The notes below the pieces were generated by a model. That model saw only the letters and a list, made by a program, of their open reading frames with translations, searched no databases and was not told the origin of the DNA. Source: Stigmatella aurantiaca DW4/3-1 (GTDB lineage Bacteria; Myxococcota; Myxococcia; Myxococcales; Myxococcaceae). Taken from it: a stretch of 64,000 nucleotides of DNA. The stretch lies in assembly GCF_000165485.1 (NCBI RefSeq), contig NC_014623.1, forward strand, positions 10,000,893 to 10,064,892, in the 5' to 3' direction. Made by a program: the position numbers and the translations under genes. Positions 1-64,000 of the stretch are shown here, one piece after another (within the stretch, counting starts at the first letter, position 1; the number at the start of each line of letters is the position of its first letter).

Positions 1-630
1 TGGAATCAGGACTGGACGGACGGGAGGGCCATGAGCACCTGAGCCTCGCGGCTCGCGACCTCGTACCGGACAGGTTGTGGGAGCCAGTGGACCCTCTGCT
101 GCCAGTGGCCAAGAAGAAGGAGTTTGGGCGAGGCCTGCCTCGGGCAAGCCCAGCGGGGTGCGTGGGTCAGCCGAGAGCGCCTCGGGTGGGGAGCCGCCCG
201 TGGGCGTCCGTTGGCTCAAACCTGTAGGACAAGCAGACAGGTTGGGGCCCTTCTCCTGCGACAGCCTCGCCGAGGCGTCCTCATCCTCCGGGGTGGGGTG
301 AGAGGGGGCTGTGTCTGTGCAGAGAGGGAGACGTGACGACCCCCTTGGCGCCTGCGGAGGTGGGAGGTGGGCGAGCAGGTGCTCATCGCTGGCCTGGAGC
401 AGGGCTGGCCGTTGTCGGCGCAACCCCTGCGCGTCCTTGGCGGCCAGCGCACAGAGCGCCCACTGATGCGTGGCCTGCGCATTCAGGTGCGGCCTCAGCC
501 GACGGGCCAGTCCCCGGTCCGCGCGCTCCAGGGATTGCAGCAGCAGCCCCTGGCCGGGACGGTCCACCGCGCGGGCCGCCTGCCTCAACGAGGTCCACTT
601 CGGCTTCCTTGTTCTGAGCGGCTGCCTCAT
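1..630 (-). CDS. Hypothetical protein, partial (runs off left edge)
   Basis: An open frame of 210 codons reads leftward from an ATG at 630 to base 1 without a stop, so only the N-terminal part is present. Codon third positions are almost all G or C, as in the real genes nearby, and the opposite-strand frames here lack this bias. The first 80 residues are basic and helical (Arg/Leu/Ala rich, for example LLLQSLERADRGLARRL). The rest is Pro/Ser/Thr/Gly-rich low complexity. A weak purine-rich stretch (GGAAGAAG) lies just upstream of the ATG. I do not recognise a family. It is divergent from the sitA-like gene, with 127 bp between the starts. Confidence 0.55.
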   Translation of the reverse strand, partial: MRQPLRTRKPKWTSLRQAARAVDRPGQGLLLQSLERADRGLARRLRPHLNAQATHQWALCALAAKDAQGLRRQRPALLQASDEHLLAHLPPPQAPRGSSRLPLCTDTAPSHPTPEDEDASARLSQEKGPNLSACPTGLSQRTPTGGSPPEALSADPRTPLGLPEAGLAQTPSSWPLAAEGPLAPTTCPVRGREPRGSGAHGPPVRPVLIP

Positions 631-757
631 CTTCTTCCGGAACCTCAAACCTTCTTTTTGTTAGGAGCTCTCAATCGACGTAACCAAACCAAGTCAATCT
701 TCCTCCCCCACGTGCCGGGCCTCTAACCTGCACTCTCCTCACAAGGAGGGGCGACCC

Positions 758-1806
758 ATGTGGCCATGGCGGAGTCTGTGGAAAGCCGAAGCGCTTCTCC
801 TGGCCGTATTGATGGGGTGCAGCGGGACTCCGCGAATCATCCAGAGCTGGAAGGGGCGTTGACGGAGGCGGATCAAAAGCTGAGCCTCCGGTACAAGGAC
901 TGGTGCCGGAGCGCCCATGCGTTCGAGGGTGACTGTCTCGGAGGGGCACTCGTTGCCGGGAAGTACCTGGATCTGCAAGGCCGATACATGAGGGCCATGG
1001 CGCTGAGCAAGAGCCCCGTGCTGGAGGAATTCGAGAAGGCGCTGGGCGCGAGCGCGAGCATGCAGGCCGTCATGCAAGCCGCGATGTGGACTGTCGTCAC
1101 GTTGCTCGTCCTACTGACGATGCCCGAGCCGGTAAGCAAATTCGTGGCAGCTGGGGCGACGGTGGGGCTCATTGTCTGGACAGGCGCCCAGACGCTCTAC
1201 AATCTAATAACCGGTTGGTTCCAGTTGATGGAAGAGGTGAAAGGAGCCACCACCTTCGGGGAGATTCGCAAGGCGGGCGAGAATTTCGGCAAGTTGTTCT
1301 CGCGTGAGGCGGCCCAAGCGTTCGCCATGATCGCGATGGCGCTCCTGACGAATACTGCGAAAGGGTTTGCTGAACAGGTGGGGACACTGCCCGGTTCGGC
1401 ACAGGTGTCAATACAGGCTGCGAGGCATGAAGGCATCTTGCTGTCCGAAGTGAGCGCGGTGGAACCGGTGACCGTGGCAGACGATGGCTTCCTCGTCGCA
1501 CTTCCCCCGGGCGCAGTGGCGATGACGGTGCGCGGGGGGCCATGGACGCCCCTGTTCGAAGAGCTTTTCGCCAAGGTGGGAATGCGGCTGAAGGATCCTG
1601 AAAACATCGTGCCTCTCAAGGGACACAAGGGGCCTCACCCGCGGCGATACCATGAAATCGTCTACGAGCGCTTGCAGGAAGCGTTGGGAGACTGTCGCAG
1701 CATCGTGGAGTGCCGGACGGATTTGACCCGCGAACTCCGCAGCCTCGCAGACGAGATCGCCATGCCCGGGACGGAACTGAACCAGCTCGTCCCCCAGAGG
1801 AAATAA
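758..1806 (+). pseudogene. SitA-like polymorphic toxin lipoprotein, HNH/AHH-type C-terminus, frame-disrupted
   Basis: A good ribosome site (AAGGAGG, 743-749) lies 8 nt before an ATG at 758. That ATG opens a lipoprotein signal peptide (LLLAVLMGCSG, lipobox LMGC) whose frame stops at 860-862. The rest of the protein is in another frame, open from 760 to 1806. It has a helical middle domain with hydrophobic stretches, then a nuclease-like C-terminus with the motif GHKGPHP-x3-YH, as in HNH/EndoVII-fold (AHH group) toxins. Myxobacterial SitA lipoproteins move between kin by TraA/B outer-membrane exchange and kill cells lacking immunity. From memory, full-length relatives have roughly 100 more residues between lipobox and middle domain. 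That suggests an out-of-frame internal deletion, though a single sequencing error is the alternative. An Imm11-type gene follows by 15 bp. Confidence 0.7.
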
Positions 1807-1821
1807 CGCTAGAACGTCTCC

Positions 1822-2385
1822 ATGGCCCAGCGCTTTTTCAAGCTAGCCGACGACGTCGCTTACCCCCACCGCTGGTACCTGGCCACTCCCACCGACAGCC
1901 AGGGTTGCCAGGTGCACGACTGGGACTTCAAGAGAGGAACGCCCGTGCATCTGGAGGGCCGGCTGAACATCTTCCTCAAGATCGCAGGCAAGCCGTTGGA
2001 TTTCTCCTGGGCGGGCTTGAGCATTCCCGTCGTCCACGTCACGGTCGCCTCCCTGCTGTCGGAACATGCCCCCGGAGACGTACAACTCATCCCCGCAGAC
2101 ATCGAGGGCCAACCGGATCAATACCTCGTCCTTGTGGCAACACGCCTGATCCGCTGCATCGACGAGAAGGCCTCACGGATTCTGCTTTGGACCCATGAGG
2201 ACGGAGCGCCACACAAGGTTGGCAAGTATCGGGATGTCCGGGATATGCGCATCGACCAAGCGAAGGCGGGAGATGCCAAGATCTTCCGCCCCGAGGGCTG
2301 GTCGAGCACCCTGATCATCGCCGGGGAACTCAAGGACGCTCTGGAGCGCATCGGCGCCACGGGCACGAGATTCGAGGAGGCCTAA
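1822..2385 (+). CDS. Imm11 (DUF1629)-like immunity protein
   Basis: This 187-residue cytoplasmic protein starts 15 bp after the sitA-like gene. It has no signal peptide. It resembles the imm11/DUF1629 family often found beside AHH-type toxins in myxobacteria, and ends with a typical 'DAKIFRPEGWSSTLIIAGELKDALE' type tail (KIFRPEGWSSTLIIA). The presumed role is to bind and neutralise the nuclease domain of the cognate SitA toxin in the recipient or producer cytoplasm. The frame is intact even though the toxin upstream is broken. It would then act as an orphan immunity gene that still protects against sisters carrying a working toxin. Family assignment is from recognition of the pattern and gene context, not from a search. 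Confidence 0.75.
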   Translation: MAQRFFKLADDVAYPHRWYLATPTDSQGCQVHDWDFKRGTPVHLEGRLNIFLKIAGKPLDFSWAGLSIPVVHVTVASLLSEHAPGDVQLIPADIEGQPDQYLVLVATRLIRCIDEKASRILLWTHEDGAPHKVGKYRDVRDMRIDQAKAGDAKIFRPEGWSSTLIIAGELKDALERIGATGTRFEEA

Positions 2386-2399
2386 CGGCCCGCCTGCCC

Positions 2400-3428
2400 T
2401 CACACGGGCGCCAGCACGGTCTTGCCAATCGCCCGGCCCGTCTCGCTCAGCGCATGGGCCTCGGCCAGCGCCGCCACCGTCCAGGGGAGCTTCTTCACCA
2501 AGGGGGTACGCAGCGTCCCGGCGTCCAGCAGCATGGAGACATGGTCCAGGATCGCGCCCTGCGCCTCCGGCGACACCCGGAGCATGGAGCGCGCGAACAT
2601 CATCTCGAACACCACCGAGATGCGGCGCTGGAACAGGGGCGCGAGGTTCACGGGCTTGGTGATGGGCTGGAGGCAGCACATCTTCCCCAGGGGCGCCAGC
2701 AGCGCCGCCAGCGCCTCGAAGTGGGTGTTCGGATCCGCGGTGTTCAGCACATAGTCCACCGACGCAATCCCAGCCGCGGCGAGCTGCTCCTTCATGTTCT
2801 TGTAATGGTCAATCACCATGGAGGCGCCCATCTTCCGGCAATGCTCCGCGCTCTCCCGCCGTGACGCCGTCGCCACCACCTGGAGGCCACACACGCGTGA
2901 GAGGATTTGGATGGCCATGGTGCCCACCCCGCCCGCCCCGCCCACGACCAGGGCCCGCTGGGGATTGCCAGGACGCGGCTCGCGGGGAATGCCACAGCCT
3001 TCGAGCATGCCCTCCCAGACGGTGAGGGCCGCCAGCGGAACGGCGGCGGACTCCGCGAAAGACAGCGAGGCGGGCTTGCGCCCCGCGAGGCGGGAGTCGA
3101 CCACCACATACTCGGCATGACAGCCCCGGCGGGACAGATCTCCCGCGAAGAAGACCTCGTCTCCCGGGCGGAAGCGTCCTCCCACCGCCGAGCCCACTTC
3201 CTCCACCATGCCGGCGCCATCCCAACCCGTGACGAGCACCTCCTCCTGCTGGAACTGGCCGTACCCGCCCACATTGGCGCGGACCTTCGTGTCCACGGGG
3301 TTGATGCCCACGGCCTTGACGCGCACCAGCAGGTCCGTGACCCGGAGTTCAGGAACCGGAAGGGAGACCTCTTTCAGCACCTCCGTCCCTCCGAACTGCG
3401 TCTGTCCCAGCGCCTTCATCATCTGCAT
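2400..3428 (-). CDS. Zinc-type alcohol dehydrogenase/quinone oxidoreductase family protein (MDR)
   Basis: This 342-residue medium-chain reductase is read leftward. The start at 3428 is chosen because GGGGAGG lies 9 nt upstream and the protein then begins with the family's usual MKALG-type beta strand. A GroES-like domain (about residues 1-130, with GINPVDTKVR) precedes a Rossmann domain with the nucleotide-binding motif GGAGGVG at residues 163-169. The Cys and His ligands for catalytic or structural zinc are absent, as in the zinc-free quinone oxidoreductase branch. It probably uses NADPH to reduce quinones or activated alkenes. It is convergent with the immunity gene (14 bp gap) and not in an operon. 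The natural substrate cannot be inferred. Confidence 0.9.
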   Translation of the reverse strand: MQMMKALGQTQFGGTEVLKEVSLPVPELRVTDLLVRVKAVGINPVDTKVRANVGGYGQFQQEEVLVTGWDGAGMVEEVGSAVGGRFRPGDEVFFAGDLSRRGCHAEYVVVDSRLAGRKPASLSFAESAAVPLAALTVWEGMLEGCGIPREPRPGNPQRALVVGGAGGVGTMAIQILSRVCGLQVVATASRRESAEHCRKMGASMVIDHYKNMKEQLAAAGIASVDYVLNTADPNTHFEALAALLAPLGKMCCLQPITKPVNLAPLFQRRISVVFEMMFARSMLRVSPEAQGAILDHVSMLLDAGTLRTPLVKKLPWTVAALAEAHALSETGRAIGKTVLAPV

Positions 3429-3626
3429 GCGTGCCGGCCTCCCCAAGAGCAGGCGGGACGCAAGCACCCAGGCGCCGTCCGCCAAACAGAAAAAACCCAC
3501 GGGCCTCAAATTTTTGAGCAAGGAACAGGGCGCTGGCTTCGCTAACAGGGGAAAATCGGGTGGAAAACCCCGTGGCCTGCTCCTTGCTATGGCCCTCTTT
3601 CCTCTCTCTCTAAAGGAAGGCATGCA

Positions 3627-3986
3627 ATGACCCGACTGCTGCTGTGTGTACTGGCCTTGAGCGCCGCGAGCGCCTGCAACAGCGACGCGCAGGAGCCCAT
3701 GCGTCAGGGCCGGTTGGCCTTGCGCTCGGGCGAATCGGTGGGCGGAATGACCGAGTGTGGCGTGAACCTGCCCTCCTGTCCCACGCATCTGAGCTGTGTG
3801 GCCTTCACCCTGGACGGCGTGAGTCAGGCGCGCTGTGTGGATCCAGCGGTCATCTGCACCGAGGTCCTCTCGTGTACGGGCGGAACCTCGTGCGCCATCC
3901 TGGAGTCCTACCCCAGCCGGGTGGTGTGCTCCGGCACCTGCAAGGGCGACGACTGCGACGAGTCCGTGTCAAGCTCGGGGCCATGA
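3627..3986 (+). CDS. Small Cys-rich lipoprotein
   Basis: This 119-residue protein has a lipoprotein signal (LLLCVLALSAASAC, Cys at about 17), so it is probably anchored in the envelope. The mature part is rich in cysteines (about 10), arranged in pairs such as CGVNLPSC, CTEVLSC and CSGTCKGDDC, suggesting disulfides. It has the look of the short Cys-rich secreted proteins common in myxobacteria. AAGGAAGG precedes the ATG. Its TGA overlaps the ATG of the DUF885 peptidase (ATGA), so the two are translationally coupled. Function unknown. Confidence 0.8.
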   Translation: MTRLLLCVLALSAASACNSDAQEPMRQGRLALRSGESVGGMTECGVNLPSCPTHLSCVAFTLDGVSQARCVDPAVICTEVLSCTGGTSCAILESYPSRVVCSGTCKGDDCDESVSSSGP

Positions 3987-5728
3987 CCTTTCTGAGTTCC
4001 CCTGGGAGAGCCTTCTTGCTCCCAGGCCTTGCCCTCCTGTGGGCCGCCGGAAGCGCGCACGCCGCGCCCTCTCCGGCGGAAGAAGTCGAGGCCCTCGCCG
4101 CGCAGGTGGTGGCCTTGAGCCTCGAGGCGGACCCCACGATCGCGTACTTCACCGGCCTGACGCCGCCCACGCATGGCCGCTTCGCGGACCACAGCCCCAA
4201 GGCCCTGAGGGCCCTCGAGCGCCAGGAGGACGCCCTCCTCACCCGGCTGAACGCCATCGATGCGAAGGCCCTTCCAGGGCCCTCCCTCACCACCCACGCG
4301 ATCCTCCGGGAGATGCTCGAAGCGGGACGCGGCCTGCGCATCTGCCATTCCGAGCAGTGGTCCCTCTCGCACATGTTCGGCTGGCAGCTCCAGTTTCCGG
4401 AGATCGCCGAGAAGCAGCCCATCGAGACCGCGGACCTGCGCGCGCAAGCCCTCCAGCGGTGGCGCTCGGTTCCCCGCTATGTGGACACGGAAATCGCGCA
4501 GCTCCGCACGGGGCTGTCCCGGGGGTACTCGGTGCCCAAGTCCGTGGTGCGCCGGGTCATCCAGCAGCTCGATGGCTTGCTCGCCGCCCAAGCCGAGGCG
4601 TCCGCTTTCTACTCCCCCGCCAAGCGCTCGGAAGACCCCGCCTTCCAGAAGGCCTTCGCCTCCGTCATCACCACGCAGATCCACCCCGCTCTGAAGAAGT
4701 ACCGGCAGTTCCTGGACAAGACGTATCTGCCCAAGGCCCGGGACAGCCTGGGCCTGTCCGCGCTCCCCAACGGCAAGGCGTGCTACGCGGCGTACCTGCG
4801 CTTCTACACGACGCTCGACCGCTCGCCGCAGGAGGTGTTCGACCTCGGGCGCCAGACGGTCGAGAAGAACGTCGCCGAGGTGCAGTCCCTGGGACAGAAG
4901 ACGTTCGGCACCAGCGGCTTCGCGGAGATCATCTCCCGGCTGAAGACCGACCCCGCCAACCGGTTCACCTCGGAGGACGAGGTCTTCACCTACTCGCGGG
5001 CGCTCGTCGAGAGGGCCCGCGAGGCCTCGGCGAACAGCTTTCTCAAGATGCCCAGCCAGCCCATCGAGGTGCGCCCCTATCCGGACTACATGAAGGGCTC
5101 GGGGGTGAGTTCTCACTACGAGTTCGAGCCGGATCCGAAAAAGCCCGCCCGCTACATGTTGCAGCTCGATGACTGGAAGGAGCTGCTGCGCTCGGACGCC
5201 GCGGTCACCGCGCTGCACGAGGCGTGGCCCGGACACCACATGCAGATCGCCACCGCGAGCGCCGCCGCCCAGACCGACATCGCGCGGCTGGCGTTCAACT
5301 CCGCCTACGCCGAAGGGTGGGCCCGCTACGCGGAAGCCCTCTCGGAGGAGTTGGGGCTCTATGACAGCGATGCCGCCAAGATGGCCCGCCGGGCCTGGCC
5401 CGCACGCGGCATGGTGGCGGATCCCGGGCTCCACCTCTATGGGTGGACACGCGAGCAGGTCACCGCCTACGCGAAGGAGACGGGCCGCTTCAACCAGGCC
5501 GTCGCCGAGGAGTTGGCGGACCGCATCGCGGTGATGCCCGGGCAGCTGACGGCCTACGACTCGGGAGGGTTGGAGTTCCGCGCGCTGCGCACCCAGGCGG
5601 AAGCGGCGCTCGGCCCCCGGTTCGACCTGCGCCAGTTCCATCAAGTGGTCCTGGAAAACGGCACCATCCCCCTCCTGCAACTGCGCGCCAACGTCGAGGC
5701 GTGGATTCAGAGCCAGCAGCCCCACTGA
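3983..5728 (+). CDS. DUF885 family zinc metallopeptidase-like protein, secreted
   Basis: This 581-residue protein starts at the ATG overlapping the previous stop. It has a signal peptide (LALLWAAGSAHA, cleavage before APSPAEE). It matches the DUF885 family, thermolysin-fold proteins carrying HExxPGHH. Here HEAWPGHH is at residues 412-419, with a downstream Glu in the NSAYAEGWARYAE segment as the third zinc ligand. All expected catalytic residues are visible, so it is probably an active periplasmic or secreted peptidase. Longer upstream in-frame reading is possible but would run through the lipoprotein gene and bypass the signal peptide, so it is rejected. It is followed 45 bp later by a dipeptidase, which suggests a peptide-degrading cluster. 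Confidence 0.9.
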   Translation: MTFLSSPGRAFLLPGLALLWAAGSAHAAPSPAEEVEALAAQVVALSLEADPTIAYFTGLTPPTHGRFADHSPKALRALERQEDALLTRLNAIDAKALPGPSLTTHAILREMLEAGRGLRICHSEQWSLSHMFGWQLQFPEIAEKQPIETADLRAQALQRWRSVPRYVDTEIAQLRTGLSRGYSVPKSVVRRVIQQLDGLLAAQAEASAFYSPAKRSEDPAFQKAFASVITTQIHPALKKYRQFLDKTYLPKARDSLGLSALPNGKACYAAYLRFYTTLDRSPQEVFDLGRQTVEKNVAEVQSLGQKTFGTSGFAEIISRLKTDPANRFTSEDEVFTYSRALVERAREASANSFLKMPSQPIEVRPYPDYMKGSGVSSHYEFEPDPKKPARYMLQLDDWKELLRSDAAVTALHEAWPGHHMQIATASAAAQTDIARLAFNSAYAEGWARYAEALSEELGLYDSDAAKMARRAWPARGMVADPGLHLYGWTREQVTAYAKETGRFNQAVAEELADRIAVMPGQLTAYDSGGLEFRALRTQAEAALGPRFDLRQFHQVVLENGTIPLLQLRANVEAWIQSQQPH

Positions 5729-5773
5729 GTTGCACCCTCGTCAAGAAGGCGCCGGTGCGGTAAGCGGCGGGGC

Positions 5774-7027
5774 ATGCGCCCCACCCACGCTCTCGTCTCC
5801 CTTGCCGCGCTCACCACCCTGTCTTGCGCTCACGGTCCAGGCTCACCGGGAAAGCCCGCGACCGAGGACTTCGCGGCACGAGGCCGAGCGCTGGCCCAGC
5901 GGCTCATCATCGCCGACGGGCATGTGGATGTGCCCTACCGCCTCCAGGAGACGCTGGGGCCCGACGGAGAGCCCACGGAGGACATCTCTCAGCGCACGGC
6001 GGGGGGCGACTTCGACTACCCCCGCGCGGTGGAGGGCGGGCTGGATGTGCCCTTCATGTCCATCTACATCCCCGCGGCGCTCCAGGAGAAGCCGGGAGCG
6101 TCCAAGCAGCTCGCGGACTCGCTGATCGACATGATGGAGAAGATCGCCCGCAAGGCGCCCGAGAAGTTCGCCATGGCGTCCTCGGTGGAGGAGGTCCAGC
6201 GCAATACCCAGGCGGGCAAGGTCTCCTTTGCCCTGGGCATCGAGAACGGCTCCGCCCTCGAGGACTCCTTGGCGAACGTGGCGCACTTCCAGCGCCGGGG
6301 CGTCCGGTACATCACCCTCACCCACTCGAAGGACAACCTGATCAGCGATGCCTCGTTCAACAGTGGCAAGCGGACCTGGAACGGCATCAGCCCCTTCGGC
6401 CGTCAGGTGGTGGCCGAGATGAACCGCGTGGGCATCATGGTCGATGTCGCCCACCTCTCGGATGACGCCATCCGCCAGGTACTGGAGGTCAGCCAGGTGC
6501 CCGTCATCGCCTCCCACTCCTCCTGCCGTCATTTCACGCCGGGCTTCGAGCGCAACATCAGCGACGAGCTGATCCGCGCCGTGGCCGCGAAGGGCGGGGT
6601 GGTGATGATCAACTTCGGCTCCGGCTTCCTCACGCAGGAGGCCAATGTCTCGCTGGAGAAACTCCACAAAGCCATCGAAGCGTTCGTCGAATCCCAGCGG
6701 GCGACGAACCCCGGCCCTCCTGACGTGGCGGGCTTCATCAAATCCTACCGGCTCGAGCACACCGTCACCCTGGCCCGGGTGGAGGACGTGGCCGACCACA
6801 TCGAGCACGTGGTGAAGCTGGTGGGCATCGACCACGTGGGCCTGGGCTCTGATTTCGACGGGGTGGGCCCCACGCTGCCCACGGGACTCCAGGATGTGTC
6901 CCAGTATCCCAACCTCTTCCGCGTCCTGCTGGAGCGTGGCCTCAGCGAAGCGGACATCGAGAAGATCGCCTCCGGCAACGTCTTCCGCGTCTGGCGGCAG
7001 GCTGCCGCACACGCCGCTTCGAAGTAA
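5774..7027 (+). CDS. Membrane (renal-type) dipeptidase, peptidase family M19
   Basis: This 417-residue lipoprotein (signal with LTTLSC lipobox) carries the M19 amidohydrolase pattern. It has the first metal pair in IADGHVDVP, the Glu in ALGIENGSA, the His residues of VDVAHLSDD and ASHSSCRHF, and the late Asp of GLGSDFDG. These enzymes use two zinc ions to hydrolyse dipeptides, including D-amino-acid forms. The length is usual for the family. Location is likely the periplasmic face of the envelope. It follows the DUF885 peptidase in the same direction with a 45 bp gap, so the two may be co-transcribed and act in sequence on peptides from prey or cell wall. Confidence 0.93.
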   Translation: MRPTHALVSLAALTTLSCAHGPGSPGKPATEDFAARGRALAQRLIIADGHVDVPYRLQETLGPDGEPTEDISQRTAGGDFDYPRAVEGGLDVPFMSIYIPAALQEKPGASKQLADSLIDMMEKIARKAPEKFAMASSVEEVQRNTQAGKVSFALGIENGSALEDSLANVAHFQRRGVRYITLTHSKDNLISDASFNSGKRTWNGISPFGRQVVAEMNRVGIMVDVAHLSDDAIRQVLEVSQVPVIASHSSCRHFTPGFERNISDELIRAVAAKGGVVMINFGSGFLTQEANVSLEKLHKAIEAFVESQRATNPGPPDVAGFIKSYRLEHTVTLARVEDVADHIEHVVKLVGIDHVGLGSDFDGVGPTLPTGLQDVSQYPNLFRVLLERGLSEADIEKIASGNVFRVWRQAAAHAASK

Positions 7028-7054
7028 CCCCACTGAGGGAGCACCGGTCCTCCT

Positions 7055-7642
7055 TCAACGCTTCAAGGCCCGAAGTGCGCTGATGCAACGGGCAAGGCTC
7101 TCACTCCGCTTTGCCGCAGCACCTGGATGCCAGTGCATGCGCGCGAACTCTGCCATCACGGAGGTGTACTGACGTCCAACAGATGCAGTGGATCCCTCGG
7201 GCGGAACAAGCGCGGAGCGGATCTCTCGTGAGCGGGATGCCCGCGCCAGATTGATCAAGGCCTGTTTTGCATTGGCAAGGGTATCGGGCGAGTGGGGAAC
7301 AGCCTCCACTCGCACTTGAAGAAATGCAGCCAGTCGATCCGCATCCGCAAGCAGCCAACTCTCCCCTTGATGAACGGCGATCCTCAGCCGCATGTGGCGG
7401 GCGGGAGTTCGAAGCAACCGATCCACAAGGAGGGGAGCACAAGACGCATCCTGATCCATGTCACGAAGGACAAACCAGGGCGCGTTCCGCGCGGCGTTGT
7501 TGTAAGCCGCAAGCTTCTGGTCCAGCTTGGATTTGCCTCCTGCTTCATAAACCGGGCCAACGGCAAGCCCCGCGTGGAGAAGCAGCCTTTGCGCGATCGC
7601 TGTATCTGTAGGCCCCTCCACTGCAATCGTCACTGGCGTCAT
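7055..7642 (-). CDS. TOPRIM-like (DUF4276/DUF4435-type) protein, second gene of an ATPase/TOPRIM pair
   Basis: This 195-residue protein begins with a TOPRIM-like pattern. A beta strand is followed by the catalytic Glu in IAVEGPTDTAIAQRL (E9), then the acidic cluster VLRDMDQD near residue 60, which fits the DxD of TOPRIM nucleases. The start overlaps the ATPase stop by 4 bp (ATGA), so the two are one operon. Small TOPRIM proteins downstream of an ABC/SMC-type ATPase occur in PARIS (AriA/AriB) and other OLD-type defence systems. There the ATPase senses or holds the effector, and the TOPRIM protein cuts nucleic acid. I infer this arrangement from motifs and gene order. It could also belong to an unnamed DUF4276 ATPase pair. 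Confidence 0.72.
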   Translation of the reverse strand: MTPVTIAVEGPTDTAIAQRLLLHAGLAVGPVYEAGGKSKLDQKLAAYNNAARNAPWFVLRDMDQDASCAPLLVDRLLRTPARHMRLRIAVHQGESWLLADADRLAAFLQVRVEAVPHSPDTLANAKQALINLARASRSREIRSALVPPEGSTASVGRQYTSVMAEFARMHWHPGAAAKRSESLARCISALRALKR

Positions 7643-8781
7643 AGCGCTTCGCCGAAGAGCGCAAGCTGATCCGCGCCTCCCGGCGCTGTTCTTGGAATGA
7701 CCGCATCTGCCACGGAGAGTCCCCCCTCCAGCAAATCGCGAATCTGCTCGATCTCCGTCGCAACTTCGACCCGGGTCCCTTCCTTGAGGGGTTCCAGAAC
7801 CAGCACTTCTTCTGCGCCAATGCCCCTGTCTGAAAGAAGGTCAGCACTGTGTGTGCTGACAAGCACTTGGCGATCAACCTTCCGGCTTAACCTGGCAAGC
7901 ATCTGTGGAATGGGGCGAACCACAGCAGAATGGAGGGATAGTTCGGGTTCTTCGAGAAGCAACGGAGAGGTCCCATCAAGAAAGACCCATAACAACCCCA
8001 AGAGCCTGAGTGTCCCGTCAGAGAGCTGTGTTTCATTCTGCCAGCCGGCATTGGGGCGCCAGTGCTGATACCGTCCCAACAGGTGTGGGACCCCCCGCTC
8101 ATCACGTTTCAGGTCAAGTTCCTGAAGTTGAGGTACCGCCACTCGAAGGGCGCTCGTGATTCTCTTCAGCCGTGACTCAAGTGTCTTGGAGGGTGTTCTT
8201 GCCAATTGCTCCAGAAAGTCGCCGCCGAACGGGTCATTTACCCGGCCACTGGATCGGTCAGGTTCGCGAACCAGTTGAGGGACAAGGTGCAGGTAACGCA
8301 CCTTGGCGAAAAAGTCAGCGAGTTCACGGAACTTACGGTTCGTGTTGACTTGTTCTAAATGAGTCTGTGTCAGCAGCTCTGGATCGTTTTCATCTCTTCT
8401 ATTAGGGCGGGAGAGAAGCGTTTCCTCTCCCCATTCAACGAGTTCACGTTTGACAAGAGGCCTGCGCTGATTGTCCTGCGTGAACTCCAGCCGGTACTTC
8501 CACGGCTTGCCATCCGAGAGATCAACGTCGACCTCGACTGCGACGTTCGGATACCGGCGCGCGTGCAGAGACCGGATTTGTGACACCCCCCGGCGTGTAG
8601 AGGAGACAGCGCGTTGGAAGCCGCCCTGAACATCAGCGACATCCCGCAGAAAGCGTATGGCATCGAGAAAATTGGACTTCCCGGAGGCATTCGGACCCAC
8701 GAGAAAGACCCGGCTCTCCAGGGGGACATCGACGTCAAGGAAGTTGCGCCAGTTCTCAAGTCGGATGCGGGTAAATCGCAT
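7639..8781 (-). CDS. AAA/ABC-type ATPase (RecF/SMC-like, AAA_21), first gene of an ATPase/TOPRIM pair
   Basis: This 380-residue ATPase has an N-terminal RecF/SMC-like start (MRFTRIRLENWRNF) and Walker A VGPNASGKS near residues 28-36. A split head follows, with an ABC signature-like NETQLSDGTLRLLGLLW. Walker B is LLLEEPELSLH, and the H-loop is VSTHSADLL. No long coiled coil is present, so it is a compact head protein as in AriA and other AAA_15/AAA_21 defence ATPases. It overlaps the TOPRIM gene by 4 bp. The pair sits between unrelated leftward and rightward genes as a self-contained cassette. A role in abortive anti-phage defence is inferred, not shown. Confidence 0.85.
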   Translation of the reverse strand: MRFTRIRLENWRNFLDVDVPLESRVFLVGPNASGKSNFLDAIRFLRDVADVQGGFQRAVSSTRRGVSQIRSLHARRYPNVAVEVDVDLSDGKPWKYRLEFTQDNQRRPLVKRELVEWGEETLLSRPNRRDENDPELLTQTHLEQVNTNRKFRELADFFAKVRYLHLVPQLVREPDRSSGRVNDPFGGDFLEQLARTPSKTLESRLKRITSALRVAVPQLQELDLKRDERGVPHLLGRYQHWRPNAGWQNETQLSDGTLRLLGLLWVFLDGTSPLLLEEPELSLHSAVVRPIPQMLARLSRKVDRQVLVSTHSADLLSDRGIGAEEVLVLEPLKEGTRVEVATEIEQIRDLLEGGLSVADAVIPRTAPGGADQLALFGEAL

Positions 8782-8845
8782 GTGCCAAATCTACCTCCTC
8801 CACAGGCGAACAGCACCTTATGTCCCCACCTGAAACAGCAGCCGC

Positions 8846-9886
8846 TCATTTCGGCCAGAAGGTCACCGCCCGAGCAGTCTCGGAACTCCAAACACGCTTG
8901 TTTCCCCGGTACATCCGGGGATGGCCCCCTGAATCGGAGAGCGAGATGAGCAGGTATGGCCCCCGGGTTCTCAAGCTCATCATGTCGTTGGGCCGGTACG
9001 GGTACGAGGGCAGGGCCACCACCTTGCCCCGCTCCAGCCGCCGGACGAGGCCCGTGGCCAGCATGTCGTTTCCGAACGGCGTGCCCCACACGGCCAGCGA
9101 ATGGGAGCCACTCTTGAACTCCGCCCACTGTCCCTCGGGCTGATCGGGCGACAGCTCATAGAGCTGGTCGAGCACCCCATCCTCCTCGATGTCCCGTGCC
9201 TCGAAGCGAGGATCCAGCGCACGGATGGATCGCTCACCGAGCTCCTTGCGAAGCTCCAGGGCCGCGGTGCCCAGAACCTCGGACGAGGCCTTCACCTCCA
9301 GCCGTGTCCACTTGCCCTCCTGGAAGGCGAAGCCCAAGGCCCTCAATGGCGTCTTGCCGCCGCCCACACCGCGAGCCCGCCCCGTCCCATCCAGTTCCAC
9401 CACGCGGGAAGGTGCCTGCTCTTCCACGGCGGCGCCTTGAAGGCTGAGCCCCAGCAACCGGCCCTGGGCGTCGAACCCGTACTCGATGAGCTCGCCCTCC
9501 GGGGGCAACGGCAACTCCTGGGCCTCGCCCGTGACCAGGTCCACGAGAAACAGCCGGTCCCGGAACGCCTGCGAGGGAAAGGGCTCGGGGAAGGTGGGCT
9601 TGCCCACCACGGGCATGCTGACCGCTCCTCGCCAGAACCGCACGGCGCCGCGCTTGCCATCCTGGCTCAGCGCGGTGCTGCCGCCCTGGCAGCCCGCCGG
9701 CAGACGCACGAGCACCTGGCTTGCCGAGGAGAGGGGCTCGAACTTCCGCCACTCGCACGCCCCTTCCACCGGTTCCAGCACCGAGAGCGTGGTCTCGGCC
9801 GTGGGAAGGGCAGGGGCTGCCGCGCCCCCCGGGAGCACGGGCGCCAGCAGGGCCGCGGCGAGCAGGGGAAATCGAAGTGTCTTCAC
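8846..9886 (-). CDS. Secreted hypothetical protein
   Basis: This 346-residue protein starts with GTG at 9886, with GGAAGGG about 6 nt upstream. It has a clear signal peptide (LLAAALLAPVLPGGAAA). The mature protein is probably beta-rich, with repeating phrases such as VSMPVVGKPTFPEPF and ELPLPPEGELIEYGF, and resembles a short beta-propeller or WD40-like periplasmic protein without a motif I can name. It contains the acidic loop DIEEDGVLDQL, which looks like a calcium-binding turn. It lies 22 bp after the glycosyltransferase gene in the same direction, so it may be the last gene of the VanW/GT operon. Function unknown. Confidence 0.75.
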   Translation of the reverse strand: MKTLRFPLLAAALLAPVLPGGAAAPALPTAETTLSVLEPVEGACEWRKFEPLSSASQVLVRLPAGCQGGSTALSQDGKRGAVRFWRGAVSMPVVGKPTFPEPFPSQAFRDRLFLVDLVTGEAQELPLPPEGELIEYGFDAQGRLLGLSLQGAAVEEQAPSRVVELDGTGRARGVGGGKTPLRALGFAFQEGKWTRLEVKASSEVLGTAALELRKELGERSIRALDPRFEARDIEEDGVLDQLYELSPDQPEGQWAEFKSGSHSLAVWGTPFGNDMLATGLVRRLERGKVVALPSYPYRPNDMMSLRTRGPYLLISLSDSGGHPRMYRGNKRVWSSETARAVTFWPK

Positions 9887-9908
9887 GGTGCACCCTTCCG
9901 CAGCGCCA

Positions 9909-10961
9909 TCATGTCCTGCTCAACGCATCCAATTCCATGACCAGGGCGGCCACGTTGCCGCGCGGCACCGTGAGGCAGTCGTGGAAGCCCGCGGCGCGAT
10001 CCGTGGCAATGACCGGAATGCCCCGCGCGACCGCCAGCGCCACCTCGGGCGGATGGCTCTCACACCAGGATGGGGCGAGCACCACGTCCACGCCGCGCAG
10101 GGTCCGCAGCACCTGCTCCGTCACTTGCTGGACGCGAGGGTGCTTCAGCACCGCCACATCCGTCCCCTCGGTGGGCCGCACCCAGAGGCGCCACTCTGGC
10201 CGCGCATCCAGCGCCGCCAGCGCCTCCCTCAAGCCCCCTCGGGCGAGCGCGGGCCCCGCGAGCAACGCCACCGGAGACGCCTCCTTCTGCGCGGCCTCAC
10301 CCTCCGGGACCTCCCTGGCGGGAAGGTACAAGTCGTGGATCCGTTCGGAGGCGTATCCGTCCAGCAGCAACCGCTCGCGGTTGAACGCGCTGCGGACCCA
10401 GCATTCATCGGCCAGCACCCGCTCGGCCTCCTGCCTCGCCACATCCTCGGCGGAGGCCCGGTGGTTGCGCAGGAAGGACTCCTCCGGATGCCGGAGCGCG
10501 GCCTCATCGAGGTCCGCATGCAGGACCCTCAAGGAGGGCAGATCCTCGATCAACACGCAGCGCGCGCCCTGGCGCCGGGCCACGGCGAACAGCTCTCGCG
10601 CACAGAGGGAGGGCGCAATCACCGTCTCAAGGCCCTTGGGAAGCAGCGCCGCCGCGGCCTGCGCCACTTGCCGCCGCAGTGCGAAGCGGGCCCGGAAGGA
10701 CGCCGCCGCCGAGCGCGCCCCGAACCGGAGGCCCGCCTCCACGGCCCACCACCCCGGAAGGCCCCAGACGCGGCCCCCCTCCGGAACCGGGAGCGTCCGC
10801 CTCCGCCACGCTCCGCGCAGCCGGGAAGGCAAGAGTCTCCATCTCGCGGGCGCGGCGGGCAGCGCCCACGGCGCCAGCACCTCTGCCTGGCCCCACCTCT
10901 CCATCAGCGTGGCGAGCTGTCCAAGCCAGGGCGCGGGCTCTGGCACGAGGATGAGGTTCAT
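9909..10961 (-). CDS. Putative glycosyltransferase (GT-B fold, GT4-like)
   Basis: This 350-residue protein has the two-domain outline of GT-B enzymes. The N-terminal half begins with a beta strand (NLILVPEPAPWLGQL). The C-terminal half has VALLAGPALARGGLREAL, and ends with a donor-site-like segment LAPSWCESHPPEVALAVARGIPVIATDRAAGF, in which E-x-H-P-P-E matches the E-x7-E type sugar-nucleotide motif. No membrane segment is seen, so it probably acts in the cytoplasm. Its ATG overlaps the stop of the VanW gene (ATGA). This suggests a linked role in building a cell-surface polymer or glycoprotein. Substrate unknown. Confidence 0.7.
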   Translation of the reverse strand: MNLILVPEPAPWLGQLATLMERWGQAEVLAPWALPAAPARWRLLPSRLRGAWRRRTLPVPEGGRVWGLPGWWAVEAGLRFGARSAAASFRARFALRRQVAQAAAALLPKGLETVIAPSLCARELFAVARRQGARCVLIEDLPSLRVLHADLDEAALRHPEESFLRNHRASAEDVARQEAERVLADECWVRSAFNRERLLLDGYASERIHDLYLPAREVPEGEAAQKEASPVALLAGPALARGGLREALAALDARPEWRLWVRPTEGTDVAVLKHPRVQQVTEQVLRTLRGVDVVLAPSWCESHPPEVALAVARGIPVIATDRAAGFHDCLTVPRGNVAALVMELDALSRT

Positions 10962-11857
10962 GGCTCACGCCCCTCCGCGCCGGGCACATCGACCCGCGCA
11001 TGGCACCCGGCCTCTCCACACGTCAGACAGGTCTGCTGGCGGGCCTCGGGACTCAGCAGACGCCGCCGGTTCTCCGCGATGACGCGCTCTTCCAGCAACG
11101 CGCCGGTCTTCGCGTCCTCTACCCGGCGCACGATGCGGTTGGTGCGCACGGGCCCTTCGGGCGTCTCCTCCAGCGCATCGTCCACGGACCACAACCGGGA
11201 CCGCGTTTTCGGAGGCCCCTCCGCGTGCACGGTGAGCCGCAGGCTCCCCTCCTGGACGCGGGCCCCGAGCCGCACCGGCCCCTCTCGGGGCGCCACCACC
11301 ACATCCACGTAGGGCCAGAACACCGTGGCATCCAATCCCCACAGCGCCCCTTCCGGGGGAGGCACGGCCTCCATCGTGTGCCCATGGCGCTCCAGGATGT
11401 ACCACCCCTGTCGCGCGGCCAGCTCGAAGAGGGCATTGGCCAACAGGCAGATCCCACCGCCCACGGAGGGCGTGAGACACCCACCGCTCAGCGACAGCCC
11501 ATGCCGGTAGCCCGCGCGCTCCGTCAGCCGCCCGAGCGTGCGCCAGAAGGACAAGGGCCGCCGGGGCGTGAGCAGCAACCCGTCAAAGGCCGGTGCGGCG
11601 AGCTGGACGTTGTGGCGCTTGCCCGCCTCCAGCAGGGGATCCGCCCCCGGGTCCGTGCGAGCCAGGTCCACGCGAAGCGAGGCCCGGAGAACGCCCATCC
11701 CCCGCGCGGGCGCCAGGAGCGGACGCGGCCAACGCTCGGGCATCGCGGCCCAGGCGGCCAAGCGGTTCGCCTGAAGCGCGAGCTGCTTGCTCCGCCGCCA
11801 CAGCAGCGAGGACGGCGATAGGGTGACAAGGCGAGGGGCCACGACCGGCAAAGTCAT
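10958..11857 (-). CDS. VanW family protein
   Basis: This 299-residue protein matches VanW (PF04294). It contains the core SLSGGCLTPSVGGGICLLANALF, and the GGGIC-x2-AN stretch corresponds to the family's GGGLC-x-LSN. The VanW fold is YkuD-like in some comparisons, and its biochemical role is not settled. It is linked to cell-wall or surface functions and named from vancomycin-resistance clusters. Unusual here is a C-terminal tail with QTCLTCGEAGCHA, a four-Cys/His cluster that could bind a metal. It starts the leftward operon with the glycosyltransferase and the secreted protein. It has no signal peptide. Confidence 0.85.
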   Translation of the reverse strand: MTLPVVAPRLVTLSPSSLLWRRSKQLALQANRLAAWAAMPERWPRPLLAPARGMGVLRASLRVDLARTDPGADPLLEAGKRHNVQLAAPAFDGLLLTPRRPLSFWRTLGRLTERAGYRHGLSLSGGCLTPSVGGGICLLANALFELAARQGWYILERHGHTMEAVPPPEGALWGLDATVFWPYVDVVVAPREGPVRLGARVQEGSLRLTVHAEGPPKTRSRLWSVDDALEETPEGPVRTNRIVRRVEDAKTGALLEERVIAENRRRLLSPEARQQTCLTCGEAGCHARVDVPGAEGREP

Positions 11858-12007
11858 ACTCCACTTTCACTGCAAATGGGTTGCCACCCACGCCCAACCT
11901 CAGCGGCCCAGGGCCCTTCACGCACGCTCCCGCGACTCCTGGGGACGTGGACGCCGCAGGATTCGCGTTGATAGCGTCCAGTGGCCTTCAGGGGAGGGCC
12001 TCATGCG

Positions 12008-12211
12008 ATGGCTCCAAGCAGGAAGGCGGATGCTTGCACTGCACTGGCCGGATGCCCCTCTGAGTTCGGCAAGGAAGGCCGCATCTCCAAGGCCGTGCAC
12101 AAGGATACGCAGGGGCAGCTTGTCATCAAGCGCTGCACGGAGGGGCGGCGCAAGGAGGTATGCGAAGGCCCCCATAGGGATCCCGACAAGTGCCGCGAGT
12201 GCGGCGGATGA
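12008..12211 (+). CDS. Small Cys-rich protein preceding a Cys-rich secreted protein
   Basis: This frame of 67 residues has its ATG at 12008, 9 nt after GGGGAGGG (11991-11998). A nearer ATG at 12003 lies in another frame and a longer in-frame start exists at 11981. The product has six Cys (for example ACTALAGC, RCTEGRRKEVC, DKCRECGG) and a basic middle. No signal peptide is clear. Its TGA overlaps the ATG of the next gene (ATGA at 12208), so the two are coupled. The arrangement of a small Cys-rich product followed by a large Cys-rich secreted protein is seen again at 52946-54266. Function unknown. Confidence 0.5.
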   Translation: MAPSRKADACTALAGCPSEFGKEGRISKAVHKDTQGQLVIKRCTEGRRKEVCEGPHRDPDKCRECGG

Positions 12212-13018
12212 ACAGGAGCGCCCTCATCGGCATCTGCGCGGGGATGCTGCTTCCGCTCCCGCTGGTGCTGCTGCTGGGAGGACTCCTTCAACCCCGTATC
12301 GCCCCCTCTGGGCTGCCTCTATGAGTTCCGGTATGGGCATGCCTCCTGCATCGACAGCCAGTGCACCACGGATGCGCAGTGCCCAGAAGGTCAGATGTGC
12401 GGCACACTGGCCACGGAGGACCCTGGACCGCTCGTGCGCCTCTGCATCCCCCTCGGTGTGCGGCAAGAAGGCGAAGGCTGTTTCAAAGTTTCAGCGGACC
12501 AGAAGGGCGCTTGTGCGGCAGGACTTCTTTGTGGTGGCAGGGATCATTGGTGCTCCCGCCCATGCCGCCTGGGCACTCCGGCAGCATGTCCCGAAGGCTT
12601 CTTCTGCGCGGACACCCCTCCCCAGCCCCTGTGCCTGCCGACCTGCGAGAAACGAGGCTGTGCCCCAGGCGAGCAGTGCATCCAGTTCGGTGATGGCGCG
12701 TCCATCTGCGCGCATGTGTACGGCACCGACTGCCAACAATCACCTTGTCCCGAAGGCCAGCGATGCACGGTGCGCACGGACCCACCGCAGCCAGGAAAAG
12801 CGTGGATGCGCTGTGTCGCGGAGTGCGGCCAGGATCATCCCCCGTGCGCCGATGGCATGGTGTGTGATGACTGGCAATGCGTCCCTCGCTGTGATCCCCA
12901 AGGGTCCGCCGTCTGCGCCGAGGGGTTCCGATGCCGGCAACCCTGGCCAGACGCTCCCTTTGCCTGTCATCCCGATTGGGCAATGACCGGCCCTTCGTCC
13001 AGCTCACCCGCTCCGTGA
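12208..13018 (+). pseudogene. Cys-rich secreted protein, apparent frameshift after signal peptide
   Basis: From 12208 the frame encodes a hydrophobic leader (MLLPLPLVLLLGGLL) and stops at about 12322. The remainder is in the next frame, open to 13018. It carries some 26 cysteines in repeats of the kind CTTDAQCPEGQMC, CPEGFFC, CAPGEQC and CPEGQRC, like EB/Dickkopf-type disulfide modules. No ATG, GTG or TTG of the second frame lies between the stop near 12209 and the internal ATG at 12395. The Cys repeats begin upstream of that ATG, so 12395 is unlikely to be the true start. One extra base somewhere around 12270-12320 would join leader and body. This may be a real mutation or a sequencing error. 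The paralogue at 53148 is intact. Confidence 0.6.
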
Positions 13019-15190
13019 CGCCGGTGCCCGAACCACCCGCACCGGCACCCCGCTGAACGCGGCATTGCCACAGAGCGCGTCCACCCGCTGCTCGTCCGTG
13101 AGATCATTGAGGCTCGCGCCCGCGTGCTCCACCGCCACCTTGAGCCGTGTCCCTTTGCGCCCGTGCCCATAGCCATGCGGCAGGCTCACCACGCCCTGCA
13201 TCACCTCGTCCGTCACCACCACCGGCACGGACACCTCTCCCGCCCGCGACGTCACCACGGCCTCGTCTCCCTCTCCCAGTCCCGCCGCCTTCGCATCCTC
13301 CGGGTGGATCATCAGCGTGCAGCGCGTCTTGCCCGTCATCAGCTTGGGCACGTTGTGCATCCACGAGTTGTTGTCCCGCAGGTGCCTCCGGCCGATCAGC
13401 AGCAGTTCGCCCTGTCCTGGCACCACCGCCCCTTCCAGCATCTCCCGCAGCCGCTTCACGTCCTCCACGAACGGCGCGGGCGCCAGGAGGATGCGGCGGT
13501 CCTTCGTCTGCAACCGTCCCGGCAGGCTCGGCTTCAGCGGCCCCAGGTCCACCCCGTGCGGCGCCCGCCGGAGCGCCGACAGGCTCAGGCTCCCGCGCAG
13601 CCCCCGCGCGCGCACCCCATAGGGCCCCGTGCGCAATCCCACCTCCAGGATGCCCTCCGGCCCCAGCCGCCGCAGCGCCTGGAACGCCAGCTCTCCCCGC
13701 AGGCGCCGGCCCTTGCGCAGCACCTCCAGCCGGTGCTGAAGCGCCTGGAGGATCCGCCAGTCGTGCATCGCCCGGGGCCCGGGGTCGAACAGCGGGGGCG
13801 CGTACCGGGCGGTGTTCCTCACGGCGAACACGTGAAACACCACGTCGTACTGGCTCCGCTCCAGGGCCGAGGGGGGCGGCAGGATGAAGTGCGCGTGCCG
13901 CGTCGTCTCGTTGAGGTAGGGGTCCAGGCACACCATGAAGTCCAGCGACGACAACGCCTGCTCCAGCCGTCCGCCGTTGGGCGTGGAGAGCACCGGGTTG
14001 CCCGCCACCGTCACCAGCGCGCGGATCTGGCCCTCGCCCTGGGTGAGAATCTCATCGGCCAGCGTGGCCACGGGCAACTCCCCCGAGAACTCCGGCAGCC
14101 CCCGCACCCGGCTCTTCCATCGGCCAAAGGCGCCCCGGCCCATCCTCATGGCCCGGACCCCTCCCACCACATCGAACGCGGGACGGGTGAACAGCGCCCC
14201 GCCCACACGGTCGAAGTTGCCGCTCACGATGTTCAGGGTGTTGATGAGCCACTGGCACAGCCCGCCGAAGGCCTGGGTGGACACCCCCACGCGCCCGTAA
14301 CAGACCGCCGTCTCCGAGCGGGCGAAGGCCTCCGCCACCCGGCGAATGGTCTCCGCGGGCACCCCCGTGGCACCCGCCACCCGCTCCGGTGGGAAATCCG
14401 CGGCCAGCGCGCGCACCGTCTCCAGCCCCTCGGTCATCTCCTCCAGACGCCCCAACCGGGGCGCCTTCAGCACCTCATGGAGCACCGCGAACAGGAACAG
14501 GGCATCGGTGCCCGGGCGGATGAAGAGGTGCTCGTCCGCGATGTTCGCCGTCTCCGTCCGGCGCGGATCCACCACCACCACCTTCCCCCCACGCTGCTGA
14601 ATGGCCCGGAGCCGTGTCCGCACGTCTGGCACCGTCATCAAGCTGCCATTGGAGGCCAACGGGTTGGCGCCCAGCATGAGCAGGTACTGGGTGTGATCCA
14701 GGTCCGGAATGGGGATGAGCAACTGGTGGCCAAACATCAGGTGCGAGGCCAGGTGGTGCGGCAACTGATCCATGGAGGTGGCGCTGTACTTGTTGCGCGA
14801 ACCCAGGGCGCGCAGGAAGCCCGGCACGAAGAGCAGCACCCCCATGTTGTGCGAGCCCGGGTTGCCCAGGTACGTGGCCACCGACTCCCTGCCGTGTGCC
14901 CGCTGCGTCTCGTAGAGCCGTCGCGCCACCTCGTCCAGCGCCTCCTCCCACGAGACCTGCTCCCATCCGCTCGCGGTGCGCTTCATCGGGTGGCGCAGCC
15001 GGTCCGGGTCCTCGTGCAAGTCCTTGAGCGCCACCGCCTTGGGGCAGATGTGTCCCCGGCTGAAAGGATCCTCGGTGTCCCCGCGGATGGAGGTGATGCG
15101 GCCTCCTTCCACTTCGATGCGAATCCCACACATGGCCTCACAAAGGTTGCATGCGCGGAAGTGAGTCTGTGTTCCGGAGGTGGGCGCCAT
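13004..15190 (-). CDS. Molybdopterin-dependent oxidoreductase (DMSO reductase superfamily)
   Basis: This 728-residue protein has an N-terminal iron-sulfur site CNLCEAMC with a later GHICPK (Cys 14, 17, 21 and 49), which should bind one 4Fe-4S cluster. The Mo-bisMGD domains follow, with the typical LGANPLASNGS, GGKVVVVDPRRTETA and FIRPGTDALFL, and a C-terminal dinucleotide-binding domain. ATG at 15190 is preferred over one 24 bases upstream because the Fe-S motif then sits at the usual distance. No Tat signal is visible, so it is probably cytoplasmic. It resembles FdhF/NasA-like or biotin-sulfoxide reductase relatives, but the substrate is unknown. Its 3' end overlaps the convergent Cys-rich gene by 15 bp. 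Confidence 0.92.
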   Translation of the reverse strand: MAPTSGTQTHFRACNLCEAMCGIRIEVEGGRITSIRGDTEDPFSRGHICPKAVALKDLHEDPDRLRHPMKRTASGWEQVSWEEALDEVARRLYETQRAHGRESVATYLGNPGSHNMGVLLFVPGFLRALGSRNKYSATSMDQLPHHLASHLMFGHQLLIPIPDLDHTQYLLMLGANPLASNGSLMTVPDVRTRLRAIQQRGGKVVVVDPRRTETANIADEHLFIRPGTDALFLFAVLHEVLKAPRLGRLEEMTEGLETVRALAADFPPERVAGATGVPAETIRRVAEAFARSETAVCYGRVGVSTQAFGGLCQWLINTLNIVSGNFDRVGGALFTRPAFDVVGGVRAMRMGRGAFGRWKSRVRGLPEFSGELPVATLADEILTQGEGQIRALVTVAGNPVLSTPNGGRLEQALSSLDFMVCLDPYLNETTRHAHFILPPPSALERSQYDVVFHVFAVRNTARYAPPLFDPGPRAMHDWRILQALQHRLEVLRKGRRLRGELAFQALRRLGPEGILEVGLRTGPYGVRARGLRGSLSLSALRRAPHGVDLGPLKPSLPGRLQTKDRRILLAPAPFVEDVKRLREMLEGAVVPGQGELLLIGRRHLRDNNSWMHNVPKLMTGKTRCTLMIHPEDAKAAGLGEGDEAVVTSRAGEVSVPVVVTDEVMQGVVSLPHGYGHGRKGTRLKVAVEHAGASLNDLTDEQRVDALCGNAAFSGVPVRVVRAPASRSG

Positions 15191-15275
15191 GGGCCAGAGC
15201 CTACCCCCGCGCATGGGCTCCCGGAAAAGAGGCTAGAGTCGAAGCTCCCGTATTCGAGTCCCCCGGGGGTATTTC

Positions 15276-17885
15276 ATGCCGTATCCATTGAGCAAAACCC
15301 AGGTTCTCATCGCCGCGCTGCTGTGGGTGGTGGCGTGCTCACCTTCCAACGCGCCCGAGGCACCGCTCGGCGCGGCCCGCTTCGTCGTCGCCACGCACCG
15401 AGCCCTCGCCCCGGAGGACGTCACGCGCGTGGAAGTCACCGTGCAGGCCGAAGACGTGCCCCCCATCTTGCTGCCCCTTCAGAAAGAGGGCGAGGTGTGG
15501 GTCGGGCTCCTGAGCGCGGTGCGCGCCGGCACGGGCCGCAGCTTCCGCGCCGAGGCCTTCGATGTCACGGGCCTCAAGCGCTACGAGGGCGCGCTGTCTG
15601 GCGTCACCATCGTGGAGGGCGAGACCGTCCAGGTGAGCATCCTCGCCCAGGAGGTCCAACGGCCCGTCCCCTTCGAGAACGAGTCCCCGCTCATCGACTC
15701 GCTCGTCGTCACCCGGCCCACGGTGCAGCCGGGCGGCACGGTGACCGTCCGCGCCGCCGCACATGACCCCAACCCCGGGGACACCGTGACCGCCGCGTGG
15801 ACCGCCACCGGAGGCTCCTTCGGCACGCCCTCTGCCCTGGAGTCCACCTGGACGGCCCCCGCCACGCAAGGCACCGTGACGCTGACGCTCACCGTGACGG
15901 ATGCCCGCGGCGCCGCGTCCACCCTCAGCTTCACCCTCCAGGTCGAAGAGAGCACGACGGTGGGCGAGGGCAGCGCCGACGTCACCGTGCGCTTCAACAC
16001 CTGGCCCCGGGTCAACGCCCTGAGCGCCGTGCCCGCCCAGGTACGCCCGAACCAGCCGCTCACCGTCACCGCGCTCGCCGAGGATGTGGACACCGCGCCC
16101 GGGACGCTCTCCTACGCCTGGACGGCGAGCTGTGCCGGCACCTGGAGCGCTTCCCAATCGCGGGTGGCCCAGTTCACCCCCACCGCGCAGCCCGCGCAGA
16201 CCACCTGCAACAACTGCCAGCTCACCGTCACCGTCTCGGACGGACAGGGCGGCGCCACCACGGGCACCCTGGGCATCTGCGTGGGCCAGCCCCCGGTGCT
16301 CCAGGTCCTGCCCTACATCGAGAGCAGCTCGCAGTCGTCGGCCATCGTGGGGCCGGGCGACCTGGTGACCTTCCGGGTGACGGGCGCCGACGCGAACCAG
16401 CAATCCCTGAGCTTCGCCTGGTCGGGCCCGGGCGTGCTCAGCGCCCCCACCTCTCCGGGAGCCAACACGAGCGAGATCCTCTGGACGGCCCCCTCCTGTC
16501 TGCCCCCGGCGCCCCACGGTGTGACGGTGACGGTGACCAACACCTCGGGGCTCTCCGGCGCCCAGCGCCTCCCCTTCCAGTGGACGGGCCCCACCTGCAG
16601 CCAGGCGCCGTGCGCCTTCTCCATCGCCCCGCCGCAGAAGGCGCTCATCCTCAGCAACCACTGCCTGGTGGATGCGCCCGTGTTCATCCCCGAGGGCTTC
16701 CGCTTCGAGGGAACGGGGCACTCGCTCACGGCGGTGGATCCGCCGGGCGGCCACTTCCAAGGCGCCGTGCTCCGCAACCGCGGCAGCGAGGCCTACGTCC
16801 GCTCCGTCACCGTGAAGGCGCAGGGCATCCGGGACATCTGCTACAACGGAGCGCAGCGGCTGAGCGGCATCCTCTTCGAGGACGCCTCCGGCACCATCAC
16901 CAACACCCAGGTGGTGAACATCCGCAAGGCCGACGGGGCAAGCGGGTGCCAGGAGGGGACGGGCATCGAGGTGCGCGCCACCGGGGCCCGCGTGTCCCGC
17001 CCCTTCGTGGACGTCACCCAGAACCAAGTCTCAGGCCACCAGAAGACGGGCATCGCCGTGACGGGGCCCGTGGATGTCATCGTCGCCGGCAACACCGTGG
17101 AGGGCCGGGGCCCGCAGAACCAGATCGTCCAGCAGGGCATCCACATCAAGCTGGGGGCCCAGGGCGCGGTGCTGTACAACCAGGTCAACGGCCATGCCTA
17201 TGGCGGCGCGGATGACATCGCCCCCGGCATCCTCGTGACCGGCGGCGGCTACTACGGGGGTCCCCTCTGCGAGGGGCTCAACATCGAGGGCAACACGCTG
17301 GTGGGAAATGATCTCGGCATCTACCTCTCCCAGCTCGAGGCGAACGGCAACGCGCCCGCGACCCCCACGCACATCCGGGTGGCCTTCAACACGTTGAGCC
17401 ACGCCAGCGTGACCAACGGGTACGTCTACCAGGCCGCCATCGCGGATTCAGGGACCGGGAACATCATCACCTCCAACACCATCTCGGGCGCCGGGTACAA
17501 CCCCGCCACGCTGCCGGGGGCCACCTTCGCCGTGGACGTGCTGGCAAACTCCGCCTCGCGGCTGGCGTTCCTCACCGAGCCCCAGTCCGTGCCCGTGGGC
17601 GCGTGCTCGGGCAGCCTCACCGTGCAGAGCCAGGATGCGGCGGGCAACCTGTCCGTCCCCACTCCGGCCACGGCCTCCCTCACCGCCTCGGGCGACGCGG
17701 CCTCGGGCGTCACCTTCCACACCGACGCGGCATGCACGAGCGCCCCGGTGACGGCCCTGAACCTGAGCAACCCGCACGCGGAGGCGACGTTCTATTTCAG
17801 AGGCTCGCAGACGGGCACGGTGGGGGTGAGCGTCACCCTCGGCGCGCTCACCGCCTCCCAGTACCACGGTCTCTTCACCCCGTAG
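15276..17885 (+). CDS. Lipoprotein with Ig/PKD-like domains and right-handed beta-helix
   Basis: This 869-residue protein has a lipoprotein signal (LIAALLWVVACSP). It then has several Ig/PKD-like segments (about residues 30-430, for example TVTVRAAAHDPNPGDTVTA and SYAWTASCAG). A parallel beta-helix region (about 470-760) follows, with repeated turns such as TGIAVTGPVDVIVAGNTVEG and YNQVNGHAYGG, and a final Ig-like module. Beta-helix folds of this NosD/pectate-lyase type often bind or cut polysaccharides. It is surface or periplasmic. No catalytic residues can be assigned. It stands alone, ending 35 bp from the convergent trehalase gene with a hairpin between them. Confidence 0.8.
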   Translation: MPYPLSKTQVLIAALLWVVACSPSNAPEAPLGAARFVVATHRALAPEDVTRVEVTVQAEDVPPILLPLQKEGEVWVGLLSAVRAGTGRSFRAEAFDVTGLKRYEGALSGVTIVEGETVQVSILAQEVQRPVPFENESPLIDSLVVTRPTVQPGGTVTVRAAAHDPNPGDTVTAAWTATGGSFGTPSALESTWTAPATQGTVTLTLTVTDARGAASTLSFTLQVEESTTVGEGSADVTVRFNTWPRVNALSAVPAQVRPNQPLTVTALAEDVDTAPGTLSYAWTASCAGTWSASQSRVAQFTPTAQPAQTTCNNCQLTVTVSDGQGGATTGTLGICVGQPPVLQVLPYIESSSQSSAIVGPGDLVTFRVTGADANQQSLSFAWSGPGVLSAPTSPGANTSEILWTAPSCLPPAPHGVTVTVTNTSGLSGAQRLPFQWTGPTCSQAPCAFSIAPPQKALILSNHCLVDAPVFIPEGFRFEGTGHSLTAVDPPGGHFQGAVLRNRGSEAYVRSVTVKAQGIRDICYNGAQRLSGILFEDASGTITNTQVVNIRKADGASGCQEGTGIEVRATGARVSRPFVDVTQNQVSGHQKTGIAVTGPVDVIVAGNTVEGRGPQNQIVQQGIHIKLGAQGAVLYNQVNGHAYGGADDIAPGILVTGGGYYGGPLCEGLNIEGNTLVGNDLGIYLSQLEANGNAPATPTHIRVAFNTLSHASVTNGYVYQAAIADSGTGNIITSNTISGAGYNPATLPGATFAVDVLANSASRLAFLTEPQSVPVGACSGSLTVQSQDAAGNLSVPTPATASLTASGDAASGVTFHTDAACTSAPVTALNLSNPHAEATFYFRGSQTGTVGVSVTLGALTASQYHGLFTP

Positions 17886-17894
17886 GGTGGAGGA

Positions 17895-17914
17895 GGGGCG
17901 GCGCAGTCCGCCCC
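17895..17914. terminator. Hairpin between convergent genes
   Basis: GGGGCGG and CCGCCCC form a perfect 7-bp stem around the loop CGCAGT. It sits between the stop codons of the beta-helix lipoprotein and the trehalase, where a bidirectional terminator is expected. No T tract follows, so the call rests on position and stem strength. Confidence 0.5.
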
Positions 17915-17920
17915 TGTGGC

Positions 17921-19858
17921 TCACCCGATGGCGCGCAGGGGCTCATGGCCCCGGTGCGTCACATCGCTGGGGCCGGGCAGCGTCTCGGCGGGCACGCCGA
18001 CGTCGAGCAGCTCGCGCAACTGCGCGGGCAGGCCGTCGAGCAGCAGCAGCACCGAGGCGTTCGTCCACGCAAAGCCCAGCGTCCGCCCGTTCCGGGGAGA
18101 AAGGTACGCGCCGCGATCCGCGCCCTGGTTGCCGTACTCGACGGCGACATCCACCGAGCGGCGCACCACGTCGTACTTCTCCTTGATGAGGCCGTTGTGC
18201 TCGCCCGCGGTGTCCAGCACCATGGACAGCCAGCGGTAGGCCACCAGGTCCGCCTCGGCGTCGAAGCCGTAACGGCGCAGCCCCTCCACGGCGATGATCT
18301 GATGGGGCGCCCAGCCAAAGGGCCAGTCCCACTGCAAGTCCTCTCCGCCCGCGGCCTCGCGCGAGGGACGGCTCGTGGCGGACAGCCCTCCGGCCTGGAG
18401 GAAGCGCGGAACCGCGGCGGCCACGGCGGCGGCCTCCTTGCGCGAAGCCCAGCCCGTCCACAGCGGATAGAAGGTGGCCACGGACTCGTAGGCCGAGCGC
18501 TTCCCGGCGACGAAGTCGTGGTCGAAGAACATCCCCTTCGCCTCGTCCCAGAAGCGCGAGCGCATGGTGCGCGCCCGGGCCCGGGCCGCCTTCTCATACG
18601 ATGCGGCCCGCAGGGAGTTCTCCCCCTCCAGCAGCCGAAGGATGTGCGCCAGGTCCTGCTCGTACTGGAAGAGCAGCGAGTTGAGGCACACCGGCTCGTG
18701 GTGGTGGGTGGCCGCGCCGAAGCGGTGGCACATGTCCCAACCGCTCTCGCGGATGGCCCGGTCATGCCGGTGGAACTCGGCGCTGTTCGGCCGCGGATCC
18801 TCGTAGAAGGCGGACAGGTCCTCGGCGTCGGGGCCCTCGGCATCGTCCTTGAAGCGGGACAGGCCGCTGGGCGTGCCGCGAGGCCCCGTGCGGAACACCG
18901 TCTCCAACTCCTTCATGGCCATCTTCGCCACGCGCTGGAGCATCTTCCGGTCCGGCCGCACCTCGTGCAGCTCCAGCGCCAGCCGGGGCATCAGCGGAGG
19001 CTGCGTCCGCGACAGGTGGTAGCTGAGGTTGGAGTTGGCAATCTTCCCGTAGTGCTCGATGGCGTAGAGCTGGTTCTCGAGCATGTCGCGCGCCAGCTCC
19101 GGGCGGCCGGAGGCCAGCGCCCCACGCCCGTTGAAGTAGCTGTCCCAGCCGAACATCTGCACGAACCGTCCGCCCGGAACGATGTATGGGCGCGGCAGGT
19201 AGGCCATGCCCGGCTCGCGCATGAGCCGCACCCAATCCGCCTGCGTCTTCGGCGGGGCCAGCGGCACCACGTCCAGGCCGGTGCGCACCGCCTGGGCGCG
19301 CAGCTTCTTGAGCGCCTTGCGGTCCGCCGCGGGCACGTACACGCGCCGCCGGCCATCCGGGCTCTTCACCGGCATCACCCGCAGCGCCGCCTCCAGGTCC
19401 TCCACGCGGTCCGAGCGGCGGACGAGCCCCTCCCACCCTTGATCAATCATCCGCCGCAGCGCCGCGGTGCGCCGCTCCAGCAGCCGGGTGGCGGGAAGTC
19501 CTGGCAGCTCGCCGCGCCCCTGGAGGATCTCCTCGGCCAGCACGTCCGCGGCGTGCGACAGCCGCTCCGCGCCGGACAGCTCCAGGCGCACGCCCGGGCC
19601 CAGCAGGAAGTCCACCGCGAAGCGCAAGTTGCTCGAGCGCGCGCGCTCGGCGTCCTTGGCGGTGATGCGCCCATCCCGGTCGAGATCCAACGCCATCAAC
19701 ACCTCGTACGCCAGGCGCGCCGTGAACGGGCTGGGCGACAAGGGGCTGGGCGCGGCGAGCGCCCCTGGGGCGCGGCCGCGTTCAGTGGACAGGGAAGGCA
19801 CGGGAGCTGCCCCAAACGAGTGGGCCAGCAGAGAACGAGACGGAGGGGAAGACGACAT
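17921..19858 (-). CDS. Trehalase family glycosidase (GH37) with EF-hand
   Basis: The chosen ATG at 19858 has GAGGTGA 8 nt upstream. A GTG at 19888 is possible but less well placed. The 645-residue protein has an EF-hand-like calcium loop near residue 60 (DLDRDGRITAKD, with Asp in place of the final Glu). It then has the GH37 catalytic barrel with family signatures GGRFVQMFGWDSYF and QWDWPFGWAPHQ, and a later EYGNQGADRGAY. GH37 enzymes split trehalose to two glucoses. The N-terminal 40 residues are Ser/Pro/Ala-rich without a clean signal peptide, so location is uncertain. In myxobacteria trehalose is an osmolyte and spore sugar. No operon partners. Confidence 0.88.
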   Translation of the reverse strand: MSSSPPSRSLLAHSFGAAPVPSLSTERGRAPGALAAPSPLSPSPFTARLAYEVLMALDLDRDGRITAKDAERARSSNLRFAVDFLLGPGVRLELSGAERLSHAADVLAEEILQGRGELPGLPATRLLERRTAALRRMIDQGWEGLVRRSDRVEDLEAALRVMPVKSPDGRRRVYVPAADRKALKKLRAQAVRTGLDVVPLAPPKTQADWVRLMREPGMAYLPRPYIVPGGRFVQMFGWDSYFNGRGALASGRPELARDMLENQLYAIEHYGKIANSNLSYHLSRTQPPLMPRLALELHEVRPDRKMLQRVAKMAMKELETVFRTGPRGTPSGLSRFKDDAEGPDAEDLSAFYEDPRPNSAEFHRHDRAIRESGWDMCHRFGAATHHHEPVCLNSLLFQYEQDLAHILRLLEGENSLRAASYEKAARARARTMRSRFWDEAKGMFFDHDFVAGKRSAYESVATFYPLWTGWASRKEAAAVAAAVPRFLQAGGLSATSRPSREAAGGEDLQWDWPFGWAPHQIIAVEGLRRYGFDAEADLVAYRWLSMVLDTAGEHNGLIKEKYDVVRRSVDVAVEYGNQGADRGAYLSPRNGRTLGFAWTNASVLLLLDGLPAQLRELLDVGVPAETLPGPSDVTHRGHEPLRAIG

Positions 19859-19983
19859 CCGGGAATCACCTCGCGCAACGGCTTGCACCGTACACGAGTT
19901 TCCCCCTTCCTCATCACTGGCTTCGCGCGTTCCCTTGCATGCTTTCTATTGCTCGGAACCCAAAATATTTGGGTTCCAATTGA

Positions 19984-21378
19984 TTACCCATCGCGGGCCT
20001 TCCGTTCCAGGGCCGCGGCGGCTTCGATCAATCCCAGGGCATGGCGGAACGGCTCCTGAAGCGAGGAGCCTCGGGGCACGTCCGACAAGCCCCCAGGCTT
20101 CGTGAGGAGCTTGGCGAACCCATATCCCTGGCTGCGGTCGCGCGCCGCGTTTCCCCCCGACACACACCCCAGGTTCTTCTCCCGCGCCAGGGCCACCCAC
20201 CGCTGCAAATGCTCCAGGGCAGCGGCCCTGCCAGGAGGGGCCTCGCCGAGCGTCAGGCACGCGCCCATCCGCCGCCACACCTTCGGGGCCTCCCACTTCG
20301 GGAACGCCTGCGACAGGTGCCGGTGCATGCCCTGCAAAGCCCTCGAGAACCCCGCATCGGCCTCCTGGGAAGCCTGGTGGCCTGAGGCCTTGAACAGGCC
20401 GTTGATCAGCGACGGCTCGATTCCAGACCGCGCCAGCGCGCGGAGAAACCGGAGGCCCACCTCGCTGAACCCCTCGGGTGCGCCCGAAACCACCTCCACC
20501 GGCAGGGTGTAGGAGAGCTTCAGTTCCGGGCGTGCGTCTCGCAAGAGCGAGAGGGCCGCGAGGTGCCGCGCCGGGCCCGCGGTCCCCTCCAGGAAGCTCT
20601 CCTCGAAGGCGAAGTCGAGGTGCCGCGCCCCGTAGTTGCGGAGGATGGCTTCGTACAAGGCGGCGATCTTCTGCACTTGGGTCTCTTCGGTTTCGAGCGG
20701 CACGCTCGAGGCGCCCCCGAAGGACAGGATGGCGGTGCCCCCGCGGGCCTGGAGCGCCTGGATGTCCACCCGGTTGTAGGGGGACACGGTGGCATCCCCC
20801 GAGTGCTCCCGCGCGTCCTCCGAATCGGTCACCGACATGCAGCCGCCCCAGTACACCTTCCGGTCTCCCCGGGGGATGGCCCCCAGGGAGCCAAGGAAGA
20901 AGCCCTCTACGCCGCACTCGGCCAGATAGGTGGTGCACTTCGGGGTGGGCCAGGCGTTGAAGTCCACGAACAGGGCCCGTGGCACATCCCACTCCCCGGG
21001 CTCCAGGGACGGCTTCACCGCCGGCGCCTCCCGCTCCCGCGACGGATCCGCGCAAAGGCCATTGACCTTGAAGCCGTGGGGAAGAGGCCCCAGCGCCTTG
21101 CCGTTCCCCGTCACCCCCACGGTGAACTCCCGCGACTCGCCGTCCGGAATCCTGCGCTTCTCGGCCACCAGGCGGCCTTCGAGGGTGGTGCCTTTCTGAA
21201 CCCAATCGAGTCCGTAGCCGTTGTTGACCTGCTGATCCGGGGCGATCTCGAAGGCAATCACTGGATTGTCCAGCACCGTGCCGGAGACGTTGGTCAACGT
21301 GACCTTGAACTGCGACCACCACAGATTTCCCCCCGGCAACCACTCGGCGCGGGCGACGACGCGTTCTTTTCCGCTCAT
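19984..21378 (-). CDS. GH18-like (chitinase-like) protein with N-terminal carbohydrate-binding-type domain
   Basis: This 464-residue protein begins with a beta-rich region (about 1-120) resembling a CBM2-type domain (WWSQFKVTLTNVSGTVLDN). A TIM-barrel-like GH18 domain follows. The barrel has the strand PRALFVDFNAWPT and the catalytic-strand equivalent ARHLDFAFEES. Classic GH18 enzymes have DxxDxDxE. Here the Asp two residues before the catalytic Glu is Ala, and only one Asp of the series remains. Activity on chitin may therefore be altered, or the protein may only bind sugar. No signal peptide is seen. It is monocistronic, divergent from xdhC with 155 bp between. Confidence 0.75.
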   Translation of the reverse strand: MSGKERVVARAEWLPGGNLWWSQFKVTLTNVSGTVLDNPVIAFEIAPDQQVNNGYGLDWVQKGTTLEGRLVAEKRRIPDGESREFTVGVTGNGKALGPLPHGFKVNGLCADPSREREAPAVKPSLEPGEWDVPRALFVDFNAWPTPKCTTYLAECGVEGFFLGSLGAIPRGDRKVYWGGCMSVTDSEDAREHSGDATVSPYNRVDIQALQARGGTAILSFGGASSVPLETEETQVQKIAALYEAILRNYGARHLDFAFEESFLEGTAGPARHLAALSLLRDARPELKLSYTLPVEVVSGAPEGFSEVGLRFLRALARSGIEPSLINGLFKASGHQASQEADAGFSRALQGMHRHLSQAFPKWEAPKVWRRMGACLTLGEAPPGRAAALEHLQRWVALAREKNLGCVSGGNAARDRSQGYGFAKLLTKPGGLSDVPRGSSLQEPFRHALGLIEAAAALERKARDG

Positions 21379-21533
21379 CCGCTATTGCCTCTCATCCCAG
21401 GTTTTTCGTTCCCCAGCGGTGGCGTTGTGGCATGAGCGGAAGACAGGAGGGATTGCCCGGCCGCCAGGGCCCACTGTTGGGCGCGCGTCACACGACATAG
21501 ACTTCGCGCTCGCACTTCCTCCAGGGAGAACTC

Positions 21534-22643
21534 GTGAAGGATCTGGACGACATCCTCCGCGCCCGCGTCCGCGCCCCGGGCCCCTATGTGCTGGCCACGG
21601 TGGTGGCCGTCGCGGGCTCGGCGTACCGGCGGCCGGGGGCACGCATGCTGATGGCGGAAAGTGGCTGGCTGGCCGGCGGGGTGAGCGGGGGCTGCCTGGA
21701 AGGCGACATCGTCCGCAAGGCCTTCTTCTGGACAGCCCAGGGGCCGCACCTGCTGCGCTACGACTCCACGGGCGAGGCCGAAGACGACGAGGGCAGCCTG
21801 TCCTTCGCGCTCGGGTGCAACGGCGTGGTGGATGTCCTGCTGGAGCGCTGGGAGCCGGGCCCAGAGGATGCGCTCGCCTTCGCCGCGGAAGCGCGGAAGC
21901 AGGAGAAGCGCGCGGTGGTGGCCACGGTGTACCGGGGGCCAGCCCAAGCGGTGGGGGCGAAGCTGCTGCTGCGCGAGGACGGCATGGAGACCAGCCCCCT
22001 GTCCGGCCCGCTGCGCGAGCCGGTGCGCGCGGCGGCCGAGGAAGCCCTCCGGGAGGGCCGCACCTGGAGCGGCCCCTGCGGGGGCGCGGACGTGCTGGTG
22101 GAAGTGGTGGAGCCTCCCGCCCCGGTGGTGCTGTTCGGCGGCGGCTTCGACGTGGTGCCCATGGTGGCGCAGGCCGTGGGCTTGGGCTGGCACGTGACGG
22201 TGGTGGCCGACAAGCCCCTCGACACGCTGAAGCGGCGCTTTCCCCGCGCCCACGCGGTGGTGGCCGCCAAGGCCAGCGAGGTGCTGGACAAAGTCCCCCT
22301 CACCCCCCGCACGCTGGCGGTGATGATGACCCACAGCTTGCCGCAGGACACCCAGTTGTTGCCCCGGCTGCTCACCCGGCCGCTGCGCTACCTCGGGGTG
22401 CTGGGGCCCCGCTCCCGGATGGATCGGCTGCTCGCGGAGCTGTCCTTCCAGCCCACCCCCGAGCAGCTCGCGGCCCTGCACTCTCCGGTGGGGTTGGACC
22501 TTGGGGCGGAAGGGGCCGACGAGGTGGCCCTCTCCATCGCGGCCGAGCTGCGCGCGGTCCTCGCCGAGCGCGAGGGGGGCAAGCTGCGCGAGCGCCAAGC
22601 CCCCATCCACGCAGCCCCGCCGCAGGCGCGGAGGCTCGCGTGA
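21534..22643 (+). CDS. XdhC/CoxI family molybdenum-hydroxylase maturation protein
   Basis: This 369-residue protein starts at GTG 21534 with GGGAGA upstream. It has the XdhC pattern: an N-terminal domain with VVAVAGSAYRRPGARM and GGVSGGCLEGD, and a C-terminal Rossmann-like domain (VVLFGGGFDVVPMVAQ). The family inserts or sulfurates the molybdenum cofactor in xanthine dehydrogenase or CO dehydrogenase-type enzymes. The glycine-rich turn GGGFD replaces the usual GAGH. The stop overlaps the GTG of the next gene by 4 bp. No xdh or cox structural genes are in the window. Confidence 0.88.
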   Translation: MKDLDDILRARVRAPGPYVLATVVAVAGSAYRRPGARMLMAESGWLAGGVSGGCLEGDIVRKAFFWTAQGPHLLRYDSTGEAEDDEGSLSFALGCNGVVDVLLERWEPGPEDALAFAAEARKQEKRAVVATVYRGPAQAVGAKLLLREDGMETSPLSGPLREPVRAAAEEALREGRTWSGPCGGADVLVEVVEPPAPVVLFGGGFDVVPMVAQAVGLGWHVTVVADKPLDTLKRRFPRAHAVVAAKASEVLDKVPLTPRTLAVMMTHSLPQDTQLLPRLLTRPLRYLGVLGPRSRMDRLLAELSFQPTPEQLAALHSPVGLDLGAEGADEVALSIAAELRAVLAEREGGKLRERQAPIHAAPPQARRLA

Positions 22644-23230
22644 AGGTGGGCGCGGTGGTGCTCGCCGCGGGGGGCTCCTCGCGGCTGGGCCAGCCCAAGC
22701 AGCTCCTCCACCATGAGGGCCGGACGCTCGTGCGGCGCACCACCGAGACCGCCCTGGCCGCGGGCCTCTCCCCCGTGGTGGTGGTGCTCGGCGCACACCG
22801 GGAGGCCGTGGCCGCGGAGCTGGCCGGACTGCCGGTGCACCCCGTTCACAACCCGGACTGGGCGGCGGGCATGGGCGGCTCGCTGCGGGTGGGCCTGCGC
22901 GCCCTGCCCCCCGAGTCCGTGGACGCGGCCCTCGTCGTCCTCTGCGATCAGCTCCGCGTGGACGCTCCGCACCTGAGCGCCCTGGTGGACACCTTCTCGC
23001 GCACCCAATCCCCCATCGTGGCGTCGGGGTACGCGGGGGCGCGGGGGGTGCCCGTGCTGTTCTCCCGGACACTTTTCGCGGAGCTGGAGGCGCTCGCGCC
23101 CGAGGAAGGCGCGCGGCGGGTGATTGCGCGCGAGCCCTCGCGCGTGGTGGAGGTGGCCCTGGCGGGCGGCGCCGAGGATGTGGACACCGCCGCGGACCTC
23201 GCGCGCCTTACCGGAGTTCCGCGGGGGTGA
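22640..23230 (+). CDS. MobA/MocA-like molybdenum cofactor nucleotidyltransferase
   Basis: This 196-residue protein starts at GTG 22640, overlapping the xdhC stop (GTGA). It has the nucleotidyltransferase signature VLAAGGSSRLGQPKQLL, then GHREAV-like contacts, VVLCDQLRVD (divalent metal site) and a terminal GAEDVDTAADL. MocA enzymes attach CMP or GMP to molybdopterin before insertion into hydroxylases, which fits the coupled XdhC. Its last 23 bp overlap the convergent membrane-protein gene. It is a small cytosolic enzyme of normal length. Confidence 0.88.
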   Translation: MKVGAVVLAAGGSSRLGQPKQLLHHEGRTLVRRTTETALAAGLSPVVVVLGAHREAVAAELAGLPVHPVHNPDWAAGMGGSLRVGLRALPPESVDAALVVLCDQLRVDAPHLSALVDTFSRTQSPIVASGYAGARGVPVLFSRTLFAELEALAPEEGARRVIAREPSRVVEVALAGGAEDVDTAADLARLTGVPRG

Positions 23231-23720
23231 CGTCCCCCCGGCCGCCCTCCAGGTAGGCGTTGAGCGCCCGCCAGGACTGGAACGCCACGGGCTCCTGCGC
23301 GAGCGCGCTCGGGTAGGTGGCCCCCTGGTGGGTGTGCAGCCGCAGCGACCACCGGCCCGGCAACAGGGCCACCCCTTCCACCTCGGCCAGCTCCATGCGC
23401 TGGAGCGTGACGGTGTGCGAGGGAAACAGGTAGTGCAGCAGCACCTCCTCCTCGTTTAGCTCTACCCGGTAAAAGCCGCTCAGCAGCGTGGCGTACACCG
23501 TGCCGAACAGCAGCGAGAACAGCAGCAAGCTGGCCACCGTCGCCACCGAACCCCGCACAAGGGGCTCCTCCCGGAACACGGACCGGCTGCCCGAGGCGCG
23601 CACCAACACCGCATAGAGGCCCGCCGCGAGCCCCACGGACAAGAGCAGAAAAACGACACAGGCCACCCTCGCCCCTGATGCACTGACCAGCTCGTACACC
23701 GCCGTTGCTCCTGACCGCAT
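23208..23720 (-). CDS. Two-TM membrane protein of unknown function
   Basis: This 170-residue protein is read leftward. The start at 23720 has GGAG 8 nt upstream. A longer in-frame reading to 23780 lacks a ribosome site. Two hydrophobic segments are visible (CVVFLLLSVGLAAGLYAVLV and SVATVASLLLFSLLFGTVYAT). A cytoplasmic or periplasmic PH-like beta domain follows, with FYRVELNEEEVLLHYLFP and LQRMELAEVEGVALLPGRW. The C-terminal part resembles small bPH-type membrane modules. It overlaps the MocA gene tail to tail by 23 bp. Function unknown. Confidence 0.7.
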   Translation of the reverse strand: MRSGATAVYELVSASGARVACVVFLLLSVGLAAGLYAVLVRASGSRSVFREEPLVRGSVATVASLLLFSLLFGTVYATLLSGFYRVELNEEEVLLHYLFPSHTVTLQRMELAEVEGVALLPGRWSLRLHTHQGATYPSALAQEPVAFQSWRALNAYLEGGRGDVTPAELR

Positions 23721-23841
23721 GTCGCACGCTCCGCGCCCAAGGACGCACGGGTGCCCCCGCGCTGACGGGGGGCTGCACAATACCCCCCCCCTCTGACGCC
23801 CTTCTCCGTCAGAGAGTTAATCCTCGGCACGCGTTTCGGCT

Positions 23842-24363
23842 TCAGTTCACGTAGCTCGGCAGCATGGGCAGCCCGTGGAAGAAGCGGCGCCCGCTCTCGA
23901 ATTGCCGGATGAACGTGTTGCGGTCGTGCAGGAACACCTCCGCCATCATCTCCTCGCCCGCATCCCGGAAAAAGGCCGCGCGGGCCTCGTCACACGCCGT
24001 CTCGTACTCGAGAACCAGTGCCTCCCACTCTTCCGGGATTTCGTCCGGGGCCCAGAACTCGTCCTCCCTCAGCCCCGCGTCGCGCTCCAGGGCCTCCAGC
24101 TCTCCGCTCAGCGCGCGCACACGCGCATCCGCGGCGAGCGCCTCGTCCGCCATGGCGAGCAGAATGTGCGCCACCAGGAAGAACCCCGCATCGGCCGGCA
24201 CCGTGCCGGTGTCCCTCGCCTCGCGGAACGCCACCAGCAGCTGCGCGTCCAGTCCGGCATCGTCCAGATCCTCGGCCAGGTGGCGCGTGAGCTGCCGCAG
24301 CTCATCCTCGACTTCGCTGGGCATTTCCGGAGAGCGAGGCTTGCCCCGCCGTGTGTTCTTCAT
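23842..24363 (-). CDS. Conserved hypothetical protein
   Basis: This 173-residue acidic soluble protein starts at 24363 with GGAGAAACC before the ATG. It is helical, rich in Glu, Asp and Ala, for example GELEALERDAGLREDEF, and contains EEWEALVLEYETACDEA and RNTFIRQFESGRRFF. It has no signal peptide, membrane segment or recognisable motif. Codon bias supports coding. No operon partner is seen. Its function cannot be stated. Confidence 0.65.
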   Translation of the reverse strand: MKNTRRGKPRSPEMPSEVEDELRQLTRHLAEDLDDAGLDAQLLVAFREARDTGTVPADAGFFLVAHILLAMADEALAADARVRALSGELEALERDAGLREDEFWAPDEIPEEWEALVLEYETACDEARAAFFRDAGEEMMAEVFLHDRNTFIRQFESGRRFFHGLPMLPSYVN

Positions 24364-24760
24364 GGTTTCTCCAGGTCGACTGCCCACAGCATCTCACGGG
24401 GCTCCGACGCCCCCGGGCCACGGAGGACCCCGGGGAGGAGAGGCACGGAAAGGAGGCCGGTGGGTTCAACACCCGCTGTACGTGAACCGCCCAAAGGACA
24501 TTGCATTCCGGGCCCGGGCGCGCACCTACAGCGGGGTTCCTGGAGCGGTGAGGCCCCGCGGCCCACGGCCATTGAACACAACGTGCCACCGCACGGACGA
24601 GATCTGCATTTCCCCCCCCCACGTACCTGGGAGCCAAGATTCAGTCTGTGAATCTGGCCCTGGCCAGCGAAGCCCCAACGTGAGGCAGGAATGCCAAGGA
24701 CTCCATGGGCCCAACGGGGGTCTGTCTCTCCCCAAACGCTCCTTCGGAAGGAAAGAACAC
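24364..24760. other. 397-bp intergenic region before the tail-collar gene
   Basis: Nothing in this stretch looks like a gene. It holds the 7-bp inverted repeat at 24637-24655 and a run of ten C at 24612-24620. It should contain the promoters of the divergent hypothetical gene and the tail-collar gene. No clear -35/-10 pair could be assigned. Confidence 0.4.
24637..24655. repeat. 7-bp perfect inverted repeat
   Basis: AGATTCA and TGAATCT flank the spacer GTCTG. This lies 106 bp upstream of the tail-collar gene. It is a possible regulator site. No regulator gene is nearby, so the role is a guess. Confidence 0.3.
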
Positions 24761-25294
24761 ATGTCCGAGCCCATCCTCGGCGAAATCCGGATGTACGCAG
24801 GCAGCTCCGCCCCCCCGGGGTGGGCACTGTGCAATGGGCAGCTCTTGCCCATCTCCCTCCACCCCTCGCTCTTCTCGCTCCTGGGGACGAGCTACGGCGG
24901 CGACGGGCGGGACACGTTCGCGCTGCCGGACCTGCGCGGGCGCCTGCCCATGCACTGGGGGACAGGCCCTGGCCTGTCACCGCGCACGGTGGGGGCGCGC
25001 GGGGGCACGGAGAGCGTGACGCTGACCTCCAGCCAGATGCCCTCGCACGCGCACAAGCTCTCGGCCTTCGCGGGGGAGGGAGACGCCAGCGTGCCCGAAG
25101 GCTGCGTCCCCGCGGTGCTCATGAACACCGCCACCCATCAGCCGGCAAACCTCTACAGCGGGGTGCCCAACACCAGCATGAGCCCCAAGGCCATCGGCAT
25201 CGCGGGGGGGGGCCAGCCCCACGACAACCTGCCGCCCTTTCAGTGCGTGAGCTTCATCATCGCCATCCAGGGCGTGCCTCCGTCGAACCACTGA
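24761..25294 (+). CDS. Phage tail collar / microcystin-dependent-protein-like (MdpB) protein
   Basis: This 177-residue protein has the short tail-fibre collar domain: GEIRMYAGSSAPPGWALCNGQ, then LFSLLGTSYGGDG, FALPDLRGRLPMH and MPSHAHKLSAFA, ending with CVSFIIAIQG. AAGGAAAG lies upstream of the ATG. This family includes phage tail proteins and bacterial MdpB-like proteins that are part of contractile tail-like or secretion particles. There are no other phage genes here, so it is a solitary copy, as often seen in myxobacterial genomes. It is probably exported or tail-associated, but has no signal peptide. Confidence 0.88.
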   Translation: MSEPILGEIRMYAGSSAPPGWALCNGQLLPISLHPSLFSLLGTSYGGDGRDTFALPDLRGRLPMHWGTGPGLSPRTVGARGGTESVTLTSSQMPSHAHKLSAFAGEGDASVPEGCVPAVLMNTATHQPANLYSGVPNTSMSPKAIGIAGGGQPHDNLPPFQCVSFIIAIQGVPPSNH

Positions 25295-25319
25295 CGGGAG
25301 CGCTGCTTCCAAAAAAAAC

Positions 25320-25359
25320 GGGCCCCCGGACCACTCCCTCTCTAGTGATCCGGAGGCCC
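25320..25359. terminator. Large intrinsic terminator hairpin
   Basis: A 16-bp stem with two mismatches (25320-25335 with 25344-25359; starts GGGCCCCCGGA and ends CCGGAGGCCC) encloses the loop CCCTCTCT. Eight A residues precede it at 25311-25318. It sits right after the tail-collar gene, so it probably ends that transcript. The A run would serve as a T run for transcription from the other side. Confidence 0.7.
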
Positions 25360-25825
25360 ATCTCCCCAGGCTCAGATGCTTCGGCAGCCCAGGGAGGGGG
25401 ACAACACATTCATCCCCCCGCGCGAGCCCGGAACCGGGCGAGACGCAGCGCGTCGCCTGCCCATGCGGGAGGGCGAACACTCACGGCGGGGACAAAAGCT
25501 AAAAGGGGGCGGAGTCCACGGCGGCTCGCGTCAAGGCCCTGGGGCCCGCGGGCGGGAGGGAAAGCCACGGCGCGCTTCCCCTGCGGTGTGAACTCCTTCA
25601 TGACGCATTCCTCGCGACGCCTGCCAGAACGGGGGCGTTCCGGCACCTTGCGGCGTCCGTGCCCCTTCATTGTCGATCACCGGGCAACTTGGATCCCTGG
25701 TGAATTTAATTTTTCTGTTTTCAGCCTTTCTCGCGGTCAGAGACTCGGTTGACGAGACAACGCTCCAAAGCCCTCCGCGACAGGAGAAGCCCCGAGCCCG
25801 CTTGCCCCACCGCGCCAGGAGCCCC
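25360..25825. other. 466-bp intergenic region
   Basis: Small frames here do not show the codon bias of the neighbours. AT-rich DNA near 25700-25730 (TGAATTTAATTTTTC) is the likely promoter area of the AI-2E permease gene. An in-frame upstream start exists at 25670 but has no ribosome site, while the ATG at 25826 does. Otherwise nothing can be assigned. Confidence 0.4.
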
Positions 25826-26953
25826 ATGCAAGGGGCGGCGTTTCAGCGGCAAAGCGAGGCGACGGTGGCAGAGGGCGGGCCGACAGGTTGGCAAAAATCC
25901 CAGGTCACGCTCCGCACGACGTTCACCGTGGGCTTTTCCGTGCTGGCGATGGTGGTGTTCGCCGTCCTGGTGATGAAGACACGGGTGGCGCTGACGCTCA
26001 CGGGCATCGCCGCGCTCCTGGCCCTGGCGCTGGAGCACGGCGTGTCCCTGTTGGAGCGCAAGGGGCTGCGGCGCGGTCTCGCCATCGCCGTGGTGATGAT
26101 CTCGGGCCTGGCGCTCGTGGGAGGACTGGGAATGCTGCTGATTCCGGCGGCGATGACCCAGGGGGAGGCCCTGCTGACCCAGCTGCCCACGTTGATGGAG
26201 GAGGTGCGCTCCTTCCGGCTGTTCCGGATGCTGAGCGAGCACTTTGGCGCGCTGATGCAGTTTGGAGGCACCGTGGCCGCGACCGGCGCAGCGCCTTCTC
26301 CTCCCACCGGGACGCTGTCGCTCACGCCGTTGCTGGAAGCCATCGGCGGGGCGGTGAGCATGATGGGGGGCGTGGTCACCATCTTCTTCCTGGTGGTGTT
26401 CATGCTGGCGTTCGGCAAAGGCATGCCGCGCTGGTTGATGGAGCAACTGCCCGCGGCACACCGCCAGCGCTACGAGCGGGTCATGCTCAAGGTGTACCAG
26501 GCCACGGGCGGCTACCTGTCGGGGCTGTCCCTCATCTGTACGATCAACGCCACGCTCACCACGACGGTGCTGGCGGTGCTGGGGCTGCCGTTCTTCCTAC
26601 CGCTGGGCATCGTCAGCGGCTTCTCCAGCATGGTGCCGTACGCGGGGCCGGTGGTGGCCGGCGGCTTCATCACGCTGCTGACGTGGGTGACGGGCGGGTG
26701 GTTCAAGGGGATGGTGGTGCTCGTCTACTTCCTCATCTATGGCCAGTTGGAGGGCAACGTGCTGGCGCCGCTGGTGTTCCGGCGCACAGTGCACGTCAAC
26801 CCGCTGCTCACGCTGCTGGCGGTGCTGTTCTGTGTGGAGCTGGCCGGCATCATCGGTGCGATGGTGGCGGTCCCAGTGGTGGCCACCGTGCAGATCATCG
26901 TCCGGGAGCTGCTCCAGTTGCGCCAGGAGCGCAACACGAGCCCCCTCCTCTGA
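25826..26953 (+). CDS. AI-2E transporter family membrane protein
   Basis: This 375-residue protein starts at ATG 25826, with AGGAG 5 nt before it. It has about eight hydrophobic segments in the family order, with the hallmarks GMPRWLMEQLPAAHRQRY in the middle loop and the late FLPLGIVSGFSSMVPYAG. These are TqsA/YdiK/PerM-type permeases. Some export AI-2, others handle Na+/H+, and the substrate here is unknown. It is followed by a DedA protein with a 22 bp gap, so the two are likely an operon. Confidence 0.9.
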   Translation: MQGAAFQRQSEATVAEGGPTGWQKSQVTLRTTFTVGFSVLAMVVFAVLVMKTRVALTLTGIAALLALALEHGVSLLERKGLRRGLAIAVVMISGLALVGGLGMLLIPAAMTQGEALLTQLPTLMEEVRSFRLFRMLSEHFGALMQFGGTVAATGAAPSPPTGTLSLTPLLEAIGGAVSMMGGVVTIFFLVVFMLAFGKGMPRWLMEQLPAAHRQRYERVMLKVYQATGGYLSGLSLICTINATLTTTVLAVLGLPFFLPLGIVSGFSSMVPYAGPVVAGGFITLLTWVTGGWFKGMVVLVYFLIYGQLEGNVLAPLVFRRTVHVNPLLTLLAVLFCVELAGIIGAMVAVPVVATVQIIVRELLQLRQERNTSPLL

Positions 26954-26975
26954 AGGGGTCGGCGCAAGGAACCCT

Positions 26976-27578
26976 ATGGACCACGGACTGACCGGCCTTC
27001 TGCTCACCCACGGCTCGTATGCGCTGCTGTTCGTGGCGTTGATGGCCGGAGGGGTGGGGCTGCCGCTGCCGGAAGACATCGTGCTCCTGACGGGCGGGGC
27101 CCTGGCACATCTGGGCGTGGTGAAGCTGCCGGTGGTCATCGGGGTGTGCTTCGCCGGGGTGCTCAGTGGGGACCTGCTGCTGTTCCACACGGCCCGGAAG
27201 CTGGGGCCCGGCATCTACGAGAAGCGCTGGATGAAGGAGCTGCTCACGCCCGAGCGCCGCACCCGCATCGCCGGGCTCTACGCGCGCTTTGGCGGGCGGG
27301 TCATCTTCCTGGGCCGGTACATGTTCGTGCTGCGGGTCCCCCTGTTCGCGATGGCGGCGGTGCACGGGGTGAAGACCCGCACGTTCCTGCTCTGGGATGC
27401 GCTGGCCCTGAGCCTCAGCGCGCCGCTGCTGGTGAGCCTCGGCTACCTCTTCTCCCACAGCATCGATCGCGTGGCCTCGGGGCTGGGACACGCCGAGCAC
27501 GTGCTGGCCATCGTGGCGGTGGGCCTCCTGGCGGGTTTCCTCCTGGTGCGCACGCTGCGGGCCCGGCGCGCGGGCTGA
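26976..27578 (+). CDS. DedA family membrane protein
   Basis: This 200-residue integral membrane protein has the SNARE-associated/DedA pattern. It has GGVGLPLPEDIVLLTGGALA, the conserved Arg/Gly region AGLYARFGGRVIFLGRYMFVLR, and PLFAMAAVHGV. DedA proteins act in lipid (undecaprenyl phosphate or phospholipid) transport and keep membrane potential. It is shorter at the C-terminus than UndA-type members but within range. AAGGA precedes the ATG. It lies 22 bp after the AI-2E permease. Confidence 0.9.
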   Translation: MDHGLTGLLLTHGSYALLFVALMAGGVGLPLPEDIVLLTGGALAHLGVVKLPVVIGVCFAGVLSGDLLLFHTARKLGPGIYEKRWMKELLTPERRTRIAGLYARFGGRVIFLGRYMFVLRVPLFAMAAVHGVKTRTFLLWDALALSLSAPLLVSLGYLFSHSIDRVASGLGHAEHVLAIVAVGLLAGFLLVRTLRARRAG

Positions 27579-27593
27579 GCCCCGTCACGGCTT

Positions 27594-28331
27594 TCAACAG
27601 GCGCTCGAAGCGTCCTGAGCCGCCTCCGGCTGGCTCCGGAAGGGCTTGAGGCGCATCTCCAGCTTGCCATCCACCTTCTCGATGGCGCCGCGGAGCGCGT
27701 CCACCTGGGCCATGTGCAGCTTCAACATGAACCGGTGGTGCTCCGCCAGGAACTCCCCCGGCGCTTCGAGCCGTGCCCTGCTTTCCGGCGCGGACTCCTG
27801 GGCCATGAACTCCTGCAGAATGGCCCTGCCACGAATGCCCAGAACGCACGTGGCGCTCCCGGTCACCTTCAGGCTCGCGTCGTTCAACACCTTCTGGATG
27901 TGAAGGTTGTGCTGGGCCATCTCGCGGAAGAGCAGACGGCGGGTCCGGCAGAGATCTCGAACCTCCTGAAGGGGCGCGAGCGGCACGGGGCCAACCCGGA
28001 TGAGCCCATGGGCCAGGAGCTCCGCCAGCGAACAGGCATCCCCCACCCTGCGCTCACACTCCGAGACGCCCAAGGGATCCGCGAGCACCAGCTCGAACTG
28101 CCCCTCGAGCACATACCAGACATGCTTCCAGTATCCGCCCGTGGCCGCCATGACCACGTGCCTGCACCCATAAGCGCCCAGCCACTCCGCCATGTCTCCC
28201 CACCCGGCGGCCGTGGCCTCGAAGCGCTGGAGCTCTTGAATCACCCGCCCGGAAGAAGCGATGCGAACCGCGGCGACGACAGCCTCTTCCTGAAACTCCA
28301 GTGCGGCACAACGAGGGTGGATGACTTTCAT
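27594..28331 (-). mobile_element. Degenerate IS110-family transposase (N-terminal DEDD part)
   Basis: A 245-residue frame resembles the N-terminal half of IS110 transposases. It has the pattern AATGGYWKHVWYVLEG (family: ESTGVYWKPVWNVLE), LAELLAHGLIRVGPVP, CRTRRLLFREMAQHNLHIQKVL and VLGIRGRAILQ. The first catalytic Asp region reads CAALEFQEE, where active copies have GLDVHK, so the first Asp is lost. The C-terminal Tnp_20 domain with its catalytic Ser is missing, so it cannot transpose. IS110 copies lack terminal inverted repeats and none is seen. The relic lies in an accessory gap between DedA and the amidase. Confidence 0.75.
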
Positions 28332-28744
28332 GGCCCAGCTCCGGGATCTCCTGAGGGAAGGCAGAGGCCCCGGAGGCTCGCGCCGCGCACCGCGGTCAGG
28401 GCCAGCACTCCAGAACTCTTCCTTGTTGTTGGTTCGTTCACCCAGGACGGCAAACTTGAGTCCCTATTCACCCAGGGTGCGCACTTTTGACCCCCTGGGT
28501 GCGGCAAGCGGGCTCAGGGCCGCGATGCACGGTGCCTGCTCATCCCAGGAGCGGCCCAGCGGGGGGCTTCGCGCCGCGGGCTCACAGAAACGAGCCCAAG
28601 ACTCTATAGGACAGGCACGGTGGGGAAGCCTCACGGAGTGGCACCTCGCCCGGGGGCGCCGGTCCAAGCAACTCACGCCCACCCTCTCCCGATAATCCAG
28701 GCTCGGGGACCGCAAGGCCCCTCCATCTCTCCAGAGACCCTGTC
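28332..28744. other. 413-bp intergenic region beside IS110 relic
   Basis: No credible gene is seen. It holds an inverted repeat (CACCCAGGG at 28469-28477 and CCCTGGGTG at 28493-28501) around GCGCACTTTTGACC, which may be an old mobile-element end or an operator. The promoter of the amidase gene should lie toward the right end. The bases around 28620-28690 show no clear -35/-10 pair. Confidence 0.35.
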
Positions 28745-29587
28745 ATGACCATCCAGCGCACCTCTGCCCCCACGGCCCAGCGGGCCGTTGCCTCCACCAC
28801 CGCGACCTCCGCGAACGCGGTGTCCGCCCCCCCGGCGGGCCTGCGCCGGGGAGACACCGGGCCCAACGTCAAGAAGCTCCAGGATGCGCTGGTGAAGACC
28901 GGCTACATGACCCAGGCCCAGGTCAACACGGGCTATGGCACCTTCGGGCCCAAGACGGAGGCGGCGGTCAAGAAGTTCCAGGCCGACAAGAAGCTGCCCA
29001 CCACGGGCTTCTATGGCGACCTCACCCACGCCGCCCTGAAGAAGACCCTGGCCGGCGGGGTGGAAGGCCCCACCAAGCCCACGCCCACCAAGCCGGGCTC
29101 CTTCACCAAGCCGCCCGTCACCAGCGCGCCCTCCCCCAACTTCAATGAGCGGGGCGGCAAGGACATCGACACCATCGTCCTGCACCACACCGCCTCCAAC
29201 AACGGCGCGGGCGATCTGGCCCACATGCGCAACCCCGCCAGCGAGGTGTCGGCGCACTACATGGTCGACCGCGACGGGAAGATCTACCAGCTGGTCAATG
29301 ACAGCAAGCGCGCCTGGCACGCGGGCAAGAGCGAGCTGCACGGCGTGCCCACGGACGTGAACAGCCGCTCCATCGGCATCGAAATCGTCAACGACGGCAG
29401 CGGCAAGACGGCCTTCACCGAGGCCCAGTACAAGTCGCTCACCCAGCTGGTCGGCTACCTCAAGCAGGAGCACGGTGTGCCGATGAACAATATCGTCGGA
29501 CACAAGGACGTGGCCGTGCCCAAGGGGCGCAAGAACGACCCGGCCTCCAACTTCGACTGGAACCGGCTGCGCACGGGCATCTCCTGA
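28745..29587 (+). CDS. N-acetylmuramoyl-L-alanine amidase with peptidoglycan-binding domain
   Basis: This 280-residue protein has an N-terminal Ser/Ala/Thr-rich stretch and a PG_binding_1 domain (about 35-95: GLRRGDTGPNVKKLQDALVK and FGPKTEAAVKKFQ). A Pro/Lys linker and an Amidase_2 domain (about 135-280) follow. Zinc ligands are the His of DTIVLHHTASN and the later GHKDVAVPKGRKNDPAS, with a Tyr/Glu site in IGIEIVNDG. It cuts the amide bond between MurNAc and L-Ala. No standard signal peptide is seen, so secretion may be by another route or it may act after lysis. The Thr/Ala leader resembles those of phage-type or myxobacterial self-exporting enzymes. Confidence 0.92.
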   Translation: MTIQRTSAPTAQRAVASTTATSANAVSAPPAGLRRGDTGPNVKKLQDALVKTGYMTQAQVNTGYGTFGPKTEAAVKKFQADKKLPTTGFYGDLTHAALKKTLAGGVEGPTKPTPTKPGSFTKPPVTSAPSPNFNERGGKDIDTIVLHHTASNNGAGDLAHMRNPASEVSAHYMVDRDGKIYQLVNDSKRAWHAGKSELHGVPTDVNSRSIGIEIVNDGSGKTAFTEAQYKSLTQLVGYLKQEHGVPMNNIVGHKDVAVPKGRKNDPASNFDWNRLRTGIS

Positions 29588-29610
29588 GCCGGTCCGGTTT
29601 GCACGGATGA

Positions 29611-29637
29611 ACGGAGGAGGGTAAATACCCCCTCCGT
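29611..29637 (+). promoter_or_regulatory. Hairpin covering the ribosome site of the metal-locus leader gene
   Basis: The stem pairs 29611-29621 with 29628-29637 (ten pairs, one mismatch; loop TAAATA). The 5' arm contains GGAGGAGG, the only ribosome-site-like sequence before the GTG at 29636, and the 3' arm reaches that GTG. It could be a terminator of the amidase gene, a translation switch or an operator. The TAAATA loop may also be part of a -10 element. Confidence 0.4.
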
Positions 29638-29965
29638 GCTCCGTGTGTTGCTCATTGCCGCCGTCATCGCGGGCCTGGTCCCCTCCCTCGGGGAAGCCCT
29701 CGAGCTGGCGGTGCATTACGCCTCCACCGGGCACGTGGCGCACTTCGAGCCCGGTGAGACGGACCTGGGCGCGGAGAGCCAGGAGCATGGCTGCGGCCCC
29801 ATTGCCCACCACTGCGGCTGCTGCATGAGCCAGTGGGTGCTGCTCCCCTCGTTGTCGGACTGGGTCCCAGGCCCTCCGGAACCCGAAGCGCCCTTCCTCG
29901 CCCCCGAGCAGCGCCTCGCGCCCGGGGTGCTCCGGCGCCTCCTGCGTCCCCCCATCGCGGTTTGA
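29636..29965 (+). CDS. Small Cys/His-rich protein upstream of metal efflux operon
   Basis: A 109-residue product starting at GTG 29636, with a leader helix (VLLIAAVIAGLVPSLGEALE). It contains an unusual metal-type patch EHGCGPIAHHCGCCMSQW (His3Cys4). Positions before tolC-type genes in metal-resistance operons often carry short proteins of this sort. It could bind copper, zinc or nickel in the periplasm or act as a sensor. The Shine-Dalgarno is 14 nt away and folded into a hairpin, so the start is uncertain. 119 bp follow before the TolC gene. Confidence 0.6.
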   Translation: MLRVLLIAAVIAGLVPSLGEALELAVHYASTGHVAHFEPGETDLGAESQEHGCGPIAHHCGCCMSQWVLLPSLSDWVPGPPEPEAPFLAPEQRLAPGVLRRLLRPPIAV

Positions 29966-30084
29966 GTTTGGCGTTCGTCTGACGGTTCACGGGGCCTCGT
30001 GGCCTGCGTGAGCCGCTCACCCGTTTCCAAACCTCTGCCGCGCGGCCGCTGCCTTTCCTGGCAGCTTCGCGCCGTGGCCTGTTC

Positions 30085-31323
30085 ATGCCCTCACGCGTTT
30101 TTCCTGCGCCGACCCTTCTCTGTCTCTGTTTGTGTTTTCCCTCGCTGACCGAAGCCACCGCCGGGCCTTTGACGCTCGAACAGGCCGTGGCGCTGGCCCT
30201 CGACCGAAGCCCTGTCCTCGTTTCCCTGCAAGCCGAAGTCGCCCGGGCCCAGGCTCAGGCCCAGGGTGACTCCCGTTTCTTTCAATCCAATCCCGAGCTC
30301 TCCGCGGCGGCCGGCCCCCGCCTGCGGGAAGGCACCCACAGCCTGGAGCTGGGCCTGGGAATCAACCAGCGTGTGGAGCTCTTCGGACAGCCTTCTGCCC
30401 GGAAGGCGGCGGCCCAGGCCCTCGTCGCCGCGAGTGAGGCTCGGCTACGGGCCCGCCGCGTCGAGCTCGTGGCCGAGGTCCGCACGGCCTTTGCCCGGGC
30501 CCGGGCGGCGGCCCAGGAGGTTCTCATCGCCGAGGATGCCCGGACGCTGGCCACCGAGGCGCTGAGCGCGGCGGAGGAGCGTCTGGAGGCGGGCGCCGCC
30601 TCGCGCCTGGAGGTGAACACGGCCCGGGTCGAGTCAGGCCGGGCCGCCCGCGAATCCAACCGCGCCAGGCGCCAGCACGCGGCAGCGCTCAGCGAGCTGA
30701 GCCTCCTGGTCGGCCTCGATGAAACCGCGGAGCCCCAGTTCCAGGACACCTACCTCCCGGACAGCGCCCCGGCGTTGTCTCTGCCAGCACTGCTCGAACA
30801 GGCGCTCCGCGACCGTGCGGACATCCAGGCCGCACGCGCGGAGCTGGAAGCCAGCCAGGCCCAGCAACGCCTGAGCCAGAGGGAGGCCCTGCCCAGTCCG
30901 CGCCTTGGCGCCACCTACAGCCGCGAGGAGGATGCCCACATCGTCCAGGGCACCCTGGCCATCGACCTTCCCACCTTCAACCGCAACCAGGCCGCGCGCG
31001 GAAGCACGGCCGCCCAGGTCACCGAGGCAACACGCACCCTGGAGGCGGTGGAACGGATGGCACGTGCGGAGGTGCGGCTGGCGCTCGTGCGCTACCAGAC
31101 CGCCGAGGACTCCCTGCGCATCTTCGGCGAGGACGCTCAGAAGGCGCTCCAGGAGAACCTGACGCTGGCCACGGAGGGCTACCGCGCCGGCAAGATGGAC
31201 TTCCTCGAGCTGCTCGTCATCCGGCGGGAGACCCTCGAAGCACGGCGAGACCACATCGAAGCCATCGAAGAGTTCGACACCGCGCGGGCCCAACTCCAGC
31301 GCGTCATCGGGAGCCTTCCATGA
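30085..31323 (+). CDS. TolC-type outer-membrane efflux protein (CzcC-like)
   Basis: This 412-residue protein has a signal peptide (LLCLCLCFPSLTEATA) and two TolC repeats. The repeats have long coiled helices rich in Ala, Glu and Arg, with LTLEQAVALALDRSPVLVSL at the start and YRAGKMDFLELLVIRRETLE near the end. It forms the outer channel of a tripartite exporter. Its stop overlaps the start of the adaptor gene by 4 bp (ATGA), giving an operon in the order C-B-A of the cobalt/zinc/cadmium type. Confidence 0.9.
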   Translation: MPSRVFPAPTLLCLCLCFPSLTEATAGPLTLEQAVALALDRSPVLVSLQAEVARAQAQAQGDSRFFQSNPELSAAAGPRLREGTHSLELGLGINQRVELFGQPSARKAAAQALVAASEARLRARRVELVAEVRTAFARARAAAQEVLIAEDARTLATEALSAAEERLEAGAASRLEVNTARVESGRAARESNRARRQHAAALSELSLLVGLDETAEPQFQDTYLPDSAPALSLPALLEQALRDRADIQAARAELEASQAQQRLSQREALPSPRLGATYSREEDAHIVQGTLAIDLPTFNRNQAARGSTAAQVTEATRTLEAVERMARAEVRLALVRYQTAEDSLRIFGEDAQKALQENLTLATEGYRAGKMDFLELLVIRRETLEARRDHIEAIEEFDTARAQLQRVIGSLP

Positions 31324-32543
31324 GAGCCCTTGTCCTGCTGCCGCTGCTGTTGGGGGGGCTCGTCCTCGCGCAAGGGTGCAAGAAGGAGGCGCCCCCCGCG
31401 GCCAGTCCCGCGGAGGCTGAACACGAAGAAGGCCATGGCCATGAGGGAGAAGCGCCGCACACGAAGGCCATCACCCTGACGCCGGAAGCCGTGCGCAACG
31501 CGCGCTTGCAGACCGCCGAGGTCCAACGCAAGCCGCTGGCCGTGGGCCTCACCGTCCCAGCCCGCCTGGCCTTCCCCCAGCGCGGCGTGGCCCAAGTGGC
31601 CGCCCGAGTGCCTGGACGGATCGCCAGCATCGAGGTGGACCTGGGAGAGCGCGTCAAGAAGGGCCAGATCCTCGGCTACCTGGAGAGCCCAGACCTGGGC
31701 CGGGCACGCGCGGACTACCTCGCGGCCACGATGAAGGCCCAGGTGGCCGCGGAGAACTTCCGCCGCGAGAAGGAGCTGTTCGCCAAGGGCATCACCAGCG
31801 AGCGGGAAATGCGCGAGGCCGAGGGCGATTACGTCACCATCGAGGCAGACCGCAACGCCGCCGATGCCCGGCTGCACGCGCTGAGCCTCACCGATCAAGA
31901 GATCAACGCGCTCCGGGCGGACGAGCACTACAGCAGCCGCTTCCCCGCGCGCAGCCCGCTCGATGGGACCGTGGTCGAGATTCCCGTCACCGTGGGACAG
32001 GAAGTGGGCGGCACCACGCCGCTCTTCACCGTGGGAGACCTCTCCACGCTCTGGGCGCTGCTGGATGTCTCCGAGGCGCAGCTGTCGACCGTCCAGACGG
32101 GCCAGTCCGTGGACCTCGCCGTCCAGGCGCTGCCAGGCAAGCACTTCCAGGGCAAGGTGACCTACATCGGCGACCTCGTGGATGAGAAGACGCGCACCAC
32201 CCCCGTGCGCGTCGTGCTGCCCAATACCGAGGGCAACCTCAAGCCAGGGATGTTCGCCACCGCGGAGATCAGCACGGGGGGCACCTCCCAGACCGGGGCC
32301 AGCCCGGAGCGGCTCGTCGTTCCTCGCGAGGCCGTCCAGCAGATCGCCGATGAGCAGGTCGTCTTCGTGCCGCAAGGCCCGAACCAGTTCCAGGCGGTGG
32401 AGGTCAAGACAGGCGCCTCGTCCGCCACGGAGATCGAAATCCTCGAAGGGCTCGAACAGGGCACCGCCGTCGTGACGCAAGGCGCCTTCATCCTCAAGTC
32501 CGAGCTCTCCAAGGAGAGCATGGGCGAAGGCCACTCTCACTAG
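31320..32543 (+). CDS. RND efflux periplasmic adaptor lipoprotein (CzcB/HlyD type)
   Basis: This 407-residue lipoprotein (LLGGLVLAQGC lipobox) has a His-rich metal-binding segment right after the anchor (HEEGHGHEGEAPH) and a His-containing end (GEGHSH). The adaptor fold follows: barrel-sandwich (VAARVPGRIASIEVDLGERV), coiled hairpin with KGITSEREMREAEGD, then beta-barrel and membrane-proximal parts (VGQEVGGTTPLFTVGDLSTL). It joins the TolC-like channel to the RND pump and probably hands metal ions over. It overlaps the previous gene by 4 bp and precedes the pump by 12 bp. Confidence 0.92.
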   Translation: MRALVLLPLLLGGLVLAQGCKKEAPPAASPAEAEHEEGHGHEGEAPHTKAITLTPEAVRNARLQTAEVQRKPLAVGLTVPARLAFPQRGVAQVAARVPGRIASIEVDLGERVKKGQILGYLESPDLGRARADYLAATMKAQVAAENFRREKELFAKGITSEREMREAEGDYVTIEADRNAADARLHALSLTDQEINALRADEHYSSRFPARSPLDGTVVEIPVTVGQEVGGTTPLFTVGDLSTLWALLDVSEAQLSTVQTGQSVDLAVQALPGKHFQGKVTYIGDLVDEKTRTTPVRVVLPNTEGNLKPGMFATAEISTGGTSQTGASPERLVVPREAVQQIADEQVVFVPQGPNQFQAVEVKTGASSATEIEILEGLEQGTAVVTQGAFILKSELSKESMGEGHSH

Positions 32544-32555
32544 CGGGTCCGCGCC

Positions 32556-35500
32556 ATGTTCGATCAACTCATCCATTTTTCGATCAAGAACCGCGTCCTC
32601 GTCTTCCTGCTGGCCGCGGTCATCACGGCCCTCGGACTCCGGGCCCTGAGCCAACTGCCCATCGACGCGGTCCCCGATGTCACCAACGTGCAGGTGCAGG
32701 TCCTCACCTCCGCGCCGGGGCTTGGCCCCGTGGAGGTGGAACGGTTCATCACCGTGCCCATCGAGACGGCGATGGGCGGCCTGCCTCGCACCGAGGAGCT
32801 TCGCTCCGTCTCCAAGTTCGGCCTGTCCGTCGTCACCATCGCCTTCGAGGACGGCACGGACATCTACTTCGCCCGCCAGCTCGTGAGCGAGCGGCTCCAG
32901 GAGGCCCGGGAGAACATCCCCGAAGGCTACGGCACGCCCGAGATGGGCCCCACGGCCTCGGGGCTCGGAGAAATTTACCAGTTCGAGGTCCGCGGCGAGG
33001 GCAAGAGCCCCATGGAGCTGCGGGAGATACTGGAGTGGCAGCTCATCCCCCGGCTGCGCGCGGTGCCAGGGGTGGTGGAAGTGAACTCCTTCGGCGGCGA
33101 GCTGAAAACCTACGAGGTGCAGCTCGATCCCGCGCGCATGACGGCCTATGGCCTGCCGCTCCAGCAGGTCTTCGAGGCCCTGGAGCGCAACAACGCCAAC
33201 GCGGGCGGGGCCTACATCGCCCGGGGGCCGGAGCAGGTGCTCATCCGGGGAGAGGGGCTGGTCGAGACGCTGGAGGACATCGGCCACATCGTCGTCGCCA
33301 CCTCCTCCAAGGGCATCCCCGTCTACGTGCGGGACATCGCCGAGGTGAAGTACGCCCCGCTCGTGCGCCAGGGGGCCGTCACACGCGACGGACGCGGCGA
33401 GGCGGTCACCGGCATCGTGATGATGCGCATCGGGGAGAACTCCCGCACCGTCGTCAACCATGTGAAGGAGGCCGTGGAGCGCATCCGCCCCACCCTGCCT
33501 CCGGGGGTGACGATCGACACGTTCTATGACCGCACGGAGCTGGTGCGGAAGACCCTCCAGACGGTGTCCACCAACCTGCTGGAGGGCGGACTCCTGGTCA
33601 TCGTGGTGCTCTTCCTGATGCTGCGCAACCTGCGCGCGGGCCTGCTCGTCGCGAGCATCATCCCCCTGTGCATGCTGGCCGCCTTCATCGGCATGCGGGA
33701 GCTGGGCATCTCGGGCAACCTCATGTCCCTGGGCGCCATCGACTTCGGCCTCATCGTGGACGGCGCGCTCATCATCGTGGAGAACGCGGTGCGCCACATC
33801 GCGGAGGAGAACCACCGGCTCGGCCGCGCGCTCACCCCCTCGGAGCGGGACGAAGTGGTCTACCGCTCGGCGGTGGAGATCCGCGGCGCGGCGGCCTTCG
33901 GCGAGGTCATCATCGGCATCGTCTACCTTCCGGTGCTCGCGCTCTCGGGCATCGAGGGCAAGATGTTCGCGCCCATGGCCATCACCGTCCTGTGCGCCCT
34001 GGCCGCCGCCTTCGTCTTCTCGCTCACCCTGGTCCCCGCGCTCGCTTCCGTGGTCCTGCCGCTCCGGGCGACCGAGAAGGAGAGCATCATCGTCTCGGGC
34101 GCCCGGAAACTCTACGAGCCCGCCTTGCGCACCTGCATGGCCCACCGCAAGGCGGTGGTGGGGGGAGCCCTCGGCGTGCTCGTCGCCAGCCTGGCCCTCG
34201 TCCCATTCCTCGGGGCGGAGTTCATGCCCCGGCTGGACGAGGGAGCCGTGGCGCTCCAGGCCTGGCGGGTGCCCTCGGTGTCCCTGGAAGAGTCCTTGCG
34301 GCAGACCACCCTCATCGAGAAGGTGCTCCAGCGCTTTCCCGAGGTGCGCACGGTCGTCTCCAAGACGGGGCGCGCGGAGATCGCCACGGACCCCATGGGC
34401 GTGGAGATCAGCGACATCTTCGTGATGCTCAAGCCCTCCGAGGAGTGGACGACGGGCCAGGACCGGGACGCGCTCATCGCCGCCTTCGACGCGGCCCTGA
34501 AGCAGGAGGTGCCCGGCAGCCTCTTCTCCTACTCCCAGCCCATCGAGCTGCGGGTGAGCGAGCTCATCTCCGGGGTGCGCTCGGATGTGGCGCTCAAGCT
34601 GTACGGCGAAGACCTGGAGGTCCTCAAGCGCACGGGGGACAAGCTCGCGGCGGTCCTCGCCCGGGTCCCCGGCGCCGCGGACGTGAAGGCCGAGCAGATC
34701 GCCGGGCTGCCCGTGGCGCGCGTCCGGGTGGACCGGCAGGCCATCTCCCGCTACGGCATCAACGCCCGGGACGTGCTCGATGCCATCGAGACGCTGGGCG
34801 GCAAGCAGGTGGGCACGGTGCTGGAGGGCCAGAAGCGCTTCGCCCTCCAGGTGCGCTTCGCCCCGGGAGCCCGCCAGCATGTGGAACAACTGGGCAACAT
34901 CCAGGTCACCAGCCCCACGGGACAGCTCGTCCCCCTGTCCCAGATTGCCCGGATCGAAGTCGATGAAGGGCCCGCCCAGGTCAGCCGGGAGAACCTCCAG
35001 CGCCGCCTCACCATCGAGGCCAACGTGCGGGGGCGGGACATGCGGGGCTTCGTCAGCGATGCGCAGGCGGCCATCGCGCGAGAGGTGCCGCTGCCACCGG
35101 GCTACTGGCTGGATTGGGGAGGGCAGTTCGAGAACCTCCAGACGGCCAGCAGCCGGCTCGCGGTGGTGGTGCCCTTCACCCTCCTGCTCATCTTCCTGCT
35201 GCTGTACCTCACCTTCCAGGCGGCGAGGCCCGCCCTCCTCATCTACCTCAACATCCCCTTCGCGGTGACCGGAGGCGTGCTGGCACTGGGGGTGCGTGGC
35301 ATGCCGCTGTCCATCTCGGCGGCGGTGGGCTTCATCGCCCTGTTCGGGGTGGCGGTGCTCAACGGCCTGGTGCTGGTGTCCGCCATCCTCCGGCTGCGCC
35401 AGGAAGGCCAAAGTCCGGAGAAGGCAGCGCATGACGCGGCGCATCTTCGGCTGCGGCCCGTCCTCACCACGGCGCTCGTGGCCAGCCTGGGCTTCATCCC

Positions 35501-35702
35501 CATGGCGCTGTCCACCGGCGCGGGTGCCGAGGTGCAGAAGCCCCTGGCCACGGTCGTCATCGGGGGGCTGCTCAGTTCCACCCTGCTCACCCTGCTGGTG
35601 CTGCCCACCGTCTATGCTTGGTTCGACAAGGGTTTGCCGGTGCCACAGAACCCGCGCAACGCCTCCGCGCCTAGGGTAGAAGCGGCGTCCGCTCGATTCT
35701 GA
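32556..35702 (+). CDS. CzcA/CusA-family heavy-metal RND efflux pump
   Basis: This 1048-residue inner-membrane pump has the HME-RND pattern: an N-terminal helix ([17 protein letters not shown]), large periplasmic loops and twelve TM segments. The proton-relay region reads [18 protein letters not shown]. The DFG-x2-VDG form is typical of the divalent Co/Zn/Cd/Ni branch rather than the monovalent Cu/Ag CusA branch, which has a different sequence there. It pumps metal out with proton influx, together with the adaptor and channel. The operon is complete. A metal sensor gene is not adjacent, so control may be by the hairpin at 29611 or a distant regulator. Confidence 0.95.
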
Positions 35703-35735
35703 GCCGCCCTTTCCCTTCGACACCGCCCCATTCCC

Positions 35736-38009
35736 ATGGACGACGACTTTCGCAAAGCAGCGCTCGACTACCACCGCCTTCCCCGGCCCGGAAAACTGGC
35801 CATCGAGCCGACCAAGCGCATGGCGACCCAGCGCGACCTGGGACTGGCCTACTCCCCGGGAGTCGCGGCGGCCTGCGAGGCCATCGTCGCGGATCCCGAG
35901 GCGGCGCGGGATCTCACCGCGCGCGGCAACCTGGTGGCGGTCATCACCAACGGCACGGCCGTGCTGGGGCTGGGCAACATCGGCGCCCTGGCCGGCAAGC
36001 CGGTGATGGAGGGCAAGGCGGTCCTCTTCAAGAAGTTCGCTGGCATCGATGTCTTTGATCTCGAGGTGAACGCGAGCGAGCCGGACCGCTTCTGCGACGT
36101 GGTCGCCTCACTCGAACCCACCTTCGGCGGCATCAACCTGGAAGACATCAAGGCCCCCGAGTGCTTCGTCATCGAACGCGCGCTGCGCGAGCGGATGAAG
36201 ATCCCGGTCTTCCACGACGATCAGCACGGCACCGCCATCGTCTGCGCGGCGGCCATCCGCAACGGGCTCCTGCTCCAGGGCAAGCGGCTGGAGGAGATCA
36301 AGCTCGTCACCTCCGGCGCGGGGGCGGCGGCGCTGGCGTGCGTCGACCTGCTCGTGGAGATGGGGCTGCCGGTCGAGAACGTGACGCTGACGGACATCAA
36401 GGGCGTGGTCCACGCGGACCGGGGCGACCCGATGGCGCCGAACATGGCCCGCTACGCGCGGCGCACCGAGGCGCGCATCCTCCCCGACGTGCTGGGCGGA
36501 GCGGACGTGTTCCTCGGCCTGTCCGCCCCCCGCGTGCTCAAGGCCGAGTGGCTTCCGCTGCTCGCGCCCAAGCCGTTGATCCTCGCGCTCGCCAACCCTG
36601 AGCCGGAGATCCGCCCTGACGTGGTCCGCGCCGCACGGCCTGATGCCATCGTGGCCTCGGGGCGCTCGGACTTCGCCAACCAGGTCAACAACGTGCTGTG
36701 CTTCCCCTTCGTCTTCCGGGGCGCGCTGGACGTGGGGGCCACGGAGATCAACGAGGCGATGAAGCGGGCCGCCGCCGAAGCCATCGCCGAGCTTGCCCGC
36801 GCGGAGGCCAGCGAGGTGGTGGCGGCGGCCTACGGTGGGGCCGCGCCCGTGTTTGGACCGCAGTACATCATCCCCAAGCCCTTTGACCCGCGGTTGATCC
36901 TGAAGATCGCCCCCGCGGTGGCCAAAGCAGCCATGGACTCGGGCGTGGCGCGGCGGCCCATCGCGGACTTCGACGCCTACCACCGGGAGCTGGAGCTGTT
37001 CGTCTACCGCTCGGGCCAGTTGATGCGGCCGGTGTTCGAGGTTGCCCGCCGTGCACCGGGACGCGTCGCCTACGCCGAGGGCGAGGACGAGCGCGTGCTG
37101 CGCGCGGTGCAGACCGTGGTGGATGAGCGCATCGCCCAGCCGGTGCTGATCGGCCGGCGCGCGGTCATCGAAGCCAAGGTGCGGGAATTGGGCCTGCGGC
37201 TTGACGTGGGCCGCCATGTGCGCGTGCTGGATCCCAATGAAGACGCTTCGGTCTTCGATCCGCTGATCCTCCGCTACCAGCACCTCGTGGGCCGGCGGGG
37301 CGTGCCCCCCGAGGCCGCCGCCCGGCGCGTGGCGCGCAGGCCCACGGTGACGGCGGCGATGCTGCTGGAGGGGGGCGAGGTCGACGCGGCCCTCTGCGGG
37401 GGCAATGGCGACTGGGGGCGGCAGATGAGCGAAGTGCTGCCCATCATCGCCAAGCGCGAAGGCGTGAGCCGCATCTACGCGCTGTCCTGCCTCATCCTTC
37501 CCAAGGGCGCGCTGTTCTTCTGCGACACCCACGTCAACGTCGACCCCACGGCCGAACAGGTCGCGGAGATGACGCTCATGGCCGCCGACGCCGTGCGCCG
37601 CTTCGGGCTCGCGCCGAAGGCCGCGCTGCTGTCGCACTCCAGCTTCGGGGCCAGCAACTCGCAGAGCGCACGCAAGATGCGCCAGGCCCTGAAGCTGATC
37701 CGGGCCCGGGCGCCAGAGATGGAGCTGGACGGTGAGATGCACGCGGACGCGGCGCTCAGCGATGCCCTCCGCAACCGCCTCGTCTCGGACAGCCCCCTGA
37801 CGGGCTCGGCCAACTTGCTGGTCATGCCCACCCTGGACGCCGCCAACATCAGCATGACGCTGCTCTCCGCCGCCACCGAGGCCCTGCTGGTGGGACCGAT
37901 GCTGCTCGGCATGTCCAAGCCCCTCCATGTCCTCGTGCCCCGCGTCACCGCGCGCGGCATCGTCAACATGACGGCCCTGGCCGTGGCCCAAATGCAGCAG
38001 AAAGGCTGA
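35736..38009 (+). CDS. maeB: NADP-dependent malic enzyme with phosphotransacetylase-like domain (MaeB type)
   Basis: This 757-residue protein has an N-terminal malic-enzyme half (about 1-430: [45 protein letters not shown] and [16 protein letters not shown]). A C-terminal PTA-like half follows (about 440-757, with [11 protein letters not shown] and [19 protein letters not shown]). It converts malate to pyruvate and CO2 using NADP, and the PTA part is thought to be regulatory. The length is usual for MaeB. The start is 33 bp after the metal pump, on a possible shared transcript. Confidence 0.95.
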
Positions 38010-38016
38010 TTCCGGA

Positions 38017-38055
38017 GCGGTCTGGAATACCCCCAAGGGGGCACAGTCAGACCGC
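38017..38055. terminator. Nested hairpin after malic enzyme
   Basis: GCGGTCTG (38017-38024) pairs with CAGACCGC (38048-38055), and an inner CCCC/GGGG with loop AA can form inside. It lies 8 bp after the malic enzyme stop and 50 bp before the helicase start, so it is probably a terminator, or a leader structure of the helicase operon. No T tract follows. Confidence 0.5.
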
Positions 38056-38104
38056 ACACGCTTTGCTATCGCGTCTCCCTCTCATCACGCCTGGAGGGAG
38101 ACCC

Positions 38105-39649
38105 ATGCAGTTCAACCTGCCGTCGAACCACGGCTTGTCCCAAGACGTTCAGAAGGACCCGGATCTGCTCTGGCGAGCCCAGGACGGCTCGCCATCGCTG
38201 ACCGATGTGCAGCACGCGGCCCTCGCGGCGGGCGTCGCACGGGGGACCTCCCTGCTCGTCGTCGCCCCGACGTCGACGGGCAAGACCCACATCGGCCTGT
38301 GGGCGCTCATGGGCTGGCTGTTCTCCGATCAGCCCCGGCATGCCGTCTACCTGGTGACCCACCGCGCGCTGGCCCGGCAGAAGTTCGAAGAGCTGACCAA
38401 GCTGCTCTGCGCGCGTCACTTCCAGGGGGACAAGGGCAGCATCGCCCTCGCCACGGGAGACACCGTGGAAGATGCCGAGGGGCACACGCCCACGCAGCCA
38501 CTCGAAGTCCCTGTCCTGGTGGCCACCTATGAGAAGTACCTCGCGCTGGTCTCGGGCGCTGGCATCCGCGAGGACATGTCCCAGAGCCTCATCATCTGCG
38601 ATGAGATCCAAATCCTGGGCGACGAGAGCCGTGGCCGCAACATCGAGATCCTGCTGACCTTGATGAAAAAAGCGCGCTGGGGACAATTGGTGGGCTTGTC
38701 CGCCGTGCTCGACCCAAGCGACGCCAAGCACCTGAGTGACTGGCTGGGGGTGAAGCTCATCCACCTCAGCAGCCGGGAGAAACATCTGCACTACGAGTGC
38801 CGCACCCCCACCCGCCTCCTCTCGTTCCGCACGGACGCGCCCGACGCGGGCATCCAAGATCAGGAACGTCCCGCCTCGGCCCCGGATGACCTCCCAGCCA
38901 TCATCGCCCAGGTGCTTCGCCAGCCCCACCACCTGCCTGCGATCGTCTTCTGCACTTCCAAGAAACGGGTCTACGAAACCACGGGGGCCTATGCCCGCTC
39001 CCGCAGGCTCACGGTCTCGCCCACACAATCCCTTCTGCCTGGGTTGAGGGATTCCACCGCAGCCGCGCGCGAGCTGTCTTGTTACATCCCCGAGGGCTTC
39101 GCCTTCCACACCGCCGATCTGCTCGATGCGGAGCGGCGTCTCGTCGAAGAAAAGATCGCGTCGAAAGACATCCAACTGGTCTTCGCCACCAGCACCCTCG
39201 CCGCAGGCGTCAACTTCCCCTTCAAGACGGCCATCTTCGACCGATGGAAGCGCTGGAATGATCGGACCAAGACCCATGAACCCTTGCCCCCGAGTGAGTT
39301 CCAGAACATGGCGGGCAGGGTCGGCCGCATGGGGACGACTGGCACCCACGGAAGCGTCCTTTTGACTTCCACGGATGGATTTGCCGACAAGAAGAGCATC
39401 CGGATCTACCTTCAGCCCGATCAGACCAATCCCCTCACCCCACGCATCACGCCCCAGGCCTTCCATCAGCTCTCGCTTCAGCTCGTCTCTTCCGGGATGT
39501 GCGAGACCCAGGAGGAGTTGGAGGCACTGCTCCTGAGCAGCTTCAGCGCCACACGGGAGCAAGAGTCGAACCAGACCGGCCTTGCCCATTGGACCGCTCA
39601 ACTCAACAAATCCACTGCTGCGCTCAGGAACTGGGGGTTCATTCTATGA
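38105..39649 (+). CDS. Ski2/Hel308-like DEAD/H helicase (lacks own C-terminal ratchet domain)
   Basis: This 514-residue SF2 helicase starts at 38105 with GGAGGGAG before the ATG. Motifs: Walker A APTSTGKT (54-61), motif Ib TYEK (141-144), motif II DEIQILGDESRG (166-177), motif III GLSAVL, motif V FATSTLAAGVNFPF, and motif VI MAGRVGRMG. The form DExx-LGDESRG and the MAGRVGR box are those of Ski2/Hel308-like helicases. The protein ends after a winged-helix-like region. Normally a ratchet (HhH/Sec63-like) part would follow, and this seems to be moved to the next gene, which overlaps by 4 bp. It probably unwinds nucleic acid in a two-protein complex with the nuclease. Confidence 0.85.
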   Translation: MQFNLPSNHGLSQDVQKDPDLLWRAQDGSPSLTDVQHAALAAGVARGTSLLVVAPTSTGKTHIGLWALMGWLFSDQPRHAVYLVTHRALARQKFEELTKLLCARHFQGDKGSIALATGDTVEDAEGHTPTQPLEVPVLVATYEKYLALVSGAGIREDMSQSLIICDEIQILGDESRGRNIEILLTLMKKARWGQLVGLSAVLDPSDAKHLSDWLGVKLIHLSSREKHLHYECRTPTRLLSFRTDAPDAGIQDQERPASAPDDLPAIIAQVLRQPHHLPAIVFCTSKKRVYETTGAYARSRRLTVSPTQSLLPGLRDSTAAARELSCYIPEGFAFHTADLLDAERRLVEEKIASKDIQLVFATSTLAAGVNFPFKTAIFDRWKRWNDRTKTHEPLPPSEFQNMAGRVGRMGTTGTHGSVLLTSTDGFADKKSIRIYLQPDQTNPLTPRITPQAFHQLSLQLVSSGMCETQEELEALLLSSFSATREQESNQTGLAHWTAQLNKSTAALRNWGFIL

Positions 39650-41025
39650 CTCGCCTGTATGCCACGGAAACCGGCAAGCAGATCGCCCTGAGCGGCCTGC
39701 TTCCCGAGACCGCTCACTACCTGCTGGACTACGTCGCGCGGAGCCATTCCCTGCTCAGCTCGATGCTGCCCAAGGAAGGGAAAGGCGCGGGAGATCTGGA
39801 TCAGTTCAACTATTGCTTGATGAACGCAGCGCTCACATCCACCGAGTTCGAGGGCTCGAATCGGACCCGCATCGTGCCCTACGGGTTCGATGAAACCACC
39901 GCCAACGAATCCGTGGTGAAGTACTCCGCGAGCCTCGCGGAAGCCCCCTGGGAAGCCCATCGCCGCGCGGCCAACGCCGCCACGCTTCTCATGAACTGGC
40001 TTGAAGGCGTCGACATCAGCGCCTTGGAGGACACCTATCCCGATCTCCGCGCCGGCCCCATTCAGGCGCTGTGCCGCGATCTCGCCTGGTGCCTCGCGGG
40101 ACTTGCCAACATTCTCGCCTCAGCGACTCGTCCCAACCTGTCCGCCAACGAGCGGCCCGCCTGCATGAGGCAGATGCCTCCTCAAGCCCTCCAAGCGCTG
40201 CACCGGCTGCCCGCATTCATCCGGTTGCTGATCCGGCGCCTCCTGGCCGGACTGCCCACGCCAGCGCTCTGGCTGCTTGAGCTGGAGCCCGCCCCAGGAG
40301 GGCGCGCCGTGTCCAGGAATGAGGCCATCTCGCTCCACCAAATAAACTTGAGTTCCATGGAGAACCTCCGACGCCGAGCCAACTGGGAGGAGCTCATCCG
40401 AATCCTCGCCGCCACCGGCGCCTCCGACGCCAAGGCCCGTGCACACGAGATCCAGACCATGGCTCACGCGTGGCACGGAAAGCGGCGCGAGCGCGCCCTG
40501 AAGCGCCAACTCCAGCGCCTCGAGGAGGCCGATCAGCCCTTGCTCAAGGAGTTCTATGACAGCCGGGAGAAGAAGTTCGAAGCCGCCTTCGAAGCCCTGA
40601 TGAAGCGCGTGGGGATTCCGTGCACGCTGTTTGACTCGGGTCAAAAGCCGGGCGCCTTCGACTACCTCCTGCGCATCGAGGGCCGGCCTCCGGTCATCGT
40701 CGAGTGCAAAACCAAGCAAGGAGACCATCTCGTCGATCTCAACGCCGCGCGGACCGTGCTCAGCAGTTCGGAGCAATATGGCCACCAGGGTACCTTCTGC
40801 GTCACGCTCTGCCAGCCGGGCGTCGATCCCAACGTCCTCGAGAGCCTGCAAGCATGTACCCGCCTGAGCATTGCCGAGACACACGATTTCGCGGAGGCGA
40901 TGACACGCCTCATGACGAATTCGCTGACCGCGCAGTCGTTCCATGACTGGCTGACCCAGCCCGGTCAGGTCACCTCGGAGATGCTCCTGGCCTACACGAA
41001 CTCGGCCACGGAACCCTCAGACTGA
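39646..41025 (+). CDS. Ratchet-like domain fused to PD-(D/E)XK nuclease, partner of the helicase
   Basis: This 459-residue protein is translationally coupled to the helicase (ATGA). The N-terminal region opens with YATETGKQIALSGLLPETA, which resembles the start of the winged/ratchet part of Ski2-like helicases (L-GR-x-A-x-YL-x-P-x-T), then becomes all-helical to about residue 300. The C-terminal part carries a restriction-type site: D339 in GAFDYLL, then E353 and K355 in PPVIVECKTKQG, the D-x(n)-E-x-K of PD-(D/E)XK nucleases. A Glu/Lys-rich helix (about 290-320) precedes it. I infer a nuclease guided by the helicase, probably in anti-phage defence. I know no named family with this split. Confidence 0.75.
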   Translation: MTRLYATETGKQIALSGLLPETAHYLLDYVARSHSLLSSMLPKEGKGAGDLDQFNYCLMNAALTSTEFEGSNRTRIVPYGFDETTANESVVKYSASLAEAPWEAHRRAANAATLLMNWLEGVDISALEDTYPDLRAGPIQALCRDLAWCLAGLANILASATRPNLSANERPACMRQMPPQALQALHRLPAFIRLLIRRLLAGLPTPALWLLELEPAPGGRAVSRNEAISLHQINLSSMENLRRRANWEELIRILAATGASDAKARAHEIQTMAHAWHGKRRERALKRQLQRLEEADQPLLKEFYDSREKKFEAAFEALMKRVGIPCTLFDSGQKPGAFDYLLRIEGRPPVIVECKTKQGDHLVDLNAARTVLSSSEQYGHQGTFCVTLCQPGVDPNVLESLQACTRLSIAETHDFAEAMTRLMTNSLTAQSFHDWLTQPGQVTSEMLLAYTNSATEPSD

Positions 41026-41120
41026 GTCCGGCGGCCGGAGTCCACCCGAGGGTGGACTCCCTCCAACACTTCGTCGACCATGCCGGCGGACGTTCCGCGC
41101 CGCATCGAGGAAGTGCGCCC

Positions 41121-41624
41121 ATGGCCAACACCGCCCCTTCCAAGCCCCCCTACATCCTGCGTCATCACCAGCCTGGGGACCTGGGTTGGATCATCCACCG
41201 CCATGGGGTGCTCTACCATCAGGAGTATGGCTGGGATGAGCGTTTCGAGGCCGTGGCCGCCAGCGTGGCCGCGGAGTTCCTCCAGAAGTTCGATCCGGCG
41301 CGGGAGCGCTGCTGGATCGCCGAGTGGAACGGGGAGCGCGCCGGCTCGGTGGTCCTCATGAAGAAGACGGACGAGGTGGCCAAGCTGCGCCTGTTGCTCG
41401 TCGAGCCGAAGGCACGGGGGCTGGGCATCGGCGCCCGGCTCGTGGACGAGTGTCTGCGCTTCGCGCGCCAGGTGGGCTACCGGCGGATGACGCTCTGGAC
41501 GAACAGCCTCCTCGTCTCCGCCCGGTCCATCTACGAGAAGGCTGGGTTTGAGCTCATCCACTCCGAGCCTCACAGCCTCTTCGGCTCGGGGCTGATCGGC
41601 GAAACATGGGAGCGAGAACTGTAA
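41121..41624 (+). CDS. GNAT family N-acetyltransferase
   Basis: This 167-residue protein starts at ATG 41121 with GAGGAAG upstream. A longer reading from 41052 has no site. The GNAT core is visible: the acetyl-CoA loop LLLVEPKARGLGIGARLVDE (R/Q-x2-GxG/A in RGLGIG), with TLWTNSLLVSARSIYEKAGF as motif B. The fold is that of small-molecule or protein acetylases. It has no operon partner. The substrate is unknown; the MarR-less form resembles the stand-alone domain of MarR-GNAT proteins. Confidence 0.9.
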   Translation: MANTAPSKPPYILRHHQPGDLGWIIHRHGVLYHQEYGWDERFEAVAASVAAEFLQKFDPARERCWIAEWNGERAGSVVLMKKTDEVAKLRLLLVEPKARGLGIGARLVDECLRFARQVGYRRMTLWTNSLLVSARSIYEKAGFELIHSEPHSLFGSGLIGETWEREL

Positions 41625-41792
41625 AGCTCAGCATTCCCACGTTTCCGTACAACAGATGAAACAACGAGCCGTCCACGCAGACAGTGGGCCAGGGGCGGGG
41701 CCTTCGGACAGTTTCATTGATTTTTTCTACAAATGACGCATGATGACTTTAATCTCTGAGTCCTGAGAGTCCCTCTTTCGCGGGTTTCCTTC

Positions 41793-44700
41793 ATGACAAG
41801 CATCCGGTCCAAATCCCCGAGCCAAGCCCCCGCCCGCCCCAAAGAGGACAAGCCGGAAGCCAAACCGGTGGTCAAAGCCAAACCGGTGGAAGCCAAGGAA
41901 CCGGCCGCCAAGCAGCCGGTGGCCACCGCGACGAACGAGGCCGCGAAAAAGGACGCGTTCGCCGCTCAAAACAAAGGCGCGGCTCAACCGCTGGATCTGC
42001 TTCGCGACACCAGCTCGAAGATCAGCGCCGCCACCACCGCCCGTCCTGCCGCCGATTCGGCCGTGGAGGACAGCAACGAGCCCGTGGACCTGGCCGCCGT
42101 GGACGCCGCGAAGCCCAACCCCTTGATCAAGACCGCGGCCGACGCCACGGCCGCCGAGGGTGCCAAGATCGGGGCCACGGAGATCGCCGCCAAGCCCGCC
42201 CAGGAGCTGCTGAGCGGCACCGAAGTGAAGCGCAGCGCCCTGGCCACGGACGTCCTTCCCGGCGCTCAGACCCAGGTGGGAACCAAAGCGCCCGTGAACC
42301 TCGCCGCCGTGGACGCCGCGAAGCCCGGCACGCCCGCGCTCACCCCCTCCTCCACGGGGGCGAACGCCGTGCTCACTTCGGCCAAGGCCCTCACGGACCA
42401 GGCCGTGGGAACGAAGACGCCCGCCGCCCGGCGGCAGCTCCCCACCGGGACAACGGACACATTCTCCACCTCGCTGGCGGACACGTCCCAACCGTCCGAG
42501 CTGTTGAGCAACGCCAGCGTGAAGCTGGGCGCTGCGTCCATCGCCAACCCAGCCTCCGCCCTTCCCCAGGAGGAAGGCGACCTGCCCGTGGACCTGGCCG
42601 CCGTGGGGGGCCAGAAGCCGAACGTCCTGCTCAAGACCGGAGATGCTCCCACCGTGGTCAGGGCCGCCGCGGATCCCTCGGCCGCGTCCGCGATTCCCGA
42701 GGACCCCATCATCACCGGCGAGCAGCGCGCCCAGCAGGAGGTGGACGTCAAAACCGTGGCGGACGACCGCGCGGAGACGGAGACCCTCCAGCAGAACATC
42801 AAGGACGGGACGTCTCAGAAGACGGAAGAAATCTTCTCCCTGACGGCGGAAGGCGCGACGTTGCCCCCGGGCGTTTCCGTCACCAAGCACAATGACAACC
42901 AGGTGGAGCTGGTCCGAACGGACGAGAGCGGCAAAGAGCTCGAGCGGACCTTCGCCACGCGCAACGCCGACGGCACGATGCAGCTCGACAGCCGGAGCTT
43001 CGCGGACAGCACCAACCAGCGCGACGTCGTCGAGGTCCACGCGGACGGCAGCACGTCCGTGAAGAGCGCGAGTTGGCAGAGCACCGAGAGCCAGGCTGCC
43101 CAGAACACGCCCTCCTTCGAGCAGCTCGAGCAGTCGCGGGACCGCAACGTGAAGCTCAACGAGCAGCGGATTGGCCAGAAGGACGCCGACGGCAACTGGG
43201 TGCGCGAGGGCGGCACCTTCTCCACCGAGGAGTTCGCGCAGGCCGATGGTGCCGTCAAAGGCAGTCAGACCTCCTTCTCGAACCAGCAAGGGCTCGGAGG
43301 GGTCGACGACAAGCTGAAGGGAAACTTCGCGGACCAGAATGGCACCGTGGATCGGGCCACGACCCATACCTACACCATCCATCCCCCCGGAGAGGATGGC
43401 AACCAGCCCTTGCCCGAGTACGAACGCATCGAGCGCTTCTCGCAAGGTGACGCCCAGGCGACCTCCTACGTGAACGCCGAGCTGAGCACGGACACCAACC
43501 CCGTCATGATCGTCGGAGACGGCGTGCCCGTCATGTCGGAAGACGACCACGTCGACTATGTGCAGACCGTGGGCACGCAGAACCACTCGCGCGAGGACCT
43601 GAACAATCTGCGCAGCAAGCACGAAGGCTTCTGGCAGAACCGGTACGACGCGAACGACGCTGGCCTGCAAAGGCAGACCCCCAAGCGCTGGCTGGCCGAG
43701 AACAAGGACGACGCGAATACCTACGAGTCCCAGACCTTCGTGGAGGGCGCGCCCAACGCCTCCATCGTCACCCGCCGCGAACTCCAAGCCGACAACACGG
43801 TGACCGAGACGTACGCGGGGAAGACGTTCTCGCCGGATCCCAACTCGGATGATCTGGTGGACGTGAAAGGCACCACCACCACCAAATATGGGGATGACGG
43901 ACTGGTCGATCAGTCCAACTTCCAGCGCACGCAGGCAGACGGCAGCGTCGAGGATGGCACCTACAACCGGACCCGGGAGCAGACCGCTGACGGGCTCTTG
44001 GTCACCGAGCATGCCGAGGGCAACGTCACCCAGGCCGATGGGAAGAAGTCCTCGTCCATCATGGACCGGCAGACGCGGGAGACCGATGAGGGCAAGGAGC
44101 TGATCCGCTCCTCCCAGGCCGTCATCGAAGACGGCAGGCGGGTGACCCACGAGCTCACCCAGGACGGCGAGAAGCTGCTGTCCTCCGCGGCGGACGGCAC
44201 CAATGCCGTCGACATCTCGGACACGGACCAGTTCTCTCAGCCCTTCGAGGAGAACCTGGCGGCCACCGCCGCGGCCGCGAACCTGACCAACGTCAAGGGG
44301 CTGACCGACTCCGGGGCGATCTTCACGGGGCTCCGGGAGGGTCAGATCACCAAGGCTCAGGCCCTGCTGGGCAGCAACCTCGACAATGCCCTCACGCAGA
44401 CGGCGTCCGCCTACAGGACCGCGGGCATTGGGCTCGGCGCGGGCGGCGGCGTCCTCGGCGCGACCGCGGCGGCCGCGTCCATGATGGATGCGGTCAAGAC
44501 CAAGAACAACCTGGGCATCGCCGCGGCCTCCATCGGCCTGGGCGGAGCCGCCGCGGACATGGGCTCGGCGGCCAGCGTGATGAAAGGGGCGATCGGCAAG
44601 TTCGGCGGAATGCTGGGAATCGCCGGGGCGGCCCTGGGCAACGTCTCCAACATCGTGGGCGGCGTCGACAGCATCATGACGTCGGACAAGACGGGCCTGG

Positions 44701-44984
44701 AGGGACAGCGCATCAAGGGCATCACCAACGTCGTGACCGGCGGCCTGGGGCTGGCGGCCCTGGCCATGGGCTCGCCCGTGCTCGCCCTGGGCTTCGGCGT
44801 CGTGGGCTTGGGCGTCAACGCCATCGTCGAACTCATCACCGACGATGCGCACCAGATCGGCGACCTGAAGATCAACGATCCCAACTACCGGCCCTCGCTG
44901 GAGGAAGAGGCCTCGCCCGCTCCAGAGCAGACTCCCCAGGAACAGCAGCCAGAGTACTGGGGAGCGACCTGGAACCTGTGGTAG
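41793..44984 (+). CDS. Large repeat protein (1063 aa), possible secreted effector
   Basis: The N-terminal 65 residues are Pro/Lys/Ala-rich. Residues 66-290 hold three imperfect repeats, each with a form of LL-x-D-x-S and ending PVDLAAVDAAKP, PVNLAAVDAAKP or PVDLAAVGGQKP. A beta-rich region (about 330-830) has repeated polar phrases (for example TYNRTREQTADGLL, ETYAGKTF). The C-terminal 200 residues hold Ala/Gly-rich hydrophobic helices (SIGLGGAAADMGSAASV and VTGGLGLAALAMGSPVLAL), like those of pore-forming or membrane-inserting effectors. No signal peptide and no strong ribosome site are seen. The family is unknown to me. A small lipoprotein gene follows 32 bp later. Spaced AT-rich DNA at 41720-41745 marks the promoter area. 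Confidence 0.75.
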   Translation: MTSIRSKSPSQAPARPKEDKPEAKPVVKAKPVEAKEPAAKQPVATATNEAAKKDAFAAQNKGAAQPLDLLRDTSSKISAATTARPAADSAVEDSNEPVDLAAVDAAKPNPLIKTAADATAAEGAKIGATEIAAKPAQELLSGTEVKRSALATDVLPGAQTQVGTKAPVNLAAVDAAKPGTPALTPSSTGANAVLTSAKALTDQAVGTKTPAARRQLPTGTTDTFSTSLADTSQPSELLSNASVKLGAASIANPASALPQEEGDLPVDLAAVGGQKPNVLLKTGDAPTVVRAAADPSAASAIPEDPIITGEQRAQQEVDVKTVADDRAETETLQQNIKDGTSQKTEEIFSLTAEGATLPPGVSVTKHNDNQVELVRTDESGKELERTFATRNADGTMQLDSRSFADSTNQRDVVEVHADGSTSVKSASWQSTESQAAQNTPSFEQLEQSRDRNVKLNEQRIGQKDADGNWVREGGTFSTEEFAQADGAVKGSQTSFSNQQGLGGVDDKLKGNFADQNGTVDRATTHTYTIHPPGEDGNQPLPEYERIERFSQGDAQATSYVNAELSTDTNPVMIVGDGVPVMSEDDHVDYVQTVGTQNHSREDLNNLRSKHEGFWQNRYDANDAGLQRQTPKRWLAENKDDANTYESQTFVEGAPNASIVTRRELQADNTVTETYAGKTFSPDPNSDDLVDVKGTTTTKYGDDGLVDQSNFQRTQADGSVEDGTYNRTREQTADGLLVTEHAEGNVTQADGKKSSSIMDRQTRETDEGKELIRSSQAVIEDGRRVTHELTQDGEKLLSSAADGTNAVDISDTDQFSQPFEENLAATAAAANLTNVKGLTDSGAIFTGLREGQITKAQALLGSNLDNALTQTASAYRTAGIGLGAGGGVLGATAAAASMMDAVKTKNNLGIAAASIGLGGAAADMGSAASVMKGAIGKFGGMLGIAGAALGNVSNIVGGVDSIMTSDKTGLEGQRIKGITNVVTGGLGLAALAMGSPVLALGFGVVGLGVNAIVELITDDAHQIGDLKINDPNYRPSLEEEASPAPEQTPQEQQPEYWGATWNLW

Positions 44985-45016
44985 CCGCCCGCTCACTCCA
45001 ACAAGGAAACAAGACA

Positions 45017-45517
45017 ATGCTCAAGCCGTTCTCTCTCATCGTGCTCACAGGCAGCTTGCTGCTGATGGGCTGTGGCCAACCGGAGGATGCCGAGCCTGGA
45101 CTTCCACCGGCCGGTGATGCGCCCCTGGAGCAAACCGTGGATCCCGAAGCGGGCGGTGAGTACTCGGCCTCGGCCGCCGCCATCTGGGAGAGCGTCAACA
45201 CTCCCGGCTATACGCCTTACACGCAAGTCTGTAACGGGGTGATTGGCAGCGAGTGTCCGACGCCAGGTGAGAAATGTACCTGGTTCTCCGCCAACTACTC
45301 GTGGGGCCCGTACTCCGTCTCCAAGGTGTGCCGGCCGGTCAATGGCACGTACCGGGCGATCGAGACCGTGAGCCAGAACTGCGCCGGGGGCGGTCACACC
45401 GCCTGCCCAGACGGCGAAACCCTGGGCAAGCCCTGCGGCCACAAGGGGAGCTATTGCATCCGGCAGTGCTACACGTACCCGGGCCCCGCGATCACCGTCC
45501 GCGCCTACTGCCAGTGA
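45017..45517 (+). CDS. Small Cys-rich lipoprotein downstream of the repeat protein
   Basis: This 166-residue lipoprotein (LTGSLLLMGCGQ lipobox) follows an AAGGAAAC site. The mature part has about ten Cys in pairs (CNGVIGSEC, CPTPGEKCTWF, CGHKGSYCIRQC) and aromatic residues. It fits a compact disulfide domain exposed at the envelope. It starts 32 bp after the large repeat protein and may be co-expressed with it, as a lipoprotein partner or immunity-like factor. No family recognised. Confidence 0.75.
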   Translation: MLKPFSLIVLTGSLLLMGCGQPEDAEPGLPPAGDAPLEQTVDPEAGGEYSASAAAIWESVNTPGYTPYTQVCNGVIGSECPTPGEKCTWFSANYSWGPYSVSKVCRPVNGTYRAIETVSQNCAGGGHTACPDGETLGKPCGHKGSYCIRQCYTYPGPAITVRAYCQ

Positions 45518-45535
45518 GCCGTTCCGGGCGCGCGC

Positions 45536-46095
45536 CTAGGGGTTCGCGCCCTCCTTCTTCAGCGCGGACACGAGGACGAACCGCCCCACCAGCTCGACGG
45601 CCAAGGCGGACTCCGCCTCGTTGTAGAAGCTGCCCGTGAAGAGGGCGGTCAACCCGAGCGACGGGAACACGAAGGCATACTGTCGTACCGCTGAAGCAGT
45701 GGCAGAACGCGTGTGTCCACGCCCGGCAGCAGGCGCTGCTCCAAGGCGGCGCCTACCAGGAGCGACGTGATGCTCTTCGTGGCGGAGCGCAGATCATGCG
45801 GCTTGTCGCGGTGGAAACCGTTCCAGTACCGCTCGTAGACGAGCTTGCCGTGCCGCGCGATGAGCAGGGAATCCGGCGCCCGGTACTCCTTCGCCTCGAT
45901 GCGCCGCTCCAGCTCCGCGAGCGGCTCCGGGGCCATGCCCTCCGCTTCCAGCGATGAGACCTGCCAGCCGTCCTCGAGCAGATCGGGCGGGCTCCCTGGC
46001 CCTTCTGCCCGGTGGTGCCCACAGCCACCCGCGAGCACGGCCACCGTCAGGAGCCGGGGCAGGATCATGGAACGCAAGAGCGACGGCAGCCGCAT
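45536..46095 (-). pseudogene. Beta-lactamase-fold serine hydrolase lipoprotein with internal deletion
   Basis: The leftward start at 46095 opens a lipoprotein (VLAGGCG) that begins the class C-type beta-lactamase/esterase domain, with SxxK in LRSATKSITSLLVG. After VLPLLQRY the frame ends at about 45649. The family C-terminus (YAFVFPSLGLTALFTGS through LSALKKEGANP) continues in another frame to a TAG at 45536-45538. The two parts meet within 20 bases near 45670. The central part of the domain, with the second catalytic motif, is absent, so the enzyme cannot work. An internal, out-of-frame deletion is the simplest reading. Confidence 0.8.
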
Positions 46096-46236
46096 GGGAG
46101 GTCCTGGAGCCAGGGGTCCTCTGGGCCATATCACGCGGGGCGGCGCCCCTTCACCCTGGAGCCTCTTCGCACCACGGGCGGCGGCACCGCACAGGCCACC
46201 GGTATACTGGGCGCATTCGCTCAGCCCCAGGAGACC

Positions 46237-46956
46237 ATGACGCCTGCTTTCGAGACCTTCGCGCGCGTGCTCATTCCCTTCGCCGTGACGCTCGCGATCT
46301 CCACGGACGCCGCCGCTCAGGAGCGCGGCGACGCGGCGCCCTTTTCCCAGGAGGAGAGGGCCTTGCCGCTCGATGGCTCCAGCCGCTTCTCGCTCCAGAC
46401 GGGTTGGCGGTACACGCCCAACTCGGACTTCTACGATGCGTATTACTCTCAGAAGGAGAACCGCGGCTTGCCGCGCGCCCGGGGCGCTCTCGGAGGACCA
46501 CTCCTGACGGCCACCTTCGCGTACTCGGCGCTGGAGTGGCTGGAGCTGGGCGTGGATCTGTTCTTCACTTACGAACGAATGCGGCTCACCCGTCAGCCAG
46601 GGCTGAATGCCCTCACCTTTGGAGCGCTCGTGGGCTTGCGCCTCCAGAAGCGGCTGGAGATCGGGCGGGAGGGATTGATCCTCTTCGCAGGTCCCGTCAT
46701 AGGGCCGACCTTTGCCGCGGGCTATCTCGACGGGGGAGAGGCCCTCGAAAATTTTGCTCAAGCCTTCGGGGCTTCCGTGGGAATGAACCTTCGCCTGACC
46801 CCGGAGTGGGGCTTCTGTGTCGAGTACCGGCTGACCCATATGCGCGCCGAAATCGAAGACGTCGGGGCCTATCAAGCGGGGGGACATTGGGTGGCCGTAG
46901 GACTGACCTACGTCTTTTCTTCAGACTCGATCCAATCGAGGAACCGGCGCTTCTAA
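46237..46956 (+). CDS. Outer-membrane beta-barrel-like protein
   Basis: This 239-residue protein has a signal peptide (VLIPFAVTLAISTDAAAQ). It alternates hydrophobic and polar residues in strands such as LLTATFAYSALEWLELGVDLFF, GALVGLRLQKRLEIG and VGMNLRLTPEWGFCVEYRLTHM, ending in HWVAVGLTYVFSS. That pattern and an aromatic end fit an outer-membrane barrel of eight to ten strands (OmpX/OprF-like). AGGAGA lies 4 nt before the ATG. It is divergent from the broken serine hydrolase. Its stop abuts the relic of abiEii. Confidence 0.8.
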   Translation: MTPAFETFARVLIPFAVTLAISTDAAAQERGDAAPFSQEERALPLDGSSRFSLQTGWRYTPNSDFYDAYYSQKENRGLPRARGALGGPLLTATFAYSALEWLELGVDLFFTYERMRLTRQPGLNALTFGALVGLRLQKRLEIGREGLILFAGPVIGPTFAAGYLDGGEALENFAQAFGASVGMNLRLTPEWGFCVEYRLTHMRAEIEDVGAYQAGGHWVAVGLTYVFSSDSIQSRNRRF

Positions 46957-47240
46957 TCCTCCGGAATGTCGAGCTTGCCCACGAACGCCAGCAACTGCGA
47001 ATCGGCTGCTGGAGAAACGCCCGAAGCTTCTCCGCGACGATGTCATTGACCGTGCTCACACGGAGCAGGTTCACCCCCTGAACATCAATGTCCCGGGTAT
47101 CCCCAATGGGCTCATTGAGACTGATGTCCAGGGGGACGATGTTCGGGCAGGGTTGCCCTTTGGCGATGCGCTCCTGGTTCCGAGGCTCATCGGAAGGAAT
47201 CCGTCGAGGAGAAGTCCTGGTCTTTATAGGTCGTCTTCAC
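46953..47240 (-). pseudogene. AbiEii-type nucleotidyltransferase toxin, remnant
   Basis: Directly after AbiEi (GTGA overlap at 47240) a frame gives 17 residues and stops. In another frame the stretch PLDISLNEPIGDTRDIDVQ and LRVSTVNDIVAEKLRAFLQQ follows. These match the C-terminal half of AbiEii toxins (the VSTxxDIVAEKLRAxLQQ signature). A third frame gives an end-like FVGKLDIPED and TAG at 46953-46955. The nucleotidyltransferase domain with the GSxSxxD site is missing, and at least two frameshifts exist. The toxin cannot work. It lies next to an intact antitoxin. Confidence 0.8.
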
Positions 47241-48166
47241 TCCGTCGCCCCCTGGAGGACATCAATGGGCACGTTGATCGACAGCTTCCACCGCTCACTG
47301 AAGTCCGGCTTGAACGGAGCCCCCCCGAAGAGCTTGCTCGAACCGCCTCGCTTGGCTTGGGCAGGCCACTGATCCACCAGGGGATGGGTCATCCCGAGCT
47401 GCTCCAAGATGAACCCCACGCGCTGCTTGAGGATGGCGACGTTGAACTGCTCCACGAGTTCGACCAGCGGGTTGACGTCCAGCGTGTCCCGGGTCCGTGC
47501 CCACGCGTCCAAGACCGGCCCGATGCCGCCACACCACTCTGGATGTAACAGACCATCCACCAGCGTCCTTTCGGGTGTGGTCACGCGGACCGGATAACCG
47601 TTGGGCCGGTATTCCGCTGTCCCGATCAAGGCGGTGCCCCTCGAAAGGGCGTGCCAGTGAATCGGGGTCTCCTTGATTTTATCCACCATGCGTCCACGGA
47701 CCAGCGACAAGCCCAGCCACAAGCCCTCCCAGTCTCCTTCCCGGGTCCCGGGTGGAAGCATGCCCCCTGTGTGACCCGAGGGTAGAAGCGCATGGATCTC
47801 CTTGGGGAACTCCTCCGTCATTCCGTGGAAGACGAGCGCCGTGACATGGCTCAAGGCCGCATAGGGGTGGAGTTCCATGAGGATCTCCTCCTCTTGGACG
47901 CCCCCAGCTTGCACAAAGGGAGACTTGGCTTCGTAAATGCGGGAGAGCCCCTTGATTGGCCCCAGATCACCGTTCTGGACCAAGCGTTTGAGGATTGCGT
48001 GGATCTCCTCCAACCTGCCGGGAGCGCTCTCCCAGCGCCGCGCGTCAGCCGGTATTCGCTGCGTCGCACGCCTCAGCAGAAGCAGCGCACGCCAGTCGGA
48101 GATGACCCTCCGCTGCTCCGCAGCCATCTCCTCCAGCAGAGCTTGGCTGTAGGTCGCTTTTCTCAA
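47237..48166 (-). CDS. AbiEi-type antitoxin of type IV toxin-antitoxin system
   Basis: This 309-residue protein has an N-terminal DNA-binding winged-helix region (QALLEEMAAEQRRVISDW). The AbiEi_4/C-terminal region follows, with the family signature TTPERTLVDGLLHPEWCGG and ALSHVTALVFHG. In the AbiE system AbiEi represses its own operon by binding inverted repeats and counteracts the nucleotidyltransferase AbiEii. The toxin downstream is decayed. A palindrome (48179-48219) and a TTGACA promoter box sit right upstream, so self-control still looks possible. Confidence 0.85.
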   Translation of the reverse strand: MRKATYSQALLEEMAAEQRRVISDWRALLLLRRATQRIPADARRWESAPGRLEEIHAILKRLVQNGDLGPIKGLSRIYEAKSPFVQAGGVQEEEILMELHPYAALSHVTALVFHGMTEEFPKEIHALLPSGHTGGMLPPGTREGDWEGLWLGLSLVRGRMVDKIKETPIHWHALSRGTALIGTAEYRPNGYPVRVTTPERTLVDGLLHPEWCGGIGPVLDAWARTRDTLDVNPLVELVEQFNVAILKQRVGFILEQLGMTHPLVDQWPAQAKRGGSSKLFGGAPFKPDFSERWKLSINVPIDVLQGATE

Positions 48167-48178
48167 GACTTTGTTAGT

Positions 48179-48219
48179 AGGGTGTTACCCATCGTCCTAA
48201 GGACGATGGGTAACACCCT
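48179..48219. promoter_or_regulatory. 41-bp perfect palindrome, probable AbiEi operator
   Basis: Two 20-bp arms (48179-48198 and 48200-48219, starting AGGGTGTTACCC) are exact reverse complements around one central base. It ends 13 bp before the AbiEi start. AbiEi homologues bind inverted repeats in their own promoters. The length and perfect symmetry are unusual. Confidence 0.75.
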
Positions 48220-48235
48220 GAGCGCAAATTGTCAA
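48207..48235 (-). promoter_or_regulatory. Probable abiEi promoter overlapping the operator
   Basis: On the minus strand TTGACA (48235-48230) is a perfect -35 box. Seventeen bases later comes TACCCA (48212-48207), a weak -10 lying inside the right palindrome arm. Repressor binding would cover the -10 region and start site. Confidence 0.5.
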
Positions 48236-48288
48236 CAGGATGCGCCAAACTGTCGCCAGGCTGAGCCCGCCTGCCTGCCCGGCCGCTT

Positions 48289-50691
48289 CTAATCCTTGGG
48301 GAGAGCGGCTGACTCGATGAGGGGAAGCTTGAGCTCCGTGCAGATTTGCTCCACCAGTTGCTTGCGACGTGGCGTCATCGTTTTCCAGCTCCTCAGCGTC
48401 TGCCAGAACGTCGAGTTCACCCCCGTGAAGAGCCGGTTACGGAAATCGAGGAAGTGGGTGTCCCCCTGCGGGTCGCCTCGAGAACTGTGCTCAGCATGCT
48501 CGCGCAACTGCTCCTCCGCAGGTCCACACCGCTGGGTCCCAGCGAATCCGACGACTCCGATGGCAGGTCCTTTCAGGGAGACGAGGATCGGGATGCACAC
48601 CAGCCAGGAGTAATCTCCATCCGGTGAAGCCTTGGGGTTGGGGCGGTAAATCAATGATTTGCGCGAGTCGTCACCTCGCAGCCAGCTCGTGTCCTGAGCG
48701 TAGCGAAGTGCATGCCCTGCAACCCCAGAGCCCCAATCGAACCGGACCGCCCATCCCCTGTTCGGGAACACACCAAATGCGGTCATGAGACTCTTGCGGG
48801 TGGGGTGCCAGAGGTGGCCCATCCACGACGAGGCGTACTCTCGTCTTCCCAGCTTCGATCCCAAAATCTGCTCCAGTTCCACCTGAAGCGTTTGGGTGAG
48901 CACGCCAGAAATCGAATCGGCGCTGGGCGGCTGGTCCCGACACTCTTCCAGCAGCCACTTGAGGAGCCCGATGACATCGGGGGAAAAGGGCTGAGCGGCA
49001 TCGGAGGGCGCGTAGGCCACGACGTACCGGTAGTCCACGAGAGGAGAGCCCATCGTGAACTGGACATGGTGAGTGCCCATCTCCTTGCGTCCACGCTTCA
49101 GCTCCGCAGGGTCGGGGACCCATCGCTCCTGTCCGCGTTCATCGCGCCGTTGAAGGGCAACGGCCTCGATGGAGCCGGATTTGATCCGCACGCGCTCGGG
49201 AACGTGGATGGAGAGCGTCAGTTCGTCACACGGGAACCGCACCGTGTAGGGCCTGCCATCGAACTCTGGGGGCAGGTGCTCCAGCCAGGAAGGCCGTTCC
49301 CGGCGTGCTTGAAGATCGAAGCCATTGAGCGCCAAGCAGTTCGAAATGCTGTAGCTCCAACGAAGCCATTCCAAGGGTTCCGCCTCGGCGCCACCACGCC
49401 CCATGACGGTGAAGAGGACGCGCTCCCCAGACAGCTCCCGGCGTTCCACCGGGATCCGTCCCAGGGATGTCTCCGCCATGGCCTGTGCCCAAATACCACT
49501 GAAGGGCTGTTCGATCAGGGCGAGCGTGATCTCCCCCCGGAGCGTCACCCCCTTCATCTCGACGTCGACCTGGGTGATGCCGTTGGCTTCGACCTTCCAG
49601 GAGCGTTTGTGGCTGACGGCATGGCTGAGCTGATCGAGCCTGGGCGTATTGTCGCTCTTGAGGAGAAACCGTCTGCGCTCCCGCCTCCGTTCATAGGACG
49701 TGCTCACACCCTCCCGTGTGAAGACTTCTACATCCACGTGTCCTGGATAGACCTGCGCAATGGAGAACTGGTTTCCCACAGCGTCCGGACGCTCCTCGGC
49801 GCCTGCCCCCAGAGAGCCCGTGGAGACGATGAAGAACCGGTTGCCAAAGAGGGCATCGAACGTCTCATAGGCATGGCGATGCGTGTGCCCATGAAAGCCG
49901 ATGCGAAAACCCGCGTGGTACAGCAGGCCGACATCCTGCGCGCGCAGAAAGTCCGGACGCCCCCGGCCACTGTCGAGCCCATGGTGCCAAACGGCGATTC
50001 GCGTGCATCCCCGCGCGTTCTGCTCCGCGTGGATCCTTGCCTGCTCAACCGCCTTGGCGCTGAACATCGCCCCGGTCCAGTACCGATCGTTCTGGTGACA
50101 GGAGCTGAAGCCGTAGAAGGCAATGCCCAACTCGGGAAAGACATGGGCCGACCAATGTTCCGCGTCGTCCTGCTGGGTGAGCTGAAAAGGACGAAAGTTC
50201 CCGGACCTGGGAACGTCCCGGTAGAAGGCGTCGAAGAATCCTTGGACATTCTGGAAACGAAGCGGATAGCGAGCGGGATCGATCCGCAAAACGTCCAAGT
50301 GACCGGAACGGCTGACCGCGACCCGAAGAGAGGCCGCCTCCGGCTCGATCCGGGCCTGCTGGACCTCCCGGGCGAAGCTGGCATCCCGATCGAGTTCCCG
50401 TCCCAAAGAGAGCGAGGTGCCAATGTCTGCGGCCCAGTCCACGTCGTGGTTGCCGGGAACCATGACGACCCTGCTGGGCTCAGAAACCGTCAGCAACGGC
50501 AGCACAGACCGCTTCAGGAACGCATCCAGCAGCGCGTATTCCTCCGGCGCACTGCGCTGCGATAGGTCTCCGCTGATGACGACGAAGTCGAAGGAGCGGG
50601 GCTTGAGGTGAGGACTCGGACCGCTCCAGACCTCCTCGAAGGTCCTGAACTGGCCCGTGAGATGAAGATCGGAGAGGTGGAGGATCCGCAT
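48289..50691 (-). CDS. Calcineurin-like metallophosphoesterase with C-terminal GAF-like domain
   Basis: This 800-residue protein has N-terminal MPE motifs: D-x-H in LSDLHLTG (near residue 8), GDLSQR, GNHDVDW, HH in WHHGLDSG, and GHTHRHAYE. A middle region of unknown fold (about 330-600) follows. A GAF-like C-terminus (about 620-740) contains WGSGVAGHALRYAQ and PILVSLKGPAIGVVGFAG. The final 60 residues are helical. MPE domains use two metals to hydrolyse phosphoesters, often nucleotides or DNA ends. A GAF domain might sense a small ligand. A 64-residue gene lies 17 bp upstream in the same direction. Located in an island with AbiE relics, so a defence role is possible but unproved. Confidence 0.78.
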   Translation of the reverse strand: MRILHLSDLHLTGQFRTFEEVWSGPSPHLKPRSFDFVVISGDLSQRSAPEEYALLDAFLKRSVLPLLTVSEPSRVVMVPGNHDVDWAADIGTSLSLGRELDRDASFAREVQQARIEPEAASLRVAVSRSGHLDVLRIDPARYPLRFQNVQGFFDAFYRDVPRSGNFRPFQLTQQDDAEHWSAHVFPELGIAFYGFSSCHQNDRYWTGAMFSAKAVEQARIHAEQNARGCTRIAVWHHGLDSGRGRPDFLRAQDVGLLYHAGFRIGFHGHTHRHAYETFDALFGNRFFIVSTGSLGAGAEERPDAVGNQFSIAQVYPGHVDVEVFTREGVSTSYERRRERRRFLLKSDNTPRLDQLSHAVSHKRSWKVEANGITQVDVEMKGVTLRGEITLALIEQPFSGIWAQAMAETSLGRIPVERRELSGERVLFTVMGRGGAEAEPLEWLRWSYSISNCLALNGFDLQARRERPSWLEHLPPEFDGRPYTVRFPCDELTLSIHVPERVRIKSGSIEAVALQRRDERGQERWVPDPAELKRGRKEMGTHHVQFTMGSPLVDYRYVVAYAPSDAAQPFSPDVIGLLKWLLEECRDQPPSADSISGVLTQTLQVELEQILGSKLGRREYASSWMGHLWHPTRKSLMTAFGVFPNRGWAVRFDWGSGVAGHALRYAQDTSWLRGDDSRKSLIYRPNPKASPDGDYSWLVCIPILVSLKGPAIGVVGFAGTQRCGPAEEQLREHAEHSSRGDPQGDTHFLDFRNRLFTGVNSTFWQTLRSWKTMTPRRKQLVEQICTELKLPLIESAALPKD

Positions 50692-50708
50692 GGCGCGGAC
50701 CCAGCTTT

Positions 50709-50903
50709 CTACCTCAGCTTCACGGACGACTGCTCGGAATCAGCGTGCTCCGCAACGGCGGCCTGGCCATCCTTCGCCGCCGTCAACGCCGTCACCAACT
50801 TGTGCGTGCGCACCATCGCGTCCCGGGCCACATCAGCGACCATTTCAAAGGGACGGTTTCCCAGGACGACCGGCTCAACGAACTTTTTGTCCAGTTCCTG
50901 CAT
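50709..50903 (-). CDS. Small protein upstream of metallophosphoesterase
   Basis: A 64-residue frame with AAAGGGG before the ATG, ending 17 bp before the MPE gene. It is acidic to neutral and helical (PFEMVADVARDAMVRTHKLV). Short proteins with such helices may modulate the partner enzyme. No motif recognised. It is short enough that it could be chance, but spacing and ribosome site support it. Confidence 0.55.
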   Translation of the reverse strand: MQELDKKFVEPVVLGNRPFEMVADVARDAMVRTHKLVTALTAAKDGQAAVAEHADSEQSSVKLR

Positions 50904-51154
50904 GTCATGCCCCTTTCAGCACAGATGCCCCACGTGCTGACCACCGGTCATCCCTACGGTAATCCCCTGGGGGACTGCAATCCAGTGGAGGACCCCGTTT
51001 ACTGAACGGTCACCCGCTTGGCTGCTCTCGTGGGTTTCCATCTTCTCATCCGGGGCCGACAACATGCTGCCCAGGAACCTGTACCGGCATGCGCTGCGAG
51101 TACGACCATTCCGTACTTGAAGGGAACGGGTGAAACCGCGTCTCGACCCGCGGC

Positions 51155-52459
51155 TCACTCATGCGAGGGGGAACGGGAGGCGCGGGCGCACGCCGCCGCG
51201 CGGGCGAGCAGGAGTTCGCGCTCGCGGACGTTCTTCGTGAGGGAGGCCGCTCGCTCGAACGCGGAGCGGGCCTCGTCGAGGCGGCCGAGCTTCTCCAAGA
51301 GATCGCCCCGGACGCTGGGCAGGAAGGGGTAGCCCTCCAACTGCGGCTCATCGGTCAGCTCATCGGCCAGCGCGAGGCCCACGGCGGGACCGAGCGCCCT
51401 CGAGAGCGCGACGGCGCGATTCAACTCCACGACCGGAGAGGGCGCGACCTGGGCCAGCTTGGCATAGAGCGCGGCGATCCGCGCCCAGTCCGTCTGTTCC
51501 GCCGTCAGCGCCCGGGCGTGACAGGCGGCGATCGCGGCTTGCAGCGCGTACGGCCCGTGCGCGCCGCCCAGCGCCTCGGCACGCGCCAACGCCGCCAGGC
51601 CCCGGTGGATGAGGAGGCGGTCCCAGCGCGCGCGGTCCTGCTCCAGGAGCAAGACCGGCTCTCCCGAAGGACCCGTCCGTGCCCGCGAGCGCGACGCCTG
51701 GATCTCCATGAGCGCCACAAGGCCGTGGACCTCCGGCTCCGCCGACGCAAGCCCCGCCAGGACGCGGCCGAGCCGGAGCGCGTCCTCGCAAAGCTCCGGC
51801 CGCATCCAGTCCTCCCCCGCCGTCGCCGAGTACCCCTCGTTGAAGACGAGGTAGATGACCTCCAGCACCGAGGACAGCCGGGGCGCCCGTTCAGCCCCGT
51901 GCGGGACCTCGAAGGGGACCCGTGCCTCGGCGAGCGTCCGCTTGGCCCGGACGATGCGCTGGGCGACGGTCGGCTCCGGGACGAGGAACGCGCGGGCAAT
52001 CTCCGCCGTCGTCAGACCGCCCAGCAAGCGGAGCGTGAGCGCGACACGCGCCTCGGTGGAGAGCACCGGATGGCAGGCCGTGAACATGAGACGCAGGAGG
52101 TCATCGCCGATGTCATCATCGAGGGCCGTCTCCCCCTCCCAGGCGCCCGCGCCGGACCCCGCCTCGAACTCGTGAACGAGTTGCTCGTGTTTGCGCGCCT
52201 GCAACTCACTCCGGCGGAACCGGTCGACCGCCTGGTGCTTCGCGGCCGCCATGAGCCACGCGCCCGGCTTGTCCGGAATCCCTGACACGGGCCACCGCTC
52301 GAGCGCTGCCACGAGCGCATCCTGGGCGAGCTCCTCGGCCAGCCCGACGTCTCGCACCCGCCTCGCGAGCCCCGCGATGAGCCTCGGCGACTCGATTCTC
52401 CAGACTGCATCGATCGCGCGATGGACTCCGGCCGCTGTCACGGCCGTCCATCCGATCAT
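51155..52459 (-). CDS. ECF42-type RNA polymerase sigma factor with TPR-like C-terminal extension
   Basis: This 434-residue protein has sigma regions 2 and 4 at the N-terminus (RLIAGLARRVRDVGLAEEL; DAVDRFRRSEL-like region 2.4; region 4 ALTLRLLGGLTTAEIARAFL with RIVRAKRTLAEA). The DUF6596/TPR-like extension (about 190-434) follows, with VFNEGYSATAG, characteristic of ECF42. In that group the extension is needed for activity and the usual partner is a DGPF/YCII gene. None lies next to it here, so it may act with a distant partner. No anti-sigma gene was seen. Confidence 0.9.
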   Translation of the reverse strand: MIGWTAVTAAGVHRAIDAVWRIESPRLIAGLARRVRDVGLAEELAQDALVAALERWPVSGIPDKPGAWLMAAAKHQAVDRFRRSELQARKHEQLVHEFEAGSGAGAWEGETALDDDIGDDLLRLMFTACHPVLSTEARVALTLRLLGGLTTAEIARAFLVPEPTVAQRIVRAKRTLAEARVPFEVPHGAERAPRLSSVLEVIYLVFNEGYSATAGEDWMRPELCEDALRLGRVLAGLASAEPEVHGLVALMEIQASRSRARTGPSGEPVLLLEQDRARWDRLLIHRGLAALARAEALGGAHGPYALQAAIAACHARALTAEQTDWARIAALYAKLAQVAPSPVVELNRAVALSRALGPAVGLALADELTDEPQLEGYPFLPSVRGDLLEKLGRLDEARSAFERAASLTKNVRERELLLARAAACARASRSPSHE

Positions 52460-52945
52460 CTCCCATTGGCCCGTGCAAGCCAGACAACCCTGGCGCCTGT
52501 CACCTCACGGACGCTGGAATCACAGACCCCGAGGCACACCCTCTGATGGCCTCCGCACAGCTCCGGAGCCCTCCCCCGCTGCCGCACGGACCCGTGGCGT
52601 CCCCTCAGGGGGCATGGGCAGGCCTCGAAATGAGGCCTCCCTTCCTCCCTCGGACGCCTCAAGGACACTTCCCGGACCCACCCCATGGGTTGTAGCCCGT
52701 TTGGGACCACCCCCCCACGGGTTGTACGCAGGGGCGGTTGGATCCACCCCAGCAGGACCTCCTGGGCCGCTCCATCAAACCCGGAAGGTTGTCAAGTACG
52801 TGGAGGATGTGCTAGGGAGGCCGCCAGCCTGGAACCGCTGGGAACGGGGAGCAACACCCTCAGTGTGACCCACCTGATGAATGGCCGGGGGCCCTTGTTG
52901 ACCGCTTGCGTGCGGCTGAATCAGGATCTCGTTTGAATCCAAGGA
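52460..52945. other. 486-bp intergenic region with short repeats
   Basis: No gene is supported. GGCCTC/GAGGCC with loop GAAAT sits at 52621-52637. Near-repeats of a CACCCC(A)-x-GGGTTGTA word lie at 52678-52693 and 52709-52727. The promoters of the sigma factor and the small Cys-rich peptide should be here. Confidence 0.35.
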
Positions 52946-53134
52946 ATGGGGGGGTTCTTGAAAATCCAAAAGAGGCGCAGTCTGCGTTGGCTGGTCGCTG
53001 CGGCGCTGGGGGGTGCCATCCTGGCTGGGACGGTGGCCTACGCACAACGAAGGGATTGTTGGGAGTGCAAGCCCTGCGGATGTTCGCCCGATGGGGTCAA
53101 TATCCTGTGCTGTGGCTCTTACGGCTGCGGGTAA
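52946..53134 (+). CDS. Secreted small Cys-rich peptide (62 aa)
   Basis: The peptide has a clean signal (LVAAALGGAILAGTVAYA, cut before QRRDC). A mature part of about 26 residues carries seven Cys: CWECKPCGC-SPDGVN-CC-SYGC. This density points to a disulfide-linked miniprotein or a metal-binding peptide. ATG 52946 has AAGGA directly before it. A TTG at 52958 with a G-rich stretch upstream is an alternative start. It precedes the large Cys-rich secreted protein by 13 bp, repeating the arrangement at 12008-13018. Family not recognised. Confidence 0.7.
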   Translation: MGGFLKIQKRRSLRWLVAAALGGAILAGTVAYAQRRDCWECKPCGCSPDGVNILCCGSYGCG

Positions 53135-53147
53135 CACCGAGGCCGCC

Positions 53148-54266
53148 ATGCGACTGCGACAAGGCTTCCTGGCAGCAGCGGTGATATTGATTGCATTATC
53201 GACCGCGACCACGGTCGCAAAACCATGGGGCTGGTTATCGCAGACAAGCGAACCGCCCGCCCCTCCCGCGACACCTCCGCCGCCGGATGCAGTTCGGCGG
53301 CTGGGGAGTACGCCCGATGTGAGCGCCGCCGGCTTTGCCTTGCCAGCGGCCTCGTCTGGACAGCCCATGGCCAGGGCTCTCCTTGCCAGTCAGAGCTTCT
53401 CCAGGCCTCCCGAAGTCCCTCGTCCCTGGCTTCCACCCACGGCCGCGGAGAAGCGCCCGCCCGGGGCTCCCCCCGAAGGCGCCCCGGCCCACGCCCTGCC
53501 AGCCTCTGGAATGCTCTGTTCCTTCGATGGAGGCCTCTTGCATTGCGGTGCCTGCCGGAGTGACAGCGATTGTCCCACGGGCAGTGGCTGTGTCGCCAAC
53601 CGGGAGACGCGCCGCTTCGAGTGTCTCGCCTCCGAGTGCGAAGAGGATGCGCACTGCTTCGCGGGCCTCGTCTGCCGCCCCGTGACGACCGGCGCCACCG
53701 GCCCCGTCGTGCGCCGGTGCATGCCCGCGGGGATGCGCCACGAGGGCGAGCCGTGTGATGGGTTGTTCATCTCCCAGCAAGGCGCCTGCCAGGAAGGCCT
53801 GTCCTGCCACCGGGGCACGTGCAGCCGCCCCTGTCAGCCCGGGGACGCGGCGAGCTGTCCCGAAGGGCATATCTGCGAAGAGGGCCTCAACGGTCCAGCC
53901 TGCTTCCTGGATTGCCGCGCGCGCGGCTGCGCGATGGGCCAGCAGTGCAAGCAGTTGAATGATTCGGAGTATCAGTGTCTCTCGGACGTTCAGGGCGACT
54001 GTCCCGAGAAGGCCTGCGGCGAAGGGGAGCGCTGCAACCTGCGCCTGTCCCAGGACAGTGGCGTCTTCTGGTGCGCGCCGCTCTGCAATCCGCTCCACGA
54101 GGACAGTTGCCCCACCGGGCAGGTCTGCGGCATCGGAAGCCCCACCATCAGCACGTGCTTCCGGCGCTGTGACCCGATGGCGCCGGATGCCTGCGGCGAC
54201 GGGTGGGAGTGTGCCACCGTCACCGAGGACCTGACGCAGTGGGGATGCCGGCCGTTCGTTCCCTAG
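53148..54266 (+). CDS. Cys-rich secreted protein (disulfide repeat type)
   Basis: This 372-residue protein has a signal peptide (FLAAAVILIALSTATTVA) and a Pro/Ala-rich linker (about 30-110). A Cys-rich body then has some 36 Cys in blocks such as CRSDSDCPTGSGCV, CEEDAHCFAGLVC, CQPGDAASCPEGHIC and CGEGERCNLRL. ATG 53148 is chosen for its leader; an in-frame upstream reading from 53013 lacks a signal. It is paralogous in style to the frameshifted 12208 gene. Role unknown: perhaps a surface or matrix protein in myxobacteria. A hairpin at 54274 follows. Confidence 0.82.
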   Translation: MRLRQGFLAAAVILIALSTATTVAKPWGWLSQTSEPPAPPATPPPPDAVRRLGSTPDVSAAGFALPAASSGQPMARALLASQSFSRPPEVPRPWLPPTAAEKRPPGAPPEGAPAHALPASGMLCSFDGGLLHCGACRSDSDCPTGSGCVANRETRRFECLASECEEDAHCFAGLVCRPVTTGATGPVVRRCMPAGMRHEGEPCDGLFISQQGACQEGLSCHRGTCSRPCQPGDAASCPEGHICEEGLNGPACFLDCRARGCAMGQQCKQLNDSEYQCLSDVQGDCPEKACGEGERCNLRLSQDSGVFWCAPLCNPLHEDSCPTGQVCGIGSPTISTCFRRCDPMAPDACGDGWECATVTEDLTQWGCRPFVP

Positions 54267-54273
54267 AGTCAGC

Positions 54274-54290
54274 GCCCGCCCCGCGCGGGC
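54274..54290. terminator. Hairpin between convergent genes
   Basis: GCCCGC and GCGGGC form a 6-bp stem with loop CCCGC, between the Cys-rich protein stop at 54266 and the bioA stop at 54292. It is probably a shared terminator. There is no T tract. Confidence 0.4.
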
Positions 54291-54291
54291 C

Positions 54292-55623
54292 TCAGCCGGC
54301 CGCGGCCTCGCGCAGGCTCTCCTCCACGCCGCTCAACAACGCCTCCAACGCATCCTCCGGGATGTTCAGCGCCGGAGAGATGTAGACCGTGTCCCCCAGC
54401 GGCCGCAGGTACAGCCCCCGCCGCCGCGCCGCCTCGTACACGCGCCAGCCCCCTCCGGCCAGGTACCCGCCGCCCCCCAGGTCCACCGCGCCCACCATGC
54501 CCAGCGCCCGGGGCCGCACCACCCCCGGCACCCGCTCCGCCATCCGCTCGAAGGCCGCCTTCACCCGCGGCGCCTTGCGCGCCACCTGGCCCAGCACGTC
54601 CTCGTCCCGGTACACCGCCAGCACCTCGCGCGCCACCGCCGCCCCCAGCGGGTTTCCGCAGTACGAGTGCCCGTAGTACAGCGCCCGCTCCCGTCCGCCC
54701 AGGAAGCCCGAGAACACCCGCTCCGTCGCCAGCGTCGCCGCGAACGGCATCAGCCCCCCGCTCAGCGCCTTGGCCAAGCACAGCAGGTCCGGCACCACCC
54801 CCCCCAGCTCGCACGCGAAGCGCGCCCCCGTCCGCCCCAGCCCCGTGAACACCTCGTCGGCGATCAGGAACGTGTCCACCGCCCGCGTCGCCTCGCGCAC
54901 CGCCCGCACGAACGCCGGCGCGTACACCTGCATCCCCGCCGCCCCCTGCACCACCGGTTCCACAATGACCCCGGCCACCTCATCCGGGAACGCCTTCAGC
55001 GCCCGCTCCACCTCCGCGAAGGCCCGCTCCCACCCGCCCTCCTCCGACGGCGAGGGCACATGCACCACGTCGAAGAGCAGCGGCCCGAACACATCCCGGA
55101 ACGCCGGCACCCCGCCCACGCTCGTGGCCCCCAGCGTCTCCCCGTGGAAGGCCCCCGACAGGGTGATGAAGCGCGTGCGCCGGGGCCGCCCGTTCTGCGC
55201 CCAGTACTGCGCCGCCATCTTGATGGCCACCTCCACCGCCGTGCTCCCGTTGTCCACGTAGAAGACCCGGGAAAGCCGCTCTCCCCCAGGCACGCCTTCC
55301 TTCCCCGCCCCCGGCGCCAGCGCCACCAGCTCCGCCGCCAGCCGCGCTGCGGGCTCATGGGTCACTCCGGCCAGGGAGACGTGCGCCAACGTCCCGGCCT
55401 GCTCCACCAAGGCCTTCACCAGCCGGGGGTGCCGGTGCCCCAGGGTGGACACCCACCACGAGCCATTTGCATCGAGGTAGCGGCGGCCGTCCGCATCCAC
55501 CAGGTAGGGGCCCTCCGACCCTACCACCACCAGCGGATCCGTTACACCGATGTAGGCCTCCATGGCCGTATAGGGATGCCAAACGTGCCGCTTATCCAGC
55601 GAAACAATGTCTTCTCGCTTCAC
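54292..55623 (-). CDS. bioA: Adenosylmethionine-8-amino-7-oxononanoate aminotransferase
   Basis: This 443-residue enzyme starts at GTG 55623 with AAGAAGG 7 nt upstream. A longer reading to 55743 adds an unlikely N-terminus. Class III aminotransferase signatures are LDKRHVWHPYTAM (BioA-specific N-terminus), GSTAVEVAIKMAAQY, FHGETLGA, TFLIADEVFTGLGRTG, and the PLP lysine in CLAKALSGG. It transfers an amino group from SAM to KAPA to make DAPA in biotin synthesis. No bioD or bioF genes are beside it here. Length is normal. Confidence 0.95.
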   Translation of the reverse strand: MKREDIVSLDKRHVWHPYTAMEAYIGVTDPLVVVGSEGPYLVDADGRRYLDANGSWWVSTLGHRHPRLVKALVEQAGTLAHVSLAGVTHEPAARLAAELVALAPGAGKEGVPGGERLSRVFYVDNGSTAVEVAIKMAAQYWAQNGRPRRTRFITLSGAFHGETLGATSVGGVPAFRDVFGPLLFDVVHVPSPSEEGGWERAFAEVERALKAFPDEVAGVIVEPVVQGAAGMQVYAPAFVRAVREATRAVDTFLIADEVFTGLGRTGARFACELGGVVPDLLCLAKALSGGLMPFAATLATERVFSGFLGGRERALYYGHSYCGNPLGAAVAREVLAVYRDEDVLGQVARKAPRVKAAFERMAERVPGVVRPRALGMVGAVDLGGGGYLAGGGWRVYEAARRRGLYLRPLGDTVYISPALNIPEDALEALLSGVEESLREAAAG

Positions 55624-55788
55624 GCTCGCGCCTTCTTTCCAGCCTGGTTGACACACCGCACCCGCCGCGCGTTCTGCCCGGCCTCCCGCCTCCTCGCAAC
55701 CCCTCCAGGCATCCGCTGCCTTCCCTTCCCTGACGTCAGGCATCTTGTGGAATAATACCGGCCCGTCCTCTCAGGAGCCGACGTCCCC

Positions 55789-56415
55789 ATGACTCACCGG
55801 AGCCCAGCGGCAGCGTCCACCTCCTCGATGGAGGCCGAGTACGCGCGGCGCATCGCCTTGGCCACGCCCGCGGACACCGCCAGAGGGCTGTTCTTCAACG
55901 GCGTGTTGTCGGCCGTCATCACCTTCGGGGGCGAGCCCGCCCTGAAACAGTGTCACGCCCGGCTCAACGACAAGCGCTTCGAGCGGCGCTTCATCGACTT
56001 CTCCAGCTACCCCGTCTCCGACTTCCTGCGGCTGACGCTCGCGGCCTCGCAGATGCTCAACTCGCAGTTCGGCAACCCCGAGACGACCCAGCGCCGGCTC
56101 GGCATGCAGGCCACGCGCGACTTCCTCAGCTCCATGGCGGGGCGCACCGTGCTGCTGCTTTCGGGCGATTCGCCCAAGCGGCTGCTGGACAAGATTCCCA
56201 ACGCCTACCGCTCGGCGGTGAGCTACGGCGAGCGCACCGTGACGATGATGGGCGACAAGGCCGCCCGCGTCGTCTTCACGCGCGACTTCATGCTCCCGCA
56301 CTACAACGAGGGCGTCCTGAGCGCCGTGCTGGAGTCCGTCAATGCCCGCAACCCCCGCGTCCACTCGCGCCCCATTGGCCCGATGGACTCCGAGTACGAG
56401 CTGGCCTGGGACTAG
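55789..56415 (+). CDS. DUF2378 family protein (Myxococcales-specific)
   Basis: This 208-residue protein matches DUF2378/TIGR02265, a family with many copies in myxobacteria. It has the Gly/Phe-rich start GLFFNGVLSAV, FIDFSSYPVSDFLRL and the C-terminal SRPIGPMDSEYELAWD. It has no signal and is cytosolic. It is divergent from bioA. Function unknown. The codon use and position suggest a normal chromosomal gene. Confidence 0.88.
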   Translation: MTHRSPAAASTSSMEAEYARRIALATPADTARGLFFNGVLSAVITFGGEPALKQCHARLNDKRFERRFIDFSSYPVSDFLRLTLAASQMLNSQFGNPETTQRRLGMQATRDFLSSMAGRTVLLLSGDSPKRLLDKIPNAYRSAVSYGERTVTMMGDKAARVVFTRDFMLPHYNEGVLSAVLESVNARNPRVHSRPIGPMDSEYELAWD

Positions 56416-56480
56416 GGGCGAGGCCGCCGGGCGCGGCGGGGGCTCGGCACCGGGCGTGTGTCCGCGTTAGAACTGTCCCC

Positions 56481-57650
56481 GTGCTCGACCCGTCCATCCG
56501 CGTCCAGGTGCTCGCCTCCATCACCGACGTTCCCGCCGCGCAGTGGGATGCGCTGGCGGGCCCCGATGCGCCCCCTTTCATCCGGCACGCGTGGCTGGCG
56601 GCCATGGAGGAGAGCGGCAGCGCCCAGGAGGAGACCGGCTGGGCGCCCCACCACCTGACGCTCTGGCGGGGGGACACGCTCGTGGCGGCCTCCCCCGCCT
56701 ACTTCAAGTTCCACAGCATGGGCGAGTACATCTACGACTTCGCCTGGGCCCAGGCCGCCCAGCGCATGGGGGTGGAGTACTACCCGAAGCTCCTCATCGG
56801 CGCCCCGCTGTCCCCCGCCACCGCGCCGCGCTTCCTCATCGCCCCGGGCGAGGACGTGAGCGACGCGCGCCACGCCATCATGGAGGCCGCCATCGAGAGC
56901 GCCCGCGAGGAGGGGTGCTCCTCGGTCCACGTGCTCTACCCCACCGAGGAGGAGGCGGACTTCCTCGAGCGGGATGGAATGGCGCGCCGGCTCACCCTCC
57001 AGTTCCACTGGAAGAACCCGGGCTACCAGCGCTACGAGGACTACCTGGGGCGCTTCAGCTCCAAGCGCCGCAACCAGTTCAAGCGCGAGCGCAACGCCGC
57101 GGCCGAGCAGGGCATCACCCTGCGCACGGTGGAAGGCGCGGAGCTGGGGCCGGAGCATGCCCGGCGCGCCCATGCCTTCTACGCCGCCACGTGCGAGCGC
57201 CACGCCTGGGGCCAGGTGCAGCTCACCCCGGACTTCTTCGCCCGCGTCTTCCGCGCCATGCCCGAGGCCATGCAGATGGTGGAGGCGGTGCGCGGGGGCA
57301 AGGTGGTGGCCGGGGCCTTCAACGTGATGACGCCGGAGCGGCTCTACGGGCGGTACTGGGGCTGCTTCGAGGAGCACCCCTTCCTGCACTTCCACGTCTG
57401 CCTGTACCACTCGGTGGAGGAGAGCATCCGCGCGGGCCGCAAGGTGTTCGAGCCCGGCGCGGGCGGCGAGCACAAGGTGGCGCGCGGCTTCGAGCCCACC
57501 GCCGTGCACAGCGCCCACCTGCTCTTCGATGCGCGGCTGGACCGCGCCATCCGGGATGCGGTGCGAAAGGAGCGCGCCCACCTGTCCCTGGCCGTGGAAG
57601 AGGCCGAGCGGCTCGCCGGTCTCAAGCCCTGGCCCCCGGCGGGTGTGTAA
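56481..57650 (+). CDS. Peptidogalycan biosynthesis-like protein (DUF482, FemAB/GNAT fold)
   Basis: This 389-residue protein starts at GTG 56481. It has the DUF482 pattern: VPAAQWDALAGPDAPPFIRHAWL, SPAYFKFHSMGEYIYDFAWA, SSKRRNQFKRER, GRYWGCFEEHPFLHFHVCLYHS and FEPGAGGEHKVARGFEPT. The fold is GNAT/FemAB-related and probably transfers an amino-acyl or acyl group to a cell-wall or lipid substrate. It follows the DUF2378 gene by 65 bp. Confidence 0.85.
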   Translation: MLDPSIRVQVLASITDVPAAQWDALAGPDAPPFIRHAWLAAMEESGSAQEETGWAPHHLTLWRGDTLVAASPAYFKFHSMGEYIYDFAWAQAAQRMGVEYYPKLLIGAPLSPATAPRFLIAPGEDVSDARHAIMEAAIESAREEGCSSVHVLYPTEEEADFLERDGMARRLTLQFHWKNPGYQRYEDYLGRFSSKRRNQFKRERNAAAEQGITLRTVEGAELGPEHARRAHAFYAATCERHAWGQVQLTPDFFARVFRAMPEAMQMVEAVRGGKVVAGAFNVMTPERLYGRYWGCFEEHPFLHFHVCLYHSVEESIRAGRKVFEPGAGGEHKVARGFEPTAVHSAHLLFDARLDRAIRDAVRKERAHLSLAVEEAERLAGLKPWPPAGV

Positions 57651-57726
57651 GAAGGTCTCCATCTTCGGTGCCCTGGGCGTACGAACGAAGTTGTCAAATG
57701 GGGTGGGACCTTTAGAGTCGGGTCCT

Positions 57727-58413
57727 ATGAAAGCCCCCGAGACGGAAGAGGATTTCGTCCAGTGGTACGAAGACTGCTGGGCTGATCGCGACGAGGTGGA
57801 GTACCCGAAGCTTTTCGGGGCGATCAGCGAAGAGGTCTTCACCCTGGAACAAACGGACGCACTGCAGGCCTGGCTCGAGAGTGAGCTGGCCCAGGTGCAG
57901 GAGCTGGATCCGAACTGGCTTCCTCTGGGCGTGCGCGTGGCGCCTCCCAGCGAGCAGTACCCTTACTGGTCGTATGTGACGAGCGGCCTGTCCAACCCCT
58001 TCACGGTGGCCCCTGGCACGGAGCTGGACGAGACCGCGTCCAGCGGCATCGGCTACGAGATGGTGATTCACACGGCCGAGCAGGCGCAGTGGCCCGTGCT
58101 CCGGCTGCTGGACATGATGGCCTACAACCTCGTGTGCCTGCGCGCCTTCGCCCTCAACCACCGCTACCCGGTGGAGGGCTCGCTCACCGGCGGCGAGACG
58201 AAGCTCAACGGCTTCATCTTCGTGCGGGACACCTCCCGCCCGGCCGAGTTCACCCTGCCCTCGGGCAAGGTGCAGCTCCTGACGCTCGTGGGGGTCACTC
58301 GCAACGAGATGGCCTTCAGCCGCTCCAACGGCATGGACAAGCTGATGGCCAAGCTCGTCGATGCGGGCACGGGTTTCATCACCCACCCGGAGCGCGAGGA
58401 AGTGAAGCTGTAG
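57727..58413 (+). CDS. Suppressor-of-fused (SUFU) domain protein
   Basis: This 228-residue protein carries the bacterial SUFU domain: YWSYVTSGLSNPF, GYEMVIHTAEQAQWPVLRLL and KVQLLTLVGVTRNEMAF. Such proteins often appear as immunity-like proteins near polymorphic toxins, and also as stand-alone proteins. No toxin is next to it here. The end overlaps the convergent DUF2243 gene by 35 bp. A terminator hairpin lies just after the stop. Confidence 0.82.
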   Translation: MKAPETEEDFVQWYEDCWADRDEVEYPKLFGAISEEVFTLEQTDALQAWLESELAQVQELDPNWLPLGVRVAPPSEQYPYWSYVTSGLSNPFTVAPGTELDETASSGIGYEMVIHTAEQAQWPVLRLLDMMAYNLVCLRAFALNHRYPVEGSLTGGETKLNGFIFVRDTSRPAEFTLPSGKVQLLTLVGVTRNEMAFSRSNGMDKLMAKLVDAGTGFITHPEREEVKL

Positions 58414-58897
58414 CGCGCCCCCCGCGCGGGGGGCGGTCCCCGCGTCCCGCGCGGATCAGCGCCCCGCCGGCCACGAGCAGCAGCAGCCCGAAGGCCAGGA
58501 AGCCCAGGTCCCACGCCAGTTGGTGCGGGCCGGGCTTGACGTGGTGAACGCCGAGGAGCTGGTGGTCGATGAGCCCCTCCACAGCATTGAAGAGGCCCCA
58601 GCCTCCCAGCAGCGCGCCCACGAATGTCCGCGTGGACCAGGGCACCTCCGCGCGCTGTCCCGCACGCCACAGCAGCATCAAGCCTCCAGCCGTCATCAGC
58701 CAGGTGAAGGCATGGAAGAGGCCATCCCAGAACATGTTCACCTTGGCGCTCACCAAGTCATCGGGAGGCAGGACGCTGGAGAGCATGTTGTGCCACTGAA
58801 GGAGCTGGTGCAGGAGGATTCCATCCACGAATCCTCCCAACCCCACCCCCAGCAAGCCTCCCGCCGCCACCAGCGGCCCCCTCCTCATGGCGTTCAT
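58379..58897 (-). CDS. DUF2243 membrane protein
   Basis: This 172-residue protein has four membrane helices with the DUF2243 signature GGLLGVGLGGFVDGILLHQL and SAKVNMFWDGLFHAFTWL. The last segment is DLGFLAFGLLLLVAGGALI. Family role unknown; it often sits near cytochrome or copper-assembly genes. Its ATG overlaps the stop of the upstream small membrane gene by 4 bp. The last 35 bp overlap the SUFU gene and a palindrome. Confidence 0.9.
   Translation of the reverse strand: MNAMRRGPLVAAGGLLGVGLGGFVDGILLHQLLQWHNMLSSVLPPDDLVSAKVNMFWDGLFHAFTWLMTAGGLMLLWRAGQRAEVPWSTRTFVGALLGGWGLFNAVEGLIDHQLLGVHHVKPGPHQLAWDLGFLAFGLLLLVAGGALIRAGRGDRPPRGGRATASLPRAPGG
58416..58435. terminator. 20-bp perfect palindrome after the SUFU gene
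   Basis: CGCCCCCCGC and GCGGGGGGCG are exact reverse complements with no loop bases. It lies 3 bp after the SUFU stop and within the last codons of DUF2243. It may stop transcription of SUFU without a T tract. Confidence 0.45.
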
Positions 58898-59103
58898 GGG
58901 GACCCCTCCTCGACTGACGCACTGCCTCCAGCGCGGTGCACCATGACGGCGATGAGCAGGAGGATGGCAAACGGCAGGGCCGTGATGGCCAGCCGTCCCC
59001 AGAAGTGCTCATCGAAGATGCCTGCCTCCACCGCTGGACGGCACGTGGGACACGCGAATGCGACGCGCCCGGTCAAAACGGTGGCAATGGCAGACATTTT
59101 CAT
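58894..59103 (-). CDS. Small membrane protein upstream of DUF2243
   Basis: Starting at ATG 59103 (or the upstream ATG 59148), a product of 69-84 residues has a short leader. It then has a CPTC motif (RVAFACPTCRPAVEAG), a membrane helix (LAITALPFAILLLIAVMV) and a short tail. CxxC plus one TM is seen in assembly factors for cytochromes or copper. It overlaps DUF2243 by 4 bp, so they work together. A degenerate copy of its first 20 residues occurs at 59288-59383. Confidence 0.65.
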   Translation of the reverse strand: MKMSAIATVLTGRVAFACPTCRPAVEAGIFDEHFWGRLAITALPFAILLLIAVMVHRAGGSASVEEGSP

Positions 59104-59177
59104 GAGGAATGACGGTGGATGCCCGCTGACACTTTCCGCAATCACCATTTCTTGTCTTTTGACTCAAATGGACTGAA

Positions 59178-59408
59178 TTGCCCGGCAAGACGGGAGAGAT
59201 GTCCTCGCGAGAACACGTCGCGGGCTCCAACGAGGCCGGTGTCGGCGCTTCCACCTGCCGCTCCGGTTCCACCACGGGCACGTGGGATTACCGCCAGCCC
59301 TCTCTCGCGCTCACGGGCCGGGGGCATGCGGACACGACGCACCCGGTCAAGAACGTCGCGGTGGGGGCTCTCCTGAATAACGACATTGTAGCGTTTTTCA
59401 GACATTGA
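59178..59408 (+). pseudogene. Scar of a second S1 protease copy fused to other sequence
   Basis: The frame reads REHVAGSNEAGVGASTCRSGSTTG then TWDYR. The first part matches an internal stretch of the intact protease (VAGSQEAGVGASICRSGYTTG, about residues 280-305). WDYR matches its very C-terminus. All between, including the catalytic Ser and the lectin domain, is gone. It looks like a tandem copy reduced by an internal deletion. Confidence 0.65.
59288..59383 (-). pseudogene. Degenerate copy of the start of the small CPTC membrane gene
   Basis: The leftward frame gives APTATFLTGCVVSACPRP and stops at TAA. It aligns with SAIATVLTGRVAFACPTC of the gene at 58894-59103, and the DNA of 59050-59110 resembles 59320-59385 base for base in many places. 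CPTC has become CPRP. It joins directly to the protease scar on the same DNA, so the region was duplicated and then deleted. Confidence 0.5.
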
Positions 59409-59433
59409 CCGTATTGCACGGTGAGACTAGAGA
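59405..59433 (+). promoter_or_regulatory. Probable promoter of the S1 protease gene
   Basis: TTGACC (59405-59410), a 17-base spacer and TAGAGA (59428-59433) form a sigma70-like promoter 100 bp before the ATG. The spacer contains a short inverted repeat ACCGT-x5-ACGGT (59408-59422), which could bind a regulator. Confidence 0.4.
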
Positions 59434-59533
59434 CAGGTCCCGTGAGAACACACGGTGCCCTCAGGGCTGCCGTGGGCTCACGGACTCGGATCAACCGAGG
59501 CGGCCCCCTACCCCCCCGAGAGGACCTCAATCC

Positions 59534-61084
59534 ATGAATCGAAAGTTCAATACGCTCTCCACCGTGACGGCGCTGTTCGCCGGTCTGGCCACCGTGCACG
59601 GCGTGCCCGCCACCGCTGAAGCGGCACCCTCCGAGGCGGCCGTGTCCGCACTGGATGTCTCGCCGGAGATCCTCTCCGCGATGCGCCGGGACCTCCGCCT
59701 CTCCGAGGCGCAGCTGAGCCGCCGGCTCGCGTTCGAGGCGAAGGCTCCCGCGCTCGAGCAGGGGCTGCGCGCGGAGTTGGGCGCCTCCTTTGGCGGCGCC
59801 TGGCTCAATGAGGAAGGGACCCAGCTCATCGTCGGCGTCACCGACGAGGCCAGCGCCGAGCGCGTCCGCCGCGCGGGCGCCGAGCCCCGCCGCGTTGCCC
59901 GGAGCCAAGCGCAACTCGACCGGGTCATGGCGGAGCTGAACGCCAACGCCCGCAACGCCACCCCGTCCATCCACTACTGGCACGTGGACCTGCCCACCAA
60001 CAGCGTCGTCGTCCACGCCGAGGACTCGGGCATGTCCAAGCTGCGCAACGAGGCGTTCGTCGCCGCCAGCAGCGGCGCGAAGGACGGCACCATCCGCATG
60101 GTGGCCTCCACCGAGGCGCCTCGCCTCGCCTACGACGTGCGCGGCGGTGACCCCTACTACTTCAGCAACGCGCGCTGCTCGATTGGCTTCTCCGTCAACG
60201 GCGGCTTCGTCACCGCCGGCCACTGCGGCGGCGCGGGCACCGCCACCACCGGCTTCAACGGCGTGGCGCTGGGCACCATCCGCGCGTCCACCTTCCCCAC
60301 CAACGACTGGGGCTGGGTGGCCACCAACGGCTCGTGGACGCCGCAGCCCTGGGTGTACAGCTACAACAACGCGAACGTCACCGTCGCCGGATCTCAAGAG
60401 GCCGGCGTGGGCGCCTCCATCTGCCGCTCCGGCTACACGACCGGCTGGCGCTGTGGAACCCTCCTCGCCAAGAACATCACCGTCAACTACTCCAATGGCC
60501 CCGTCTACGGCATGTCTCACACCAATGCCTGCGCCAATGGCGGTGACTCGGGTGGCTCGGTCATCTCCGGCAACCAGGCCCAGGGCGTCACCTCCGGCAT
60601 CGCCGGCGGCTGCGACTCCAGCAACCCCCAGACCTTCTTCCAGCCCATCAACCCCATCCTGAGCACCTACGGCCTGACGCTGCGCACGGGCGGCGGCAGC
60701 ACCGGGGGCAATTCGTTCGTCTCGCGCCTCAATGGCAAGTGCATCGACGTGCCCAACTCCAACTTCTCCGATGGCGTCCAGGTCCAGATGTGGGACTGCA
60801 ATGGCACCAACGCCCAGAAGTTCATCTTCGATGGCCGCAAGCTGCGCATCGCCGACAAGTGCCTGGACGTCGCCGGGGCCTCGACGGCCAACGGCACGCC
60901 CATCCAGATCGCCAACTGCAACACCAACCCCGCTCAGGACTTCACCCTGAGCGGCGCAGGGGACCTGGTCAGCTACCTGGCCAACAAGTGCGTGGACATC
61001 GTCGACCACAACCCCAACAGCGGCGCCAAGCTCATCATCTTCGAGTGCCGCGGCACCGCGAACCAGAAGTGGGATTACCGCTAG
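59534..61084 (+). CDS. Secreted alpha-lytic-type S1 protease with ricin-type lectin domain
   Basis: This 516-residue protein has a signal peptide (VTALFAGLATVHGVPATAEAA) and an alpha-lytic-like pro-domain to about residue 190. The S1E catalytic domain has H230 in FVTAGHCGG, D258 in TNDWGWV and S339 in NGGDSGGS. A Gly/Ser linker (GGGSTGG) leads to a ricin B-type lectin domain (about 395-516) with QxW-like repeats (QMWDCNG, NCNTNPAQDF, NQKWDYR). It should be an exported serine protease that binds sugars, fitting predation. It ends in a strong terminator. Nothing is co-transcribed. Confidence 0.93.
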   Translation: MNRKFNTLSTVTALFAGLATVHGVPATAEAAPSEAAVSALDVSPEILSAMRRDLRLSEAQLSRRLAFEAKAPALEQGLRAELGASFGGAWLNEEGTQLIVGVTDEASAERVRRAGAEPRRVARSQAQLDRVMAELNANARNATPSIHYWHVDLPTNSVVVHAEDSGMSKLRNEAFVAASSGAKDGTIRMVASTEAPRLAYDVRGGDPYYFSNARCSIGFSVNGGFVTAGHCGGAGTATTGFNGVALGTIRASTFPTNDWGWVATNGSWTPQPWVYSYNNANVTVAGSQEAGVGASICRSGYTTGWRCGTLLAKNITVNYSNGPVYGMSHTNACANGGDSGGSVISGNQAQGVTSGIAGGCDSSNPQTFFQPINPILSTYGLTLRTGGGSTGGNSFVSRLNGKCIDVPNSNFSDGVQVQMWDCNGTNAQKFIFDGRKLRIADKCLDVAGASTANGTPIQIANCNTNPAQDFTLSGAGDLVSYLANKCVDIVDHNPNSGAKLIIFECRGTANQKWDYR

Positions 61085-61107
61085 TCTCGCTCGGACGCAT
61101 GACGTGA

Positions 61108-61142
61108 GGGGCGTGGCCACCGCGGGCCGCGCCCCTTTTTTT
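61108..61142 (+). terminator. Intrinsic terminator of the protease gene
   Basis: GGGGCGTGGCC (61108-61118) pairs with GGCCGCGCCCC (61125-61135), one G-T pair, loop ACCGCG, then TTTTTTT. A textbook terminator. Confidence 0.9.
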
Positions 61143-61153
61143 GTCTCACGCCT

Positions 61154-61795
61154 TTACAGCGCGGCCCCGGCCACCGAGGACACCGCGTTCGCCGCGCCAC
61201 CGCCCAGGGCCGCACCCGCGCCCGCCACGCCCTGCGCCAGCGACGTGATGGACTGCACCGCCTCCGTCAGCTGCCGGACGATATCGTCCAGGCTGCTCGG
61301 ACCGCCCGCGCCCGGACCACCCGCGCTCGGGCCTCCCGCGCTCGGGCCTCCCGCGCCCGGACCGCCCGCGCCCGGACCGCCCGCCCCCGGACCACACGAG
61401 CCCGGACCCTCGGAGTTCGGGCCACCGGGCCCCGGGGCCGACGGTCCACCAAGCGCCTCGATCAGGTGAGACAGCAGACTCGCCAGCCCCTCGGTGCCAT
61501 TCGGGCCATCCACCGGCTGCGTGCTCAGGTCCGGCGGCGTCAGCTCGCCACCCAGTTGCCCCGGCAGGTCTGGCGTGCCCCTCACGCTCGACAGGTCGGG
61601 GCTCCGCAGCTTCGCGAAATCCGCCTGCGGCCCCGGGCCGAAGCCGTCCTGGAACGAGCTCAACGGCTTCGCCAGCGCCTTCTGAGCCGGGGCCGCGAGG
61701 GCACCCGCGGCGCCCACGGAGTTCGAGGGGCTCAGGGCGGCGGCGGTGGGAGCGGCAATCGGGGCAGGACGGGCTACGATAGGAGAGATGGCCAT
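61154..61795 (-). CDS. Gly/Pro/Ser repeat protein (collagen-like tract), paralogue of the 63390 gene
   Basis: This 213-residue product starts at ATG 61795 with AAGGAAG 8 nt before. The N-terminus is Ala/Pro/Ile-rich (MAISPIVARPAPIAAPTAAA). A helical part has LASLLSHLIEALGG. The central repeat runs GPGAGGPGAGG and GPSAGGPSAGG (about residues 130-175), and a helical end has SLDDIVRQLTEAVQSITSLAQG. No signal peptide. The gene at 63390 shares QDGF, LIEAL and QLTEAV-type blocks. The pair flank an acyltransferase gene. Function unknown; perhaps structural or secreted by an unusual route. Confidence 0.7.
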   Translation of the reverse strand: MAISPIVARPAPIAAPTAAALSPSNSVGAAGALAAPAQKALAKPLSSFQDGFGPGPQADFAKLRSPDLSSVRGTPDLPGQLGGELTPPDLSTQPVDGPNGTEGLASLLSHLIEALGGPSAPGPGGPNSEGPGSCGPGAGGPGAGGPGAGGPSAGGPSAGGPGAGGPSSLDDIVRQLTEAVQSITSLAQGVAGAGAALGGGAANAVSSVAGAAL

Positions 61796-62036
61796 GACGG
61801 AGCTTCCTTGGGGTGCGGCGAGGGGAGAGGCGTCGTGCTGGCGCCGTTGTATTCCCCTAGAGCACATGGTGTGCCAAAGCCCACAACGCTGGGGCTGCAC
61901 GGGAAGTGGCTGATTTCATTGAAGGCAGCCTGGACGGCCGCCCCAACCTGGAGACAGCCCCCTCGGCCCCGGCCCCCTCCCCTGGTGACTCCCGTCCAGG
62001 GGAGGTGACTGTTGTCACCAGAAATCCGCCCTTCGC

Positions 62037-63122
62037 CTACACCGCGCGAACCTTGGCCGGCAGGACGCGGGTGAGCAGGGAGGGGGGAGCGTTCTTGGCC
62101 TGAAGGGCGGGCTTTTCGATCAGGTGCCACGACAGCGCCGACAGCGCCCCCACGAGGGGAAGCGAGAGCGCCGTGTTCACCCACCACTCCGTGCGGCCGC
62201 CCAGCAGGGCGGTGACGAGCTGCTGTACCGGAAAGCCATAGATGTAGACGCCGTAGGAGAAGTCCCCGAAGCGCGCGAAGTCCGCGAGCCGCCCTGGCCG
62301 GAACGCCAGGTACATCAGCAGGTACGCGCCACAGCTTCCCACGGCGGGCCGGAGCCCCACCCCGAGCCATGCCGTGGCCACGAGCACCCCCGCGCACCCC
62401 AGCGCGATCCACGGGCTCAGCCGCACCCGGTCCCGCAGCAGGTACAGCACCAGCCCTCCTCCGAAGTAGAGGGACAGCTCCGGCCACCACCCCAGCCGGG
62501 GCCCCACATACGGCACGAAGGGAAGGACCGCCGCCAGACCCCACCCCACCCCCGCCGTCCACCGCCGCAGCAAACCGGCCAGGCCCACCCCCGCCACCAG
62601 CAGGTAGAAGCCCACCTCGTACTGCAGCGTCCACAGCGAGCCATTCACGGCCGGCGCATAGACATTGTTGGTGAAGACGCCTGGCAGATTCCACTGCGGC
62701 TGGTACAGCGTGAGGTTTCGCCACAGGTACCGGTACGTGTCGGGAGACCGGAAGTAGGCCTCCAGCGGCAAGTCCGTCATCGCGGGGCCCAGCAGGAAGA
62801 CACTCACCAGCAACATCACTGCCAGCCCCGGGAAGATGCGCAGCACCCGCGCCCACAGGTAGTGGGCTTGGCTGGGGGCGCGCTCCTGGCTGCGCGTGAT
62901 GAGCAACCCGCTGATGATGAGAAACACCGCCACGCACAGCCGCCCCAGCGACAGCTGTCCGCGGGAGAAGGCTTCCAACGGCTCACGCGTGCCCAATCCC
63001 TGTGCGATCGGAAACGAATGCGAGACGATGACGCCCACGGCCGCCACCAGCCGGAGGAAGTCCAGGTTGTTGCGCTGGCCGTCCAGACACTGCCGCAGCG
63101 TGGGAGAAGAGAAAGAAGGCAT
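62037..63122 (-). CDS. Acyltransferase family 3 membrane protein
   Basis: This 361-residue protein begins FLRLVAAVGVIVSHSFP, the usual acyltransferase-3 start with R and H (RLxxAxxVxxxH). About ten TM segments follow (SLGRLCVAVFLIISGLLITR), including QYEVGFYLLVAG and a last YGVYIYGFPVQQL. These enzymes O-acetylate surface sugars or lipids. ATG 63122 is chosen for the family-like start. No good ribosome site is visible. It lies between the two Gly/Pro/Ser-repeat genes. Confidence 0.88.
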   Translation of the reverse strand: MPSFSSPTLRQCLDGQRNNLDFLRLVAAVGVIVSHSFPIAQGLGTREPLEAFSRGQLSLGRLCVAVFLIISGLLITRSQERAPSQAHYLWARVLRIFPGLAVMLLVSVFLLGPAMTDLPLEAYFRSPDTYRYLWRNLTLYQPQWNLPGVFTNNVYAPAVNGSLWTLQYEVGFYLLVAGVGLAGLLRRWTAGVGWGLAAVLPFVPYVGPRLGWWPELSLYFGGGLVLYLLRDRVRLSPWIALGCAGVLVATAWLGVGLRPAVGSCGAYLLMYLAFRPGRLADFARFGDFSYGVYIYGFPVQQLVTALLGGRTEWWVNTALSLPLVGALSALSWHLIEKPALQAKNAPPSLLTRVLPAKVRAV

Positions 63123-63389
63123 GGATTGAGACGGGAGGAGCCCCCGGTGCGGCATTCTGGACCGGAGCCCCGTCCGCACCAAGCAGACAGGGAACCAGCC
63201 CTCGCCAGCCCATAGCGACTCAATTCCCGCCAGGCCATGTCTCCAAGCAATTCGGAGGATGGCCATCTCCGTGCCACCCCAACCCTTCCGCCTCCGCGGA
63301 GAGGGAATGCCCCGAGACATGCGCCCGAGGCCCGGCGTCTCCCGGAGGCAGCAGGGCCAGCTGGCCGCTGCCCCCCGGAACACACCTCC

Positions 63390-64000
63390 TTAGAGCGTCG
63401 GGACGGCCAGGTCCTGCACCGCGGGCGCTCCCGCAGCCGCCCCACCCGCCTGCCCACCCAGCTGGCCGAGCCCCTGGAGCCCCTGCGTCAGCTTCGTGAA
63501 GGCCTCCACCACGTCCGTCAGCTGCTGGATGATGTCGGCGAACCCACCGCCCTGGGCTCCTTCCGACGGGCCCGCCGCGCTCGGGCCACCGGCCGCGCCA
63601 CCCGCGCTCGGACCGCCCGCGCCACCGGCGCCACAACCGCCCGCCGCGCTTGGGCCGCCCGCGCCACCGTCCGCCTCACCTCCTGGCTGTGCCCCGTTCT
63701 GCTGCTGGAAGCTCTTGAGCGCCTCGATGAGCTGGGAGATCAGCTTGGACAACTCCTCGGTGCCCTTCGCCTCCTTCGGGCCGCCCACCCCGGACGCCTC
63801 GCTGGTCTCGCTCGGCAGCTGCACGAGGTTCCGCTTGCTCACGGGCCCCGCGTCGGCGCTGAAGCCATCCTGCACTTGCAGCGGCTTGCGGCTCAGTCCC
63901 GGAGAGGACGTGGTGCTCGCGACCTCCGCGGTGGGCGCGCTCGGCGCCTGAGAAGCAGTGGGGGCAACCGCGGGGAGCTTGAGGGAGGCAGGGGCGATGG
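63390..64000 (-). CDS. Gly/Pro/Ser/Ala repeat protein, 5' end beyond window
   Basis: The leftward frame is open from the window edge (starting IAPASLKLPAVAPTASQAP) to 63390, and its first Met is probably just outside (compare MAIS in the paralogue). Parts: Ala/Pro-rich start, KPLQVQDGFSADAGP, a helical LSKLISQLIEALKSF, repeats GGPSAAGG and AGGPSAGG (about residues 115-145 of the visible part), and a helical end IIQQLTDVVEAFTKLTQG. It is a clear paralogue of 61154-61795, with similar order of blocks. Function unknown. Confidence 0.7.
   Translation of the reverse strand, partial: IAPASLKLPAVAPTASQAPSAPTAEVASTTSSPGLSRKPLQVQDGFSADAGPVSKRNLVQLPSETSEASGVGGPKEAKGTEELSKLISQLIEALKSFQQQNGAQPGGEADGGAGGPSAAGGCGAGGAGGPSAGGAAGGPSAAGPSEGAQGGGFADIIQQLTDVVEAFTKLTQGLQGLGQLGGQAGGAAAGAPAVQDLAVPTL

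Follow-up and report, generated by a model that had tools for sequence, protein, structure and literature searches.

Two overlapping myxobacterial genes that appear to encode the halves of one Hel308-like helicase-nuclease

Helicases paired with nucleases recur throughout bacterial immunity. Two overlapping genes of Stigmatella aurantiaca DW4/3-1, a helicase gene that ends early and a partner of unfamiliar composition, raise the question of whether a single helicase can be divided between such partners, and whether the result belongs to any named defence system. We studied them within a 64,000-nucleotide stretch of contig NC_014623.1 (hereafter the window; Table 1). An earlier note on this DNA had read the pair as a two-subunit helicase-nuclease with an unusual break point, possibly directed at phages. 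Our comparisons suggest that each gene encodes one half of a single Hel308-type helicase-nuclease, which would be an obligate two-subunit enzyme and probably acts in defence against phage or plasmid DNA.

Gene 1 carries the motor, comprising RecA1, RecA2 and the first part of a winged helix. Its position, its length of 514 residues and its SF2 motifs are as the earlier note gave them, with APTSTGKT at residue 54, DEIQILGDESRG at 166 and MAGRVGRMG at 402. The protein matches Pfam DEAD (2.7e-17) and Helicase_C, its top NCBIfam model is the Hel308-type PRK02362 (4.4e-46, residues 27–489), and its top solved structure in the PDB is Archaeoglobus Hel308 (2p6r, 3.3e-27). In PADLOC, HamB models are among the top matches (5.7e-34), and the candidate PDC-M23B also matches, all by way of a common helicase core. 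The cores of the gene 1 helicase motifs and of the gene 2 nuclease motifs do not vary among seven homologous pairs, so these motifs are not chance. One motif counts against a Hel308-type assignment: motif IVa reads AFHTADL (AFHxAEL or similar in relatives) rather than the AF/YHHAGL of Hel308 (PMC10484726). The ATG at 38105 is favoured as the start over an in-frame TTG at 38063, since the Shine-Dalgarno-like stretch GGAGGGAG precedes it.

Where gene 1 stops is the most unusual feature of the locus. It had been described as ending near the winged helix; the region was right, but the break lies inside that fold, between recognition helix and wing, slightly earlier than claimed. This placement follows from the joined gene 1 and gene 2 proteins of a relative (G092), which phmmer aligned to 2p6r unbroken across the gene boundary (26–543 to 20–499); the structural labels at the break are taken from the known Hel308 domain order. 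The G092 junction, '...ALRTWGFML' at the end of gene 1 and 'MRKLHVTEVG' at the start of gene 2, lies against '...QLENWGMVVEAAHLAPTKLG' of Hel308, and in the window 'LYATETGK' of gene 2 aligns with 'HLAPTKLG' of Hel308, ahead of the ratchet. When the window's two proteins are joined, PRK02362 matches them in one stretch (27–681 to 19–634 of 739) and scores 172.4 bits, compared with 157.5 for gene 1 alone. Alignments that span the junction thus bear out the unusual break point.

Gene 2 appears to carry the entire rest of the helicase, beyond the ratchet alone. All seven gene 2 proteins match PF21280 (Helicase_dom4_arc), the best at 9.1e-4 and the window's own below the cut-off. Tryptophan W148 is invariant in the eight proteins compared (the seven pairs and a Cereibacter homologue) and falls on Hel308 W599 through a further in-register segment that is non-significant alone. 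A ratchet tryptophan is a Hel308-specific feature (PMC4267639); Hel308 R592 is not conserved in gene 2, which tells against the assignment. Residues 3–243 match the C-termini of caspase–Hel308 proteins (hhalign, probability 95%, P 3.4e-8), and gene 2 therefore seemingly holds the whole remaining helicase, within which we call residues 189–245 domain-5-like from their position. An hmmsearch with gene 2 alone returned no match among PDB sequences. The ratchet-like N-terminus proposed earlier is thus present, but the end of the winged helix precedes it and all of the remaining helicase follows. Hel308 loses its helicase activity when domain 4, the ratchet, is deleted (PMC4267639), and gene 1 by itself is accordingly predicted to be inactive.

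The C-terminus of gene 2 is predicted, from its residues and from profiles, to be a PD-(D/E)XK nuclease. The site singled out earlier, D339 with E353-C-K355, was confirmed: together with E312 these residues are invariant in all eight proteins, including the Cereibacter homologue, whose identity is about 33%. In hhalign the nuclease region matches Mrr_cat (P 4.8e-5, score 35.5, the best of 100 column shuffles reaching 19.4) and the C-terminal parts of two one-chain helicases from haloarchaea (P 5.6e-6, 43.0 versus 22.1 for shuffles). Against the main reading, single-sequence matches for both ratchet and nuclease fall below Pfam cut-offs, and an AlphaFold model of gene 2, built from the window protein and one relative, has a mean pLDDT of 47 and fits PD-(D/E)XK in the order of its secondary structure only. 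A Foldseek search with this model gave nothing usable. A split Hel308-like helicase with a nuclease is nonetheless supported by the joined-protein, ratchet and profile matches.

Table 1. Features of the helicase-nuclease locus, in window coordinates
Feature	Position	Strand	Basis
Shine-Dalgarno-like stretch ahead of gene 1	38091..38100	+	sequence
Gene 1, Hel308/Ski2-type SF2 helicase, N-terminal half, 514 aa	38105..39649	+	Pfam, NCBIfam, PDB, seven-genome alignment
G-rich TGGGGG run inside gene 1, likely gene 2 ribosome-binding site	39631..39637	+	TGGGGG or TGGGGA at this position in 7/7 pairs
ATGA overlap, gene 1 stop and gene 2 start	39646..39649	+	ATGA or GTGA overlap in 7/7 pairs
Gene 2, predicted remainder of helicase and PD-(D/E)XK nuclease, 459 aa	39646..41025	+	alignments, profiles, conserved residues
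Gene 2 residues 1–30, putative last part of winged helix	39646..39735	+	joined G092 alignment to 2p6r; continuous Cereibacter chain
Putative ratchet domain (Hel308 domain 4), gene 2 residues 98–165	39937..40140	+	PF21280; joined PRK02362 match; W148
Gene 2 W148 codon, Hel308 W599 position	40087–40089	+	alignment
C-terminal helicase region, gene 2 residues 189–245, Hel308 domain-5-like by position	40210..40380	+	hhalign
Predicted PD-(D/E)XK nuclease domain, gene 2 residues 306–425 (E312, D339, E353, K355)	40561..40920	+	hhalign; invariant active-site residues

Plasmids of Cereibacter sphaeroides and C. azotoformans encode a homologue of the pair in one piece. Their 962-residue protein is colinear with gene 1 plus gene 2, 36% identical over its full length and unbroken at the split position, and for this reason the split is most simply explained as one gene fission on the myxobacterial branch. 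The two-subunit reading of the earlier note therefore holds for the split helicase with its nuclease, but the one-chain form makes the pair, as judged by colinearity, a fission variant of a one-chain helicase-nuclease. About 3.4–5.8 kb downstream of the Cereibacter gene, on a conjugative plasmid, lie genes annotated as DarT-family and ADP-ribosylglycohydrolase-family, a DarTG-like locus. In a small, midpoint-rooted tree of helicase cores, the pairs group with Cereibacter (100/100) and the seven pairs with one another (94/98); caspase–Hel308 one-chain proteins form the sister group (94/93), the HamB group (100/98) is placed apart, and haloarchaeal one-chain helicases lie in a distant clade.

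Related helicases differ in their attached domains. The caspase–Hel308 proteins, with an N-terminal C14 caspase and a Hel308-like helicase in one chain of about 1000–1040 residues, occur on plasmids of Alphaproteobacteria, Bacteroidota and Nitrospirota (L020, L021, L022, L023, L064, L065, L068), and the Rhodopseudomonas and Bosea loci have TIR and further caspase genes nearby. One-chain Hel308-like helicases on Halorarius and Natronosalvus plasmids (L067:3914-6712 and L070:3001-5823) end in an ECKSKQ PD-(D/E)XK-like domain related to the gene 2 nuclease. A Rhodococcus plasmid protein (L066:3428-6805) combines an N-terminal PLD-like domain with a Ski2-type helicase.

The pair is rare and looks like a unit that moves as a compact cassette. 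A neighbourhood search across Myxococcota, which the earlier note had proposed as a check, recovered it in 7 of 195 genomes, all from the window's family, and in two of the seven genomes of the window's genus. The seven pairs occupy five distinct chromosomal contexts, share no third conserved gene, and in most carriers sit among housekeeping genes with no recognised defence genes adjoining. Between G092 and another carrier, G093, the common DNA amounts to 3.0 kb at 93.5% identity in otherwise unrelated surroundings, and in G092 this shared unit begins 73 bp ahead of gene 1 and ends 2 bp past gene 2. Two genomes from the window's genus that lack the pair have DNA beyond the malic enzyme gene that bears no relation to the window. 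When genome and viral contigs were scanned for close relatives, gene 2 alone gave no match, and the same scans with a gene 2 alignment gave one genome, already among the known carriers; the genome contig scan uses short exact peptide patterns and mostly finds close relatives. Weak G091 and G092 matches (L008 and L009, 33%) were judged spurious, having a thymidylate-kinase-type P-loop-like start and no adjoining gene 1 homologue.

Other genes of the window were recorded alongside the pair. An acetyltransferase-like gene (41052-41624, + strand) directly follows gene 2 and is missing from the same position in a same-genus genome (L010). Six kilobases from the pair lies an AbiE remnant (46994-48166, − strand), consisting of an AbiEi-like gene (47240-48166) and an AbiEii reduced to 66 residues (46994-47191); L010 has a full AbiEii at 16748-17611. 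Beyond it, an 800-residue metallophosphoesterase protein (48292-50691, − strand) partially matches the defence candidate PDC-S60.

Could the apparent split be something other than two proteins made side by side? The 4-bp overlap reported earlier is confirmed, and it is kept as ATGA or GTGA in all seven pairs. In each of them the TGGGGG or TGGGGA run sits 8 nt before the gene 2 start and is likely its ribosome-binding site. Such a conserved run ahead of the junction, with gene 2 in the −1 frame, might also let −1 ribosomal frameshifting join both frames and yield a one-chain product alongside or instead of the two proteins; a slip at the run would produce '...NWG-VHSM-TRLYATE', which is close in length to the Cereibacter junction. 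We consider this very improbable, as there is no canonical X-XXY-YYZ heptamer, the run has the right spacing for a ribosome-binding site, both genes retain a conserved ATG or GTG start, and GC-rich DNA often contains open frames. The one-chain homologue could further hint that a frameshift has made a pseudogene here or that this genome was misassembled, an explanation that we rejected: the same split and 4-bp overlap recur in seven separately assembled genomes, and dN/dS is 0.14–0.26 for both genes, which are under purifying selection.

We propose the following model for two separate proteins derived from one. In a myxobacterial ancestor, gene fission would have divided a one-chain helicase-nuclease, leaving gene 1 with both RecA motor domains and the greater part of the winged helix, and gene 2 with the end of that fold, the ratchet bundle, the helicase's C-terminal region and the PD-(D/E)XK nuclease. 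Coupled translation at the ATGA overlap would yield both proteins together, and the heterodimer would complete one shared winged-helix fold, neither protein being a full helicase by itself. The complex would engage DNA at a 3' single-stranded end or gap and translocate 3'–5', while the attached nuclease would degrade DNA, by analogy with HamAB. Because the division runs through a domain of the helicase, a motor is expected only when the two proteins are in complex.

What such a complex would be for is judged from distribution and company. Defence against phage or plasmid DNA, the role that Hachiman has, is probably its role. In favour are the patchy distribution in the manner of a cassette, the DarTG-like genes near the plasmid homologue and a sister group that carries caspase domains. 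The AbiE remnant near the pair and the TIR and caspase genes near members of the sister clade are further hints of defence. The pair might instead serve DNA repair or recombination as an accessory enzyme, taking the place of Hel308/HelQ in bacteria and adding a resection nuclease, and be no defence system at all. AddAB-type helicase-nuclease pairs carry out resection, and the housekeeping neighbours in most genomes speak for repair just as the lack of recognised defence genes beside most pairs speaks against defence. Hel308 and HelQ are themselves repair helicases (PMC10484726). Even so, the patchiness of the pair across Myxococcota and within the window's genus, its differing sites and the homologue on a conjugative plasmid near DarTG-like genes make repair unlikely in our judgement. 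Within a clade, core repair genes tend to be stable and present throughout. Alternatively, the target may be mainly plasmids or other mobile DNA over phage, in the manner of DdmDE, or chromosomes may have captured a plasmid-borne competition gene. One-chain relatives do occur on plasmids (Cereibacter, Halorarius, Natronosalvus), and gene 2 gave no match in phage or viral collections. This sample is biased, however, since plasmids were the main non-myxobacterial collection searched by protein and the genome contig scan, relying on short exact peptides, mainly found close relatives; we rate such a target as rather improbable.

The pair may have wider company. Hel308 is described as absent from bacteria (PMC12278908), yet Hel308-type helicases do occur there, encoded by accessory genes and with effectors of at least two kinds attached. 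Tentatively, and at some distance from the alignments themselves, the pair could belong to a modular class, so far undescribed, of mobile DNA-sensing helicases of Hel308 type that spans bacteria and archaea and has interchangeable effectors (PD-(D/E)XK nuclease, caspase, possibly PLD); in myxobacteria, fission of the winged helix would then have made motor assembly the activation step.

Among known systems, Hachiman (HamAB) is similar in having two adjacent genes for a Ski2/Hel308-related helicase and a PD-(D/E)XK-type nuclease, and it degrades DNA upon sensing damage (PMC12278908). The nuclease here is fused to the second helicase half, whereas HamA is a separate protein; gene 2 matches no HamA in PADLOC and no DUF1837 in Pfam, and no HamA was found among the neighbours scanned. 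Gene 1 also lacks the roughly 270-residue region ahead of the helicase core of HamB: in the pairs the core begins at residue 25, compared with 288–302 in three HamB-type proteins, two of which have annotated HamA/DUF1837 genes next to them; this N-terminal region (NAH) is said to occur in all HamBs (PMC12278908). With neither HamA/DUF1837 nor the HamB N-terminal region, and with a helicase outside the HamB clade, we rejected membership in Hachiman. AbpAB likewise joins a nuclease and a Ski2-like helicase in two genes and is a Hachiman variant whose AbpA C-terminus is HamA-like (PMC12278908); PADLOC found no HamA-like domain in the pair. Hna shares a helicase with a C-terminal PD-(D/E)XK nuclease, a likeness seen here by sequence and profile only, but it is one 845-residue chain, a DinG/XPD-like, ExoDinG-type enzyme (PMC13381803), and was rejected because gene 1 is of Hel308/Ski2 type and the pair is two chains. 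The earlier view that the pair is distinct from Hachiman and Hna therefore stands, and we found no description of it in the open-access papers searched.

The remaining comparisons are with single-chain enzymes. Archaeal Hel308/HelQ shares the order RecA1, RecA2, winged helix, ratchet and C-terminal region, and the ratchet tryptophan at the W599 position; the pair differs in being split in two, in its added nuclease and in its altered motif IVa, and the joined protein scores far below the Hel308 equivalog cut-offs (172 bits versus 887 for PRK02362; 114 versus 1200 for Hel308). The haloarchaeal helicases share a related 'ECKSKQ' nuclease-like C-terminus and differ in their single chain and distant helicase clade. 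The caspase–Hel308 plasmid proteins, for which we found no name, are the sister helicase clade with C-termini that match gene 2; they are one chain, with an N-terminal caspase in place of the C-terminal nuclease.

Follow-up and report, generated by a model that had tools for sequence, protein, structure and literature searches.

A family of two-gene cassettes for Cys-rich proteins

The window that we analysed, a 64,000-nucleotide stretch of the Stigmatella aurantiaca DW4/3-1 genome (G000:C1:10000893-10064892, in a single contig of 10.26 Mb), contains a pair of adjacent genes from a dispersed family of two-gene cassettes in which a small Cys-rich gene precedes a large one. Related social bacteria of the soil share this pairing, suggesting a two-part system at the cell surface that has yet to be described. 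Members of this family keep the two genes adjacent, their small and large products diverge jointly, the genes are under purifying selection, and the type of small partner has rarely switched. Because of the conserved gene order, the joint divergence and the exported character of the products, our preference, which is a tentative one, is for an envelope or surface complex in which the large protein would form a rigid rod and the small exported protein its partner.

The peptide gene of the window (positions 52946-53134, + strand) encodes a 62-aa precursor with a hydrophobic signal region at approximately residues 1-33 and a seven-Cys tail. As the first-pass annotation had described, 26 residues with seven Cys (DCWECKPCGCSPDGVNILCCGSYGCG; 53054-53131, + strand) are present from Asp37 of the precursor, and these are predicted to form a β-hairpin from residues 37-46 and 52-60; cleavage after an AYA motif, which we judged by eye, would instead give a mature peptide of 29 residues. 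The open frames at 52946-53134 and 53148-54266 bear out the 13-bp spacer that had been reported between the stop codon of the peptide gene and the ATG of the large gene (53135-53147, + strand). The large gene (53148-54266, + strand) encodes a protein of 372 aa with 34 Cys, not the 36 previously counted, all of them in residues 123-372. Its product begins with a hydrophobic segment (53163-53219, + strand; residues 6-24 from the sequence by eye, with a model helix at residues 7-19) that could be a signal peptide or an uncleaved membrane anchor, and continues with a proline-rich linker (53220-53513, + strand; residues 25-122) that has 24 Pro in 98 residues and no Cys. The 34-Cys domain follows (53514-54263, + strand; residues 123-372), and AlphaFold2 predicts that it consists of tandem small disulfide modules; the last Cys lies five residues before the C-terminus, with no hydrophobic helix at this end. 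In comparison with genome G005, the dN/dS of the large gene is 0.28 overall, 0.15 in the Cys domain and 0.55 in residues 1-122. Both neighbours of the pair, a DUF6596 sigma-factor-like gene and a bioA-type transaminase gene, are on the opposite strand.

The first-pass annotation had proposed that this two-gene module is repeated at 12 kb of the window. This held in part, as the large genes are homologous and the order of a small followed by a large Cys-rich gene is present at both places, but the small genes are unrelated and the 12-kb copy is broken. The small gene there (12003-12211, + strand) is a broken lipoprotein gene that matches our lipoprotein profile at positions 14-70 only, and the broken large gene (12208-13018, + strand) aligns with residues 119-369 of the 52.9-kb large protein at 38% identity; the two genes overlap at 12208-12211, with the large ATG on the stop codon of the small gene. 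An intact relative of this cassette is found in G005 (locus L078, 86% DNA identity). Against L078, 4 nt near 12040 are missing from the small gene and ~107 nt near 12292-12302 from the large one, which breaks both 12-kb frames.

Of the 59 relatives searched, 15 have homologs of the large protein (E ≤ 0.001); these 15 belong to the same family, and 24 genomes from the order's other families gave none. Confident matches are all within one bacterial family, the Myxococcaceae. We listed 139 places with a large gene and up to at least 19 copies in one genome, copy numbers that are lower bounds as candidate scoring was partial in many genomes. Many of the more distant large members are ~300 aa and are preceded by a lipobox gene of 66-75 aa instead of a seven-Cys peptide gene, the lipobox being followed by a CPxxFGxxG...KD motif and further Cys. 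The profile of these lipoproteins matched 47 of the 96 family genomes and 47 of the 147 class genomes, all 47 of them inside the family, and the peptide profile matched 31 places in 26 of the 96 family genomes. In another search, peptide matches above E 4e-4 were dropped as chance. Comparison of the two profiles (probability 8% over three columns) left homology of the peptide and lipoprotein families unsupported. When a pattern drawn from the peptide was used to scan named genomes, it found five myxobacterial loci, with a large gene present at five of five, and one weak match elsewhere, in Asticcacaulis (27% identity), which was set aside as chance. We rejected a phage origin, as neither the peptide profile nor the large protein had relatives in viral contigs and the four proteins scanned had no PHROG match.

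Small and large genes seem to be inherited together

Our pairing test covered 139 large places, 15 peptide places and the 75 listed of 85 lipoprotein places in shared genomes. A large-family gene lay downstream, on the same strand and within 1 kb, at 15 of 15 peptide matches (0.008 expected by chance) and at 72 of the 75 listed lipoprotein matches (0.044 expected). The first-pass annotation had made its proposal depend on the pairing being conserved in related genomes, and it is. In a second locus set, a large match accompanied every small gene examined (28 of 28 peptide and 30 of 30 lipoprotein loci), and the pairing was also present in genera g23 and g43, neither of which contributed rows to the large-protein profile. 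Examination of 30 of the 31 peptide places placed a large-family match after all 30, on the same strand and within ~400 bp. Small genes without a large gene were rare (3 of 90, all three of them lipoproteins, among the matches listed), and one of these three (G006:C28) has a broken large gene just past the 1-kb limit. None of the 139 large genes had both small partners and 52 had neither; some of these partnerless genes carry remnants of small genes, and some may carry partners that both profiles missed. One locus (L073, G006:C68:187367-193933) has a single peptide gene followed by two tandem large genes of the peptide branch.

That social bacteria have these two-gene cassettes in multiple dispersed copies, part of them decayed, would fit a toxin/immunity pair, in which one protein, secreted or delivered by contact, would be toxic and its partner, such as the small lipoprotein, would confer protection on the producer; small lipoproteins can indeed serve as immunity proteins. 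We consider this quite unlikely, since the abundance of partnerless large genes and the scarcity of unpaired small genes among those listed are the reverse of what such a pair would predict, and none of the four proteins scanned gave a PADLOC match. Selection on the large genes also speaks against it. In reciprocal pairs between genomes (at least 60% identity and no stops, hence intact genes only), the large-gene dN/dS was 0.09-0.32, and it was 0.10-0.32 in eight reciprocal pairs, some sharing loci, in which the lipoprotein was undetected on both sides; these values are gene-wide averages that include time before partner loss, with several dS above 1. Among the 11 lipoprotein-branch loci that we classified in the window genome, four have an intact lipoprotein gene, one (the 12-kb copy) a partial one and six none detected, and the matched part is free of stops in 9 of the 11 large frames; a twelfth place (L072) is a fragment. 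The large gene thus appears to stay functional in the absence of its small partner, which argues against a large toxin held in check by the small protein.

The SitBA system, a set of toxin cassettes that act in outer-membrane exchange, resembles the cassettes of the window family in that genes for exported proteins, including one lipoprotein, lie side by side at several myxobacterial loci, as far as the accessible parts of PMC5562445 and PMC8546572 describe it. It differs in that the lipoprotein of the window family is upstream, Cys-rich and only ~50 residues long past the lipobox, with no toxin domain found; SitB is a predicted β-barrel, and the term cysteine-rich does not occur in the accessible text of either paper (PMC5562445, PMC8546572). 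We rejected membership in the SitBA(I) cassettes, for which a lipoprotein with a C-terminal nuclease-type toxin domain beside an immunity gene would be expected: the lipoproteins have 66-75 aa, the four scanned matched no toxin family, and the flanks of the window pair are the opposite-strand sigma-factor-like and bioA-like genes.

A quick tree built from 118 large proteins, in which 36 of 114 inner branches are unsupported and several long rows are flagged, requires a single change of the partner label (peptide versus lipoprotein) among the 105 paired members. When the 13 partnerless rows are included, three labels need 11 changes, because the partnerless rows are scattered on the tree, compared with 38.7 changes for shuffled labels. 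The distances between small proteins also correlated with those between their large neighbours (r = 0.87 in the peptide set of 30 pairs and r = 0.83 in the lipoprotein set of 37, with 0 of 2000 permutations as high), and part of this cross-genome correlation reflects the shared species tree. Within single genomes, the correlation was 0.81 in G001 (9 pairs; 3 of 5000 permutations as high), 0.80 in G002 (10 pairs; 0 of 5000) and 0.72 in G006 (11 pairs; 0 of 5000), and it was not significant in G000 (r = 0.75; 5 pairs, 938 of 5000) or G004 (r = 0.89; 6 pairs, 544 of 5000). As these pairs sit in single genomes, the species tree is not the cause of the within-genome correlation, and the cassettes seem to duplicate and diverge as units. 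Pairing, tree and co-divergence together strongly support a repeated module in which a small Cys-rich gene of exported type precedes a large Cys-rich one. From the co-inheritance and parallel divergence, we infer that the small and large proteins may be in physical contact.

Another reading of the same adjacency is that the small gene encodes an independent exported peptide or a coupled leader, and is kept beside the large gene for reasons of expression. This would account for the equal position that two sequence-unrelated small families occupy, and for the tight coupling seen in the 13-bp spacer at the window locus and the overlap at 12208-12211. We find it rather improbable, given that the divergence of the small sequences tracks that of the large ones inside three of the five genomes tested and that the mature peptide is itself conserved, with a dN/dS of 0.24 against G005 (0.26 for the whole peptide) and seven Cys in 25 of 30 peptides.

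Predicted disulfides of the seven-Cys peptide

The cysteines of the window peptide are at residues 38, 41, 44, 46, 55, 56 and 61. The AlphaFold2 model of the precursor is of low confidence (mean pLDDT 61.5), with values of 78 at residues 41-50 and 73 at residues 51-60, and it contains a hairpin with strands at residues 37-46 and 52-60. C41 and C56 occur together in 26 of 30 peptides and are jointly missing from four, and neither occurs alone; this paired loss looks like that of a disulfide. It corresponds to two losses on the tree of the large partners (27 scored), and the bootstrap range also gives two; the well-supported branches alone force just one. The peptide at L073 is among those without both C41 and C56. 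The outer Cys pair among 27 peptides is 38-61 in 16, 40-59 (the form seen in genus g23) in 8, and 38-59 in 3, and one peptide lacks C46 and so has six Cys. Because the positions face each other in the predicted hairpin, we infer disulfides 38-61, 41-56 and 44-55, with C46 as a spare; the three 38-59 peptides, which keep C38 and end at C59, fit the proposed outer bond less well.

An odd number of Cys in most peptides and the CxxCxC motif could also point to a metal- or thiol-handling pair, in which the Cys ligands bind a metal or buffer the redox state. Exported proteins meet an oxidising compartment, however, the window large domain has an even number of Cys (34), and the paired loss of C41 and C56 resembles that of a disulfide. 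The only Pfam match in this direction, of the broken 12-kb lipoprotein to a ferredoxin model, is insignificant (E 0.54), and we regard this role as very improbable.

The main rival with outside support is a set of protease inhibitors, in which the peptide would be a miniature pacifastin-type inhibitor and the large protein would consist of knottin-like inhibitor modules in a row, guarding the cell or matrix from its own or prey proteases. The pacifastin-core spacing CxxCxC-x2-3-G-x3-6-C-x3-5-C is present in 21 of 26 peptide tails, a likeness to the pacifastin-like domains that the accessible text of PMC13388995 (2026) reports, from structure-based detection, in large myxobacterial genomes of 10.8-13.0 Mb; none of the six myxobacterial genera or groups that we looked for is named in the accessible main text. 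Weak Pfam matches of large members to a carboxypeptidase A inhibitor (E 0.021) and a Squash inhibitor (E 0.056), in one member each, and weak VIA-align rows to AmFPI-1 and SLPI point the same way. The full six-Cys pacifastin pattern, however, was present in 0 of 26 tails, with the spacing taken from general knowledge and the Asn/Gly features from the accessible part of PMC13388995. The peptide departs from that domain in that its first Cys is not 9-12 residues upstream, no Asn follows Cys2 and an extra Cys lies beside Cys5. The bonds may differ as well: pacifastin disulfides are 1-4, 2-6 and 3-5 in the accessible text (PMC13388995), and the 2-6 bond would join C41 to the C-terminal Cys, whereas C41 co-varies with C56. 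Moreover, no pacifastin model appeared in the Pfam matches of 12 members, in a scan whose HMMER filters remove most matches above E 0.1, the remaining weak Pfam matches are to families that are not inhibitors (Dumpy_DPY and Dickkopf_N, three members each), and the lipoprotein partner of the other branch would be left unexplained. On balance, we judge the inhibitor role unlikely.

The large protein as a putative rod

The AlphaFold2 model of the large protein is of low confidence (mean pLDDT 63.9, pTM 0.36), as are most of the proline-rich residues 25-122 in it. Foldseek with the large protein gave a best E of 4.9e-4 at TM 0.13 and 0.21, and VIA-align, which mainly tested residues 120-230, gave a best Z of 3.2 over 30 residues. 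The lists contained weak rows of EGF-, furin- and knottin-type folds, including Pvs25, R-spondin and ceratotoxin; we did not name a fold from these lists, as the matches are too weak and absence from the lists proves nothing, and no useful solved structure was related by sequence. The likeness to knottin, Dickkopf, furin-like and EGF-type modules lies in the tandem arrangement of small β-hairpin modules held by disulfides and in weak Pfam matches to Dickkopf_N. Unlike those modules, the proteins described here are bacterial, are confined to one family as far as we searched, and combine a low-confidence model with the lack of a strong sequence match.

Neither protein of the window pair had a Pfam or NCBIfam match at E ≤ 1, PADLOC and PHROGs matched 0 of 4 proteins at E ≤ 0.1, and the lipoproteins scanned had database matches far under the cut-offs or none. 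The best Pfam E was 0.14 among 12 peptides, in the filtered scan mentioned above, and 0.0068 (Dumpy_DPY) among 23 large members. The sole known family with more than a marginal link to the large proteins is TIGR04201 (Myxo_Cys_RPT), which 10 of 23 large members match at E ≤ 1 (best 3.9e-5). Its cut-off of 25 bits is passed by a relative in the window's own genome (G000:C1:13895, 25.7 bits); the 12-kb large relative scores 18.7 bits as protein and 22.2 bits in the genome, and the window large protein has no match to this model.

TIGR04201 is the Cys repeat of TraA (MXAN_6895), an outer-membrane exchange receptor whose C-terminus has a MYXO-CTERM tag, a membrane helix and an Arg-rich end, according to the accessible text of PMC3325183. 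The large family resembles TraA in a short Cys repeat of myxobacterial proteins, to which part of its members have weak matches, and differs in having no PA14 match and no C-terminal membrane helix of the MYXO-CTERM type; no small Cys-rich partner gene is mentioned in the accessible part of PMC3325183. PA14, the lectin-like domain of TraA itself, was absent from the Pfam matches of 23 large members at E ≤ 1, and MYXO-CTERM was absent from their NCBIfam matches, the latter being meaningful only if the library includes the model. We found no description of these gene pairs in the open-access literature, which misses most subscription papers, and the accessible part of a PilY1 paper (PMC13190605) contains nothing on these genes.

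In the two-part surface complex that we favour, the N-terminal hydrophobic segment, the linker and the string of disulfide-stapled modules of the large protein would make up a rod that is the constant part of the system, with a linker that, in the members paired with a peptide, is long and rich in proline. The small partner of the commoner branch would be a lipoprotein of ~70 aa that anchors the rod; in the rarer branch, which includes the window locus, it would be a hairpin of 26-29 residues with three stacked disulfides and a spare Cys that caps or links the rod. The expected steps are export to the periplasm or surface, lipidation, disulfide pairing and contact between the partners, for a role that may be structural, adhesive or in recognition, in the envelope or the matrix, with a small partner that would be dispensable in some copies. 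If this is correct, an expanded Cys-rich family of social bacteria is made up of two-gene units whose small partner is of either of two unrelated kinds, which would pose a testable biochemical question and may tie the family to the Cys-repeat type of a kin-recognition receptor. The seven-Cys peptides would in addition provide a natural miniprotein set with sequence evidence for disulfides.

A more far-reaching version, which we offer as a long shot, is an as yet undescribed social or surface-recognition system of fruiting myxobacteria with many TraA-repeat-like rods per genome, each with a dedicated partner. The partner would once have been swapped for the unrelated seven-Cys hairpin, whose spare Cys would lock it covalently to the rod or to a neighbour's matrix.

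Upstream DNA and genomic neighbourhoods

Upstream of the peptide gene, we identified a promoter-like pair, GGTTGT-N16-GTGCTAGG (52787-52816, + strand), as a candidate dedicated promoter of this gene; a sigma-70 scan found none. The exact form occurs once genome-wide, and its reversed control had no match. A looser form was present at 4 of 30 distinct peptide loci, in G000, G005, G004 and G001, which are of the window's genus and in which the surrounding DNA has otherwise diverged, and at 0 of 76 lipoprotein loci; on these counts we rejected a promoter common to all cassettes. A conserved genomic neighbourhood was also rejected: by eye, L083-L085, all from Archangium, have some neighbours in common with one another and none with L081, L082 or the window.

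Several other observations were made at individual loci. Two broken large-family copies in the window genome (L069 and L071, G000:C1:7368127 and 7339331) are 29 kb apart with near-identical upstream sequence; a tRNA-Met gene ends ~170 bp before the large match at L071, no tRNA was found at L069, and the two may represent a duplication near a tRNA gene. In two Archangium genomes (L084 and L085, at ~3967-4866), a frame of ~300 aa lies upstream of the peptide gene, which we take to resemble the DUF2381/TIGR02268 paralogous family. Downstream of the cassette in a Myxococcaceae MAG (L082, 6789-8915), a frame of 708 aa with 77 Cys perhaps encodes another Cys-rich surface protein.
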